Positions 1-64,000 of a stretch of 64,000 nucleotides of DNA are shown here, one piece after another. The stretch lies in the NCBI GenBank assembly GCA_026627305.1, contig JAPNVD010000005.1, positions 1-64,000 of the forward strand, in the 5' to 3' direction. The first letter of the stretch is position 1. Each line of letters begins with the position of its first letter. The notes under the pieces were generated by a model. It did not search any database. It worked only from the letters and a program-made list of their open reading frames with translations, and was not told where the DNA came from. Position numbers and translations under genes: made by a program. The stretch comes from Sulfolobaceae archaeon. Its GTDB lineage: Archaea > Thermoproteota > Thermoprotei_A > Sulfolobales > Sulfolobaceae.

Positions 1-516
1 TGATGCATTAACTTGAACACCATCTGCAAAATGAACTCCTTGTCTTATGTAGAATGTCCAGTTCTCGTAATTAGAAGTTGAATAGTTTTGTGCGATAACT
101 GGTACGATAGAGGTTATTGAAGAACCATTAAACTCAACCAACTCCTGATAAACGGCAGCATATAGAGGACCGTCAACCACACTAAAGCCCGTTGCTGGGT
201 CTAATGCATCAGGTGTCTCAGTCCAATAAACATCTACCAGCTGCGAAGTATTTGGTGGGGATATTGTAACTGTAGCCTTAGTCACTGAAGTAGTAGACGA
301 AGAAGTAGTAGTAGTTACTGTGGAGGACACTGTAGTAGTAACAGTAGTAAATGTAGACACAGTACTTGTTATAGTCGTCGTCACAGGAGAGGGCTTGTGA
401 GAAGAAAGTACTACAGCTACACCTGCTACTATTGCAATTATTATAATAACCGCAATAATAATGGCTAAAGTAGTAGAAATTGCTTTCTTTAAGTCTTCAC
501 TATATTTCTTATGCAT
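1..516 (-). CDS. Extracellular solute-binding protein family 5 (peptide ABC transporter SBP), C-terminus truncated by window edge
   Basis: Own reverse translation: MHKKYSEDLKKAISTTLAIIIAVIIIIAIIVAGVAVVLSSHKPSPVTTTITSTVSTF... signal/TM followed by Ser/Thr linker, then VDVYWTETPDALDPATGFSVVDGPLYAAVYQELVEFNG typical of SBP_bac_5. Not in ORF track because it has no stop in the window. Confidence 0.85.
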   Translation of the reverse strand, partial: MHKKYSEDLKKAISTTLAIIIAVIIIIAIVAGVAVVLSSHKPSPVTTTITSTVSTFTTVTTTVSSTVTTTTSSSTTSVTKATVTISPPNTSQLVDVYWTETPDALDPATGFSVVDGPLYAAVYQELVEFNGSSITSIVPVIAQNYSTSNYENWTFYIRQGVHFADGVQVNAS

Positions 517-621
517 ATAAAAGCATTCTAGTATGCCTATTTAAGCTTTAATTAAAGAGCGAGAGCAAAGTCAGAACGCTAAGAAGGTTAGATATCTGTC
601 TCAAGTATCCCAAAATTAATA

Positions 622-636
622 ATAATTTTTAAATAC
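622..636 (+). promoter_or_regulatory. Candidate archaeal TATA box upstream of the GS-like gene
   Basis: AATTTTTAAATACTT about 25-30 nt upstream of the ATG at 658; spacing fits a leaderless or short-leader transcript. Confidence 0.45.
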
Positions 637-657
637 TTTTCAGATAAACTACTGAGT

Positions 658-1944
658 ATGTCAATTGAACAGAACTTGAGAGAGAACAACGTTGACGTCT
701 TAAGGTTTACTTGGGTTGGGTTAGATGGGTATATAAGGTCTAAAGGTGCTTATATTAGCCACGTTGATGAGCTGATCAAGACAGGTATTGGAGTAACTAA
801 GGCAATGTTTAGCTTTACACCTATGGATGTAATATCACCCTTTGGCTCCTTTGGACCCCAAGATGAGGACGTATTTTTAGTTCCAGACCTTTCCACACTA
901 ACTATATTCCCTCCATCTGCAATGGTAATATCAGAGTTATACTGGCGTGGAAAGCCATGGGAGATTGACGCCAGATCTAGGTTAAGACAAAGGTTAGAAA
1001 AGGTAAATGAGGAATATGGAATCACATTTATGTCAGCCTTTGAACTAGAGTTCTACTTGGTTAAGGATAGGAAACCCTATGATGATGCGAAATGTTTTGA
1101 TTCTTCAGCGTTTTATAATAATCCTGTTATAAGCAGTATAGTTAAGACCGCATCAAAGGCTAATATAGACATATTAAGGGTAATAAAAGAGTATGGTCCT
1201 GGACAATACGAAATCGATATAATGTACAAAGATACACTAAGAGGCGCTGATGAGTTTGTCATATTTAAGGAAATAGCGAAGCAAGAGGCTTCAAAGTTTG
1301 GGGTAGAGGCAAACTTCATGCCAAAGCCTTTCAACAATTTAGCCGGCTCCGGATTGCACTTGAACATAAGCGCATGGAAGGAGGGTAAGAACATCTTTTA
1401 TGATCCCAAGGATCAGTATGGCTTTAGTGAATTCGCCTACCACTTCCTTGCAGGCTTATTAGAGCATGCCAAGGCATTAACTGCAATAGCTGCACCAACG
1501 ATAAACTCATATAAGAGGTTGGTTCCAGGTTCTTGGGCACCCACGAAGATAACCTATGGCTATAACAATAAATCAGCGATGATAAGGATCCCAACACCCT
1601 ACCCATCGATGATGGAAAAGGATAGGAGGATAGAATATAGGGTTCCAGATCCTGCAGTAAATCCCTACTTACTACTATTGGCAGTTATTGAAGCGGGTTT
1701 AGATGGAGTGGAGAGGGGATTGAAGCCAGGAAAGCCTGTAAACGAGAACGCCTACTATAGAAAAGATATAGAGGACATTCCAAGAAACCTCAGAGAGGCC
1801 TTAAACGAACTGAAAAAGGATTCATTGCTGATGGAAAGGTTGGGGAACTTGGCTAAGGAGTTCATCAACGTTAAGATGGCTGAGGTTGAAGCTTACGAGT
1901 CCCTTGTCACTGACTGGGAATATGAGGTTTATAGGAAGATCTAA
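658..1944 (+). CDS. Glutamine synthetase family protein (GlnA-like)
   Basis: 428 aa; ELEFYLV, GSGLHLNIS, NSYKRLVPGSWAPTKITYGYNNKSAMIRIP and EYRVPDPAVNPYL are GS catalytic-domain motifs. Confidence 0.9.
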   Translation: MSIEQNLRENNVDVLRFTWVGLDGYIRSKGAYISHVDELIKTGIGVTKAMFSFTPMDVISPFGSFGPQDEDVFLVPDLSTLTIFPPSAMVISELYWRGKPWEIDARSRLRQRLEKVNEEYGITFMSAFELEFYLVKDRKPYDDAKCFDSSAFYNNPVISSIVKTASKANIDILRVIKEYGPGQYEIDIMYKDTLRGADEFVIFKEIAKQEASKFGVEANFMPKPFNNLAGSGLHLNISAWKEGKNIFYDPKDQYGFSEFAYHFLAGLLEHAKALTAIAAPTINSYKRLVPGSWAPTKITYGYNNKSAMIRIPTPYPSMMEKDRRIEYRVPDPAVNPYLLLLAVIEAGLDGVERGLKPGKPVNENAYYRKDIEDIPRNLREALNELKKDSLLMERLGNLAKEFINVKMAEVEAYESLVTDWEYEVYRKI

Positions 1945-1954
1945 GTGATGGAAA

Positions 1955-3022
1955 TTGTTAATAGACTCCCATTGCCATTGGTTTTACCCCAGAATTATGG
2001 ACGAAAAGGAGTTCATGATGGCCTCAGCTGAGTCTTGGAGAGAGGATGAGATTGGTATAGATGTCCTTGAGATGAACAAGTGGAGACCATTTTATCTCCT
2101 CTTAAGAAATCAGATGAAAAAACTATTAGGGGAGAACTTCATAGAAGAGAGGAACAGGCTAATAAGGGACGATCCCATAAAGTACTTGAAGCTACTATTT
2201 GATGACGCTAAAATTGAGGGTTTAGTAATAGACGAAGGCTTTGGAGAGAAGAGAGGGGAAATTCCAATAAAGTATAAACTGCTCTATAGGATAGAGAAAC
2301 TAATAGACCGTGACTCTAAACTCTTCTCTTTACCATTTGATAAGGCAGTTGAGCTCTTTGAGGAGACTTTAAGACGAAAAGTAAGGGAAGAAAACTATGG
2401 TGGGTTTAAGAGCATAATAGCCTATAGGACAGGATTGAAGATTGAGTGCAACGAAGTGAGGGCTAAGGAGGACTTCGTCTCAACTGGATCAGAATGGTAT
2501 GGTAGGAGGGCTAAGGCTTTTAGAGATTACCTCTTCTGCAAAACTATGGAGATAGCAAAGGAGCTAAAAGTCCCTTTTCAAGTCCACACAGGTGCAGGGG
2601 ATAGGGATATCAAGTTTGAACTATCTAGACCTTCATACCTAACTGACCTAGTGAGAAGATATGAGGGGAAGATAGTTTTTGTCCACGGTGGCTATCCATA
2701 TCATAGGGAAACAGCCTGGATGAGCTATCTATTTCCCTCAGTATACTTAGACCTCTCACAGGTTACTCCTTTTGCCCCTCTAGGTTCCCTCAACGCTTTA
2801 GAGGAGGTACTAGAGGTAGCTCCTTTCAATAAGGTGATGTATGGCAGTGATGCGTTTGATTTACCAGAGATCGCGTGGTTGGCAGGAAAGATATTTTTTA
2901 AGTTTTTAGAAGAGGTGCTCAACAAGTTAGAGGGACTAGAGATCATTAACGATGAGGATAAAAAGGAGATCGTGGAAATGATAACTAATAGAACGGCGAA
3001 GATCCTCTATAATTTCACCTAG
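1955..3022 (+). CDS. Amidohydrolase family protein (amidohydrolase_2 type)
   Basis: TTG start; N-terminal DSHCHWF metal motif, PFQVHTGAGD, FVHGGYPYHRE, YGSDAFDLPE; 10 nt downstream of the GS-like gene. Confidence 0.82.
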   Translation: MLIDSHCHWFYPRIMDEKEFMMASAESWREDEIGIDVLEMNKWRPFYLLLRNQMKKLLGENFIEERNRLIRDDPIKYLKLLFDDAKIEGLVIDEGFGEKRGEIPIKYKLLYRIEKLIDRDSKLFSLPFDKAVELFEETLRRKVREENYGGFKSIIAYRTGLKIECNEVRAKEDFVSTGSEWYGRRAKAFRDYLFCKTMEIAKELKVPFQVHTGAGDRDIKFELSRPSYLTDLVRRYEGKIVFVHGGYPYHRETAWMSYLFPSVYLDLSQVTPFAPLGSLNALEEVLEVAPFNKVMYGSDAFDLPEIAWLAGKIFFKFLEEVLNKLEGLEIINDEDKKEIVEMITNRTAKILYNFT

Positions 3023-3126
3023 TTTACCAAAAAGGGGAGGGTATAAAATATTATCCTTGAACTCCTCTCAATCCTAAAACTTATTATTAGCGTAGACTAC
3101 AGTAATTTTGAAAGAGTCAAGAGATA

Positions 3127-3585
3127 ATGAATAGTTTGGAAGAAGTAATTGAAAAATCCCTTTCCGAATTTGACGCATATTACGCGAAGAGGAACCTCAA
3201 GAGCTCTAAGATCATAACTATAAAGGATAATAGAGATAACATAGTTGGGTTTACTGAACTGAAGGTCTATAAACCAGTCGGAATTATATTTTACATAGGT
3301 GTACTGCCAGCGTATAGAGGCAGAGGATACGGTAAGAGATTATTAGAAGAGGCAGAAGCGTATTTCATGAGCAAAGGGTTGGACTATATATTAGCCTCCA
3401 CCAGAAGGTATAACAAGCAAGCTCTAGGGTTATTCAGAAGATATAAGAGGTTTGATATTGATTCAGTCTCAGATGATGTAATATATTTGCTTGATGCATA
3501 CGATGATGACATCATCCTATGTAGGGAAATTAATGGTGCAAAAGTGCCTTGTGAGGTATTAATTAAGGATCTAAAAATAAGGTAG
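3127..3585 (+). CDS. GNAT family N-acetyltransferase
   Basis: IGVLPAYRGRGYGKRLLEEAEAYF acetyl-CoA binding motif. Confidence 0.85.
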   Translation: MNSLEEVIEKSLSEFDAYYAKRNLKSSKIITIKDNRDNIVGFTELKVYKPVGIIFYIGVLPAYRGRGYGKRLLEEAEAYFMSKGLDYILASTRRYNKQALGLFRRYKRFDIDSVSDDVIYLLDAYDDDIILCREINGAKVPCEVLIKDLKIR

Positions 3586-3678
3586 GTTGACGATAGTGTA
3601 GCATTGTTTGCTCTTTCCTGCAATAGAAACCTTGAAGTTTCGTCTTAAGAAAGATGCATTCGCTTAGTCTAAACTTAA

Positions 3679-4602
<924 letters not shown>

Positions 4603-4608
4603 AACCAA

Positions 4609-5280
4609 TTATCTCACAATTACGTTTCCATGATATGGTATTAAATACTTATAAGGCAAGTTAATAAGATAGTTGAAGCTTTCAACAGCTTTTCCATAAT
4701 CCCAACTGAAGAACTTTACTGGTGGTTTAAGTCCGTTATAGTTCCTTACAGCATCACCAACAATCAGTGTTTCTCCATCAAATAAGGCTATATGCCCTTT
4801 CGTATGTCCAGGAACGTGTAAAACCTTGAAATCGCCTAACATTTCACCACCCCTTAGCCTCACATCAGGTACTATACTATACTTCATCTTACTTATCCTA
4901 TTCATCGTCTCTAAGAATTCTTTTTCACTTACTGGGAATTCTTCTCTGACCTGTTCATATGTTAAGTTAAAACTGTTGTAATTGATTTCCTCCAATTCAT
5001 GAGCATAAATTCTTGCCTTAGACCTCTTCTTTATCTCCATAGCGTTACCTATATGGTCTGGATGAAAATGGGTTATGACTATATCAGATATGTCTTCAAT
5101 TGAATACCTCCAACTCTTTAGATATCTTTCAATATTATCTAGATTTTCCGGTAAGCTGGTATCAACCATCATTAAGCCTCCTCCTGGTCCCTTATCTATT
5201 ATTGCTACGTTATGGTTTAGATCCATCCCAAAGAAGTTCTTCTCTGTTAATTCCATTACCCTGACCTTTCTGCTAACCAT
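4609..5280 (-). CDS. MBL-fold metallohydrolase
   Basis: [10 protein letters not shown] and [13 protein letters not shown] motifs. Confidence 0.88.
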
Positions 5281-6403
5281 TTTTCACAAACCTCGGTATC
5301 AATTCGATTGGAGGCCTGATCTTATCTAGCTTAACTTCTGAAAGCTTCTTACCGTCAACAGTTATGACCTTTTCGGCTATCGCATCACAATACCTACATT
5401 CGCTACAGCTCCTCGTATCACAATCGTTATACTCGAAGAACCTAAGCCAATCCTTAGGGAAAAGATTGTTGTGAACTACAACCTTTTCTAGAACGTTATA
5501 ATAGTCAGGGCCATTTATCTTCCTCATAACGTTAGGTACAGCTCTCCCTTGAGGATAGCTTATTATATCGATTAAGTTGCCATCATATCTCTTCTCCGCA
5601 TAAGCCTTTACAGCCCTAACGATCCACTCCGTCTTCTTATTCCTACTAGCTATCTTAAACCTATCAATACCTATGCTTTCGTAATAATCAATGTCTTCAG
5701 GTCTTATCCACCTCATCCTTATAATATTCGCTATATCGTTTCTCACATCAGTTGCACAGAAGAGTATTGGGTACTCAAACCAGACATCTTTTACACCATC
5801 AGTTGATGATATTGCAGACGTTATTAGATCATGGGTCCTCCTATATGGACATCCCCAAAGGCAGGAGTTATTGAGTATAAGCTCTATATCCACCTTTTTA
5901 CCATAATTTTTCACAAGAGCCCTCAAAAGTTTGAAGTTCCTATTATCATCCTCATGGAGTATAACAGTATTAACTCCCATATTCACGTATTCCTCGAATT
6001 CGCGGATATTATAAATCCTGGCAAATGACGATATCGAGATCTCGATATCCGGATATTCATTCCTTATATAATAGACCAGGAAAGGTAAGGCTACAATAAA
6101 ACCGTCAACACCTAGACTCACAAGCCTATCGACCTCAGCCTTTAGATCCTTTAAGAACTTCTCAGAGTATTCTTTTCCATTGAGAGAAGCTGTATTCATG
6201 GTGTATAAGAACTTAATATTGTATGAATGTGCTACCGATAAATGTTGTCTAAACCTCTCATCATCTATCTGTGGGAGTACAAAGGATGCCCTTCCATGTC
6301 CTGTCAATGTCTTAGCATGACTTCCAAAAATATACTTTACAGGATAACTCCTGATTTGTTCAAGAAGAGAATCGTCAAAGTTCGTACCTACTACAAGTCT
6401 CAT
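5273..6403 (-). CDS. Peptidase U32 family protein
   Basis: [17 protein letters not shown]... with C-terminal C-x-C cluster ([18 protein letters not shown]) and [18 protein letters not shown]-barrel U32-like architecture. Start chosen at internal ATG. Confidence 0.72.
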
Positions 6404-6547
6404 AATTAATTTGTTAAATATGATCATTTATAAATTTTACTAACAAATTACTTACTTTTTACATAAAAATTTTTATCATTGCTAATTATCATCTTGCTAA
6501 CAGCTCAACGATCTCTTATAAATGTGTTTTTACTATTTATATATCTG

Positions 6548-8239
6548 ATGGAACGGCTTGATAAGATTAAGAATTTAATGGCATACGCTGATGATGTGGC
6601 TATTAAATATTCTCAAGATGGCAAGATCATAGGTAGGGTCACAAGGTTTTATTACGTTAAGGTGGGGAACAAACCCCTGATAAGAATAGATATTCCCTTC
6701 GAGAACTACGTGGAGAGACCCGTAAAGATGGGAGAATACATAGCAGTGGTTTCCATAGTTCCTAAAGCCATTATTTTAGGTATAGTTGATGAGATCGACA
6801 GGGCTGATGCATTGGCTAACCTGGGTATAAAGACTATAAAGAGCTCTGAGGATCCATCAACGATGGCTACTGATGCCTCAATAATCCTTAGACCTCTAGG
6901 TGAGATAAGGTTTGACGTTAAAGATAAGGTTATTATGTTCGAGAAGGTTACGCCTAGTGTTTCACCAATAGATCCACAGTCCCCAGTCTTCATACCAAAA
7001 CCTGAAATCATTTACACAGTTTTCGGTATACCTCCGAGAGGTGTTTCCATAGGGAATATTATTAGTGCGTTTGAGCCAACAGAAGTAGAGGTTAACTTTG
7101 ATACTAAACTGTTACGCCATCATTTGTTAATAATAGGAACTACAGGTGCTGGAAAGACCACACTGTTGAAGACACTATTTTACATGAATTACAGAGCTGG
7201 GAACCAGAGCATTGTAGTTGATAGGCAAGGGGATTTCGTGAAGTTTATGATGAAGTTCTTTAACGACGGCGATGTAATACTGCCAGTAACTCAGAGAATA
7301 GCAGAGGAGTACAAGAACGATTTCAAAGAATTGGTTAGTAGTAGGTACTGCAGTAATTCAGCTTATGAGTATGATAAAAGCATAATAGCCTGTGAGCCTA
7401 AAGAGGGTAAGCTCATTAAATTCTATCTCTTCTCGCTAAAGTTCTCTGAAGCCTTCAAGGAGCTCCCTAACCTATTCCCATATATGTCTGATCAAGCTAT
7501 GGCTTATTGGAATATGATAGTTGAGAGGGCAAACAAATTAAAAGTAGATTTTAACCAACCCTTTAATAACGTAATCAATACGTTGAATAGAAGTGTGATA
7601 GCACCTATAACTTCAAATGAATTGGCACCATCTACTAAACAGAGCATTGAAAGGGTAATTAATGGCTTAGCAAGTTATGGAATATTTGATGTAAATGGGA
7701 CTATTAAAGATGACAGATTGTTCGATATATTAACGCATAGCTCCAACATCGTTATTGACCTATCGTTCGTCCTCGAGTCAACAGCACTGGTTGAGCCTAT
7801 AAGCATATTAGCTTACAAGATACTCGATATCCTCTACGATTATAAGGATCGTCAATATAAGACTAGTCCAAACCCTGATCAAATCCAGCACACGCTCCTA
7901 ATAATAGATGAAGCCCATGAGCTTTTCCCACAAGTGAGACAAGAGGCATCTAAGGAGACCGTAGAGGCCTTGGTGAACAGGATCTTAAGGTTGGGAAGAC
8001 AGAGAAATCTAGGCGTTGCCTTAGCCACTCATGTTCCCAAAGACTTAAATCCCCTAGTCCTACAGTTGACCAACACTAAGATAATAATGAGAAATGATGA
8101 GAACGTATTGAAGGACTTAGGAGTTGAGGAATATGCAGACGTTTTAGAATATGCACCTCCTGGCACTGGTCTAGTGAAATCGAGCTTCTTCAATAACTCT
8201 GAGTTCCTAATAAAGGTGAAGAATATTGAATCTGAATGA
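6548..8239 (+). CDS. HerA-type DNA translocase/helicase ATPase
   Basis: Walker A IGTTGAGKTTLLK, Walker B LLIIDEAHELFP, LGRQRNLGVALATHVPKDL, N-terminal HAS-barrel-like region; ATG at 6548 preferred over the ORF-track start. Confidence 0.88.
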   Translation: MERLDKIKNLMAYADDVAIKYSQDGKIIGRVTRFYYVKVGNKPLIRIDIPFENYVERPVKMGEYIAVVSIVPKAIILGIVDEIDRADALANLGIKTIKSSEDPSTMATDASIILRPLGEIRFDVKDKVIMFEKVTPSVSPIDPQSPVFIPKPEIIYTVFGIPPRGVSIGNIISAFEPTEVEVNFDTKLLRHHLLIIGTTGAGKTTLLKTLFYMNYRAGNQSIVVDRQGDFVKFMMKFFNDGDVILPVTQRIAEEYKNDFKELVSSRYCSNSAYEYDKSIIACEPKEGKLIKFYLFSLKFSEAFKELPNLFPYMSDQAMAYWNMIVERANKLKVDFNQPFNNVINTLNRSVIAPITSNELAPSTKQSIERVINGLASYGIFDVNGTIKDDRLFDILTHSSNIVIDLSFVLESTALVEPISILAYKILDILYDYKDRQYKTSPNPDQIQHTLLIIDEAHELFPQVRQEASKETVEALVNRILRLGRQRNLGVALATHVPKDLNPLVLQLTNTKIIMRNDENVLKDLGVEEYADVLEYAPPGTGLVKSSFFNNSEFLIKVKNIESE

Positions 8240-9482
8240 AATAATGGAAGAGCTTAGACAGTTGGGGGTGTCAGCTAGACAGAACTCCATAAACAGCGTT
8301 GTAGTACAACAGGTAAGTGAAAGCCCTAAGCCCGAAAGCGATAAGATAAGGGTTGAGACGTTAGAGGAGTTCAAGATATTCAATTTATCCCTGAATAACG
8401 CCGTTAACGGAGTAAACTTCTCATCAATAGCTTCCCTGGACTCCTCCAGTAGGCTAATGAGGTCTACTTTCATAAGTTTAGGGATTGTCGGAGGCACTGT
8501 AAAGTCAGACACTAAGGGAATACTCAACTTCCCCTTTGATATAGATGGGAAGTTCGTCTACAGTATATCCTATCTAGAGCTGATGAGAAAGTTAGCTAAT
8601 GGAAACTTCAAGAGGGTTGAGTTCAAAAACCCAGTGGGCTACGAGTACGCGTTTGATGAGGTGGAATACGAAGATAGTAGCAATGATTCCCTTTATGATG
8701 TTAATGATATGTTAGATGAGGCTAGGTTAAGGGTTGAGAACGAGCTCATCAAGAGCGTAAATGATGACCTATTGATAATAGATGGTCCAATTTATCCCAC
8801 CCCAATTGAACTAGTTCCAACAGTCTTAACAAACTTCCCAAAGGATAAGGATTCGTTGAAACATTGGGGAAAGCCCACACATAGGTGGTCTATAGCTAGC
8901 TTAATATTGGAGAGGGTTAAGCTATTGAAGGATAGAAAGGCTATTGGTATAGTGAAAAGGTTGGAGAACTCGAGAAAGCTAGGTAAGGTTATACCAGGCT
9001 TGAGGGGTCTTGCCGATAACGAGGTTTTGGATATAATATCAGAAAAGAATTGTAGTAACGTAATTTATCCAGATCTATGTGTTGTAGGACCTCTTAAGCT
9101 CGTAGTAGATATTTCCGTTAGGAGGGATGATACATCCCAGGTTATATTAACTCCTAACGACCTACCACCTAGATATTCCTATTATGTGATCGTAAGGATA
9201 CCAGGAGGGATTAAGAGCTTCTTCAGGGTCGAGTCCTTTGACTTAAACGTCCTTCAGAATGCACTACCTATAGTGTTCAGCACTATTACCTACTCAGTGT
9301 TACCTCTATGGATAGAACAGGTGGACAATAGTGCGAAGAGAGTAGCTAAAGGGCTCTTTTACCTTTCCTTTAATGTCCTCAAGGATATATTGTCGTTCCT
9401 CCACGATACTAAACTAGCGGCTATTCAGATATCAAGAGAGATAGAAGCTGAGAAACAGAGCGCAATTAGTGAACTAAGTTAA
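8226..9482 (+). CDS. NurA domain nuclease (paralogous NurA)
   Basis: SIASLDSSSRLMRSTFISLGIVGG and DLLIIDGPIYPTPIELV match the two acidic NurA motifs; overlaps the HerA stop by 14 nt. Confidence 0.8.
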   Translation: MNLNEIMEELRQLGVSARQNSINSVVVQQVSESPKPESDKIRVETLEEFKIFNLSLNNAVNGVNFSSIASLDSSSRLMRSTFISLGIVGGTVKSDTKGILNFPFDIDGKFVYSISYLELMRKLANGNFKRVEFKNPVGYEYAFDEVEYEDSSNDSLYDVNDMLDEARLRVENELIKSVNDDLLIIDGPIYPTPIELVPTVLTNFPKDKDSLKHWGKPTHRWSIASLILERVKLLKDRKAIGIVKRLENSRKLGKVIPGLRGLADNEVLDIISEKNCSNVIYPDLCVVGPLKLVVDISVRRDDTSQVILTPNDLPPRYSYYVIVRIPGGIKSFFRVESFDLNVLQNALPIVFSTITYSVLPLWIEQVDNSAKRVAKGLFYLSFNVLKDILSFLHDTKLAAIQISREIEAEKQSAISELS

Positions 9483-9520
9483 GCTACGGTTTTTATTAGT
9501 GGTTAATAGAATAGTAGGGC

Positions 9521-10543
9521 ATGAAATATGTGAGATTGGGAAACTCGGGTGTAAAAGTCTCTCAACTCTGCTTGGGAACTTGGTTTTTGCCTCTATTACC
9601 GGAAAAAGATGAGTACGGTGTATATAAAGTAGATAGGGATATTGCGTTGAAGATATTTAAAAAAGCATATGATGAAGGAATAAACTTCTTTGATACAGCA
9701 AATGTATACCACGGTGCGCTTTGGGATACAGACCCAATTCATGTGGGCAACTCAGAGAGGCTTGTTGGGGAGTTCTTATCCACTATTGATAGGGAATCAA
9801 TTGTTCTATCAACTAAAGTTAGAGGCAAAATGGCGCCTTGGATTAACGGTGAAGGGCTTTCTAGAAAGCACATAATGTGGCAAATAAAGGAAAGTCTGAA
9901 GAGGTTGAGGACTGACTATGTTGATATTTATATAATCCATTGGCCAGATCCTGACACACCTAAACTTGAGACTTTGAAGGCGTTGGATGACCTAGTGAGG
10001 CAAGGTAAGGTACATTATTTGGGGATAAGTAACCATGACGCTATGGACGTTTTGGAATTCCTAGAACTGAGCGAGAGGTATGGACTAGAACAGTTTAGGG
10101 TTATCCAAGACCTATATAACCTAATCGAGAGATACGTTGAAAGGTATAAGGTTGATATAGCTAAAAAATACGGAATGGCAATAATGGCTTACGCACCACT
10201 AGCCCACGGTTTTTTGACTGGCAAATATGTTGACTTCCAGAAAAAGACCTGGAGGGTAGAGGAGCTCAGCAGGATTGGGATGTATGAGAGGTTAAAGGAT
10301 AGGTACTTTAAGGAGAGTAACTTAAAGGTTATATTAACGCTAAAGGAGATAGCTGATGAAAAAGGTGTAAGCTTATCTCAAATTGCTATAGCCTGGTTGA
10401 TAAAGAGAAGTGAGGAGTTCAACGTGCCCATAATACCAGTAATTGGTGTAAGTAAGCCTGAGCACCTGGAGGACAACCTTAACGCAATAAACGTTAACCT
10501 CACTTCAGACGATATGAAGAGGATTGAAAAGGCGTTCACTTAG
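9521..10543 (+). CDS. Aldo/keto reductase
   Basis: FFDTANVYHGAL, STKVRGKMA, DYVDIYIIHWPDPDTP, YAPLAHGFLTGKY. Confidence 0.92.
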   Translation: MKYVRLGNSGVKVSQLCLGTWFLPLLPEKDEYGVYKVDRDIALKIFKKAYDEGINFFDTANVYHGALWDTDPIHVGNSERLVGEFLSTIDRESIVLSTKVRGKMAPWINGEGLSRKHIMWQIKESLKRLRTDYVDIYIIHWPDPDTPKLETLKALDDLVRQGKVHYLGISNHDAMDVLEFLELSERYGLEQFRVIQDLYNLIERYVERYKVDIAKKYGMAIMAYAPLAHGFLTGKYVDFQKKTWRVEELSRIGMYERLKDRYFKESNLKVILTLKEIADEKGVSLSQIAIAWLIKRSEEFNVPIIPVIGVSKPEHLEDNLNAINVNLTSDDMKRIEKAFT

Positions 10544-10796
10544 CCATCAAGAGGATATCGTTTATTATCTCCTTAGTCTTAGGGATGTTTTCGTATTTTT
10601 TGAGGACTTCATCTAGGCTCAACCTCTTTTCCGCCAAATGTTTTATCATAACATCATAAACCATCTTGACAATAACGCTCTCATCTACAATACCCTTATA
10701 CTTCTCCTTCAAAGCCTCTATTACGACGTCCACAGTACACTCCTTGCTTTCAACTGGTTTAGATACTGTCTCAGGACTCTTGAATTTCCAGTCCAT
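10536..10796 (-). CDS. Hypothetical protein
   Basis: 86-aa ORF, convergent with the AKR gene with an 8-nt overlap; no recognised family. Confidence 0.55.
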   Translation of the reverse strand: MDWKFKSPETVSKPVESKECTVDVVIEALKEKYKGIVDESVIVKMVYDVMIKHLAEKRLSLDEVLKKYENIPKTKEIINDILLMAK

Positions 10797-10918
10797 AAGA
10801 ACACTGTATTAATTAAGTTAATTAAATTTACTTAGAAAAGTTTTCCAACAAAGAGTTATTGTTTATCCTCGTATATATGGATCGTAAAGTTTTTTATATA
10901 CAATTAACAAGATAAAAA

Positions 10919-11188
10919 TTGATGCCCATAATAACGGTTAGAATAGATGAAGAGTTGAAGAGGAAGATGGACGAGTTAAGTTATATAAACTGGAGTGAAG
11001 TGATAAGGAGGAGTATAATTAACGTAATAGAAGAGGAGAGCAAAAAGAAGAGGGAGCAGAACAAAAAGAAGGATTTAGAGAGGATAAAGAGGGCTTCTTT
11101 GGAGGCTGAGGAGTTTTACAACTATTTAGGTGGTAAGGAGTCCACAGAGACCATTAGGGACTGGAGAGATAGGAATTGGCAGTCGTAG
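10919..11188 (+). CDS. vapB: VapB-type antitoxin (ribbon-helix-helix)
   Basis: PIITVRIDEELKRKMDELSYINWSEVIRRSIINVIEE RHH motif; overlaps the PIN gene. Confidence 0.85.
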   Translation: MMPIITVRIDEELKRKMDELSYINWSEVIRRSIINVIEEESKKKREQNKKKDLERIKRASLEAEEFYNYLGGKESTETIRDWRDRNWQS

Positions 11189-11589
11189 ACGCTTCAGTTG
11201 TGATTAAATGGTTTGCTAAAGAGAATTATAGTGAGGAGGCGAACAGGTTAAAGAGGGCTTACGCTGACGGACTAATAGACCTTAATGCACCTTGCATACT
11301 ACCCTTTGAAGTCATCAATGGGTTAAAATACACTTATAGCCTAGGGGAAGTTGAGCTGCTATCCATTTCAAAGATTTTGGAGGATTTCCAAATAAACTAT
11401 TATAACTACTATGATTTTTATGAGGAGCTTGTAAGCCTCTCGTTAAAGTACGGTATTACGATTTATGATTCCGCATATGTAGCTCTAGGAAAGGTCTTGA
11501 ACGATGAAGTCTATACTGCTGACGAGAAGCTATTGAGGAAAGTAAAGGATTTGAGCTTCGTCAAACACATAAAGGATTTTAGGGTATAG
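11176..11589 (+). CDS. vapC: VapC-type PIN-domain toxin
   Basis: AVVDASVVIKWFAKE, LPFEVINGL, ITIYDSAYVALG, YTADEKLL PIN motifs. Confidence 0.88.
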   Translation: MAVVDASVVIKWFAKENYSEEANRLKRAYADGLIDLNAPCILPFEVINGLKYTYSLGEVELLSISKILEDFQINYYNYYDFYEELVSLSLKYGITIYDSAYVALGKVLNDEVYTADEKLLRKVKDLSFVKHIKDFRV

Positions 11590-11623
11590 AAATATTAATT
11601 TACTTGAAGGGAGAGTTTATCTC

Positions 11624-11956
11624 ATGAAAAGAGTTTTAAGGATACCGAGATTTACAAAAGATGGGAAAACTAAAACGTTAGAGTTGTTCGTCGATTCTCC
11701 AACAGTTAATGATAAGGGCTTTCCTCAGGAGGCTAAGTTCTTGTTGGTCATAGATGACGGTAATAATAGAGTAGCCTTCCAGCTTAACCAATCTGAGGCT
11801 GCGTTACTTTACCATAGGTTAAACTATGTCCTAAACGAGGCTGCTAAAGAGTACATAGAGCTAGAAGAGAAAAACAGGAAAAACTACGAGGAGAAAAAGA
11901 GCAAAGCTAAGGAGGAAGAAAAGGAAGAAGATTTTACCTTTGAAGAGGAGGAGTAA
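11624..11956 (+). CDS. Hypothetical protein with Lys/Glu-rich C-terminus
   Basis: 110-aa ORF, good coding character; KKSKAKEEEKEEDFTFEEEE tail. Confidence 0.65.
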   Translation: MKRVLRIPRFTKDGKTKTLELFVDSPTVNDKGFPQEAKFLLVIDDGNNRVAFQLNQSEAALLYHRLNYVLNEAAKEYIELEEKNRKNYEEKKSKAKEEEKEEDFTFEEEE

Positions 11957-12151
11957 GGAGAGAAGTATTATTTTAAGCTACCGCCTCTTCTAGTTAAAGT
12001 CCTTCATCGAGTTAAGGATTCGTGGGAAATATTCTATTTCGTCTACTTGTTCTCATTTACGAGAAATGTAATTAACAATTCTATAGAGTTACATTTTATT
12101 AATACATTTAGATACAAAAAGATTTAAAAATCAAATATTTAGACTTTAAGT

Positions 12152-13828
12152 ATGCAGTACAAATGGGTTGCGTTGAGTAATACAACTATCGGCATTTTGA
12201 TGGCTTCAATAAACGGAACGATTACAATAATTTCCCTTCCTGCAATCTTCAGGGGAATTGACATAAACCCCTTTACATCATTTCAGTACCTATTATGGAT
12301 ATTAATGGGATATAGCGTAGTTACCGCAACACTGTTAGTATCTTTTGGAAGGTTATCTGACATTTACGGTAGGGTGAGGCTTTACAACCTTGGGTTTCTC
12401 ATCTTTACTATAGGCTCTATACTTCTATCAATAACGCCTAACAAGGGTAGCTTAGGAGCTTTAGAACTGATAATATTTAGGATAGTACAAGGTATCGGTG
12501 GAGCTTTCCTGTTCTCTAACAGCGCGGCAATAATCACTGACGCCTTCCCTTACAATGAAAGGGGAAAGGCTTTAGGTATAAACCAGATAGCTGCGTTAGC
12601 TGGCTCCTTAATTGGATTAATACTTGGAGGTATTCTCTCAGTAATTAACTGGAGGTTAGTGTTCTTAGTAAGCGTTCCTGTTGGTATATTTGGTACTATA
12701 TGGAGTTACACTAAGCTTAAGGAGTTAAACAAGCCCAATAGAAGTGAGGGAATAGATTGGTTAGGTAACCTGACCTTTGGTGCAGGTTTAATCTTGATCC
12801 TAGTGGCTATAACGTATGGCTTACTGCCTTATGGCGACTCCCAACTGGGATGGGGGAATCCTTACGTTATTATTTCATTGATAGCAGGTTTTGCATTGAT
12901 CGGGGCATTCATATATGTTGAGACTAAGGTCAAATACCCCATGTTCAGGCTAGAACTATTTAAGAATAGGATGTTCGCAGCCGGCAATTTTGCGAGCTTT
13001 CTTAGGTCAGTGGCTTATGGAGGTCTAATGATAATGTTAGTGATATTCCTCCAGGGTATATGGCTACCATTACATGGTTACAGCTATGCCGAAACTCCAT
13101 TCTGGGCAGGCATATATACTATTCCTCTCATGGTGGGATTTGTAACCATGGGACCCATTAGCGGATGGCTTTCAGATAGGTATGGGGCTAGAGTCCTAGC
13201 AACTCTAGGTATGGTAATAGTTGGTATAGGCTTCCTCTTGTTAACTACACTACCATATAACTTCAGTTATCCAGAGTTCGCGTTGATCATATTCTTTATG
13301 GGTTTAGGTAACGGAATGTTCGCATCACCTAACACAGCATCTATAATGAACAGCGTACCACCAAAGCATAGGGGCGCTGCCTCTGGAATGAGATCAACAC
13401 TTCAAAATACTGGACAAACCATGAGTATAGCGATATTCTTCACTATAGTTATAATATCGTTAGCCTCCACTTTGCCCTCAGCCTTGGCTAATGCAGTTAC
13501 ACAGGCAGGAGCTCCTCAGCTAGCAAGCTTAATGCAGCATGTACCAGTTACCGGTGCACTGTTTGCAGCGTTTTTAGGATACGACCCCGTTAAAACGTTA
13601 ATCTCCTCGCTACCGCCTCAAATAGCCTCTTCTATACCTCCACAGGCAATAGCTACAATGGAACAACGCCCTTGGTTCCCCACAGCTATTGCCCCAGCAT
13701 TCATGCAGGCATTGAGGACTGCGTTCTACATTAGTGCTATAATAACGTTCTTAGCTGCAATTGCATCTGCACTGAGAGGAAAAGTTAGGATTGTAGATGG
13801 TGATCCAAATGCAAACAACGGTAGATGA
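12152..13828 (+). CDS. MFS transporter (DHA2/EmrB-like)
   Basis: 14-TM-like topology; [55 protein letters not shown]. Confidence 0.88.
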
Positions 13829-14243
13829 AAAGGTTCAGGTGTTCAACAATATAATAAAGATATATAGGGCTTTACAGAGGGAGTTAAACAGAAGGCTAGG
13901 TAACCTTAACCTCAACTACCTTGATTTTCTTGTATTGAGGGCTGTAAGTGATGGACCCAAATCTATGATTAGTATTGCAAACAGATATTTCGTAACTCAA
14001 GCATCCATAACATCATCTGTGGATAAGCTAGAAAGCATTGGTGCCGTTAAGAGGACTAGGAGTAAAGAGGATAGAAGGGTGATCCTAGTGGAAATTACTG
14101 AAAAGGGAAAAGAAATATACGATGAAGGAATAAGACTATATAGAGAGCTAGTTGAGGAGATATTAAGGGGTATGAAAGAAGAGGAAGTAAAAGAGCTATT
14201 AGACAAACTAAACTACGTTTTATCTAGATTGGAGAATATATGA
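13797..14243 (+). CDS. MarR family transcriptional regulator
   Basis: [50 protein letters not shown] winged-helix motif; overlaps the MFS gene by 32 nt. Confidence 0.9.
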
Positions 14244-14279
14244 AATGAGCGAAGTGATAAGATAAATTTTATCGAGAAA

Positions 14280-14312
14280 ACTCACCCTTTAGGGCAGGGA
14301 GGAGTCAGAGTT
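14280..14312 (+). repeat. Possible IS200/IS605-type right-end / omegaRNA-like remnant
   Basis: CTCACCCTTTAGGGCAGGGAGGAGTCAGAG resembles the CCCTTTAGGGCGGGGAGGAG-type sequence at tnpB 3' ends in archaea; no tnpB ORF adjacent. Confidence 0.35.
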
Positions 14313-14392
14313 AAAGAGAGTAACAGTTTTCGCTGTTATGTCACCATTATCTTCAAATAGCTAGAACGGCTGTTTAGGCATGCATAAGGGCA

Positions 14393-16159
14393 TCAAGATC
14401 TAAGGGTCTTCAGCTCCCTCTTATATGCTTCATCTATAGCCTCTAAAGTCAATACCCCTAGGAACTTGCATTTAGGCTTGCATCCTTCAACAACTGCTAC
14501 CCATCTAGTCCTATAATAGTTCATCACATCTATGGCATGTAACAAGTTAGAGGAAGGGGTTACGTAAGGAGTTCCCACAGTAATATATTTAGCTATAGGA
14601 TCATTGGGATTCGCTTTCTCGATATCCCTAAAATACACTATCCCTATGAACTCCATGTTATCATTTACGACTGGAAGGCTCATCACTAGGTTATCCTCCA
14701 TTAATTTCTTAGCGTTTTCAACTGTATCATTTAACCTCAACATCAATTTCTTGAGCTCGCAAGACGATACTTTGATCCTATCCAGTACTGGTATTTCGTA
14801 TTCAGACTTATGTGCTGGAGACTCCCTTCTAGTGTTTAATTGTGCAGGGTAAATGGTATAGTTACCAGAGACTAGGTAAGAGATCGCTACAGCAATCATC
14901 GCCCCTGGAAGTAACTGGAGGCTTCCAGTCATCTCAGTAACCATTATTAGGACTGATAAAGGCACCTTACCTGCAGCAGCGAAGAAGCTAACCATTCCTA
15001 TTATAATAAAGGGTGCAATACTACTGGCTATATTAGGGAAAAAGTGATGAAATATAAGACCTAGATCGCCGCCAACAAAGGCTCCAATAAATAAGCCTGG
15101 TATAAAAACTCCTGCACTACCTCCAGAGCTAACTGTAAATGATGTAGCAATGATCTTTAAGAAGGGTAGTAGGACTAGTAAAGCAATAATCGGCAATATT
15201 GGAGAGTAAAAGGAGGAGAACTTCCCGTATTCAAGTAGGTTAATCCAGCCCTCCCCAGTTGACAGGACTTCTGGGGCTATGAGTGCTATTAATCCAGCAA
15301 TAGCCCCGCCAATAGCGGGTTTTAGATAGTTAGGGACCCCTTTCATTTTCTTAAAAAGTTCTTCAGTGCCTTCAAGGGATTTAACATAAAGTATTGCTAG
15401 AAGTCCAGTTACAACTCCTATTACCGCATACATTGGAAGCCTTAATGGATTGAAGGGGACTAAATAGTAGCCAAAGATCGGTTGAAAACCTGTAAATAAG
15501 CCAAAGATCGTATAGCCTATTGCTGACGTTATAAGTGCAGGATATATTACATCAGGCTCTAGATCCCTTTTATAGAGGATCTCAGAGGCTAAGAGAGAGC
15601 CTCCAATAGGTGTCTTAAATATTATACCTATCCCAGCGCCTATTCCCACAGCCGCAGCTCTCCTCCTATCTTCCGGTGGCAATCCTAAAAGGTTTAGAAC
15701 TGTTGAGCCCAAGCTAGCTGAATATTGTGCAGCAGGTCCTTCATCACCACCGCTCCCTCCAGAGCCGAGAGTTATAGCTGAAGCAACTATCTTAATTGGT
15801 GATACAATCCACCTGATGTTTCCCTGCCTGTAATGAAAAGCACGTATGCTATCATCAATACCACTGCCAGCAGCCTCTGGAGCTAAAGTATAGACTATAA
15901 GCCCTGTTATTAAACCACCTAAAGCTGTGACCACTGGAATTAGATAGTAACGGCTAGCATGAAATACAAAACTTAAAGTTCCTCCTTCACCAATAGGCAA
16001 AGGGAAAGACATACCTATAATGTCGTTGATAAAGAGATCTGTAAAGATGCTGAGCAGCTCATAAAAGGCCACTGTTACTAAGCCCAATACAACCCCTAAA
16101 ATCGATGCTATTATAAACCATCTCTCGAAATAAGGTAGCTCAGAAATCCTTCTCCTCAT
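14393..16159 (-). CDS. ClC-family chloride channel/transporter with C-terminal CBS domains
   Basis: [55 protein letters not shown]; two CBS repeats at the C-terminus. Confidence 0.92.
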
Positions 16160-16186
16160 ATTATCTACAATCTGTTACGTTAGAGA

Positions 16187-16957
16187 TTATAAAAATCTAA
16201 CCAATTCGCTTATAGAAGTCAAGAGAAAAACGCTACCTAAAAATAAATAAATCGTTGAAGCCCTCATCTTATTAGCGATTTTTGCAAAATAATAGCCTGA
16301 AATTAGGGCTGAAGCTCCTATTATGAGCGATGCCACAAGGATTGCCTTACCTGACAGAGAATAAGCTATACCACCGCTAGTTGCCGATAAGAACATCGCT
16401 AGTGTTGCAGTTCCAATCATCTGTTTTATATCCATTTCGAAGAGGAGCATCATCAGAGCTATAAACATTATTCCACCACTTGCACCCAAGGTTCCAGTGA
16501 CGAAACCTATCAAAAGGCTTAATGCAAATGCCAAGATAAACCTCAGCTCTTTCCTAATATTTAACCTCCGCTTAACGTTTAACCTGGGATTCCTGGACCT
16601 CTTATATGATATATAAGCCATATAGCTCGTAAAGACTATAAATGCAGCCTGTAAAAGCCTAGAGGGTGTAATGAACGCAAATGCCGCCCCTAATTGTGCA
16701 CCGATGATAGCACCTAGACCTAAAAACGTGGAGATCTTTGCATTAACGTTTCTGTTCTTGAAATAGACAAAAGTAACTGAAGAGGTTGTTATTACATCTA
16801 CCAATAGACTTGAACCTATAGCTTCTTTGAAGTTAAACCCAATAAACGAGAGTGCAGGAACAACTATTAAAACACCGCTAGAACCAGTTATTCCAGTCAG
16901 CGCACCTACAGCTATTCCAATAATTATATAGAGAATTAGAAGTAAACCGTGAACCAC
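16187..16957 (-). CDS. TSUP family sulfite exporter TauE/SafE-like membrane protein
   Basis: GALTGITGSSGVLIVVPAL and GFVTGTLGASGGIMFIALMMLLF duplicated TSUP motifs. Confidence 0.88.
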   Translation of the reverse strand: MVHGLLLILYIIIGIAVGALTGITGSSGVLIVVPALSFIGFNFKEAIGSSLLVDVITTSSVTFVYFKNRNVNAKISTFLGLGAIIGAQLGAAFAFITPSRLLQAAFIVFTSYMAYISYKRSRNPRLNVKRRLNIRKELRFILAFALSLLIGFVTGTLGASGGIMFIALMMLLFEMDIKQMIGTATLAMFLSATSGGIAYSLSGKAILVASLIIGASALISGYYFAKIANKMRASTIYLFLGSVFLLTSISELVRFL

Positions 16958-16993
16958 CTTCTATTTTTCCATTTATTCATATTTAAAGCTATT

Positions 16994-17428
16994 TTAAAAT
17001 ATTATTGAAAGCAGAAAATTCACACCCTCAACAATAATTATACCGCTCAAGACCGGATGCAGTATGAATAAGGGGTTCACCCTTTCAAGAACTCCGAGAA
17101 AAGTTGCAAGTATTGAAGGAGGATGTTCTATATTGGATAAAATTTGAAGCGTATAGGAGATAAAGGAAGCTATAATGGCAAATACAATGCCATACAATCC
17201 TACCAATACAAAAATTACAGCAATAGCACCGCTCAGTAGATATGCCATAATAACTACTATACTCCTGTGTAACCTCCAATCTGGATCTGGATACTTTGTC
17301 GCTGCTGTGGCGAGAAATGGTGGGAGTATAAATGTGGTCTTTGTATATATGGTTAGGACTAAAAGTATTGAAATTGAAATTACTAAATTTAAAATAGCAC
17401 TAATCTTTCTCTTATTGCTTTTTTCCAT
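16994..17428 (-). CDS. HPP family membrane protein
   Basis: 4-TM protein with NIEHPPSILATFLGVLER (HPP motif) and FILPPFLATAATKYPDPDW. Confidence 0.72.
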   Translation of the reverse strand: MEKSNKRKISAILNLVISISILLVLTIYTKTTFILPPFLATAATKYPDPDWRLHRSIVVIMAYLLSGAIAVIFVLVGLYGIVFAIIASFISYTLQILSNIEHPPSILATFLGVLERVNPLFILHPVLSGIIIVEGVNFLLSIIF

Positions 17429-17465
17429 AAAATGATTTCATAAACTTAAATAATTAATCTTATTC

Positions 17466-18308
17466 TCACTCTTCTTCCTCCTCTTTTACAGTCACTTCAA
17501 CCTCCTTCTCCGTTTCCTCTACTGCTTTTCTCATCTCTTCAACTTCTTGTTTATCTAATGGTTGAATCGATACTGAATTAGGAGCTATTTTCAAGTACTT
17601 GTCCCATTGAATGACAATTCCCTCATCTGTTATCTCCATAGGGTGCCTGACCATGGAGATCTTGGTATCCCTCATCTTCCATACTATTATTGACCTATAT
17701 AGCTTACCTTCTATTTCATCAAGGTCTAACCTAATTATTCCATCAACCGCATGTTCTACACCAGGTCCTCCGAATCCTCTTTCAGCTACAGAGACTTGGC
17801 TTACAAATATTGACGTGCACCCTAGACCTGATATTACCCTCTTAAGTGTCATTACTATGCTTCTAGCCATTGCGGGTTTAGTCAAGTAAAGTGTACTTAC
17901 CGAGTCTATAGCCACTCTTGTGGCATTAGTATCCTTAATTGCTTGCCTTAAGACATCAGAAAGCTCCTTAACATCGTCTAGCTGCTTAACTACATACTTC
18001 TCTCTCTGGGCTGTACTGCCATATCCTCCAGTAAAGGCATCAACAATTGCAAACTTTCCATCTTTCTCGAATTTAGTTATGTCCCAATTAAAATGCTTAA
18101 AACTTCTGATTACAGATACTGGATGCTCCTCTAATGTTACGAATACCCCTGACTCTCCCCTTATAAGTCCATTATAAATGAACTGCTTTGCAGCAATGGA
18201 TTTTCCAGTTCCAGGACCTCCTGAGAGCAATACTATACTTCTCTCAGGTATCCCGCCATATAGTATTTCGTCAAGACCTTTAATATAAGTCCTTACTCTA
18301 GGTACCAT
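17466..18308 (-). CDS. KaiC-domain / RadA-paralog ATPase
   Basis: [67 protein letters not shown]. Confidence 0.85.
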
Positions 18309-18406
18309 GGGCTAATATAAAAGAATTAGATACAAAAAGTTAGCTACAATTATTAAGTATATTCTATGATAGAAAAATTCTTATCTAAAAATTTTAAAGA
18401 ATATAT

Positions 18407-18718
18407 ATGCTCTTCCTACTATGGTTTAAGGTGAAACAGCCAGAATCCCTAAATCAAAAACAATTAATGGAAATATGGAAAAGAGAAGCAGAAGCGGCAC
18501 TTCCTGCCGTTAAAGCAGGGAAAATAAAAGGACTCTACAAGGTAAGCGGTAAGAGAGAGGTTGTGGCTATAATTGATGTAAATTCCCATGAAGAGTTAGA
18601 TGAGACACTAGAAACGCTACCGATAATGAGGGAATTGGGACATTCCGTAACTGTAGATGTTGTAGCTATACACCCCTATGAAAACTTCTATGAGTTGATG
18701 AAAAAACTTATCTCATAA
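18407..18718 (+). CDS. Muconolactone isomerase-like (MIase fold) protein
   Basis: LFLLWFKVKQPESLNQKQLMEIWKREAEAALPAVKAGKIKGLYKVSGKREVVAIIDVNSHEELDETLETLPI. Confidence 0.68.
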   Translation: MLFLLWFKVKQPESLNQKQLMEIWKREAEAALPAVKAGKIKGLYKVSGKREVVAIIDVNSHEELDETLETLPIMRELGHSVTVDVVAIHPYENFYELMKKLIS

Positions 18719-18976
18719 AGTTTTTAATAATTTTAAGCTTTTTTATATTAATATTCATCGTGTGTAACTATTAACGCTCTAATACCGCTAATATTCTTGT
18801 ATGAGCTGAAAACAAATATTATGCAATGGTTATAAATTATAAATATTTTAACGAGATCTACAAGTAAATGAAGGTTAGCCCGTCATATTCGTTTATTTAT
18901 TTAATTTTTTAATTTAATTATCCTGATAGATTAGAAGTACATCAGATATTTAAATGACAGAGGGAAGAGTATACAT

Positions 18977-19789
18977 ATGAAAAAACCAATACTCATAGGT
19001 TTGATCTTGTTGATAATCGCAATAACTATTCCTGCATTCGCAATAGCTTATCAAAGATACCAAAGCTACTATTATTCGCCAACTGCTAATTACCAGGGCT
19101 ACTATTCGTCTTTTAATTATAATACCAGTTATGGACAATACTATTATGGTGGCATAGGATATATGTATAGTATGATGCAAAACATGTTCTCTATTATGGG
19201 AGGTTATTATAGGGGAGAATTCGGTAATGGCGAAATCCCCATAAGTCAAGCAATCCAGATGATACACCAAATACCACCTTATGCACACGTATTTCCTAGC
19301 AACGATAGTATTGTTTTCACATCAACTGACATTACCTTAATAGTGCTTGCGATGGGACATGAGAGGGCTATTAACCTAACAGGTTATATACCACCATCTT
19401 ATGCACATGCAGATCATGATGTGTTTGTAATATATGGATTGATAAACCCCACACTGATCATACCTGCAGGTGCAACAGTACAATTAATTTTCATAAATTT
19501 AGATGACAACATGTACCATAATTTTGTGGTTACGACATACCCTCCACCATATCCCTATAACGTTATGCCTGAAACCATGATGGGAGGTATGATGGGTGGT
19601 TACTATTCGGGCTATAGAACCCTATTCTACATGCCGTACATACCTTACGCCAACTACGCACAAGGCTATGCTTATGAATACTCTACAACCTTTGTATTAT
19701 CTAGCCCAGGAACATATTGGTACTTATGCACATACCCTGGTCATGCGGAACTGGGGATGTATGGTGAGTTAATAGTTACAGGTGAATGA
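18977..19789 (+). CDS. Secreted/membrane-anchored cupredoxin (rusticyanin/sulfocyanin-like blue copper protein)
   Basis: N-terminal TM; type-1 Cu ligands NMYHNFVV ... YWYLCTYPGHAELGMYGELIV; Tyr/Met-rich insertions. Confidence 0.82.
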   Translation: MKKPILIGLILLIIAITIPAFAIAYQRYQSYYYSPTANYQGYYSSFNYNTSYGQYYYGGIGYMYSMMQNMFSIMGGYYRGEFGNGEIPISQAIQMIHQIPPYAHVFPSNDSIVFTSTDITLIVLAMGHERAINLTGYIPPSYAHADHDVFVIYGLINPTLIIPAGATVQLIFINLDDNMYHNFVVTTYPPPYPYNVMPETMMGGMMGGYYSGYRTLFYMPYIPYANYAQGYAYEYSTTFVLSSPGTYWYLCTYPGHAELGMYGELIVTGE

Positions 19790-20117
19790 AATGGAGACCT
19801 ATAGGGCATTAGGGTTAATAGGTGCAATCCTGGTAATCGTAATAGGTTTACTGATGTCCATTTTCTTCTTCAGGTTCTATCCTTATCATTTCGGCATGAT
19901 GGGATTCGGAATGATGATGTTTGGCTTCCCATTCTTTTTTGCCCTAATTCCAGGGGTTATGGGATTAATAGGTGCCCTTATTAACGATAAGATTGCTTCT
20001 GGTGTACTGCTTATAATAGCCTCATTCCTCTCTTTGCCAGTGTTTTTTGGAGCTTTTGGAATAGGGTTCGTCCTGATGTTAGTGGGAGGTATACTAGCAC
20101 TAACGAGTAAAAGTTAA
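19782..20117 (+). CDS. Small Met/Phe-rich membrane protein
   Basis: 3-4 TM ORF overlapping the cupredoxin gene by 8 nt (translationally coupled). Confidence 0.65.
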   Translation: MNEMETYRALGLIGAILVIVIGLLMSIFFFRFYPYHFGMMGFGMMMFGFPFFFALIPGVMGLIGALINDKIASGVLLIIASFLSLPVFFGAFGIGFVLMLVGGILALTSKS

Positions 20118-20148
20118 CTTATTTACTAATTCTTTCTCTTTTTAATAT

Positions 20149-20670
20149 GTGCAGTTATTAAATGCTATCTTAGCTGTTCTATACTTTATACCTACAATTA
20201 TCAGTGCCATTACCTCTTATAAACTGTTGAGGTTAGCTATTAAAGTTGGCACAGACGAAATATACTACTTAACTATTGCATTTCTTTTTCTCCTAGGCTT
20301 TAATTTAGTGTCAACTTTTTTCGTGCTGCTTCCCCTCTCTGAAATAACGCTTTATCTTTATTCCTTAGCTAGCCTTCTCCAAGCGTTCTCCTATCTACTT
20401 TTCATTTTCAACTTCCTTGAGGTCAGAAAATCTTTATTCCAATTGATTCCAATAATCCTGTCAGCCTTTTTGCTAGCTGGAGTAGAAGGTTTTCTCCTCG
20501 CTTATTTAACACTAAGGAGAAATAAGATAACTGCTGCTGGCTTTATCTTAGCTAGTATTGCTAACTTCATAGCTTTTATATCCATACTGACCTTCAACCC
20601 GCTACTACTTGTAATCAGTGAGTTCTTCAACGCAATTGGTGTAACGTTACTGAGCGGAGGTGTGATATAA
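20149..20670 (+). CDS. Multi-TM membrane protein, unknown function
   Basis: GTG start; about 6 TM helices; stop overlaps the start of the next gene. Confidence 0.65.
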   Translation: MQLLNAILAVLYFIPTIISAITSYKLLRLAIKVGTDEIYYLTIAFLFLLGFNLVSTFFVLLPLSEITLYLYSLASLLQAFSYLLFIFNFLEVRKSLFQLIPIILSAFLLAGVEGFLLAYLTLRRNKITAAGFILASIANFIAFISILTFNPLLLVISEFFNAIGVTLLSGGVI

Positions 20671-20948
20671 TGCCAAAGAGGAGAAGCAGAGTAGGGATAC
20701 TCTATGATATCTTAGAAGCACTAGAGAGTGGCCCTATGAACCTAACAAACCTGATGTACAAGTCTAACCTTCCATACGATAGGTTTAGGGAAATAATTGA
20801 CGATATGAAGAGGAATGGACTGATAGTGGAAAAAGATGAAGAAGGAGGGAAGAAAGTGTACTATATAACTAAAAAGGGAATGGAAGCGCTCAACGAGTTG
20901 AGAAACGCTAAAAAGGTGCTCAAATCTTTCGGCATTGACCTAGAGTAG
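20670..20948 (+). CDS. Winged-helix DNA-binding protein
   Basis: GILYDILEALESGPMNLTNLMYKSNLPYDRFREIIDDMKRNGLIVEKDEEGGKKVYYITKKGMEAL wHTH motif. Confidence 0.85.
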   Translation: MPKRRSRVGILYDILEALESGPMNLTNLMYKSNLPYDRFREIIDDMKRNGLIVEKDEEGGKKVYYITKKGMEALNELRNAKKVLKSFGIDLE

Positions 20949-21482
20949 TAGCTTCCTAAGTATATCAACCATGACATATGCCAATATACCGTTCATTATA
21001 GCGAACATTATATAGCCTAACAGTACAAACTCCCCTGTTGTATAAGGGGAGAATGGTACTGCAGGTGGCGAATATATTGGAAAATACGCTACAAAAAGCA
21101 CAGCCAATGCGGTGTCACCTATCATGTATAATACAAACAGTGTTACCTTTAACCAATATCCTATAGCCTTTAGAGACGAGCCTAAGAGTAACCCTCCTAA
21201 AAACATGAAGGTGAAATCGATAGCTGTTACGAAAGGATTTATAGCACTTAAGACGAAAAGTTCAGGGTAATGAAATACTATAGCCGGTATAACTCCTATC
21301 AAACCAAATTTACTTCCCTTCAATAGACCATAACCCAAAAGCAAGCCTGAGGCGAACAACGAGTAATGGGCTAACATCAAGGCTACTGGTGTTACTCTAA
21401 TATAGGATAAGACTAAGGGATTGAGGGTAGCGATTAACAAAAGGATTGGGATATAAATAAAAAACTTTGACTTTACCATCAT
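20940..21482 (-). CDS. Membrane protein in sox cluster, unknown
   Basis: 180-aa multi-TM ORF 1 nt downstream of the cytochrome b gene. Confidence 0.65.
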   Translation of the reverse strand: MMVKSKFFIYIPILLLIATLNPLVLSYIRVTPVALMLAHYSLFASGLLLGYGLLKGSKFGLIGVIPAIVFHYPELFVLSAINPFVTAIDFTFMFLGGLLLGSSLKAIGYWLKVTLFVLYMIGDTALAVLFVAYFPIYSPPAVPFSPYTTGEFVLLGYIMFAIMNGILAYVMVDILRKLLL

Positions 21483-21483
21483 G

Positions 21484-23166
21484 TCACTTCACGTAGACTA
21501 TGTAATGGTATAGTTGAAGTGCATAACCCCATAGCATAAATATTACTCCTAGATCCATTCCAGCGTATGTGGCTTTTGGACCAACCATCGGTAACGTCCA
21601 GAAAATGGCTACAAGTATTGCTGACAGTATCAGTATAGCTATCATTCCGTAGTAGGCTACCCTCTTTTTTGTCTGGGTAACGGTAGTAGCGTTTAAGGAG
21701 CCTGGAGTATAGTGTAAGAACCCTTTAGCCATCTTATATACCATGTAAGCTGCAAACATTCCAACTGGTACTAGTGCTATCATATTTACTATTGTAGGAT
21801 TTAATAGGAAGTTTCCAAAAGTTCCAGCTAGTGCAATCAACGCTACAGAGGTTAACAGTATAGTATTTGGAGTTATTGAGACTCTTGGCGGCTTTGCTAC
21901 GCTCACCAATTCCTTCTTTCTACCCGCAGTTATCTTATCCCAGAAGTATATTATTAGTCCTACTATTACAGCAGGTGGTCCCAGATACATTAGTTGCTCA
22001 CTGAAAGGTGCAGGAACTCCAGGCTGTAGATATCCCCAGACGCTGAGGATTATTATGTAGATCCATCCTAACGTCATTAGCCAGGCCCAGAACTTTCTAG
22101 ATCGTAAGTATAGGAATTGGCTATTATCGTAGAACGGTAAGAACATTATAACAAGGAGTATTATAATTAGGACAGAGATCACCATCGCTGGTGTTAATGG
22201 CTGTCCATTAGGTAATTCAAAGTCTACAAACTTGTAGAGGAACAGGAAGAACCATGGTGGATATGGTTGAACAGCCTCTGCTGCAGGTGTCCCAGCCTGA
22301 GGTGCAGGGTATGGATTTATAACTATTGGTAAACCGTTAATGTTGGCTAATAGGTCAGGTACGAATAATATTATTCCCCATGTGATGAGAACAAGGGATA
22401 ACATGTAAACGAAATTCCTAGGCCACCACTCGTTAAACTTCTGTTGTTCCTCCTTTGTGTAGTAAGCAGGTACTTTAGGCTTTTCCTTTGCTGATGGTGT
22501 CATCCCATATCTTTCAGCCATGATGAAGTGGACGCCAAACAATAGGAATATCAATGAAACGAATATTAAATGCCATCCTAATAATCTATCGAACAATAAA
22601 GATCTAGTTAGAGGATTGCTGGATAGTGCAGCGCTACCGCCTGGACCAAACAACCATGTAGCTATCGTTGATGCTCCAGGGAATCCAGTTCCCACAAGCA
22701 ATTCATTACCTATATCTACAGCGTTAACTCCTAACACATCGCTTACTAACGAATATCCGAAGAACGCCGCTCCTAAAGTTAAGGCTAGGAGAATAGTTCC
22801 TGTTACCCATTGCAACTCCCTTGGCTTCTTATAAGCACCTTTATAGAAGTTCCTGAACATGTGTATATAAACTAACACTATCATTATGTAAGCTCCATAT
22901 AGATGGCTGAACAAGATTACTGGACCAAAAGGAACATTATGAATAATGTTTTGAGTAGAGGGGTACGCGTTAGCTGGCTCATAATATAGAAGTAAGGTAA
23001 GACCTGTTATCGCTTGCCATACTAGGGCAGCGGTAACCATCGCACCTAGCCAATATGATGGATTGTACATATAATCTGGGGTCTTAAAAAACGGGGTTTC
23101 CTTTACCCCTAACTTATCCAATATTTCATCGATTAGGTTTGTCCTATTGTTCTCATTTCCTGCCAT
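21484..23166 (-). CDS. soxC: Cytochrome b (SoxC-like) of Sox quinol oxidase complex
   Basis: b-haem His pairs in HLYGAYIMIVLVYIHMFRNFYKGAYKKPRELQW and GWHLIFVSLIFLLFGVHFIMAERYG; order soxA-soxB-soxC. Confidence 0.85.
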   Translation of the reverse strand: MAGNENNRTNLIDEILDKLGVKETPFFKTPDYMYNPSYWLGAMVTAALVWQAITGLTLLLYYEPANAYPSTQNIIHNVPFGPVILFSHLYGAYIMIVLVYIHMFRNFYKGAYKKPRELQWVTGTILLALTLGAAFFGYSLVSDVLGVNAVDIGNELLVGTGFPGASTIATWLFGPGGSAALSSNPLTRSLLFDRLLGWHLIFVSLIFLLFGVHFIMAERYGMTPSAKEKPKVPAYYTKEEQQKFNEWWPRNFVYMLSLVLITWGIILFVPDLLANINGLPIVINPYPAPQAGTPAAEAVQPYPPWFFLFLYKFVDFELPNGQPLTPAMVISVLIIILLVIMFLPFYDNSQFLYLRSRKFWAWLMTLGWIYIIILSVWGYLQPGVPAPFSEQLMYLGPPAVIVGLIIYFWDKITAGRKKELVSVAKPPRVSITPNTILLTSVALIALAGTFGNFLLNPTIVNMIALVPVGMFAAYMVYKMAKGFLHYTPGSLNATTVTQTKKRVAYYGMIAILILSAILVAIFWTLPMVGPKATYAGMDLGVIFMLWGYALQLYHYIVYVK

Positions 23167-24769
23167 CTAACTTCACCTCCTTAACTAAACCTCCCTGTTG
23201 CATCACTATCCCACCACCCAGCGAGGGAGAAGAAGGTAATTGAGCCTCTTTTCCAATAGGTAAAGAGAAGGTCAAGAATTCCAATAGTCCCACACCTAAT
23301 GTCATAACTAGTCCTGGGATTCCCAACTCAGCTAATATGGATATTGCTAGATTATAGGAATGGAAAGTCAGAGGATAGAAGATCCACCTCCTCAACATAC
23401 CGAGGAATCCTTCAACTGACATCAGGTAACCTGCAGCCAGGAAAGGTACTGTCCACCAGATGACACCCATATTCATTATAGTTGAAGCTATGCCAGAGAA
23501 CTCAAGACCAGGCTTAGTGGTTTTCAATACATCTAACGCCATAGCTGTGAAACCTACTAGTATTAGAGTCCATATCATCATGTGGAAGTGACCAACCACA
23601 TAATATGTGTTGTGAACTATTGGGTTCACAATGTTAAAAGGCAATGGTAATGCCTGAATTCCCGCTAGGATGAATCCCACCAACGCAGCTAACAGAGCCA
23701 TACCTATGGGATCTTTCCAATTATAGCCTGCTTTAGATAGAAGGATAGTTAGACCTAAGTTTAGTACAGTTAAACCTGAACCGCTAGCTAATAACAAAGT
23801 ACTCAGGGTTATCCATAACCTCAAAACTACAGGCAATGGGAATGTCTGTAAGTGATGAACCCACACAGACATTGTACCTATGGCTAAAAGATAGATGTTC
23901 CACCTAGCCCATCTCTCACTAAATAATGGTCTACCAGCATATTTTGGCACAGCGTAGTAGAAGAACCCGAATAGCGGGAAGGGAACATAGTACACTACGG
24001 GGTGCCCATAGAACCAGAAGAGTATGAGCCATAATAGAGGAATTACGGGTATTCCGAAGAAGAAGTGAAGTGCATACCATAGGGTTGCACCAGTTAAAGC
24101 TGGTAAGCTTAACGCTATCACTAGCGCAAACGCTATACCATAGGCAGTAAAGATATTAATCTTCTGCCCTTTTGCTCTAGTTCTATAAGCGTCTCCTATT
24201 AGTATAGCAGTTATAGCTGCTTCTCCTCCTGAATTTATCGCTAACGCCAAGTATGCTAGCCCTATCAATATCGGTGTAGTATAGATCAAGAATGCCTTGA
24301 ATACTGCATTTTCCTCTATAGCTTGAGGAGGATACATATACCAACCTGTGTCCGGACCTCCTAACTCTGCGAACACTAATGCAAGGTTGGATATCCAGAA
24401 TAACGAATCAACTAACTTATACCTCTCTATCCTTAGCCCTCCCTTGTATATTGAATAAGCTATAACTGCGATCGCAGCGTTTGGCACTACGCCTAACATA
24501 GCTGACCAACCGTGGATAGTCAAGAATAAATAATAAGTTGGTGCAATGGCCTGTGGATTTGCCGCGTTAGTTAGGTATGCCCTTAAATTCATCGCAGCTA
24601 TTCCGGTAATTATTAGCCACGCAATAGCACCGCTTAAGAAGAGCCAAACTACTCCTAAAGTCGTTTGAGGAAATGTAAACCTTTTGATGTTTTCCCTTGT
24701 AAGGTTTCTCTTAATCCAAGAGCTAACGACTCTTATAAAATCCTTACCTAATTTAACATAGTCCACCAT
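23153..24769 (-). CDS. soxB: Haem-copper oxidase subunit I (SoxB-like, B-type)
   Basis: LTIHGWSAMLG, FWFYGHPVVYYVPFPLFG, VWVHHLQTFP, YYVVGHFHMMIW haem-copper ligands. Confidence 0.92.
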   Translation of the reverse strand: MVDYVKLGKDFIRVVSSWIKRNLTRENIKRFTFPQTTLGVVWLFLSGAIAWLIITGIAAMNLRAYLTNAANPQAIAPTYYLFLTIHGWSAMLGVVPNAAIAVIAYSIYKGGLRIERYKLVDSLFWISNLALVFAELGGPDTGWYMYPPQAIEENAVFKAFLIYTTPILIGLAYLALAINSGGEAAITAILIGDAYRTRAKGQKINIFTAYGIAFALVIALSLPALTGATLWYALHFFFGIPVIPLLWLILFWFYGHPVVYYVPFPLFGFFYYAVPKYAGRPLFSERWARWNIYLLAIGTMSVWVHHLQTFPLPVVLRLWITLSTLLLASGSGLTVLNLGLTILLSKAGYNWKDPIGMALLAALVGFILAGIQALPLPFNIVNPIVHNTYYVVGHFHMMIWTLILVGFTAMALDVLKTTKPGLEFSGIASTIMNMGVIWWTVPFLAAGYLMSVEGFLGMLRRWIFYPLTFHSYNLAISILAELGIPGLVMTLGVGLLEFLTFSLPIGKEAQLPSSPSLGGGIVMQQGGLVKEVKLDGRK

Positions 24770-25306
24770 TTACACCACCTCTAATGTTCCATTCATGTAT
24801 GAGAACCCCCAACCAATATATTCAGGTTCGTACCAGGTGTAATTCCCAGGTTGATTTGGAGCTACAAAATATATATAGGAAGGAATACCTGGCACTACAT
24901 TAACGTTTATCACACCCGAAGGCAATCTAAGATAGAACCCAGCAGTAGCATTTGGCGAATTTAATATGATAACAACTGGTTGACCAGGCTTTGCTACTAT
25001 TAGATCTGGTTTAAAGTAATATTGGTATATTGTCATGTTAACAATAAGGGTACCATTGATGACTTCTGTTAAGTTAGAAGGTGGGTCATGCTCAAATTCT
25101 ATCACCTCATTTTGAGCGAACTTCGGAAGTCCAGAGAATAGTGGCAGACCGTATCTATAACTTACGTTTTTACCGCTGAGTATTATCGAAACTTGCCATG
25201 AGAAATATCCAACAACTAGACAGATCATGACTATAAACCATATTAGTTCTGCATTATGGAGTAACCTCTCCTTATCCATATCAGTTTGTAGTTTCAAGTA
25301 AGTCAT
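24770..25306 (-). CDS. soxA: Oxidase subunit II-like (SoxA-like, no CuA ligands)
   Basis: N-terminal TM then cupredoxin-like domain with no cysteine at all; immediately upstream of soxB. Confidence 0.8.
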   Translation of the reverse strand: MTYLKLQTDMDKERLLHNAELIWFIVMICLVVGYFSWQVSIILSGKNVSYRYGLPLFSGLPKFAQNEVIEFEHDPPSNLTEVINGTLIVNMTIYQYYFKPDLIVAKPGQPVVIILNSPNATAGFYLRLPSGVINVNVVPGIPSYIYFVAPNQPGNYTWYEPEYIGWGFSYMNGTLEVV

Positions 25307-25317
25307 ATTTAACTTTA

Positions 25318-25332
25318 ACTATTTAAATATAC
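25318..25332 (-). promoter_or_regulatory. Candidate TATA box for soxA (divergent soxA/soxL promoter region)
   Basis: Reverse complement GTATATTTAAATAGT about 15-25 nt upstream of the soxA ATG. Confidence 0.4.
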
Positions 25333-25465
25333 ATAATTTGAATGAATAGCCCATTTAACTACCTTTTCAAAATAAGGATGAAATGGAAAAGTGTCAAATT
25401 TAATCTAATAGGTATAAATTTCTTATGATTAATTTTTTTAAAGGATACCCTAAATATTAATATGT

Positions 25466-26458
25466 ATGGATAAGCCGTTTGTGCTTAAGAGAGAGGATCT
25501 ACTATTCCTCAGAAAACTGCTGTACAAGATGAGAAGCCCTGGCACTAAGTTCGATGAGAAGGAGTTCCTCAGCAAAGGAAAAGAATATTTATTTAATTAC
25601 GCAGAAAAAAACGTTGGTCCTATTGACGAGAGTAGAAGGAACTTCCTTAAGGGAATCCTCGTTGGAATAAGCCTATTAAGCGTAGGTGGAGCTATAAGGG
25701 TTTTAAACTATTTGACTCCTCCAGAGATCACACTTAAGAGTTTTCCATGGTTTGTAATAGTTGACTCTAATGGTCAGCCTATAAAGGCTTCTCAGCTCCC
25801 GGTAAATAACCCTGAGATACTTCTCTTCCAATACCCGATGCAGGGAGACATAACTTTCTTAATCAATTTAGGAGATGCTAATGGGAACCCTGTAGAGGTT
25901 CCACCTACTGAGGTTGTAATCCCTGAAAACGGCAAAAAATATACCTTCCCAGGAGGAGTTGGACCTAATAAGTCTATTGTAGCGTATTCAGCCATATGCC
26001 AGCACTTAGGCTGTATACCCCCTGAAATCCACTTCTATCCTGCAAATCTAGTTAAGCCGGGCGGTACTTTTCCCGACTTCCTCCCCCCTGAAGCTTATCA
26101 AGCCGCTATGCAGGCCAAGGCTATATATGGTTTGATTCACTGTGACTGTCATGGTTCCACTTATGACCCCTATAAAGGGGCAAGCGTAATTACGGGACCG
26201 ACTGTTAGACCATTACCTTATGTGCAGCTCTACTGGGATTCTAACACTGATTATCTATATGCAATAGGGATGAATCTAAAAGCCCCCGTGATCCTAGGAA
26301 GGTCTAGCGACCTATCTGGATACGCAACGCTCTCATCATATAATGAACAAACTGGATGTCCTCAACAACTTTTAGAATCGAATGAAACTCCCTCAGAATG
26401 TTACACAATACTACAGAATAATGGAAATCCTTTTGCTGCTCAAGGGGGTGGCAGTTAA
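25466..26458 (+). CDS. soxL: Rieske iron-sulfur protein (SoxL-like) with Tat-type signal
   Basis: SRRNFLKGILVGISLL twin-Arg motif; CQHLGC ... HCDCHGSTYDP Rieske motifs with long intervening insertion. Confidence 0.9.
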   Translation: MDKPFVLKREDLLFLRKLLYKMRSPGTKFDEKEFLSKGKEYLFNYAEKNVGPIDESRRNFLKGILVGISLLSVGGAIRVLNYLTPPEITLKSFPWFVIVDSNGQPIKASQLPVNNPEILLFQYPMQGDITFLINLGDANGNPVEVPPTEVVIPENGKKYTFPGGVGPNKSIVAYSAICQHLGCIPPEIHFYPANLVKPGGTFPDFLPPEAYQAAMQAKAIYGLIHCDCHGSTYDPYKGASVITGPTVRPLPYVQLYWDSNTDYLYAIGMNLKAPVILGRSSDLSGYATLSSYNEQTGCPQQLLESNETPSECYTILQNNGNPFAAQGGGS

Positions 26459-26459
26459 A

Positions 26460-26567
26460 ATGAGCAAAATTGGAGTTCTTTTATTAGCGTTGATCTTCGG
26501 CGGGACTGCTGCAATGGCAATATTTATAGCGTTAACAGTTCTCTCGGAAATGGCACCTATAAGGTGA
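26460..26567 (+). CDS. 35-aa single-TM micro-protein, possible SoxD-like small subunit
   Basis: MSKIGVLLLALIFGGTAAMAIFIALTVLSEMAPIR; GGGGGTGG-type RBS upstream; start 1 nt after the soxL stop; overlaps next ORF by 4 nt. Confidence 0.6.
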   Translation: MSKIGVLLLALIFGGTAAMAIFIALTVLSEMAPIR

Positions 26568-26758
26568 TAATGATGAATTCTAGGCTAGCTTTAATTATTA
26601 CTGGAATAGTAATGGCTATTGTACTCGTTTCGTTCGGTATAGATTTTGCCCTTAAGGACGTTATAGGTGTCGAAAATACCACGTTGATAATATCGGTTCT
26701 CTATATGATAGCAGTAGCTATAGCGTTTTTGGTCGTTTTCAGACCTATAAGAGAATAA
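26564..26758 (+). CDS. Small 2-TM membrane protein in sox cluster
   Basis: 64-aa hydrophobic ORF, coupled to the upstream micro-ORF. Confidence 0.6.
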   Translation: MIMMNSRLALIITGIVMAIVLVSFGIDFALKDVIGVENTTLIISVLYMIAVAIAFLVVFRPIRE

Positions 26759-26784
26759 AGTTTTTTATTTAGTTTAATTAGATT

Positions 26785-27219
26785 TTGAATGATAATGGTG
26801 ATAGAAAAATGAGTAAAGTGAGTTATGGTAATATAGTTGATCTGCTTTCTAAATATAGTTACACTCCAGCGGTTGCTGTAATCCAGCTTATTTCCCTTAT
26901 ATCCGTTTATGCCGCGGGAATGGAGATTGCAATATATCATTTACCTCTAATAGGGTCTGCGATAACTGCACATATCTACAGTGCAGCAATTGTGGTCATA
27001 TTAGGTCTTTTGCTCTTCGCCGCAGCTATGAGGACTGATAGTTTAATGCTGAAGTCATTATCATTGCTGAACGCATTATTTTGTGTTATAGCCGCCTTTG
27101 AAGGGCTCTTCTATTTTGGAGGCTACACTTTTCCCATTTACGCTTTTGGAATGGGTATAGGGTTCCTAGGAGTGCTTTTCACAAACGCAGGCGTTATTTT
27201 ATACGCTATAAAGCATTAA
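26785..27219 (+). CDS. 4-TM membrane protein (DUF981-like)
   Basis: YSAAIVVILGLLLFAAAMRTDSLMLKSLSLLNALFCVIAAFEGLFYF; paralogous to the next ORF. Confidence 0.6.
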   Translation: MNDNGDRKMSKVSYGNIVDLLSKYSYTPAVAVIQLISLISVYAAGMEIAIYHLPLIGSAITAHIYSAAIVVILGLLLFAAAMRTDSLMLKSLSLLNALFCVIAAFEGLFYFGGYTFPIYAFGMGIGFLGVLFTNAGVILYAIKH

Positions 27220-27258
27220 CAAAAAATAAATTTATAAGTTAAATATTTATTCATACAT

Positions 27259-27663
27259 TTGATAAGTATGGGTGAAAGTAACGAAAAGTATATAAGCTTA
27301 CTTCCTATCCTTGCCAGCGTTGAAGCAATATTCTTGACTGGAACTTTTGCAGCAGGTATTGGTACTCTGCTGTTTACTAGCTTTCCCTTTTCAAGCTCTT
27401 TAGAGGCAGACATGATGTCTTTACATGTAAGCTTTGCCATGCTTTCAGCAGTGTTTGGGATTGTCCTATTTACTGCTAGCATGAAGTTTGGAGATAGAGT
27501 ACTAAAGATATTGGGCTCGTTACTCTTCGCGTTTATTGGTATAGCTGGGGCAGGAGGCTTGACCTTTTACGGCACTCTAGACCCATCGTTTTCATTTATG
27601 ATGTCTCTAGGGTTCTTCGGAGCATATTTCTGCGTCATAGGGTACCTCTTCTATACTATCTAA
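27259..27663 (+). CDS. 4-TM membrane protein, paralog of preceding ORF
   Basis: AMLSAVFGIVLFTASMKFGDRVLKILGSLLFAFIGIAGAGGLTFYG; likely starts at ATG 27268. Confidence 0.6.
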   Translation: MISMGESNEKYISLLPILASVEAIFLTGTFAAGIGTLLFTSFPFSSSLEADMMSLHVSFAMLSAVFGIVLFTASMKFGDRVLKILGSLLFAFIGIAGAGGLTFYGTLDPSFSFMMSLGFFGAYFCVIGYLFYTI

Positions 27664-27794
27664 TTTTTAACTTTTATTCATTGTTTTTGATATTTAATAT
27701 TTAATAACTATTTCTTATTTTCAATAATATCTAGCGGTACTAACTTCTAATACATTAAGAAAAGAAATTTATCTAATAAAATAATCCTATAAAA

Positions 27795-28454
27795 TCACAT
27801 TATTCCCGATAGTTCTTTAGCCTTCTTAAAAACTTCTTCTAACATCTCTATGCTCAACCTTCTCGTCTTAACATTCCTAGGGCTTGGATGGTATGAGCCG
27901 ATAATGAAAACCTCCTTATCTTGCTTCTTAGCTATAATGATTTTACCATGACTGAACTTTTCCTTATTAACTTCATAACCCAGTTCTCTAAGGGTATCTA
28001 TGACTGCATTCCAAGCTATTATCCCTAAGGCTACAAGTACCTTGAGGTTCTTAGCCATCATTAATTCCTCTTTCAAATATGTTGAACAGTTTTTAATCTC
28101 CTCGGTAGTAGGCCTGTTCTCTGGAGGAGCACATTTCACAGCTGACGTTATATAGACGTCATATAACTTCAATTTATCATCTTTAGAAACTGAAAAAGGT
28201 TGATTTGCCAAACCAACTGCATACAACGCTTTCATCAAATTGTTAGCGCTTTCATCTCCAGTAAACATCCTCCCTGTCCTATTGCCGCCTTTTCCAGCAG
28301 GAGCTAGACCCACAATCATTATCTTGGAGTCTATACTTCCATTAGGAGGTACAGGTCTTCTCCAGTAACTCTCAGGAAAAGATGAGCGATACTTAACAAG
28401 TCTAGGGCAAAGCTTGCATGAAATTAGTCTATTCAAGAACTCATTATAACTCAT
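27795..28454 (-). CDS. Uracil-DNA glycosylase, family 5 (UDGb)
   Basis: IMIVGLAPAGKGGNRTGRMFTGDESANNLMKAL is the UDGb active-site signature; Fe-S Cys CKLCPRL. Confidence 0.88.
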   Translation of the reverse strand: MSYNEFLNRLISCKLCPRLVKYRSSFPESYWRRPVPPNGSIDSKIMIVGLAPAGKGGNRTGRMFTGDESANNLMKALYAVGLANQPFSVSKDDKLKLYDVYITSAVKCAPPENRPTTEEIKNCSTYLKEELMMAKNLKVLVALGIIAWNAVIDTLRELGYEVNKEKFSHGKIIIAKKQDKEVFIIGSYHPSPRNVKTRRLSIEMLEEVFKKAKELSGIM

Positions 28455-28514
28455 AAGAGAATTATTAAGTACTTCAATATTGCTGTTTATAAACTTAAGT
28501 TATAATATGGATTT

Positions 28515-29327
28515 ATGACGTTTTCAATAGTTATATATGATCCGCAAGAGAAGGCTTGGGGTGTTGGGGTAGCAAGTAAGTTCTTAGCAGTAGGCGCTTT
28601 TGTACCCTGGTTGAAGGCGGGTGTTGGTGCTATAGCTACACAGGCTTTAGCAAATCTTCAGTACGGAGTAGAAGGTTTAAAACTATTAGAGAAGTATGAT
28701 GCAAAGACAACACTTGAAAAGCTTATTTCTTCCGATCCATTGAGGGATCATAGGCAAGTAGGGATTGTTGACTCAAAGGGTAATGCAGTAGCTTTCACTG
28801 GGAGCAAATGCTATCCTTATGCAGGTCATACAGTTGGTAATAACTTCACTGTTCAAGGAAACATACTCGCTGGAGAGGAAGTTATAGAGGCTATGGCTAG
28901 GGCTGCTGAAGGTAAGGGAAAGATATATGAAAAGATATTAAACGCTTTAATTGAAGCTGATAAAAAGGGAGGAGACAGAAGGGGAAGGCAGAGCGCAGCA
29001 ATAATTGTAGTGAAAGAACCTGAAGGCGACTTTAAAGAAATCAATCCCTTCAGTGTTGGCAAGTATATTGATTTAAGGGTTGATGATCATAAGGATCCCA
29101 TAAATGAACTAGCCAGAATAGTGAAGTTATGGGAGGCTATGTTCTTTGAAGAGGAAATGGTAAGCGTAAAGGAGTATGAAGACAAAATAAATGAGGCGTT
29201 GAAGAGGTTAGGATATAGTGATTTAAGAACATGGGTTGAGATTAACAACTTCGAAAATAAGTATACAGGAGATAAGATAGGTAAGAGAGTTTTGGAAGTT
29301 CTATTGAGGTCCGCAGGTCTTAATTAG
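28515..29327 (+). CDS. DUF1028 family Ntn-hydrolase-like protein
   Basis: MTFSIVIYDPQEKAWGVGVASKFLAVGAFVPW, GNNFTVQGNILAG. Confidence 0.85.
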   Translation: MTFSIVIYDPQEKAWGVGVASKFLAVGAFVPWLKAGVGAIATQALANLQYGVEGLKLLEKYDAKTTLEKLISSDPLRDHRQVGIVDSKGNAVAFTGSKCYPYAGHTVGNNFTVQGNILAGEEVIEAMARAAEGKGKIYEKILNALIEADKKGGDRRGRQSAAIIVVKEPEGDFKEINPFSVGKYIDLRVDDHKDPINELARIVKLWEAMFFEEEMVSVKEYEDKINEALKRLGYSDLRTWVEINNFENKYTGDKIGKRVLEVLLRSAGLN

Positions 29328-29548
29328 TTTAACATTTTATATTCGTAATTTATAGAAATAGTTCAACATGACGTTCAATTTAAGGCTATTTTTAAAGAAA
29401 TTTTTTACAGATCGTTAAAAATAAATTATTCATTAATGATTATATACTGATATATGTTTAAGAAACGTTTATTCATCCTCTCCCCCTGGTCCACCTCCCA
29501 TCTTTTCTTTCAATCAACACTCTCCTCTAAATTTTTAGATATGGCTAT

Positions 29549-31369
29549 GTGAACTGGAGCATCACTATCATAAGCTCCCTCTTCATAGCAGTGGTATCGA
29601 TGTCCCCTTTTGTAGTGCTTTTGGGATCATTTCTTTTTGAACCAGACTACACTTCTTATTATAATTTTAAGTATGCTCTTGTTGACCAAATTAATATCAC
29701 TGACAGCTTAATAAATGACCTAGCGGACTTTCCTATAGAGAACTATACTTTCACACCCTATAACGTCACCTTATACTATACTCCTGCAATAGAAAGAGGC
29801 TACCCTTTAGTTAACGTTTTAGAGCGACTTCTCTCCCTTAATGCTTCTGAGATCTCCCCTAAGGGCTATGGACTCGTAGCGTCATTAAGTGGTTTATTTG
29901 AAAACTACTCTACTCTTTATTTTGCTAATGTTACTGCCGTATTACCCTTTAGTACTGTTAAAACCAACTTCACTAAAGTTGTGATCACTTTTCCGGTCGT
30001 TAGATCTTATCCATACTATGTATCGTATCCTCCATCAGATAAAATATCTGTGAAGAGCTCACAGCTCTTAAAGTATTACTCGATAACTGCTCACATTAAA
30101 GCCTCTATGATATATCTGAAAAGCTATCTTTTATCCACGTACAAAAAGGGTAACCATACTTACATTTATTATGCTACTGTTTACAATCTAACCTATAGTA
30201 GCTATGTCGAGAATTATAGCTACTCAGGCTATACAATAGTATGTGCTATTCAATCCTCAGGGCTTGAAACCTTAACGTTTCCTATTACGGTAAAAGTACC
30301 AGGTGGTTATGCCACATTATATCCAGCAGTAATCATCAGCCTTAGTACCACCTCTAACACTATAGGAAACTATACGGTTGTAAGATATGTTGCTAGTATA
30401 AAGGGTGTAATTCCGTACACGTTTAAAGAGGAGATGTTAAGGGATGAAGTTTTACTTGACATCCATGTACTTAATGGTTCTAGTCCTGAAACTTTAATCT
30501 ACGATAGTCTGGGCAACTCAGAATTCTTTAACTCTACCCATATAGTTACAGCTTTTAACTACTCTTTTTACGCTATAGATGGCTCCAAAGATGTTGAGAT
30601 ATATATCAAGACCCATGATGAGATTCCGTTTTATAACCAAATGGTGTTTAGAAAATGGAACGGTGGGCAGATATTAATCAACGTAACTACTAACGTTAGT
30701 TATTTATACACAAACGTTAGTGGCATTAGAGTTCAAGATGGTGTAGAATACACTCTGTCTCTACATAATACCCTCAAACTTAACGAACCCCCTTCATGGG
30801 TTTATGAAAAGATGAAGTTTGAGAATATTAGCCAAGAGTTCCTTAACGATTTAGGATTTTATTATACGATGTACCTCACGATTACTAACTTTATAAATGA
30901 ACACTTTGATGGATATCAAGATTTCCTCTACTATTTAACGGTGTTACAGCTTAACCAACAGAACATTTCAAAGTATTATCAAGCGAACCTACCACCAGAG
31001 TTTATGCTATTCTCGTTAGAGACATTTGTACATAAGCTCTCTAACTTGACCTATATAGTTCTTGTCAACGACATACCTCCAGTTTATAAGCAATATTACG
31101 ATTATTTAGTATTCAATAATGGTTACTTAGGCTTAATATTCGATAGTAATGTTAGTGACTTGTTCATCTCAGCTCCCATAAACATAACTCTCTTTTCACC
31201 ATTTAATATATCGAGAAGTGAGGTAGTTAAGTTCATTAACTTTACATTAAATACAGACGAGAAAGTAACGTTTTATAAACTTTTGGGTGAAAATATCGGA
31301 ATTTTAAAAATAATACCTGTTTACGAGAATTTCACTCTTGAAAAGATCGTATGTCCAAGTTATGAATAA
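29549..31369 (+). CDS. Large secreted/membrane-anchored protein, sequon-rich, unknown function
   Basis: N-terminal signal/TM and many N-x-S/T sequons; GTG start as given (uncertain). Confidence 0.65.
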   Translation: MNWSITIISSLFIAVVSMSPFVVLLGSFLFEPDYTSYYNFKYALVDQINITDSLINDLADFPIENYTFTPYNVTLYYTPAIERGYPLVNVLERLLSLNASEISPKGYGLVASLSGLFENYSTLYFANVTAVLPFSTVKTNFTKVVITFPVVRSYPYYVSYPPSDKISVKSSQLLKYYSITAHIKASMIYLKSYLLSTYKKGNHTYIYYATVYNLTYSSYVENYSYSGYTIVCAIQSSGLETLTFPITVKVPGGYATLYPAVIISLSTTSNTIGNYTVVRYVASIKGVIPYTFKEEMLRDEVLLDIHVLNGSSPETLIYDSLGNSEFFNSTHIVTAFNYSFYAIDGSKDVEIYIKTHDEIPFYNQMVFRKWNGGQILINVTTNVSYLYTNVSGIRVQDGVEYTLSLHNTLKLNEPPSWVYEKMKFENISQEFLNDLGFYYTMYLTITNFINEHFDGYQDFLYYLTVLQLNQQNISKYYQANLPPEFMLFSLETFVHKLSNLTYIVLVNDIPPVYKQYYDYLVFNNGYLGLIFDSNVSDLFISAPINITLFSPFNISRSEVVKFINFTLNTDEKVTFYKLLGENIGILKIIPVYENFTLEKIVCPSYE

Positions 31370-31399
31370 GTTTTTAGGCAGATATTTGAATTAGATTCT

Positions 31400-33685
31400 A
31401 TGCAATCATTAAAGAGTATAACGAGTTCAAGGATTAGTAAAAGGGCGTTAGAGGCCCTAATTGTCTCCTCCTTAGCTCTAGTATCAATGCTAATTAGAGC
31501 TCTGAGCACCAATTGGCCTCTATCTATTAACGGCTTCGACTCTTGGTACCTCTTTTACAATGCGTTATTGATAGCCTCAGCACATGGGAACTGGTATGCT
31601 GTACCTCCAGATGTCCATGCCTGGTTCCCTTGGGGATATGCCATTGAGTTGGGTGATACTATAGGGTTACCATTTATAGTTGCGTTATTCTCTTTGCCTT
31701 TCTATTCTTCCTTCGGAGCAAATGCAGTCTATACAGTAACGTTATTTATGGATATTGCATTAGCAGGGCTAGGAGTGCTAGCTGCTTATTTGGCAGTAGA
31801 AGGTCTAACAAAGAGCAAGATTGCAGGATACATTGCAGCTGCCATAATAGCGGTATCACCATCATTAACGTATAAGAACATAATTGGAGGACTGCCGAAG
31901 ACCTCTTGGGGAGGAGTGTTCGTATTATTCTCTATATATTTACTTGATCTTGCTATTAAGAAGGACAAGCCGATATACTCCATAGTTGCAGGTATAATAT
32001 TGTTCTTAGCTGAGATATCTTGGGGAGGTTATACCTATATTGACCTAGCCCTAATAGTTGCAGCGTTCTTGATAATACTGCTCAACAAGAATTCTGAAAC
32101 CGTAGCTAAGAACTACAGCATAATGGCAATTGTCACGGCTTTCTTAACATCCCTAGCCCCTAACAACATAGGGTTTATGTCAGGGTTAGCCCATGGACTA
32201 TCAATGCTTTTAGTAGGAGCTTTCCTATACTTAGACCTCTATTTGAGGAAAATAATACCTGAGGACCTTAAAGATTCTAGACCGCTTATACTCAGCGGAG
32301 TTATTGGTGCAATCTTAGTTGTAGCTATACTAGCTTTAGGATTCTTGGGATTAGGTGCTGGTATACCTGCTAGGTATTTTGCTATAATTAATCCCTTCTT
32401 CCAGTATAGCGTACCTATAGATAGAACAGTTGCAGAATATATCCCACAGTCAATTACAGCTATGATTGAAGATTTCGGAGTTGCAATATTCTTATCAATA
32501 ATGGGAATCTACTACATCTTAAGAAAACCATCATTTAGTGGGCTATGGTTAGTAGTGTTAGGTGCAGCGAGCATATTGGGAACTTCAGAACAGCCCTATC
32601 TGTTCAATTATACAGCCTATATGGTAGCCGCATTAGCTGGAGTTGGAGTTTATTATATAATTTCAGCTATAGGTAATAGGACTACGGCATCAAAGATAAC
32701 TGCAATACTATTCTTAGCATTTATTGGATTATCGTTAATAGCTGATGGTGCTGCTGCAGTAGTGGCAAGTAATGCACCGAATGCCATATATAACTCTGCA
32801 ACTTCTTATGTGGTTAACAACTATGCGTGGGTTTCTGCACTTGATTGGATAAGGACACATACACCTCAACATTCGTTCATATTGTCATGGTGGGACTACG
32901 GTTATTGGATTGAGGTAGTAGGAAATAGAACTGTCATTGATGAGAATAACACTTTGAACGGAACACAAATACGTTTAATGGCCGAAATATTCTTAAACAA
33001 TGAGACTTTCGCTGTAAACGTATTAGAAAAAGATTTCCATCTATACCCCTATGGAAGCCCCAATTATACCATACCTGTATACATTGTAGCTTACGATGCT
33101 GTAACAATTGTTAGTGGTGGGAGTAATCAGTTTGAGGCTTTCCTTGGATATCCTCCAGATATGCCAGGGCCCTTCTTGGGTTATACAACTAGCCTCGGAG
33201 ACATCGCAAAAGCTATGGGCGCTATGACGATAATTGCTGGATACAATCAAACGAAGTATGTGAACATAACAGAGTTAACTAGTTTAATAAACTCTACAAT
33301 AAACGCCTATGCACAGATTAACCCAACATTTGCTAGTGAGCTTATCAGTCAAATAGAGTCTGCAGAGCCATTAGCTTGGACTTCATATACCTACAACACA
33401 ATGATAGCTGACATGTTCATAGAAGGTTTACAAGTAGCTTTTCCAGGAATTCCAGTTATTGCTCCATTTACTGCAACATTATCATCTTCTGGACAAGTAA
33501 CAGGAACTCCGTTACCTACAGTTATGATGAATTACTTCCAGCCAGTGTATGTCTCATTATCTCCACTAACTGTTGGTGGAAATCCGTCTCTTGGAGGGAT
33601 ATATAGAGTATATATAATGGTAGTAGTATATCAGTTCGTACAGCCTGGCACAATAGTAAGCCCAACTGTTGTAGTCAACAGTTAA
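31400..33685 (+). CDS. aglB: Oligosaccharyltransferase STT3/AglB
   Basis: N-terminal multi-TM region and catalytic [27 protein letters not shown]. Confidence 0.92.
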
Positions 33686-33845
33686 GCTTTATCCCTTTTT
33701 TATTCTCTATCCTATATTTTACATATTTGTCCTCGGGCGAAAATCTAGGAGGATGGGGTATAATAGTAGGAGTCGAACAAATAGGACAAACATCTTTTAG
33801 AGTATATGTTCCACATTTAGGACACTTCCTTAATTTCCACTTCAT
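33675..33845 (-). CDS. nop10: H/ACA ribonucleoprotein Nop10
   Basis: Own translation [60 protein letters not shown]...CPIC and [10 protein letters not shown] are Nop10 signatures. Under 60 aa, missing from ORF track. Confidence 0.93.
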
Positions 33846-33847
33846 CT

Positions 33848-34651
33848 TTAACTACCTGAGAATAAGTTGAACTCGACATCTTCTTCTTTTGAAATCTCTC
33901 TCATCTTTCCTATTAGTTCATCCATGATCTTTGAAAGCTCCTTACCGTCAGTACCTATTAGGTCTATCCTATATCTAGGTGCGCCTATAGTGTAGATCTT
34001 TAAGTTTATTATCTCATCCTCATAAGCCCTAGATATCTCAGCTATCTCCTCAAACACCTTCTTAATCTTTTCCACACCCAGAGAATCCTTACTCCTCAAC
34101 ATAACAACCTTTGAGACCTTAACTCTCTTCTCTTCCATATGCTTACTTGTCTCTTCTATTAGGGGCTTAATCCACTCTTTAGGAACACCAGCATCTATTA
34201 GCACTTTTTCCCCTTCTTTTGTAGCCTTCTCTAAGGCTCCTAATATATCGCCATATTTGTCCATTAGAGGCCATCCAACTACTTGCCAAGCTTCCTGTTC
34301 CTTTTTAGATAGCTTTTGCGCTACCAACTCTAATATCTTGTCTGCCTTTTGCAGCCTCTTCCACATAGCTAGCTTTTTCCTTCTCTCGTCTTCGTTTACC
34401 TTCTTTAAGGACACATCTATAGTTCCCTTAGATCTATCTATCCTTATTACCTTTACGACAATCTTCCTCCCTTCTTTCAGAACATCTTTTATATTCTTTA
34501 CCCATTTACTACTTACTTCACTCCAAGGTAAGAAGGCTTGAATATTCCCAAATTCATCTAAGGTTACATAGGCACCATAATCAAAAACTTGTTTTACCGT
34601 TGCGATAACCAGTTCATCATGGTCTGGTATGTTGCGTTTATTGTATATCAT
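33848..34651 (-). CDS. Translation initiation factor aIF2 alpha
   Basis: S1 domain [73 protein letters not shown]. Confidence 0.95.
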
Positions 34652-34652
34652 T

Positions 34653-34850
34653 TTAACCCAATATTCTTACTATTTCTCCAACTATTTTTGCTTTACCACC
34701 AGTTGAATACGCTAATTGGGTTCCACATGAAAGGCATCTCACTGGAAACGTTGCATGGGAAAATACTATTTGCTCGTTTCCACAGTTGGGACACTTAACC
34801 CTCAAAAACCTGCTTTTAGGTTCAGGAATTAGAATTCTACTCTTCCTCAT
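34653..34850 (-). CDS. rps27e: 30S ribosomal protein S27e
   Basis: [40 protein letters not shown]. Confidence 0.95.
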
Positions 34851-35137
34851 TATTTAGCCACCTCCACTAACTCCAACTTCTTTACCCTTATTCCCTCTTT
34901 CACTATCGTATAACCGCACTTAGAACATTTTAACAATAATGTTTGCTTCTTGGTGACCTTTGCAAATCTCTTCTGTTCAGGCTTTCTTTTGCTTCCATAT
35001 CCCAAGTTCTTCCTATCATACCTTCTCTGTCCTTCAGCTAAAGTCCTCCTCTTTCCTCCCTTATATAAGCTTACGGAGTGTTGTGTATGTGTTTTGCATT
35101 TAGGGCAGTATGTGACGATGACCTTTGGAACTTTCAT
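34850..35137 (-). CDS. rpl44e: 50S ribosomal protein L44e
   Basis: [44 protein letters not shown]. Confidence 0.95.
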
Positions 35138-35150
35138 ATCAGCATTCTTA

Positions 35151-35585
35151 TTATAAATTGGGAGTTATATATCCTGCGGTTGTTAATATCAATGCTTTAT
35201 CGAGGCTTAAGGCGATGAGATCCCCCTTATTTAGCCTTACGTTTTGATATAAAAATGGATTCAAAACCCTACATAGGACTTTATTACCATAAAACTGGTA
35301 TTTCCCAGTCACGAATTCAACATAAAATCTCTTTATTGTTTCTATAAGTGAGAACAAGAACGAATCAAAACCACTTATTTTTCCATTTTCTAGGTACTTG
35401 GACAGCCTAAGCTCGAAGAGGGACTCCGCTAACTGTTCATATATCTTTATCTCTTCTTGATGAAGCTCATCATTATACTTTGACCTAATTTTCCTCAGTA
35501 CCTCTGCTATCTTAATTATATCTTCTAATTTTATGTCTACAGCATCAGAAGATTTCAGTTCCTTATCGACTATCTCATCTAACAA
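35151..35585 (-). CDS. GINS complex subunit Gins23
   Basis: Position directly after priS (as in Sulfolobus), GINS-like helical N-domain and small beta C-domain. Confidence 0.8.
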
Positions 35586-36555
35586 AAGCCTTCACCACCC
35601 CTAAACCCTTTAACGCTAAATAGACTCCCACGGAAGCGTCAAGCTTTATTGGCACATCTTTTTCTAGCTTAACCTTTTGGGAGAAAGCTGTCAGCTCCAC
35701 AGTATATGATGGCAAGAATGCCACTACACCCCTAAAAGGCGAAAGATGATCTCCAAACTCAAAGGAATCTATATCGTCAACCTTCTTGACTATAAGACCG
35801 GACTTACCGTTTATTGAGTTCTCTATCCTTTCCAGCCTCCTTATATCTATCGTTACTTGCTTATCTATATTAATATGCGAGATACCCCTTGCTTGCCTAC
35901 CAGGCCATCCAGGATCTTCCTTAAACGATCCAACATATTCTGGAACCTTCTCGCCACTAACATACATAGCTATTTCTTGCCTGGCCTCCGGAGGGAGGAG
36001 TGCACAATCCCCGAAACAGGGAACTCTGATATGAAAACCCCTATTACCTGAAAAACTTACTATTGGACTTAAGCCAAAGTCCTGCTTTAAAATATCTACA
36101 ACTGCTTTTGCGGACTCCTTTAATTTCTCTACACAATCCTTATCTATCTCAAAGTACTCCTCAACATTAGAACAAGTTGAAGGGTCCTCTACAGCTGTTC
36201 CAGTATCCTGACAAAGGTAGATCTTTTTACTACCCCCACATACCTCATCTGCATCTAGATCAAAGAGAAGATCTGAGCCTAACCAACCTTTAGCTTCCAA
36301 ATCCTTTTCTGCAGGCAATTGATACCTAGCTACGGAGTAATAAAGATGTAAAGGAACTGTCTTTAGCACAAAAGCCTTAAGCTCTTGCGGGTTAGTAAAA
36401 GATAGATGCCTTATATAAGGTCCTCCACCAAAAGGTTGTACTGCAAATTCTCTTAATTCCATGTCGTCTGGTAGGATGAGCTCTGCCTTAGAATAATATT
36501 CTGTAAAAAACATCTTAATTATATTATTCAGCCCTGGGAGCGATGTAGAAGTCAA
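35575..36555 (-). CDS. priS: DNA primase small (catalytic) subunit PriS
   Basis: MELREFAVQPFGGGPYIRHLSF, LLFDLDADEVC, VSFSGNRGFHIRV, RLERIENSINGKSGLIVKKV. TTG at 36555 preferred over the ORF-track start (36609), which lies deeper in pcna. Confidence 0.92.
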   Translation of the reverse strand: MTSTSLPGLNNIIKMFFTEYYSKAELILPDDMELREFAVQPFGGGPYIRHLSFTNPQELKAFVLKTVPLHLYYSVARYQLPAEKDLEAKGWLGSDLLFDLDADEVCGGSKKIYLCQDTGTAVEDPSTCSNVEEYFEIDKDCVEKLKESAKAVVDILKQDFGLSPIVSFSGNRGFHIRVPCFGDCALLPPEARQEIAMYVSGEKVPEYVGSFKEDPGWPGRQARGISHINIDKQVTIDIRRLERIENSINGKSGLIVKKVDDIDSFEFGDHLSPFRGVVAFLPSYTVELTAFSQKVKLEKDVPIKLDASVGVYLALKGLGVVKAFVR

Positions 36556-37264
36556 AGTATCCTCCCTGTGGTAGTTCGTAATGTAGTTTAGCCGGTAACT
36601 GAGAGCCAAACCTAATCTCTAGTGTATCCGAAGCCCTCGCTACCTTAGTTGTATTCTCTATATATTCCATTCCATAAGTTGATGATGCCTCACCACCTTC
36701 ATACTCTAAGAGCATACCATTAGCCTGGCTGAGCTCCACAGCAGACTCGCCTAAATCGCCAGCGGTCTTAAGAACTATCTTATCTTGCTTAGCCTCAAAC
36801 GTTATGGCTTCACCAATTTCCGCTAGACTATCTATTATATCCGCAAAAGTTATTGTTAATGTCTTAGCCCTTATGGGCAGATCCAGGTTTAAGGAAGGCA
36901 TTTCAGTCTCAGAGGCTTGTATAGTAGGTAACTCGAACTCCCTCTCAAATTCACCATCGTAAAATAGCCTTACTTTACCCTCCTCTATTTCAATACTTAC
37001 AGCATCCTCTTTTTCAGCCCTCTTTATCACATCAGCGAAGTCCTCTAAGTTGAACCCGACCTTTAGTTGATCCTGCTCAACTTCATAAGTATCGAAATAT
37101 GAGGCTGGCATGAAGAGGTCTATTAATACAACCTTTGATGAATCCATACCGTTGATTTTCAATCCCTCTTTAGATAAAACAAATGTAGCCTCATCTAGAA
37201 ACTCACTTAAAGTTGTAATAATATCTTTAAACCCAACTGCATCAGCTAACTTTAGTTTTGCCAT
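36524..37264 (-). CDS. Proliferating cell nuclear antigen (PCNA2-type subunit of the heterotrimer)
   Basis: MAKLKLADAVGFKDIITTLSEFLDEATFVLSKEGLKINGMDSSKVVLIDLFMPASYF ... YFDFYIAPRAE; resembles S. solfataricus PCNA2 and lies next to priS. Start at internal ATG preferred. Confidence 0.9.
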   Translation of the reverse strand: MAKLKLADAVGFKDIITTLSEFLDEATFVLSKEGLKINGMDSSKVVLIDLFMPASYFDTYEVEQDQLKVGFNLEDFADVIKRAEKEDAVSIEIEEGKVRLFYDGEFEREFELPTIQASETEMPSLNLDLPIRAKTLTITFADIIDSLAEIGEAITFEAKQDKIVLKTAGDLGESAVELSQANGMLLEYEGGEASSTYGMEYIENTTKVARASDTLEIRFGSQLPAKLHYELPQGGYFDFYIAPRAE

Positions 37265-37310
37265 ATCAACTTTTATATTAAACAAAGAGATTTAAAACGT
37301 CATATATTAA

Positions 37311-38075
37311 TTAAAGTCGTGGATTAGGTTCCTCAGTTTCAAAGTCCTCTCCTCCAGCAAAGATCTTCTGTAGCTCAGCATAGAGATCATCTAGCCCTTC
37401 CCTTGTGACAGCAGAAACTGGAATAGGGTTAGTATCCAGAGTTTCAAGCAGAGAGTTTATGAGATCTTCAGAATATTCGTTTACATAACCTAAGTCGTGT
37501 ATTAATTCCTCACCGTTACTCCAATTTAAAATGTTCTCTAGTTCCTTCTGACTTATTAGGTCAATCTTTGAAATCACGTTCACTTGAGGTAATTCTAATC
37601 TGAACTTAACTGAGGCAGAAAGTAAGAGGAGCGAAACATAACTTCTAGCTTCCTTTGCTAAGAAAGAGTCTAACAGGAAAACGCTAGCTGCCTTATTCTC
37701 TCCAGCAACTAAGGCACTCAAAAGCCTACCCGAATTCCTGAAGGCGAAAAGTTCTATCTGACCTGGGGTATCAACAATTACATAGTTTGCCTCTATCCTG
37801 TTCAACTCGTCCTTCATCTCTGCAGCCTTAACTAAGGCCATATCAACAGAGGCTATTAAGGAAGAATTAGGTCCTAAATTGTACTTCTCCATAACCTCAA
37901 AGGCATCAACGTAATCTCTGATATCAAAGTCTGGAGTGTAAGGTAAGTTTTCTACAGCAGGGTCTAGGTTTATTGTAGCTGCATCCAGTTCGTTATCTAA
38001 TAGATAGTCTTGTAAAGCCTTAGTTAGTGTAGTCTTACCCGAGCCCGCTGTTCCAATTATAAAAATATAGTACAT
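37311..38075 (-). CDS. GPN-loop GTPase/ATPase (XAB1/Gpn family)
   Basis: IIGTAGSGKTTLTKAL, NLDPAVENLPYTPDFDIRD, LGPNSSL (GPN), VDTPGQIELFAF, NVISKIDLIS. Confidence 0.92.
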   Translation of the reverse strand: MYYIFIIGTAGSGKTTLTKALQDYLLDNELDAATINLDPAVENLPYTPDFDIRDYVDAFEVMEKYNLGPNSSLIASVDMALVKAAEMKDELNRIEANYVIVDTPGQIELFAFRNSGRLLSALVAGENKAASVFLLDSFLAKEARSYVSLLLLSASVKFRLELPQVNVISKIDLISQKELENILNWSNGEELIHDLGYVNEYSEDLINSLLETLDTNPIPVSAVTREGLDDLYAELQKIFAGGEDFETEEPNPRL

Positions 38076-38119
38076 TATCTCTCTTAATTTTAAAAACCAC
38101 AATCTAAACTAAATAGTTA

Positions 38120-39001
38120 ATGATAATTGTAGGAGGAACCTCAACAAATGGTATAGATGAGGGTTTAGCTAAAGCTCTATCTGCGGAACTAATTAAAGTA
38201 GAACATAAGGTATTTCCTGATGGAGAATCTTACATAAGAATACCACAACCACAGAAACTTCAAGGAGAGGAAGTAGTGGTAGTACAGTCAACATATTATC
38301 CCCAAGACAAGAACCTAATGGAATTACTTTTCATGATAGAGGCTGTAAAGGATTTCGGAGCGTCTAAAGTAATCGCTGTTGTCCCATATCTCGCCTATGC
38401 AAGACAAGATAAGAGGTTTAGAGAAGGAGAAGCTCTAAGTATAAAAACCGTACTTAGGAGTATTAGAAACGTCGGGGCTGATGTATTAATAACAGTGGAA
38501 CCCCATAAGGCTGAAGAGCTTAACCATTTCGTAGGAGAAGTTAAGATAGTATATCCAGAGCCTTTATTTGCTGAAGAGTTAGCAAAAATTGTAGATAAAC
38601 CCTTTGTGCTCTCACCAGATGTAGGGGCTTTATTTAGGGCTAAGATGGTTGCAGAGAAGTTAAACTGCGATTATGCATATATAGAGAAAGAGAGGGATAG
38701 AATAACAGGTGAGATAACAGCTAAGAACATACCTAGAGAGAACTTGCAGGATAAAGATGTCATAATAGTTGATGACATAATAAGCACAGGAGGTACCACT
38801 GCACAGGCTGCGAAAATAGCCTATTCGTTAGGGGCTAGAAGAGTAATAGCTGCAGCAGCCCATGTACTGATGATAGGTGAGGCTAAGAAGAAGATCCAAG
38901 AGAGTAACGTGAAGTTAGTTATAGGGACTAACACAGTGCCAAAAGCGATGGAAGATATGATATACCTAGATGTATCAAAGATTATCGCGGAAAAGATATG
39001 A
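38120..39001 (+). CDS. prs: Ribose-phosphate diphosphokinase
   Basis: KVFPDGESYIRI, VVPYLAYARQDKRF, DVIIVDDIISTGGTTAQAA. Confidence 0.95.
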   Translation: MIIVGGTSTNGIDEGLAKALSAELIKVEHKVFPDGESYIRIPQPQKLQGEEVVVVQSTYYPQDKNLMELLFMIEAVKDFGASKVIAVVPYLAYARQDKRFREGEALSIKTVLRSIRNVGADVLITVEPHKAEELNHFVGEVKIVYPEPLFAEELAKIVDKPFVLSPDVGALFRAKMVAEKLNCDYAYIEKERDRITGEITAKNIPRENLQDKDVIIVDDIISTGGTTAQAAKIAYSLGARRVIAAAAHVLMIGEAKKKIQESNVKLVIGTNTVPKAMEDMIYLDVSKIIAEKI

Positions 39002-39933
39002 AAGCATATGCTATACTAAACTTAAGCAACATATTTACAGCCCTTGATGAGTTAGCCTCATTGCATGGACTTGATAAGATGGATTATGAATACCTGAGCG
39101 GAGTTGCCATATATGACGGAGATCCTAGCGTAGCGAAAAAAGCCTCATTTATAACAACCTCAGGTGTTTTTCTTGGGAAATCTAACGATCTTAATGAAAT
39201 TAAGGAAATAGTGAAAGGGAAGTGCTTTTCGATAAAGTTGAACTCCATCTACGGCAAGGATAAAGATTTGTTGATTGAGGCTTATGAAAAGGTAAAAGAT
39301 GTAATTAAACTATCGAAGGCATGTGAGACCCTTGATATGATTTCAACTGATGGTCAAATCGTTTTAGGTTTGAGGAAAGCTGAACATGATACTAAAAGCA
39401 TACTTAAACACTCTGAAAAGCCTTTTAGACAATCAGGAACTATGGACTCTAGAACATCAAGGCTATTGGTAAATCTAGCTAGACCAAAGAGGATAGTGCT
39501 AGATCCCTTTGTTGGAACAGGTTCCATCTTAATAGAGGCGAGATGGTTAGGATATGAATGCATAGGAGGAGATCTGGATAGAAGAATGCTACAGAAGGCA
39601 CAATCTAATTTAAGGTATTTTGGATACGATTGTATGCTCATTAACTCCTCAGCGTTTAATATACCACTTAGGGGAATAGATTCCATAGCCACAGATCCCC
39701 CATACGGTAGGTCTTGTACTACGTTCGGAGCAGAGCTTAAGGATTTGTACTATAACTTTTTCATAAGCGCTGTTGAAGTGTTGAAAAACAATAGTTACCT
39801 AGTCTTCGCAACTTCTTCTGATCTAGATTTTAGAGATATGTTAAAGTCAGTTGGTTTTAAGAATATGAGGATACACTTTATATATTTACATAAGAGCCTA
39901 TCAAGAGCGATTTACGTGGTGTATAAGAGTTGA
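38998..39933 (+). CDS. tRNA (guanine-N2) methyltransferase, Trm-G10/Trm11-like
   Basis: ARPKRIVLDPFVGTGSILIEARWLGYECIGGDLDRRML and SIATDPPYGRS. Confidence 0.88.
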   Translation: MKAYAILNLSNIFTALDELASLHGLDKMDYEYLSGVAIYDGDPSVAKKASFITTSGVFLGKSNDLNEIKEIVKGKCFSIKLNSIYGKDKDLLIEAYEKVKDVIKLSKACETLDMISTDGQIVLGLRKAEHDTKSILKHSEKPFRQSGTMDSRTSRLLVNLARPKRIVLDPFVGTGSILIEARWLGYECIGGDLDRRMLQKAQSNLRYFGYDCMLINSSAFNIPLRGIDSIATDPPYGRSCTTFGAELKDLYYNFFISAVEVLKNNSYLVFATSSDLDFRDMLKSVGFKNMRIHFIYLHKSLSRAIYVVYKS

Positions 39934-40814
39934 TAAGGGTTTATTTTGTTGGTACAGGTGGAGGTGCTCCATCACCGTATAGATCACTCCCATCTTATTT
40001 AATAAGAAGAGAGGGATTCTATGCACTCTTCGATTGCGGAGAGGGAACTCAAAGGAACCTAATGGAGTATAGGCTAGGAATAATGTCAATAAAGCTGATA
40101 GGAATAACACACATGCATGGAGACCACGTTTTAGGATTACCAGGGCTGATACAGACCATGGGGCTTCTGGATAGGAAAGAGCCATTATATATAATGGGAC
40201 CTAAGGCTATTAAAGATTTTATAGAGAGAACATCAGAGCTCACAGGGTTTAGGGCTCCTTTCGAGATAAGGTTTATCGATAGCTATGAAGATGAAAACAT
40301 AAGGATATACAAGTTCCCTACTTGCCATACCATCGAATCCTACGGTTATATATTTGAAGAAAAGGAGAGGAAAGGATTAGATGTTGAAAAGCTAAGGAGA
40401 GATGGCATAAACGATTGGCAAATACTAAGGGAGCTGAAGGCTGGAAAAGAAGTGAGATTTAACGGTAAGACACTAAAACCGGAGGATTATATAATCGTTA
40501 AACCAGCTATAAGGGTTGCATATACAGGTGATACAAGCTATTGCGAGAAGGTTATAGATTCGGTTAAAGGGGTTAACTTATTGCTTCATGATTCTACTTT
40601 CCTAGACGAGAAGGACGCTAGGGAATGGGGTCATTCAAACGCTATAGATGCTGCAACAGTTGCAAAGCAGGCTGAGGTAAAGAGGTTAGCACTAATCCAT
40701 ATAAGCTCGAGGTATAGGGATACCTCTCAATTCGTTAGGCTTGCTTCAAGGATATTCGATAAGGTATTCGTCCCAGAGGACTTATCATACTACATCCTAG
40801 ATAGAGAGCCTTAA
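39930..40814 (+). CDS. rnz: Ribonuclease Z
   Basis: FVGTGGGAPSPYRSLPSYLI, GITHMHGDHVLGLPGLIQTM, HSNAIDAATVAKQA; TTG start. Confidence 0.93.
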   Translation: MIRVYFVGTGGGAPSPYRSLPSYLIRREGFYALFDCGEGTQRNLMEYRLGIMSIKLIGITHMHGDHVLGLPGLIQTMGLLDRKEPLYIMGPKAIKDFIERTSELTGFRAPFEIRFIDSYEDENIRIYKFPTCHTIESYGYIFEEKERKGLDVEKLRRDGINDWQILRELKAGKEVRFNGKTLKPEDYIIVKPAIRVAYTGDTSYCEKVIDSVKGVNLLLHDSTFLDEKDAREWGHSNAIDAATVAKQAEVKRLALIHISSRYRDTSQFVRLASRIFDKVFVPEDLSYYILDREP

Positions 40815-41248
40815 ACGTCCTCGGGCATTGGGTTTTCCCATAGTGGCACTCCTCTTGCAGTCCTTGGGGTTATCCAATCTATTATAGCCCTAGGGTTCTT
40901 GCTTGTGATTTCCACAACTATTGGACCTAATGGTGACTCTCTATCGCTATCAACAAAAGATATAACACCAACAGCTGCAGCCTGTTTATTGAGTAAAAAG
41001 GTTATTGTGTCCCCAACTAAACCCTTAAGTAAATATCTTCTTGAGGCATCTAAGATCCTCTGATTTCTTAAGAGCCTATGAAGTTTTAGGAGGCTTGAGA
41101 GCCTATTTGACTTAGCTATCAATATCTCATATATACCTTCTTTTTCTTTTTCTAGTTCATCATAGTCAAAGAACGTCTGTATTGCTTTTATGACCTTCTC
41201 CTCACTCTCAGAAGGTCTAACTTCCGTCCTTACGACTATCTTTACCAT
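40811..41248 (-). CDS. UPF0201 family protein
   Basis: VVRTEVRPSESEEKVIKAIQTFF ... RESPLGPIVVEI; archaeal conserved family. Confidence 0.85.
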   Translation of the reverse strand: MVKIVVRTEVRPSESEEKVIKAIQTFFDYDELEKEKEGIYEILIAKSNRLSSLLKLHRLLRNQRILDASRRYLLKGLVGDTITFLLNKQAAAVGVISFVDSDRESPLGPIVVEITSKNPRAIIDWITPRTARGVPLWENPMPEDV

Positions 41249-41780
41249 AAATTATCTTATTTAATACCTCTATAGCTCTAACCTTAAATTCATCTACTGT
41301 TGAATCGTTAACAATAATATAATCAGCTAGAGATATCACTGTTCCAATCCCCATGTTTAGCTCCTCGAAGTCCCTCCTCACAAACGACTCATAATCCTTG
41401 GGATCATCAGCCCTACCTCTCTTTATTAACCTCTCATATCTTAGCGCTCTAGGCGAATGAACCGCTATGATTACAACGTCGCCCACTTTACTGAACTCCT
41501 CTACCTCTTCCCAATTCCTCACACCATCAAAGGCTACAATATCGTAATTTAACCCCTTTATCTCCTCAATGCACATCCTCGCAACTACACCCCTTCCAAA
41601 CATCTGCCTTAGCCTAAAGGCGTAATCCATTAATCTCTCGTCTCCCATTTTTTCCTTTTCATATCTCTTCCTGAGAACTTCACTCATGGTTATTACAGGA
41701 ACTTTAAACTCCTTTTCTAAAATCTCCTTCAATAAACCTTTACCTGAACCAGGCATTCCCGTTATTAGGAGTATTTTTAT
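41217..41780 (-). CDS. UPF0200 family nucleotide kinase-like protein, inferred non-canonical ATA start
   Basis: KILLITGMPGSGKGLL P-loop extends upstream of the ORF-track ATG (41756); no ATG/GTG/TTG in frame for a complete P-loop; AGGTG lies 7 nt upstream of the ATA at 41780. Confidence 0.75.
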   Translation of the reverse strand: MKILLITGMPGSGKGLLKEILEKEFKVPVITMSEVLRKRYEKEKMGDERLMDYAFRLRQMFGRGVVARMCIEEIKGLNYDIVAFDGVRNWEEVEEFSKVGDVVIIAVHSPRALRYERLIKRGRADDPKDYESFVRRDFEELNMGIGTVISLADYIIVNDSTVDEFKVRAIEVLNKIIYGKDSRKDGS

Positions 41781-41817
41781 CTTAGCCCACCTAACTATTT
41801 TGAGAAAGGGGTTAAAA

Positions 41818-42375
41818 ATGAGACTCTTCGTTGCAGTAGAGATGCCAGTATTTCAAAAAGTAACGGAAATATATAAGGCAATAGAGATGAGTGGTGCAGA
41901 TGTGAAGCTGGTTGAGCCTGAGAACTTACATATAACATTAGTGTTTATAGGGGAAGTCCCCGATTTCAAGTTGAACTCCATAAAGGAGGCTGTGAGTTCT
42001 GTAACCTTTAAGCCCTTTAAGGTAAAGCTGAAGGGAATGGGAGCTTTCCCGAGCATGACTAAACCTAGAGTTGTGTGGATAGGCATTGAGGAAGGATTTA
42101 CTGAGTTGAGAAACATAAGGGATACATTAATGAAGGAACTGAAGTCTAGGGGGATTAGACCAGAAGATGAAAAGGAATTCGTACCTCACTTAACCCTGGG
42201 GAGAGTCAAGGGACCTAGGAATTTATACAATCTAATAAATATAATAAACGAGAACAGCAACGTTGAGATAGGAGAGGTCAATGTTGATTCTATTAAGCTC
42301 TTCAAAAGTACGTTAACTCCAAAAGGACCCATATATGAAGTTTTACATGAAGTGAAAGGAGTTGCAGGAAATTGA
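41818..42375 (+). CDS. thpR: RNA 2',3'-cyclic phosphodiesterase (2'-5' RNA ligase family)
   Basis: [33 protein letters not shown] (two HxT motifs). Start at 41818. Confidence 0.92.
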
Positions 42376-43624
42376 AGAAGAAATACTAGCCAAGATAAAG
42401 CCTAATGAGAAAGATAGGGAAATAATTGAAAGCGCAGTCAACGTAGTTCTAGAGAGGTTAAAGGGCTTAGACGCTCAAGTTCACGGATCCTTTAAGAAGG
42501 ATACATGGCTAAAGGGAGATACAGATGTTGACGTCTTCGTCTTCTTCGATAAAGGCCTCACTGAAGATTACCTAAAAAACGAGGCATTAAAGTTACTGAT
42601 GCAGAGGCTTCAGGGTCTAGAAATAAAGATATCTTACGCCCAGCACCCATATTTAATGGTTTTTGTTAACGGTATAGAAATAGATGTAGTCCCTGCACTA
42701 AAAGTGGAAAGGGGAGATATGGCTATAACACCAGTGGACAGAACTCCTTTCCACACACAATATGTCCTATCACATTTGGACGAGAAAGGGAGAGACCAGG
42801 TAAGGTTGTTAAAGAGGTTCATGAAAGGTATTGGAGTTTATGGAGCTGAAATAAAGGTCTTAGGGTTTTCAGGTTATGTGGCTGAACTCCTAACAATATA
42901 CTACAAGGACTTTAGAGGAGTCCTGAAAGGGGCTTCAGATTGGAAGCATCCAATAAGGCTTGAACTAGTGAAACCAGCAAAGGAGTTTACGGAGCCCCTT
43001 ATAATTCCAGATCCGGTAGACCCTAGAAGGAATACAGCCGCAGCTGTATCCTTAAAGAGTATTGCTACATTCTCCATAGCCTCCTATTATTATCTAAAAA
43101 ACCCGTCAATAGAGTTCTTCTATCCCTCTGAGAGAAAGGAAAGCGTTAAAGCTAAAGGAGATGTTTTACTAGTAAAGATAAGGCTCTTAGAAGACATATC
43201 TGAGGATATTATTTGGGGACAGATAAGGAGAAGCATGAGCAGGATAGATTCCGCATTAAAAAATGCTGGTTTTAAGGTAATTGATATTGGGGCTTGGGGA
43301 GATAATAAGGAAGTCAACATCGGTATTCAGTTGGAATCAAAAGATATAGGCAAATATTACCTCAATTCTGGTCCTCCTTATTACATAAAAGAGAGGGTTG
43401 AGGAGTTCATAAAGAAGAATGAAAATGTATGGATTGGCGAAGATGGAAAACTATATTCAATAAAGGATAGAAAAGAGTATGATGCGAAAGAAATCGCTAT
43501 ACACAATATAATTATAAAAGGTGAGTATAAGGTCTCAGCTGAGTGGGTTAATGAAGGAGGTGATGATAAGTTCTTGAACGCATTCCTTTACAAGAGACCA
43601 AGTTGGTTGATGTTAGAGAAGTGA
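42362..43624 (+). CDS. cca: CCA tRNA nucleotidyltransferase (archaeal class I)
   Basis: [46 protein letters not shown] start. Confidence 0.94.
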
Positions 43625-44217
43625 TTTTTCCTAAATATTCCAGCGAAGTAGAGAGGGAATTGAGGGAATACGGAATAAATGAGGTTTACTCTTATGGTAA
43701 GGTAAGGCTTAAGGATGATATATTTGTTTTAGGTAAAGGAAAAAGCGGAATTATAGCACTATTAGACGATAAGAGGGTTATAAAGATCAGGAGAACTGAT
43801 TCCCCAAAGGAGACAATGGAATTAGAAGCTAAACTCCAAATAATGGCTTATCCTGCATCCCCTAAAGTTTACCTTTATGGGAAAAACTTTATTGTGATGG
43901 AATATATAAATGGCCATGAATTATCACAGAATACTCCCCTTAACCTAAAGGTTGACCTATTATATAGGGCGAAATATCTAGAGGATGTCAAAATTGAACA
44001 TCATGAGCTATCTAGACCCTGGAAAAACGTCATCGTAACTCCTGATAGAACTTACATTATAGATTATGACTCAGCATCAATAAAAGAGAAGGCTTATAAT
44101 GTTACAAAAATTTTGTCGTCAGTTTTTAAAAACTATGAGCTCGCACAAAAGTATAAAAGAGGTGAAATAACACTGAGTGAAATAGTTTCTACCTTGCTAG
44201 AGGCTTCCTCAACATAA
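43603..44217 (+). CDS. Archaeal Ser/Thr protein kinase-like (small kinase fold)
   Basis: [45 protein letters not shown]. Overlaps cca by 22 nt. Confidence 0.75.
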
Positions 44218-44389
44218 TCTTTATATCGTTTATTGTAGGAGCCCTTATCTCCTTCCCGCATTTTGGACATTTACCTCCATAAAGCAGTTTTATCTCTGAA
44301 GGCGTCCTTACACCATAGAAGTCTTGTCCAACTTTTTCAAACCTATAGAGTTCATAGCCACATCTTGAGCAAATGTAACGTATTACCAT
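44189..44389 (-). CDS. Zinc-ribbon protein
   Basis: YICSRCGYELYRFEKVGQDFYGVRTPSEIKLLYGGKCPKCGKEI. Confidence 0.82.
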   Translation of the reverse strand: MVIRYICSRCGYELYRFEKVGQDFYGVRTPSEIKLLYGGKCPKCGKEIRAPTINDIKIMLRKPLAR

Positions 44390-44559
44390 TTATAATCACA
44401 GGTATATGATGAGTTGTAGAATGGTTTAAAAGGAGAGGCCATAAAACTGGAGGGCATATTACGAGGCATAAGGATCAGTTATAAAGGGGGAGAGTAAACC
44501 GAAAGTGAACGTATTATTCGATAGAGACTTTTTAAACCTCTAAATATACATTTTTTAGT

Positions 44560-44666
44560 GGGGCCGTAGTCTAGCCTGGACTAGGATGCGGGCCTGGGGT
44601 GTTAAACCCTACCACGGGTAAAACCTAGAACGCCCGTGGTCCCGGGTTCAAATCCCGGCGGCCCCA
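44560..44666 (+). tRNA. tRNA-Pro (anticodon GGG) with 31-nt BHB intron at 37/38 (intron 44600..44630)
   Basis: Acceptor GGGGCCG/CGGCCCC, D-stem GTCT/GGAT, anticodon stem CGGGC/GCCCG, loop CTGGGG|C with T33 and GGG34-36, T-arm CCGGG-TTCAAAT-CCCGG. BHB: central helix CTGG/CTAG with 3-nt bulges GGT and AAC. Confidence 0.95.
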
Positions 44667-44694
44667 TTCTAAATAAAAAGAAATCATTTATTAG

Positions 44695-46950
44695 TTAGAA
44701 ACTATCATAAGAAGAACCGCTATTGCCAGAGAACAGAACTACAACGCTTAATATTATCATAAACAACAGAAGACCAATAACTGCAATATAGTACATATTG
44801 CTGTGCTCTTTCACTTCCTTCACGAATATCGTAGATATGCTAAGTTTCGTTATGTTAGTTGAAGCCCTAACCACGTTTACAATAAACTTTTGAACAGTGA
44901 CGCTTTGTTTAGGTACTACTAGCTTAACAATATAAGGAGATGAGAATCCAGCAGGATTATAGCTCTTGACAATGATATTTAGTACACCACTATCTGGTAT
45001 ACTATATACTAAACTATCATTGCTAGTAACGAACTCGTATCCGTTTATTTGTATCACATAGTAAAACGCGTAGGGAACTTTATTCCATGAGATAACTAGC
45101 GTATTATTAAACATGAAGATGTTCACAGTAGGCTCTTTAGGTGGTAAGTAGTAGATAACATAAACTTTAGATACTGAAACACCGGCTGGATTTGATGCCA
45201 ATATCTCTATAGTATAATTACCAAAAGGTAGCGGAATAAAATAGGCATTAACATTGGACGGGAAGGTCTTGTTGAAGATAATCGAGTTTGATGTCTTGTT
45301 TATTACTAATAAAGTATAATTTGCCTCAAAGGAAGAGTTCCAACTAACGTTTATGCCATTCTCCTCCTTTTGCACAAAGACTTTAATGTTACTTATCTCA
45401 GCTGGTATTCCGAAAGATTTTGAGTATGTGCTGTTACCCCATTTGTTATAGGCCTTGATGTAAACGTAATATTCTACTCCTGGTTGAAGACCAGTTAACG
45501 TATATTCTGTCACATTTCCCACGTTTATCCACGTTATATGTGACGAGTTGTAAAGCCTGTAGCCAATGTAATAACCTAAAATGGGAAATCCTCCGGTAAA
45601 ACCTGGAGGGCTCCAGATCACGGTTAAATTCTCATTTCCAGGAATGATATTTAATATAGTTGGCTGTAATGGAACAGAAAACGGAACAGCACTGACTACT
45701 TGACTCAAATTGCTTAACCCATATTGATTATAGGCTTGAACTTGGAAGAAATACGTTATTCCATCAATAAGATTTGTGAAGTTATAGGAGGTCACATTAC
45801 CCACGCTGATATTGTTTTTAGTGTTATCTAATGATGACCAGTAAATGATGTAGTATCCAGAAGCATTAACGTCTTGCCATGAAAGATAAACGCTCTCATT
45901 GCCGGCTTTAGCCTGGACATTATAAGGCGGTAGAGGTGGATAATGCTTAATCACCTTAGGTTTAATGACAGTTATGTTAATAACAACATCCTGAAATACG
46001 TTAACTTGATTGTTTCCTTGAAGGACGCTCCTTCCACCCATAATGTAAATGGTGTTGTTTAGTTGAACATAGGCTGAATCAAAGGTCTGATAAGCCTCTG
46101 TAGTTGGTAAGGTTCTCCAAGTACCATTATAATAAACAAATATGTAGCTCGTATCGTTTAATACATTGTACATCCAGAACTGTCCCCCTATGGAGATGAA
46201 CGCGCCATTGTAATAGCCAAAAGCTCCAGGAATTCCTCTAAACTTAAACGCTGTTATGTTGACAATGCTTAGGTTTTGAGGATAAAAGGCTAATAATGAG
46301 TTGTAATCTCCGTAGTAACCACCATAACCACCAAACATGTAGAGTGTATTATTTACAATTACATGGCCAGCTGAAGCGATAGGAAAAGGCAACTTACCCA
46401 CTATGCTCCAGCTATCGTTATTAAGGTAGAACACTTGGATTAGATTACTCACACCGTAAGCAGCATATATTAATGTGCCGTTAAATCCACCAATTACGTA
46501 TATTTTATTATCGTAAGCAATGGCTAAAGCATCATAGACTGGTACAGGCATGCTGTTTGAAAGTACAACCCAATGATTGTTTTCTAGCGCTAAAACGGAG
46601 CCTGAGATTTGGGTTACACTAGTTAACCCACCTACTACGTAAATAGTACCATTATAGACAACTGCAGCAGCATCCGTTAACTGAAAAGGTAAAACTGGTC
46701 CTAGATGCCAAGATCCATCTTGATAAACGTAAACGTTTTGAGAGAAGCCATTGAGAGTATCACCGCCAATAAGGTATATTGAATTGCCTAAAGCTACTGC
46801 AGCTGCCCCTGAAAGAAAATCTGGTATAGACCCAAGGATATTGCTTTGTGCTTGAACGATAACATTTGATGATTGTGCCTTATAATTAGGAATATAAACC
46901 ATTGCAATAAGGAATATTAAAACTGTGGCTAGAGCTACATATTTATTCAT
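44695..46950 (-). CDS. Kelch-repeat plus fibronectin type III surface protein, C-terminal TM anchor
   Basis: Repeated IYLIGG/IYVVGG/IYVIGG/LYMFGG/IYIMGG kelch blades followed by FN3 repeats (PPYNVQAKAGNESVYLSWQDV..., SVPLQPTILNIIPGNENLTVIWSPP); start at MNKYVALATVLIFLIAMVYIP. Confidence 0.82.
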   Translation of the reverse strand: MNKYVALATVLIFLIAMVYIPNYKAQSSNVIVQAQSNILGSIPDFLSGAAAVALGNSIYLIGGDTLNGFSQNVYVYQDGSWHLGPVLPFQLTDAAAVVYNGTIYVVGGLTSVTQISGSVLALENNHWVVLSNSMPVPVYDALAIAYDNKIYVIGGFNGTLIYAAYGVSNLIQVFYLNNDSWSIVGKLPFPIASAGHVIVNNTLYMFGGYGGYYGDYNSLLAFYPQNLSIVNITAFKFRGIPGAFGYYNGAFISIGGQFWMYNVLNDTSYIFVYYNGTWRTLPTTEAYQTFDSAYVQLNNTIYIMGGRSVLQGNNQVNVFQDVVINITVIKPKVIKHYPPLPPYNVQAKAGNESVYLSWQDVNASGYYIIYWSSLDNTKNNISVGNVTSYNFTNLIDGITYFFQVQAYNQYGLSNLSQVVSAVPFSVPLQPTILNIIPGNENLTVIWSPPGFTGGFPILGYYIGYRLYNSSHITWINVGNVTEYTLTGLQPGVEYYVYIKAYNKWGNSTYSKSFGIPAEISNIKVFVQKEENGINVSWNSSFEANYTLLVINKTSNSIIFNKTFPSNVNAYFIPLPFGNYTIEILASNPAGVSVSKVYVIYYLPPKEPTVNIFMFNNTLVISWNKVPYAFYYVIQINGYEFVTSNDSLVYSIPDSGVLNIIVKSYNPAGFSSPYIVKLVVPKQSVTVQKFIVNVVRASTNITKLSISTIFVKEVKEHSNMYYIAVIGLLLFMIILSVVVLFSGNSGSSYDSF

Positions 46951-47131
46951 GTCAAAATGATTTATAAATGGAAGTATAAAAGATATTTCATAGAGTATTA
47001 CGAGATTTCTCTTGTAGAGAAACAATAGAGAGCAAAAACTAGGGACAGTTACAAACTGAGGAAAACCTCACAGATGGAGAGAAAGTCAGAAATTATAATA
47101 ATAACACTTCTAAGAAGATTATGTAAAGGCA

Positions 47132-47866
47132 ATGTGTGAATCACTAAACCAATATTGTAACAGAGTCAAGTACTTGGCTTATTTCGGCTCTTTTACTAGA
47201 CCTGAAGACTATGTACCAGATATCTCAGATATAAACGTCGTCGCCATATCTGATGATAAATCATTACTCTTAGAGATGGCATCGGAGGGATGCTCACCAA
47301 TTGTACTAACTGAAAACAGCTTGAAAGATATGTGCGATAAAGGGGATCCCATTTGTTATTACATTATGTACGATTCTAGGACTGTCTGTGGGAGTTTGCC
47401 CGCCTATATAAGATTTAATTTCACACAATTGACATGTGAGAGATTAAGGGATAGTGTTATCCCATTAATACTAAACGGGATTCAGAGCTTTTTCAGGTAC
47501 GATGAGTTGAGCACTATTAATAACCTTTATAGAGCATTAAGAGCATTAATAAGATGGAGATCATGTGAAGTACAAAAGTCCATCCCTTTATCTGATAAAG
47601 ATGTTATAAAGGCATGCGAAGGATTATCGTTGAGCGAGATCTGTGAAAAGTTTAGAGATATAAGTAGACTGAGGAAGTTAAAGATAACGATAACGGAGTG
47701 GGATATAAATGAAGTAACTGATAGCCTATCTGGAGAACTTGGTGAAAAGATCCCAAACATATTTGAAATAAAAAGTAAGGTTAATGGGATTGTGAAAAGT
47801 ATTGTGAGGCTTGAGAAGGGCAAATACATTGTGAATACAGCTGATGGTAAAACAATACAGTTATAA
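47132..47866 (+). CDS. Nucleotidyltransferase-fold protein
   Basis: YLAYFGSFTRPEDYVPDISDINVVAIS resembles a polymerase-beta NTase GS...D.D motif. Confidence 0.6.
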   Translation: MCESLNQYCNRVKYLAYFGSFTRPEDYVPDISDINVVAISDDKSLLLEMASEGCSPIVLTENSLKDMCDKGDPICYYIMYDSRTVCGSLPAYIRFNFTQLTCERLRDSVIPLILNGIQSFFRYDELSTINNLYRALRALIRWRSCEVQKSIPLSDKDVIKACEGLSLSEICEKFRDISRLRKLKITITEWDINEVTDSLSGELGEKIPNIFEIKSKVNGIVKSIVRLEKGKYIVNTADGKTIQL

Positions 47867-47900
47867 AACCTTTTTAACTTCTAGATAAATATAATTACAT

Positions 47901-48371
47901 ATGAGCACGGAGGAAACTCAAAGGGATATTGAAAGAGCTGAAGAGTATGAACAGACAACTATGAGGGCTAGCGCCCTCGGTGAAAATAAGTTTGAACTTA
48001 GCACGGGACTTATAATAGCTGCGAGATATGCGGATAAATTAAGGAGAGTCGCATTAGTTGCATTCAGTAAAATAGCTCCAAAGGATGTAATACTTAGAGA
48101 TGTCTCTGAACTAAACAAACAGCTATACGAAGAAATAGTAAATAAACGAAAAATTGATAAGTTAGATGTGATCAGGATAACTGTTGAAGCATATTATGAT
48201 AAGGAAAACAATAAGCTAACTTTCAATAATGTAAAAATTATTAGATATGTGCCAGAGGATGAGTGTGAAAGCAGATATAAACCAGTTATGGATGAGAATC
48301 AAAAGCTTAAAGACGAGTTAAATAAACTGAAAGAATCGTTAAATAACCTGCTTAAAACCTTAAGTTCTTAA
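47901..48371 (+). CDS. DUF2258 family protein
   Basis: FELSTGLIIAARYADKLRRVALVAF ... coiled-coil C-terminus; crenarchaeal family. Confidence 0.7.
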   Translation: MSTEETQRDIERAEEYEQTTMRASALGENKFELSTGLIIAARYADKLRRVALVAFSKIAPKDVILRDVSELNKQLYEEIVNKRKIDKLDVIRITVEAYYDKENNKLTFNNVKIIRYVPEDECESRYKPVMDENQKLKDELNKLKESLNNLLKTLSS

Positions 48372-48409
48372 AAAGGTTTATATTTTATTTTTACCTTTTT
48401 TATCTCTCT

Positions 48410-48715
48410 TTACTTTAATAGTCCAATGATAAGTCCTATAATGAACGTTATGGAATCATATGGTATATAGGATTTCAATTTATTAGCCTCGGCAACTGCA
48501 GTATTTACGTATTGTCCTGCACTTTCCAACCAATGAACTACAGTAGATGGTGATAGAACACCTATAGCCATCAGGATTATAACTAAGGCCAATATTAACA
48601 GACCCACTGCTATTAACCTCTTTATTATAAGCCCTATTATAAGACCGATAATGAAGGAAACCACTAACGATATGACTGAACTTTCTGTTATAGGAAGAGA
48701 ACCTATTGTTAGCAT
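48410..48715 (-). CDS. Small membrane protein
   Basis: 3-TM ORF with two copies of IIGLIIGLI. Confidence 0.55.
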   Translation of the reverse strand: MLTIGSLPITESSVISLVVSFIIGLIIGLIIKRLIAVGLLILALVIILMAIGVLSPSTVVHWLESAGQYVNTAVAEANKLKSYIPYDSITFIIGLIIGLLK

Positions 48716-48777
48716 GTTCTCCTACTATTCTATTAAAGGACAAAATTTATATTTGTTTTCACTTCATCATTTTCCGT

Positions 48778-49101
48778 ATGAAAGTTGTCAAATATCAGAT
48801 GAAAGTCAAGATCACAAAAAACGGTAAAGAGACTACCTTTGAGAGAACGTTTAGGCATCTAGTTAACGCGAGAAAATTCATTAAAGAGTTAACAGAAGAT
48901 GAAGATGTCAAATGCACACCACTAAACTCTGCTGGTGACACTTTTACAAAGGAATGTAAAGGAGAGAAAGTGAGCTATTTCTTCGAGATAAAGAGAATAA
49001 GGATTGTTAAACCAAAGAAGGAAACAGGAAAGAAGGAAGAAGCTAAACAACAGCAACAAGAAAAAAGCGCGCCTAGCCCCACTCAACCAACTCAATCCTA
49101 A
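48778..49101 (+). CDS. Conserved hypothetical with Gln/Lys-rich disordered tail
   Basis: MKVVKYQMKVKITKNGKETTFERTFRHLVNARKFIKEL; start at 48778 within the longer ORF. Confidence 0.65.
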   Translation: MKVVKYQMKVKITKNGKETTFERTFRHLVNARKFIKELTEDEDVKCTPLNSAGDTFTKECKGEKVSYFFEIKRIRIVKPKKETGKKEEAKQQQQEKSAPSPTQPTQS

Positions 49102-49274
49102 CCGTAGTGTATCCTTGTTTCTCTTAACCAAGACCTAAAACAGTATTTTGAACAAAATATGTAAACTTTTCCTTTATGGTACAGAACAAATTCAGCATAG
49201 TCTACTTGCTTCCCACAATAGGAACATTCTCCAAACGTGGGAATTGATACTATCTCCTTTCTTACCTGGGACAT
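49098..49274 (-). CDS. 58-aa C2C2 (TRASH/MYM-like) zinc protein
   Basis: Own translation MSQVRKEIVSIPTFGECSYCGKQVDYAEFVLYHKGKVYIFCSKYCFRSWLRETRIHYG*; CxxC...CxxxC. Not in ORF track (<60 aa). Confidence 0.82.
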   Translation of the reverse strand: MSQVRKEIVSIPTFGECSYCGKQVDYAEFVLYHKGKVYIFCSKYCFRSWLRETRIHYG

Positions 49275-49310
49275 ACAAAGAAAAAGTTATGAAAAAATAA
49301 AATATTAAGG

Positions 49311-49688
49311 TTATGCCTTCATGAAGTGGGTCTTTATAGCCTCTTTGTATGTTGCGGTAAAAGCTTCTAGGTCTTTAATTATCTTACTGGTCAAATAGTC
49401 CCTATCTACTATATAATAATAACTTGGTCTACCCTTCCTCTTTTCTTGCGCTAAGGTTTTATTCCTCATAACTAGTCCTTTTTCAATTAGGTTATTCAAG
49501 GACTTACTAACAGACGCTTTCGTAACGTTTAGCTTTTTCGCTATATCTTCAGTAGTTATAGGACCATTCGAGGTCATTATTGCGTGAAGTACTTCTACAT
49601 CACTTCTAGATAACCCATATATGAATGCTATTAACTCGTGAACGTCCAAATTTTGCGGGTTATTCAACTTAATTACGCTTTCAACCAT
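49311..49688 (-). CDS. Lrs14-like winged-helix transcriptional regulator
   Basis: VEVLHAIMTSNGPITTEDIAKKLNVTKASVSKSLNNLIEKGLVMRNKTLAQEKRKGRPSYYY. Confidence 0.85.
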   Translation of the reverse strand: MVESVIKLNNPQNLDVHELIAFIYGLSRSDVEVLHAIMTSNGPITTEDIAKKLNVTKASVSKSLNNLIEKGLVMRNKTLAQEKRKGRPSYYYIVDRDYLTSKIIKDLEAFTATYKEAIKTHFMKA

Positions 49689-49854
49689 TTTATATCATCA
49701 ATATATTGTTAGTTTTTCTGGTTATATAAACACCATATATTTAAAAAAGTGAAAAAGACCACAGATATATACATTTGTACATCAAAAATTATTTCAGTTA
49801 TGAAATTTATGCCTAACCCCTTATAAATCTATCCAGCTATATAAGCTATCTTTT

Positions 49855-50304
49855 ATGCTAGGAAAAATAATAACAGTAGTTTTCTTAATTATCTTAACAA
49901 TATTCCTAATAGGTTACTTCAATCACACCTTCAGTATAGATAAACTGATATCTTCAACTCCAGTTCAAACTCTCAGTAGTTACACAGTGACCAACGTATC
50001 TGTAGTAGGTCATGAGGAGATCACAAATTATAGCTACTCATTTACTATATACTCTAACACTTCTTCAGCTATTGAGTATCCTGTGAAGTTGCCAGGTTAT
50101 GGAAAAGTCGTGGTACAGGCTTATTTCTCTACTCCCACTTCTGTGACCATAGTTGATAACGGAAGTACTATCTTCAAAGGAGTCGAAACATATCTATATA
50201 AAGAATTTTATGGGGGTGGAAATTTGACCTTAGTACTTAATGGAAAGCTAATAAACGCCTCGATTACTATTAATGAAACTATATCAACTTTTACTAATTA
50301 TTAA
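49855..50304 (+). CDS. Secreted hypothetical protein
   Basis: N-terminal signal/TM; multiple N-x-S/T sequons. Confidence 0.55.
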   Translation: MLGKIITVVFLIILTIFLIGYFNHTFSIDKLISSTPVQTLSSYTVTNVSVVGHEEITNYSYSFTIYSNTSSAIEYPVKLPGYGKVVVQAYFSTPTSVTIVDNGSTIFKGVETYLYKEFYGGGNLTLVLNGKLINASITINETISTFTNY

Positions 50305-50353
50305 GATTTTTTATTTATAAATTAAAAATAATTTTATAGTCAACCAATAATGA

Positions 50354-50683
50354 TTATTTAAATGCAATAATCATTTCATCATCTTTTATTTTATTGCTTG
50401 ATAACGTGAATATCGATACGTCACTCATACTCTTTCTAACCTTTTCCACATTTTCAGCAATTCTCGAGTTATTAGAATTATATATTATGAACAACAGATG
50501 TAGACTTTTAGGTAAAAAATTTCGCAGAAAACTCACATAGTCAGCAACCATCTTCGTATTTTTAAAATCTATTACCTTTTCGACTTTGCTATTAATAAGC
50601 AGAAGTTTAATATGATCCTCAATAGGTAGACTATTAATAACTCCTACAACCGTAGTGTTTATAGTAATGTCTTTGTCGTACAT
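50354..50683 (-). CDS. Hypothetical protein
   Basis: 109-aa ORF with plausible coding character; no recognised family. Confidence 0.5.
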   Translation of the reverse strand: MYDKDITINTTVVGVINSLPIEDHIKLLLINSKVEKVIDFKNTKMVADYVSFLRNFLPKSLHLLFIIYNSNNSRIAENVEKVRKSMSDVSIFTLSSNKIKDDEMIIAFK

Positions 50684-50802
50684 ATACCCTATTTATATTT
50701 ATTCGCAACCATGGTTAAAAAGCTGTTTTTATCATGTGTTTGTATAATCTCTATTTATTCATTAAAAAATAATATTAGTCTGGCAAACTCACTCTATTTC
50801 AT

Positions 50803-53385
50803 ATGGAGAAGATCAAAAGTATTTTAGAGTGGAAGGGCGAAAGGGTTGCATATTATCCCCTTTCTCAACTGAAAGAGAGAGGTTATGATATTGATAAATT
50901 ACCATACTCTATAAAGATACTAGTAGAGAATACTTTACGGAATTTGGATGGAAAGAAGGTAACCGAGGATGACCTAGAGGCTATTGCAGGATGGAAGGTT
51001 GGTAAAGAGTTCGCATTCATACCCACTAGAGTCGTGTTGCAAGACTATACCGGTGTTCCACTTTTAGTTGATTTAGCTGCTATGAGGTCTGAGTTCAAGA
51101 GGAGAGGGCTAGATCCTCTAGTTGTAAATCCCCTAATCCCTTCAGACCTAATTATAGATCACTCCGTCCAAGTTGACTATTTCGGTACCACTTATTCATT
51201 AACCCTAAACAAGAAAAAGGAGTATGAAAGGAATATCGAAAGATACAGATTTCTAAAGTGGGCTCAGGGAGCATTTAGAAACTTGAGGATAGTACCACCA
51301 GGCAATGGAATAATCCACCAGATAAATCTAGAATACTTATCGAAAGTTATAGACGTAAGGGAGTTTAACGGAGAGTTAACAGCGTTCCCTGAAATTGTAA
51401 TAGGTACTGATTCTCACACAACGATGGCTGATGGACTTTCAGTATTGGCATGGGGTGTTGGAGGTATTGAAGCGGAAGCGGTAATGTTAGGAGAACCATA
51501 TTATATGGTTGTACCTCAGGTTGTTGGAGTTAAACTTGTGGGTGAGGTTCAAGAGGGTGTTACACCAACAGATATTGTACTCTACATAACTGAAACCCTG
51601 AGGAAGAAAGGTGTTGTGGAGAAATTTGTAGAGTTCTTTGGACCCTCTTTAGGTAATTTATCAGTCCCAGATAGGGCTACTATAAGTAATATGGCACCGG
51701 AATACGGCTCAACAGTCAGCTTCTTCCCCATTGACAAACAAACGTTGAATTATTTAACTGCAACCAACAGGGATGCAGAGATCGTTGAAAAATACGCTAA
51801 AGCACAAGGGTTATTTTATGAGGTAGAGCCCAATTATTCAGAGGTAATCGAAATAGACCTATCAAAAATCGATCCAGCAATAGCAGGTCCAAGAAACCCT
51901 GATGAAAGAGTCCCACTGTCTAGAGTAAAAGAAGAAGTGTCAAAACTATTGAAGGAGAAGAGGAAGAAAGGGAAAATAATAGAGGATGGAAACGTAGTAT
52001 TAGCTGCAATAACTAGCTGTACAAATACTTCAAATCCAACCAATCTGATTGGTGCTGGACTGTTAGCTAAGAAGGCAATTGAACATGGTTTAAGGCAAAA
52101 GCCATACGTAAAGACTAGCTTAACTCCAGGATCTCCGATAGTTGCTGAATATCTAGAGAGGGCTGGATTATTACCATACCTTCAAGCCTTAGGCTTTCAC
52201 ATAGCGGCTTTCGGCTGTGCGACATGTATAGGCAACGCAGGACCATTGATTAAAGAGGTTGAAGAGGACATAAAGCAGAACTCGATAGACGCTTTTGGGA
52301 TAATAAGCGGGAATAGGAACTACGAGGGTAGGATACACCCACTACTGAGGGGAGTATACTTAGCTTCACCTATATTAGTTGTAGCTTATGCATTAGCTGG
52401 CAAAGTAGATATAGACTTCTACAAGGAACCAATAGGTTACGATCCTAATGGTAACCCAGTTTATCTAAAGGATATATGGCCTTCTACCAAGGAGATAAGT
52501 GAATATCTACCCTTGGCATTAAACCCAGAATTTTACAAGGAGAAATACTCTAAGATATTTGAAGGAGACGAGAACTGGAAAGCAATAGATGTCCCACAAA
52601 CTGAGATATATTCCTGGGATGAGAAGTCAACATATATTAGAGAACCGCCATGGTTTGCTAGTGCTGGAAAAGAAGAAGAGCTAAGGGATATAATAGGAGC
52701 TAGAATACTGCTGCTACTAGGGGATAAAGTTAACACTGACCAAATATCTCCTGCCGGTCCTATATCTCCTGATTCGGTTGCAGGAAAATATTTGATGGAA
52801 TTAGGAGTACCTCCAACCGAGCTTAATACATTCGGTGCCAGAAGAGGAAACCACGAAGTGATGTGGAGAGGAGGGTTCTCAAATCCCAAACTCCAGAACC
52901 TCTTAGTTGATAGAATAGGAGGATATACCAAACACTTCCCAGATGGAAAAGTCACGAGCGTTTACGAAGCCGCAATACAGTATATCAAAGAAGGAGTGCC
53001 GTTAGTAATTGTTGCAGGAAAACAGTACGGTAGCGGTAGCTCGAGAGATTGGGCTGCAAAGGTTACGAAATTGTTGGGAGTAAAGGCAGTATTGGCTGAG
53101 AGCTTTGAGAGGATCCATAGGAGTAATTTAGTAGATATGGGAGTCATACCAATAGAGATACCAAACTGGAAACAGTTAGGAATAACTGGAGAAGAGATGA
53201 TAAACATTTACGGAATTAAGGATTTGAAGCCGAGTAAAGAAGTGACGATAGAGGCAATAAAGAGTGATGGAAGCAAGATAACATTTAAGGGTAGGGTTAG
53301 AGTTAATACCGACGTAGAGGTTGAGTATATAAAAGCAGGTGGGATTTTAAACTACGTATTTAATAAACTATCTAGGAATGGTTAA
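50803..53385 (+). CDS. acnA: Aconitate hydratase (AcnA type)
   Basis: VIGTDSHTTMADGLSVLAWGVGGIEAEA, ITSCTNTSNPTN, GCATCIGNAGPL, GSGSSRDWAAKV. Confidence 0.96.
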   Translation: MEKIKSILEWKGERVAYYPLSQLKERGYDIDKLPYSIKILVENTLRNLDGKKVTEDDLEAIAGWKVGKEFAFIPTRVVLQDYTGVPLLVDLAAMRSEFKRRGLDPLVVNPLIPSDLIIDHSVQVDYFGTTYSLTLNKKKEYERNIERYRFLKWAQGAFRNLRIVPPGNGIIHQINLEYLSKVIDVREFNGELTAFPEIVIGTDSHTTMADGLSVLAWGVGGIEAEAVMLGEPYYMVVPQVVGVKLVGEVQEGVTPTDIVLYITETLRKKGVVEKFVEFFGPSLGNLSVPDRATISNMAPEYGSTVSFFPIDKQTLNYLTATNRDAEIVEKYAKAQGLFYEVEPNYSEVIEIDLSKIDPAIAGPRNPDERVPLSRVKEEVSKLLKEKRKKGKIIEDGNVVLAAITSCTNTSNPTNLIGAGLLAKKAIEHGLRQKPYVKTSLTPGSPIVAEYLERAGLLPYLQALGFHIAAFGCATCIGNAGPLIKEVEEDIKQNSIDAFGIISGNRNYEGRIHPLLRGVYLASPILVVAYALAGKVDIDFYKEPIGYDPNGNPVYLKDIWPSTKEISEYLPLALNPEFYKEKYSKIFEGDENWKAIDVPQTEIYSWDEKSTYIREPPWFASAGKEEELRDIIGARILLLLGDKVNTDQISPAGPISPDSVAGKYLMELGVPPTELNTFGARRGNHEVMWRGGFSNPKLQNLLVDRIGGYTKHFPDGKVTSVYEAAIQYIKEGVPLVIVAGKQYGSGSSRDWAAKVTKLLGVKAVLAESFERIHRSNLVDMGVIPIEIPNWKQLGITGEEMINIYGIKDLKPSKEVTIEAIKSDGSKITFKGRVRVNTDVEVEYIKAGGILNYVFNKLSRNG

Positions 53386-54673
53386 AGTAAGGATTAGGGG
53401 TATTTTTTCCACAGCTCTAACTTCAATCCTTTCCAAGTATTTTACTATAGTCCAGCAGTCATTAGAGATAGCTGAAAGGTTTTCATCAGAACAGATATTC
53501 GAGGATTCTGACGTTACCATAAAGGACAATGATGATAAGAGCTATCTAATAGTATTAGGGAGTATAGATATCTCTGATAAGTTGAGGGAGATCTTTAAGA
53601 CTTCAGTCATCTGGAACTCACCAGTCAAGATATATTCGGTAATAGAGGTAAAGGACTGTGAATATAACGGCTATAAAGTAGAACCTTGCCTTGAAGAGGG
53701 AACTGTAATAAAGGCTCCATTTGAAGATAAGGTGATAAGAATTGATGTCCCCAAGGCTGTAAGCAAATACGCGTTTTTATGGAGGTCAGAAAAAGGTGCT
53801 GGAAGGACCTTCTTCTCCGAACATATAAGGGATTACGAGACCAGGACAAAACTGCTCTCAGCTAGCTTACCTTTTAACAGAAAAGGTTATAACGTAAAGT
53901 GGAGAAGCAATGCTAAGTTCTTGGATTTTTCACAACTAAAGGACGAGCTAGAGAAGTTAATGATGAAGTATGAGAACAGGGATTTTAAAGATCAGGGGGA
54001 ATACTTTACCATTGTTATCCCTTCAATGGAGGATAAGTTGGCACTAGATGAAGAGAGAAGAAAAGTGATATTCACCACAAGGTTTCATCACATGCTCAAA
54101 GCAACTTATGGAAAAGAGGTTGATGTTACGGAAGAACAAAAGGTTGAATGTCCTAAAGGGCTAATAAACGACCTGCTAATGAATAAAATAGAGACAATTG
54201 AACACGTAAAGGTTGATGGTGAAATAATACATCTAAAGGGAGGTGAGATGATCGATAGTAAGATTACCGATGACTGTAACTATTACCTGAGGTTGAAGAG
54301 GGTTTTTCACACTAGAGGAGAATACGATGGATTAAACGTAGAAAAAGAGCCAGAGGACTACGATATTTTTTGGCTTTCTTCAAAGGATTGGTATTCTGTT
54401 CATCATTATTTCAGTAAGGATGGAGAGTTAAAAGGGATATACATTAACATATCAACCCCTGCAGAGCTATTCAAAGGCAAGATAAGGTACTTAGATCTAG
54501 AAGTAGATGTTGCAATAACTCCCAACTCAGAGGCGAAAGTTTTAGATAAGGATAAGCTAGAGGAGAAAAGGCAATTAATGGGTCAGGAACTCTATAAAAG
54601 AGCTCAAATCGCATTAGAGGAAGTTTTTAACAAAAGGCTAGAAGAGATAATAAGGGGTAACCTCTATAAATAG
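53378..54673 (+). CDS. FAU-1 family RNA-binding/ribonuclease-like protein (DUF402 region)
   Basis: MVKVRIRGIFSTALTSIL..., GAGRTFFSEH, C-terminal YLDLEVDVAITPNSEAKVLDKDKLEE. Confidence 0.75.
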   Translation: MVKVRIRGIFSTALTSILSKYFTIVQQSLEIAERFSSEQIFEDSDVTIKDNDDKSYLIVLGSIDISDKLREIFKTSVIWNSPVKIYSVIEVKDCEYNGYKVEPCLEEGTVIKAPFEDKVIRIDVPKAVSKYAFLWRSEKGAGRTFFSEHIRDYETRTKLLSASLPFNRKGYNVKWRSNAKFLDFSQLKDELEKLMMKYENRDFKDQGEYFTIVIPSMEDKLALDEERRKVIFTTRFHHMLKATYGKEVDVTEEQKVECPKGLINDLLMNKIETIEHVKVDGEIIHLKGGEMIDSKITDDCNYYLRLKRVFHTRGEYDGLNVEKEPEDYDIFWLSSKDWYSVHHYFSKDGELKGIYINISTPAELFKGKIRYLDLEVDVAITPNSEAKVLDKDKLEEKRQLMGQELYKRAQIALEEVFNKRLEEIIRGNLYK

Positions 54674-54691
54674 TAGATGAGGTGAAGTTGA

Positions 54692-55165
54692 ATGCCTAGA
54701 GAGCTAACCCCTTTAGAGCAATTACAATTGCTAGTTCCAGGTTATAGAGGTTACAAAGCAAAGGATTTAGTTAGACAGGACGATTTCCTTATAAGGAGAA
54801 GTGTTGCAGACAAAATAGAACAGGCTATTTCTGCGATCTCAATGAAGGAGAGTATGATAGCATCTACAGAGCCGTTCTCGCCACAGTTGAAGACTTTAGA
54901 GTTCATACTATCAAACCTTAGACTATTGGAAACCGAAATAATGTCAGCACAGGCTGGTGGTGCAGATATCTATGCCAGATGGAAGATAAACGTTGAAGAG
55001 TTAGATAAAATAGTGAAGCACGATTTGAGCATGATACAGGCTGCACAGAAGATTTTAGATTTAGTAAAGTCTGAAAAGTATGACGAAGTTATGCAAGCGA
55101 TACAGGAATTAAAGAACATTTACTACGACCGGATGAAGTTGTTCTACCCTCCAGAATACAGATAA
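54692..55165 (+). CDS. Hypothetical helical protein upstream of SPFH gene
   Basis: 157-aa helix-rich ORF; co-directional with SPFH gene. Confidence 0.65.
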   Translation: MPRELTPLEQLQLLVPGYRGYKAKDLVRQDDFLIRRSVADKIEQAISAISMKESMIASTEPFSPQLKTLEFILSNLRLLETEIMSAQAGGADIYARWKINVEELDKIVKHDLSMIQAAQKILDLVKSEKYDEVMQAIQELKNIYYDRMKLFYPPEYR

Positions 55166-55225
55166 GGCTATTGTATATTTGTAGAAGCTTTTTATATTCA
55201 ATAAAAGTATGTATTATAGAGAATT

Positions 55226-56107
55226 ATGTCAGTAGGTTTTAGAGGTCAAGTTATATCCACAGAGGATGAAACTACAGGAGCAAGTAAGATGACAGCTGAT
55301 ACAATAATCTACAAGTACCCTAGGGAAGCTATTGGTTCGAAATCAATAATACTTGTACAGCCCACAGAGAGGGCTATAGTAATAATACAAGGGCAAATCG
55401 TAGGAGATTTCCCGCCAGGCACACATAACGTACAAAGCCCAGCAAATCCCGTATCAGCATTTCTAGCGAAATTTAGATATAATCAGCTACCTTATGATAC
55501 TACAGTTTACTTTGTCTCCACTACACGACATGAGGTCAAAGTAACAGGTATAAGTCAAACTGAAGATCTTGTACCAGTGGAGTACGAAACAGCTGCATAC
55601 TTCAGAGTAAATAATCCCTCAGCACTAGTTACTAATGTACAGTTTGGAGGTAACTTCTTCAAAGACGCTGACCTAGCAGTCTATATCTCTCCAATCGTAG
55701 ACCAAGAGGTCAGTTCAGTACTTAACCAGGTGAAGTTGGTAGATATGTACAAAAAATTGGGGGATATCTCTACAGCAGTTACAGCTGCATTAAAACAGTT
55801 CTTAAGCGAGATTGGAATTGATCTTATATCCGTGAGGATGACTAAATTATTGCCCCAAGACCCAGAGTTGAGGAGAATAATACAGTTGAGAGATCTGGGA
55901 ATTGAGATTCACGAAGCGGTGAGATTGGGCTTAGCTAGGGTTTTAGCGGAACAGCAGAACCCAGCATCAGTTAACATGGCTATAGGAGTGCCATATTATC
56001 CTAATTTGACAACACTTGTGAGCTTGCCAGAAGGGCTTACCAGAATCTTCAGTAGCCTAGGAGGCAGAAAAGAAGGGGAGGAAAGTAGTAGTGAGGCAAA
56101 GAAATGA
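55226..56107 (+). CDS. SPFH/Band-7 domain protein (no N-terminal TM)
   Basis: ADTIIYKYPREAIGSKSIILVQPTERAIVIIQGQIVGDFPPGTHNVQSP ... KQFLSEIGIDLISVRMTKLLPQDPELRR. Confidence 0.82.
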   Translation: MSVGFRGQVISTEDETTGASKMTADTIIYKYPREAIGSKSIILVQPTERAIVIIQGQIVGDFPPGTHNVQSPANPVSAFLAKFRYNQLPYDTTVYFVSTTRHEVKVTGISQTEDLVPVEYETAAYFRVNNPSALVTNVQFGGNFFKDADLAVYISPIVDQEVSSVLNQVKLVDMYKKLGDISTAVTAALKQFLSEIGIDLISVRMTKLLPQDPELRRIIQLRDLGIEIHEAVRLGLARVLAEQQNPASVNMAIGVPYYPNLTTLVSLPEGLTRIFSSLGGRKEGEESSSEAKK

Positions 56108-56520
56108 ACAGCAGGATTCTATCTTATAGAATTGCATCCTCCATAGGTTATTCGTTCATCCTAACGATAATAACGGCTATAGTTTCTATAATATTAAAGG
56201 CTTTTTATCCGCCCTTTCCGTTTAACATAGCTCCTTTAGATTTGCTAGTCATTAGCCCTATAGAAGGTGTTATAGAGCTAATTGTAATAGGTCTCTTAGC
56301 GCTCTTCACTTATCCTGTAAGATCGACTATAGAAAGGGCTCCACTAATGCAAGCAAGAACTACAGCTATCTATACCTCAATAGGCTATCTAGCGTTTTCG
56401 TTATTACCTTACGCTATTAGAGTTCCTTATATACAAACATATATAGGATTAGTAATAGCGTTTAACGTATTAAACGGTATTACTGCTGGAGTAGCTACTT
56501 CTATAAGTCTGAAAGAATAA
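56104..56520 (+). CDS. 4-TM membrane protein coupled to SPFH gene
   Basis: ATGA overlap with the SPFH gene; hydrophobic. Confidence 0.65.
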   Translation: MNSRILSYRIASSIGYSFILTIITAIVSIILKAFYPPFPFNIAPLDLLVISPIEGVIELIVIGLLALFTYPVRSTIERAPLMQARTTAIYTSIGYLAFSLLPYAIRVPYIQTYIGLVIAFNVLNGITAGVATSISLKE

Positions 56521-56583
56521 GAAGGGATTAAAAAAGAAAAATAGAAATAAATAATAAAACAACTTTACAAAGTGGAGGGAAAG

Positions 56584-56808
56584 TTACCACCACATATGGA
56601 ACATGCAGAAGCAATGATGAAACATACCGCCAAGGAACCCCATAGGAAATCCTTGATAATAGTTTCCCTCACCGTTATAATAGTACCCATTTGAGTAGCT
56701 AGTAGAAGATGCATTACCCCTGTATGCAATACTAACCACTGAAATTATTACTACTGTTAGGAATATTAGGAGTGCAAACACGAGACCTATAACAATTTTC
56801 TTATTCAT
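56584..56808 (-). CDS. Small single-TM protein with His/Cys/Met-rich C-terminus
   Basis: 74 aa; TM then Tyr/Asn-rich linker and PMGFLGGMFHHCFCMFHMWW C-terminus. Confidence 0.6.
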   Translation of the reverse strand: MNKKIVIGLVFALLIFLTVVIISVVSIAYRGNASSTSYSNGYYYNGEGNYYQGFPMGFLGGMFHHCFCMFHMWW

Positions 56809-57116
56809 GTTTTCACAAGACCATAATTTACGCTATTATTTAAATACCTGATGTACTTTTCATCTAGTTTGATATCATAATATTAATTAATAAAATAGAA
56901 TAAAAGTAAATTATATCAACAATAACAAAAATTTACTTCATCCTTTCGGGGCTTATACTTTGAATATACAAATAAAACTCAAGTTTTAGTAATGTAATTC
57001 AATAATTATGAATTATGTTTATGTTTTAGTTAACGCCGGTTAAAATGAATCCTTTCAATAAATCATATGGAAATTGTTTATAAACTGTTCATAAGTTTAA
57101 CTATGAAAAGATAAAA

Positions 57117-58586
57117 ATGAACAAGCTGTGTAAAGTAAGCTTAATCCTTTTAATAACTGTACTATTTGCAGTATTAACTATAACAAACCTTTCACTACCT
57201 TCAAATCTAGCTGATTACCCTAACGCGTCAGTACCATCTTGGCTGGATACTGGAAGTAACGCATGGATGTTAACAGCAGCTACACTAGTGGGCTTGCAGA
57301 GTGTGCCTGGTGTGGCATTATTTTATGCAGGCCTCACCAAGAAAAAATATGCAATAAATACTGCTCTAATGGTGTTTTACGCTTTTGCAGCTGTTTTAAT
57401 AGTTTGGATAATTGCAGGTTATAATTTTGGATTTGGCAAGTCATCATTAATGATCGATGGTTATGGTATATTTGGCACGCCAACTCCTGCATGGTCTGGA
57501 CTTTATGAAGCTTCACAAGCAGTTTATGGCCCTTCGAGCACTCCTGTAAATATACCGATGGCTACTTTAATATTCTTCCAGTTTGTCTTTGCCGCAATAA
57601 CTCCTGTGCTATTTGTAGGAGGAGTTATGGAGAGGATGAACTTTAAAGCTTGGATGGTATTTGTGCCCCTCTGGTCACTTCTAGTTTATAGCCCAGTTGC
57701 TTATTGGCTATTTGCAGGGGGATGGTTAAACCAGTTAGGTGCAGTAGACTTCAGCGGTGGTTATGTAATACATGTAGATGCTGGAATGGCAGCATTAGCA
57801 GCAGCTATGGCAATAGGCCCTAGGCTTAAATCCGAAATAAAGTTGGAAGCGCATAACCTTCCGCTCATGTTAGCAGGTGCTGGTTTGATCTGGTTAGGAT
57901 GGAACGGTTTCAATGGTGGCGATCCATATGGCGCAACAGTTGATGCCGCTATAGCAGTTTTGAACACGAACTTAGCAGCGGCCTCTAGCGCAATAACATG
58001 GATGTTTATGGATATGTTCTTTTCAGAAAACAAAAAACCCTCATTAGTTGGTGCAGCAACTGGCGCAATAACTGGCTTAGTAGGTATAACTCCAGCCGCA
58101 GGTTATGTTAATGGCTTATATGCAATAGTTATTGGAATTGCTTCCGGTTCAATACCATGGCTTGCCCTTTATAAACTAGAACCAAAGCTTAAGGTTGATG
58201 ACACTTTAGGGGTATTCTCGACCCATGGCATCGCTGGAATCGTTGGAGGACTACTAACCGGCGTATTCGCTGACCCCGCGGTAACAGTTTATATAGACCC
58301 TGGATTGAGAGGTGCGCTTTATGGAAACCTTTATCAGTTAGCTATACAAGCTTTAGCTGCTGCAGTAGTTGTTGTTTATGATTTCGCTATAACCTTTGGA
58401 CTGCTCAAATTGATAGGATTGTTCATACCATTAAGAGCTCCACCAGAGCACTTAGAGGTTGGGGACTATATGATACATGGTGAAGTTGCCTATTCTGATA
58501 TGTTACAACAGATAAAGGCCAAAGAGGAGTTGGTAGAACCAGTACCTACTAGTAAGAAGAAGAATAAAAACGATGAAGAAAAATAA
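57117..58586 (+). CDS. amt: Ammonium transporter
   Basis: [57 protein letters not shown]. Confidence 0.95.
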
Positions 58587-58641
58587 AATTGAAAAATTCC
58601 CCTTTTTTAAAAGAGAATTACTATTTCAATTCCCTTTTAAC

Positions 58642-60090
58642 TTAGCTTAGATTTATTGAAACTATTTTTGGTTCAGTCATGTTTAAAATGGTATTCCTAA
58701 CCCCTTCTCTACCTCCTACCCCGCTCATCTTTACTCCTCCGAAGGGTAAAGCATCCCATCTAAGTCTAGTGCTATCATTAATCATAACTCCACCAAAGTG
58801 GAGCCTTTTGGCTATATTTAATGCCCTCCTTAAGTCCTTAGTAAATACTGCGGATTGTAAGCCATACTTTGTGGAGTTAGCCATCTCAACTGCTTCATCG
58901 TCATTTGAAAACCTAGCTATTGGAGCTACAGGCCCAAAAACCTCCTCTTGCATTGCTTTTGCGTCTATGGGAACATCCTCAATTACTGTGGGTGAGAAGA
59001 AGAATCCTTTTGTTTTGATTCTAAATCCTCCAAAGGAAACTCTTGCACCTCTATTCATGGCATCTTTTACAAACTCCTCCATTGATTTAACCGCATCCTC
59101 TGAAATCACTGGCCCTACATCAGTAGTCTCATCTAGTGGATCCCCAACCTTTAGCTTCTGTGCAGCCTCTAAGTACTCTTTAACGAACTTCTCGTAAATC
59201 GACTCATGAACGAAGATCCTCTTACCTGCATTACAGTTCTGACCAGCATACTCAAACCTCGCTCTCACAGCTGTTGCAACAGCTCTAGTTAAGTCAGCAT
59301 CTTCTAATACTATTATCGGATCTGAGCCTCCCATCTCCATCATTATACTCTTAGCCTTTGCCACAGCCTTAGATGCTATCCCTAAACCCACAGCAGTTGA
59401 ACCAGTAAAAGTTATTCCTCTAACTTTATCGTTTTCAACTATCTCATCACCAACCTCACTTCCAGAACCTGGTACTACGCTTAACACACCCTTAGGTAAG
59501 CCCGCTTGATAAAGTATCTTTGCCATTTCTAACGCGGAAATAGGTGTTGCACTAGCTGGCTTAACCACTACAGTGTTTCCAGCCGCCAGATTTGGTGCAA
59601 CCTTATGGGCGAAACTATTTACTGGAAAATTGAAGGGAAGTATTGCGCCTACGATACCTATGGGTTCTCTAACCTCCATAACTAGCCTATTCTCATTACC
59701 TGGTGGATACTCATAAGCATCAACCCTGTGAACTTTACCCTCTAGGACAAATCTAGCCTCCTCAGCCGCTATTCTAAACAGGGATATAGCCCTTTGAACC
59801 TCAACTCTAGCATCCCTTATTGGCTTCCCTGATTCAAGTGATAGAGTTCTAGCTAACCTCTCTCTCGAGTTTTCCATAATTTCTGCAACCTTAAGGAGAA
59901 CCTTAGTCCTTTCTCTTAAAGGTAAGTTCGAAAACTCCTTAAAAGCATCTTCTGCAAGGTCTATAGCTCTCCTAACATCTTCCTTACTTGCGGCTTCTAC
60001 AGTGTCTATAACTTCTCCTGTAGCAGGGTTAATTACATTAATTTTCTTCTTACCTTCTACCTCCTCTCCTCCAATAACCATCTTGTACAA
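58642..60090 (-). CDS. NAD(P)-dependent aldehyde dehydrogenase
   Basis: ILPFNFPVNSFAHKVAPNLAAGNTVVVKPA, GSTAVG, MEMGGSDPIIVLEDAD, EYAGQNCNAGKRIFVH. Confidence 0.93.
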   Translation of the reverse strand: MYKMVIGGEEVEGKKKINVINPATGEVIDTVEAASKEDVRRAIDLAEDAFKEFSNLPLRERTKVLLKVAEIMENSRERLARTLSLESGKPIRDARVEVQRAISLFRIAAEEARFVLEGKVHRVDAYEYPPGNENRLVMEVREPIGIVGAILPFNFPVNSFAHKVAPNLAAGNTVVVKPASATPISALEMAKILYQAGLPKGVLSVVPGSGSEVGDEIVENDKVRGITFTGSTAVGLGIASKAVAKAKSIMMEMGGSDPIIVLEDADLTRAVATAVRARFEYAGQNCNAGKRIFVHESIYEKFVKEYLEAAQKLKVGDPLDETTDVGPVISEDAVKSMEEFVKDAMNRGARVSFGGFRIKTKGFFFSPTVIEDVPIDAKAMQEEVFGPVAPIARFSNDDEAVEMANSTKYGLQSAVFTKDLRRALNIAKRLHFGGVMINDSTRLRWDALPFGGVKMSGVGGREGVRNTILNMTEPKIVSINLS

Positions 60091-60187
60091 GCCAGATACA
60101 CTATTTACATTACGGAAGAACAGGAATTTAAATTTTTGATAAGAGAAAAAAGAAGTAGAATAGAAAGAGAGGAAAAATTAACGCTTA

Positions 60188-60433
60188 TTAAGAGGAATTC
60201 TTTGGTTTACCTAATACTGACTCAGGGAAGTGGCTATAAATTATTCCTGCTAGTAATAGTAGAAATACAGCTATGTAACCTACTGCAGCTACTTGTGATC
60301 CAGTCAGCGGTTTTGTTGTCGCGTTATGCGTCACTACAGCAGCGACCACAACCATTAGGATAAATCCTATTATGAAGACTATCTTATATGCTAAATCTAA
60401 TTTGTTTAGATCAATAGTGGATTTTGCCGCCAT
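60188..60433 (-). CDS. Small 2-TM membrane protein downstream of YeeE/YedE
   Basis: 81-aa ORF, 7 nt downstream of the YeeE/YedE gene. Confidence 0.6.
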   Translation of the reverse strand: MAAKSTIDLNKLDLAYKIVFIIGFILMVVVAAVVTHNATTKPLTGSQVAAVGYIAVFLLLLAGIIYSHFPESVLGKPKNSS

Positions 60434-60440
60434 CTTGATC

Positions 60441-61670
60441 TCACCTCTTGCTCTTATAAACGAAATGAGCCGTGATCAACATTGCGGCGAATACAGCCGC
60501 AGTAAACTCTAGACCACTTATAGCCATCTGTAGGTCTCCGCTTAATATGTGTCCAGAGGCGCATCCATCAGCCATCCTAGCGCCGAACAGCATCAAGTAA
60601 GCACCACCAAATGATCCTAGGAACCTCGCTGCTTGACTGTCGCCAAACCTCTCCTTCCAACTAGGCGGTATAATATTTCTGAATGATGTAAACCTCCTGG
60701 TTAAGAACACAGCGGAGAATAATGCACCCATCATTGTACCAATATCGCTATATGGCTCCCAACCTATTCCCTTAAATACTATTTGACTATACTTGAAGTG
60801 TGGGAAGAACAACATTCCGGCAATCCACGAGTCGGTGGTACTCTCACCGAATATCTGATGTAAGAACATTTCTAACACTACAGTTAATCCCACTATACCC
60901 GCAATCATTACCATGAACCATTTTGTAACGTTGCTCTCAGTTGCATAATATTCATTAAGCTTCTTAGCTAGACTGTTTTCAGAGTATGGTAGTGCACCAT
61001 CAGTTAAATACATTGCCGTGTCTCTATGCTTCTCTAGCTCATATGGTGTCATCCTCTTCTCTATTCGCTCTCTTAAACAGCTCCTAACACCACCCTTGTA
61101 TCTTGGCACATAATATGCTATCAAGAACATTATAGCAGCATAAACTAATGAAATTCCAAACAACACTAACTTATTTCCAAACCATGGCTCTATTACAAAC
61201 GCACTTACTTTGGTACCGCCTATTACTAAACTTCCGAAGTTTAGTGTTTTAACTAACCATTGTCCAGCTGGGCTCTGATATAATGCAGTCCAAGTTGCAG
61301 CACCTAATATAGCACCAAATACAGCATAAACAGCATCTCTTCTGCCCTCACCTAGTGCCATCCATATAGAACCAGGGAAGTAACCGCTCAACGCTAAGCC
61401 AACACCAAAAAATATTCCACCTAATCCTACGCCTATTACATACAAAGGCTTAGGACTGAAGTGGAACCCTATTCCTAAGGCGTAAAGTCCATATAGAACA
61501 GGTGTAGATATTGCTAAGCCTAAGGTTATACAGATTAAGAACAGTCTATCCTCCCATTTAGCTAACCTTATTAACGTTTCGGGATTAGCGATACCCCAAA
61601 TCTCAGCTGCTGCTCCTATTATAAATCCTATAAATAGACCAACCCACATAGGTGCAGTATAAGTTATCAT
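60441..61670 (-). CDS. YeeE/YedE (TsuA-like) sulfur-compound transporter
   Basis: [27 protein letters not shown] and [31 protein letters not shown]; duplicated YeeE architecture. Confidence 0.85.
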
Positions 61671-61951
61671 TTGGCAATCACTGTGGTAATATTTATTAAT
61701 TAAACAATAAAAAACTATCTATAATAAAAGCTAATAAAATATTAAAAGGTTTATCAAGTAGACAATTTTAAAAATTTGATTCATTTAAATCATATAATAT
61801 AAACAAAGATTATTTTAAATAATAATCAAAACATTCAATATACATTATTTATATCAGTATTATTAAAAAGTATACTGAATGACATTTACTTTATTTCATT
61901 AATCAATTACGAAATAAAATTTTTAAGCCACTTAGATTAAATGAAACCGCT

Positions 61952-62797
61952 ATGCCTGCACTGAAGGATTACATTTTAGCCCTAGTGATTGGACTTGCAT
62001 GGGGATCATCTTATGCATTGTCTAAGCTAGCACTTTATTACTCCTCGCCATTTGTACTCACAGAGTTTAGGGTCGCAGTGGGAACAATATTTCTCATAAT
62101 CCTCACAAGGAGCGTTAAGATAACTAGACATGAGATAATTTCAGGGATATTAAATATAGGGGCCTTTTTAATACTATTGAATTTAGGAATCGAGTTCTCA
62201 CCCAACCCCTCTTTAGCCGCAGTTTTCGTATATACTGAACCAATATTTGCCTTAATACTCGCTAGGATTTTCTTAAACCAAAGAACCACTATACTTCAAA
62301 CCTTTGGGATCGTTTTAGCATTCATTGGAGTAGTTATAGCCTCTGGTTTAGGAGGGTTCGGTTACGGTGATATTTTTGCTCTAATAGGGGGTTTCATATG
62401 GGCAGTGGGGACAGTATACTTTAACATTCACTTAGCTGGAAGTGATCCCTTGAAGGAGAACGCAAGCATGAATTTAATATCAGCCATATTTGCCCTACCC
62501 TTCATCTCATTACAACCTAGGCTAATCCTCAGCCTTATGGGTGTGTTTTACCTAGTGCTAGTAGCCTTGATTGCACAAGTGCTAGGCTTCTGGATATGGT
62601 TTAGAACTGTGAAGTCTTTAGGTGCAGTTTTAGCTAGTAGCTTTGGATTACTAGTCCCCGCCTTCTCTTACCTCTTTACATTTCTCATATTAGATGAAAT
62701 CCCAACATTGTTCCAGATAACAGGTTCTATAATAACACTAGTTGGAGTGTTCCTAACGTATGTAGAAAAAATAGTGAAAACTTCAAGAGCCCCTTAA
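61952..62797 (+). CDS. EamA/DMT-family transporter
   Basis: 10-TM, LVIGLAWGSSYALSKLAL, VFVYTEPIFALILARIFLNQR repeat. Confidence 0.9.
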   Translation: MPALKDYILALVIGLAWGSSYALSKLALYYSSPFVLTEFRVAVGTIFLIILTRSVKITRHEIISGILNIGAFLILLNLGIEFSPNPSLAAVFVYTEPIFALILARIFLNQRTTILQTFGIVLAFIGVVIASGLGGFGYGDIFALIGGFIWAVGTVYFNIHLAGSDPLKENASMNLISAIFALPFISLQPRLILSLMGVFYLVLVALIAQVLGFWIWFRTVKSLGAVLASSFGLLVPAFSYLFTFLILDEIPTLFQITGSIITLVGVFLTYVEKIVKTSRAP

Positions 62798-63946
62798 CTT
62801 TCTTGTAACCTCACTTGTAACCTCTTTTGAAAGCTTTCTGGTCTGCTCAACACTACTTCCAACCCTTCTGGTCTGATCTAAAGCATCTGCTAACCTCCTT
62901 GTCGTCTCCATGAATTCAATTCTCCTAGTCTGCTGTGATATCTGTGTTAGCTGATTTAGAGTCCTTGTAGCCTCAACTAGGTTTTGGGCCTGGATATCGC
63001 TAGCGTATTTAGCCAATAACTCGTAATACCTGTATTCTAAAGTTACATCCTTATTTATGGAAGATAAGAAATCATTGTTATCAATTGCCTTACTCACACC
63101 TACCTTCTTTATTATCTCTTGGACTCTATCTTGAACTGGATCGACGTAGCTAACCTTAACGGTAAGTAGATCTGAGCTATAGTTTGGCGGTATTGTAACC
63201 TCGCCATAAATTCTAACAGCACCTTCAACCACACCTAAATTCACTGGGGGACCTTGATAGTTCAATAACTTAACAGGTGTTCCAGCCTCCGATATTATGT
63301 CAACCACTACGTTTTTAGCGCCTATCTCTGTAGCAACACTGCTGGGCAGTTTCTGTTCTATTTCAGTGGGATCTTGAAGATGGTAGAATATCCCACCAGA
63401 CTTATCCGCCAGAATCTTGAGGATCTCCTCTTTATAATCATCTCCTATCCCGAAAGCATAAATCTTTGTATTTGGTGGAATATCTAACTGTTCATATGCC
63501 TTCACTTCAATGATATCTGTGGGCATTCCATCTGTAAGGGCTAACATATATGCTGGCTCATTGTATTTCTTGACTATTTCAAATGCTTTAGAAAGAGTAG
63601 AGTAAAACGGTGTTGTTCCCTCAGCTATAATGTTGTCAACCACATTCTTATCGATAGAGGAAATATCTACATGTTCACTTAAGACTTTAACACCGCCTTG
63701 ACCTGAAAACGTAATTAATGTAACATAATTTCCTTGCGGTATCTTATTCAGAATTTCTCGAGTGCTCTTCTTAGCTAATTCTATCTTCATTCCCTTCATG
63801 GATCCACTAGTATCAAGTAAGATAATATAGTGAACATTTCTTGCTACAGCAACCTTTTCTGGGACCAGCAGCATTTTAAAATATCCCTTAACTTCTGTAT
63901 TAAATGACTTAGGGTGACTGAACTCTACTCTTACGCTAATGGTCAT
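62783..63946 (-). CDS. VWA (von Willebrand factor A) domain protein
   Basis: YIILLDTSGSMKGMKIELAKKS (MIDAS), YMLALTDGMPTD. Confidence 0.9.
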   Translation of the reverse strand: MTISVRVEFSHPKSFNTEVKGYFKMLLVPEKVAVARNVHYIILLDTSGSMKGMKIELAKKSTREILNKIPQGNYVTLITFSGQGGVKVLSEHVDISSIDKNVVDNIIAEGTTPFYSTLSKAFEIVKKYNEPAYMLALTDGMPTDIIEVKAYEQLDIPPNTKIYAFGIGDDYKEEILKILADKSGGIFYHLQDPTEIEQKLPSSVATEIGAKNVVVDIISEAGTPVKLLNYQGPPVNLGVVEGAVRIYGEVTIPPNYSSDLLTVKVSYVDPVQDRVQEIIKKVGVSKAIDNNDFLSSINKDVTLEYRYYELLAKYASDIQAQNLVEATRTLNQLTQISQQTRRIEFMETTRRLADALDQTRRVGSSVEQTRKLSKEVTSEVTRKLRGS

Positions 63947-63952
63947 TAAATT

Positions 63953-64000
63953 TCACTCCTTAACGAATTTAACAATAGTGCTATTCCCTAACTTGATCAC
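63953..64000 (-). CDS. 3' end of an upstream co-directional gene (truncated by window edge)
   Basis: Open frame ...VIKLGNSTIVKFVKE* ending 7 nt before the VWA start codon. Confidence 0.4.
   Translation of the reverse strand: MIKLGNSTIVKFVKE

Follow-up and report, generated by a model that had tools for sequence, protein, structure and literature searches.

A diverged HerA-NurA gene pair of a Sulfolobaceae archaeon and the CRISPR linkage of its relatives

HerA and NurA of the Sulfolobales have been discussed almost entirely as an essential repair pair. In the window, the whole 64,000-nucleotide stretch that was analyzed here (contig JAPNVD010000005.1 of an uncultured Sulfolobaceae archaeon adapted to heat and acid), a herA-like and a nurA-like gene lie together (Table 1) with no mre11 or rad50 near them, as a sequence-only reading of the same DNA had stated.

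Table 1. Features of the herA-nurA locus, with positions counted in the window
Feature	Position	Strand	Description
herA-like gene	6548..8239	+	563 aa, ATG 6548; predicted hexameric FtsK/HerA-type translocase ATPase, clade C
nurA-like gene	8226..9482	+	418 aa, TTG 8226; predicted RNase H-fold nuclease, clade C
putative TATA box TTATAAAT	6516..6523	+	25-32 nt 5' of herA ATG; read by eye

Identity and setting of the gene pair

Both products scored above the Pfam cutoffs, HerA with 62.7 bits against DUF87, the HerA central domain (cutoff 23.2), and NurA with 47.7 bits against the NurA family PF09376 (cutoff 21). Good AlphaFold (AF2) models were obtained, with pTM values of 0.83 for HerA and 0.81 for NurA. 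The 12 PDB structures closest in fold to the NurA model were all NurA/TM1739 structures, and the closest to the HerA model were HerA of T. kodakarensis and of S. solfataricus, the top match being HerA in the T. kodakarensis HerA-NurA complex (E value of 7e-24). The TM-scores of these matches were moderate (about 0.4 for NurA and about 0.6 for HerA), as one would expect of distant relatives; a PDB sequence search with the window NurA returned no NurA relatives. With both proteins over the Pfam cutoffs and both folds matching, the earlier pairing of a HerA-type translocase with a NurA-fold nuclease was upheld.

In an alignment with canonical HerA, the Walker A lysine (K203), D225, the Walker B residues D454-E455, the arginine finger (R484), and the sensor residues were all kept. 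K203, D225, E455, and R484 correspond to K154, D176, E356, and R381 of the canonical protein, each of which is required in S. islandicus (PMC4351679). The active-site columns of NurA likewise retained D72 (canonical D58), E171, D186, and K244 (canonical K202), and the loss of NurA catalytic acidic residues, against which the sequence-only reading had measured itself, was not found (D72, E171, and D186 are in place). The canonical C-terminal His site (His302-equivalent) is occupied by Asp (D367), as it is in all of the noncanonical lineages B to E described below. Judged by their sequences, both window proteins look active, and because the catalytic residues are conserved, the pair likely acts like the solved complex.

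The 14-nt overlap of herA and nurA reported earlier holds if nurA starts at TTG 8226 and vanishes if it starts at the next in-frame candidate, ATG 8244; alignment with relatives mildly favours the TTG. A second in-frame start candidate for herA is TTG 6479. The position of TTATAAAT about 25 to 32 nt before ATG 6548 fits a leaderless transcript of the pair. An ANTTTC-like hexamer is a motif of DNA-damage regulation, and none was seen by eye in the region upstream of herA.

An aldo/keto reductase gene starts at position 9521, 38 nt 3' of nurA, as had been pointed out. No relative examined has such a gene beside the pair, and an operon with it was rejected because the arrangement is not conserved. 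Since neighboring genes are not common to different genera while herA and nurA stay adjacent, the reductase is best taken as a chance neighbor rather than a partner. The neighbors of the pair in the window are metabolic and include genes for a glutamine synthetase, an amidohydrolase, an acetyltransferase, a hydrolase, an MBL protein, and a U32 peptidase. Neither cas genes nor csx1 nor a CRISPR array was found around the pair; the cas genes of the source genome lie on other contigs. At positions 10919 to 11589 of the window, a small antitoxin-like ORF overlaps a PIN-domain gene, forming a VapBC-like toxin-antitoxin pair.

HerA-NurA lineages in the Sulfolobaceae

The source assembly (1.9 Mb in 41 contigs, 79.5% complete) contains three NurA homologues. 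A search of the whole genome located the canonical herA-mre11-rad50-nurA operon on contig C40 (locus L007), so that the window does not hold the canonical pair by default, and a further nurA-herA pair on contig C30 (L008). With the canonical operon on another contig of this genome, the window pair can be recognized as a diverged paralogue, which the sequence-only reading had supposed; given the C30 copy, it is a third pair and not the second. Such extra pairs are normal in the family, since 2 to 7 NurA homologues were present in every one of the 31 Sulfolobaceae genomes searched. In Pyrobaculum, at least three nurA-herA pairs have been described, one of them CRISPR associated as nurA-csm6-herA (PMC3396285).

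NurA and HerA trees built from 83 regions separated at least six lineages: A (canonical), B (C30-type), C (window-type), C' (the sister of C), D, and E. The window pair fell in a clade separate from the canonical one in both trees. It is not an orthologue of the canonical repair pair by these trees, nor by the NCBIfam HerA equivalog model (46.5 bits against a cutoff of 800), and it does not form an operon with mre11 and rad50. Clade C was found in 18 of the 31 genomes. Support for C plus C' was 100 (bootstrap) in the HerA tree, and in the NurA tree C was grouped with all of C' at a weak support of 38; the subclade of the window, G015, and G017 received 100 in both. The two trees place the C' locus L055 differently (NurA in clade C, HerA in C'), which leaves it ambiguous. 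Otherwise the HerA and NurA trees are congruent. The correlation of HerA and NurA distances within C and C' was 0.96, measured against shuffles that left species kinship uncontrolled, and indicates co-inheritance of the two genes. On this phylogenetic evidence, clade C is a distinct and real paralogous lineage.

The order of the two genes varies, being herA>nurA in the window and L039, convergent in L042 to L054, and nurA>herA in most of C'. Their adjacency is mostly kept across these layouts, the exceptions being G017 and G008, in which herA and nurA are no longer adjacent, and no third gene of clade C is conserved across genera. Among intact clade-C relatives dN/dS was 0.06 to 0.10, indicating purifying selection on the pair in those genomes. 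In three draft genomes, where sequencing error is possible, the pair was lost or broken: in G003, herA is interrupted by two nonsense codons; in G008, it is frameshifted; and only a nurA remnant is left in G006. The clade-C pair is for this reason considered accessory and dispensable. The herA of G003 (L047:6103-7896) has TCA-to-stop changes at codons 102 and 351, is otherwise about 90% identical to that of the intact G013 with its codons constrained, and looks like either a very recent pseudogene or a sequencing error.

Compared with the canonical HerA-NurA of S. solfataricus (SSO2251/SSO2248), the window pair shares both folds, the Walker A and B motifs, the arginine finger, the D/E/D/K set of NurA, and the close pairing of the genes. 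It differs in lacking mre11 and rad50, in forming a separate clade in both trees, in having Asp for the His302-equivalent, and in being dispensable. In this survey, several HerA-NurA lineages coexist in each Sulfolobaceae genome; their histories are separate and one is CRISPR linked, so that annotation by name ('HerA', 'NurA') merges different machines. The window pair itself is of an ordinary kind for the family, and is of mild evolutionary interest through the CRISPR link. No paper describing clade C, and no biochemical or phenotypic data on it, was found in the literature searched.

CRISPR linkage of relatives and a proposed role of the pair

At two C' loci (L056 and L058), the pair directly follows the type I-A genes csa3-csa5-cas7-cas5-cas3'-cas3''-csaX, those of L058 being assigned by homology to L056. 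These two occurrences of nurA-herA directly 3' of csaX (L056:1214-10013 and L058) come from two different Sulfolobales families. At two other C' loci, csa3 adjoins nurA (L117) and CRISPR arrays lie beside the pair (L081). In complete or near-complete genomes, loci no more than 20 kb from a cas marker (Cas1, Cas7, or Csa3) numbered 4 of 10 for C', 0 of 13 for C, 0 of 23 for the canonical lineage A, and 0 of 23 for the C30-type lineage B, in counts that are small and uncorrected for kinship. Within clade C, csx1 (CARF-HEPN) lies 38 nt upstream of nurA at L053 and L052, both from one genus, and L054 has a partial copy. At L042, the gene with an apparent Csx1 match had mostly Cas12f/TnpB-type matches and was taken for a transposon gene. 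The genomic context of the relatives points to CRISPR, and NurA/HerA have been listed among putative CRISPR auxiliary genes (PMC10910872). The defence role that the sequence-only reading had allowed for gains indirect support from these relatives; none came from the window itself.

The C' lineage (L056, L058, L117, L081) shares with the window pair an active-site signature of LDSSSR, DGPxxP, VKRL, and Asp for His. It is often beside cas genes or arrays, unlike the window pair. The best-matching defence models were those of PADLOC 'HerA/NurA, Type III coevolved' (PDLC01055/PDLC01056), to which the window pair scored 162 and 49 bits, compared with 675 and 323 bits for a true member, the Caldivirga pair, and 133 and 37 bits for the C30-type pair. 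Because its scores are far below those of the true member, the window pair is a relative and not a member of this CRISPR type III-associated family, whose linkage to an array, cas, csm6, or csx1 was seen in relatives of the pair and not in the window. The nurA-csm6-herA arrangement of the Thermoproteales (PMC3396285) has a counterpart in the csx1-nurA linkage of some clade-C relatives; unlike it, the window pair adjoins neither CRISPR nor csm6, and the trees keep it apart from the Caldivirga and Thermocladium pairs. The bacterial systems HerA-SIR2, HerA-DUF4297, and TdpAB also have a HerA-type ATPase ring that feeds or controls a nuclease, and the fold matches of the window HerA to them were significant. 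The partner here is NurA, in contrast to the SIR2 or DUF4297 of the first two, and the window HerA scored only 33.1 and 25.7 bits against anti-phage HerA models with cutoffs of 800 and 850.

According to the solved T. kodakarensis complex, ATP hydrolysis drives HerA to move double-stranded DNA in 60-degree steps into a NurA dimer, where both strands are cut (PMC12977600). We infer that the window proteins form such a complex, degrade DNA, and serve in defence. By homology, a HerA hexamer would use ATP hydrolysis to pump double-stranded DNA into a NurA dimer, which would separate and then cut both strands. Its most likely task would be to degrade DNA that is foreign or broken, such as DNA with ends produced by CRISPR interference. 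In the source genome, the pair would work as a stand-alone two-gene unit, leaving essential end resection to the C40 operon. Our best explanation, held with about even confidence, is accordingly worded as an intact, accessory, noncanonical, ATP-driven DNA-degrading HerA-NurA machine for which a link to CRISPR or defence is likelier than essential end resection. It is favored because relatives show CRISPR and csx1 linkage and because the pair is dispensable. We counted against it that no cas gene, csx1, or array occurs around the window pair, that none of the 13 clade-C loci is near a cas marker, that the PADLOC match is weak, and that the C30-type pair scores nearly as high. A more specific version, in which C and C' are antiviral DNA shredders of the Sulfolobaceae that act with type I-A/III CRISPR through interference-made ends or a csx1-type signal, the window lineage having turned into a two-gene defence module that stands alone and whose nuclease site is altered (Asp for His), is offered tentatively.

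The main rival, a possible though less probable account, is that the pair is a backup or specialized chromosomal end-resection enzyme, acting for instance at stalled forks or particular ends and duplicating the canonical role. Its fold and catalytic core are the same as those of the repair pair, it stands alone among metabolic neighbors, it is under purifying selection in relatives, and clade C occurs in its 18 genomes whatever their cas content, G017 lacking all three of the cas markers that were looked for. What tells against this account is that the sister clade C' is CRISPR linked and the canonical repair pair never is, that one genus has the csx1-nurA arrangement, and that three genomes have lost the clade-C pair or carry it broken, in contrast to the canonical set, which is essential (PMC4351679).

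That the pair is a decaying or inactive relic is improbable. The broken relatives (herA of G003 and G008, and the nurA remnant of G006) would agree with decay, but in the window both ORFs are full length with every catalytic residue present, and dN/dS between intact relatives is about 0.1. Least probable of all is a Ced-like or conjugative DNA-transfer component. HerA, VirB4, CedB, and CedD are members of one superfamily, and weak model matches were obtained, but the window HerA scored 43.5 bits against NCBIfam CedD (cutoff 600) and 28.7 against CedB (cutoff 700), its partner gene encodes a nuclease, and ced, ups, and plasmid genes are absent around the pair. The window NurA had no match in plasmids or viral contigs, on which ground a plasmid or viral origin was rejected, and the conjugation role once suggested for the pair was not borne out.

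Other observations on the lineages

Across the 31 genomes, 3 had both C and C', 15 had C only, 10 had C' only, and 3 had neither (Fisher P value of 0.001). This complementary distribution was set aside as a sign of equivalence since it follows genera.

Lineage E combines a short NurA (about 230 to 280 aa, with DRKLS for DGP) with an adjoining HerA of its own of about 580 aa. It was seen in most Sulfolobaceae genomes (L064, L067, L070, L074, L078, L083, L088, L092, L096, L099, L103, L108, L112, and L116), and no description of it was found in the literature searched. Lineage D looks like a separate five-gene HerA-NurA system, comprising a 618-aa protein, HerA, a 984-aa P-loop protein (weakly KAP/BrxC-like), a 268-aa coiled-coil protein, and NurA. 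This module is present in many Sulfolobaceae, at L087:331-8741 and also at L091, L073, L077, L082, L106, L111, L115, and L118. In G017, the gene for the clade-C HerA is convergent with an adjoining lineage D module.
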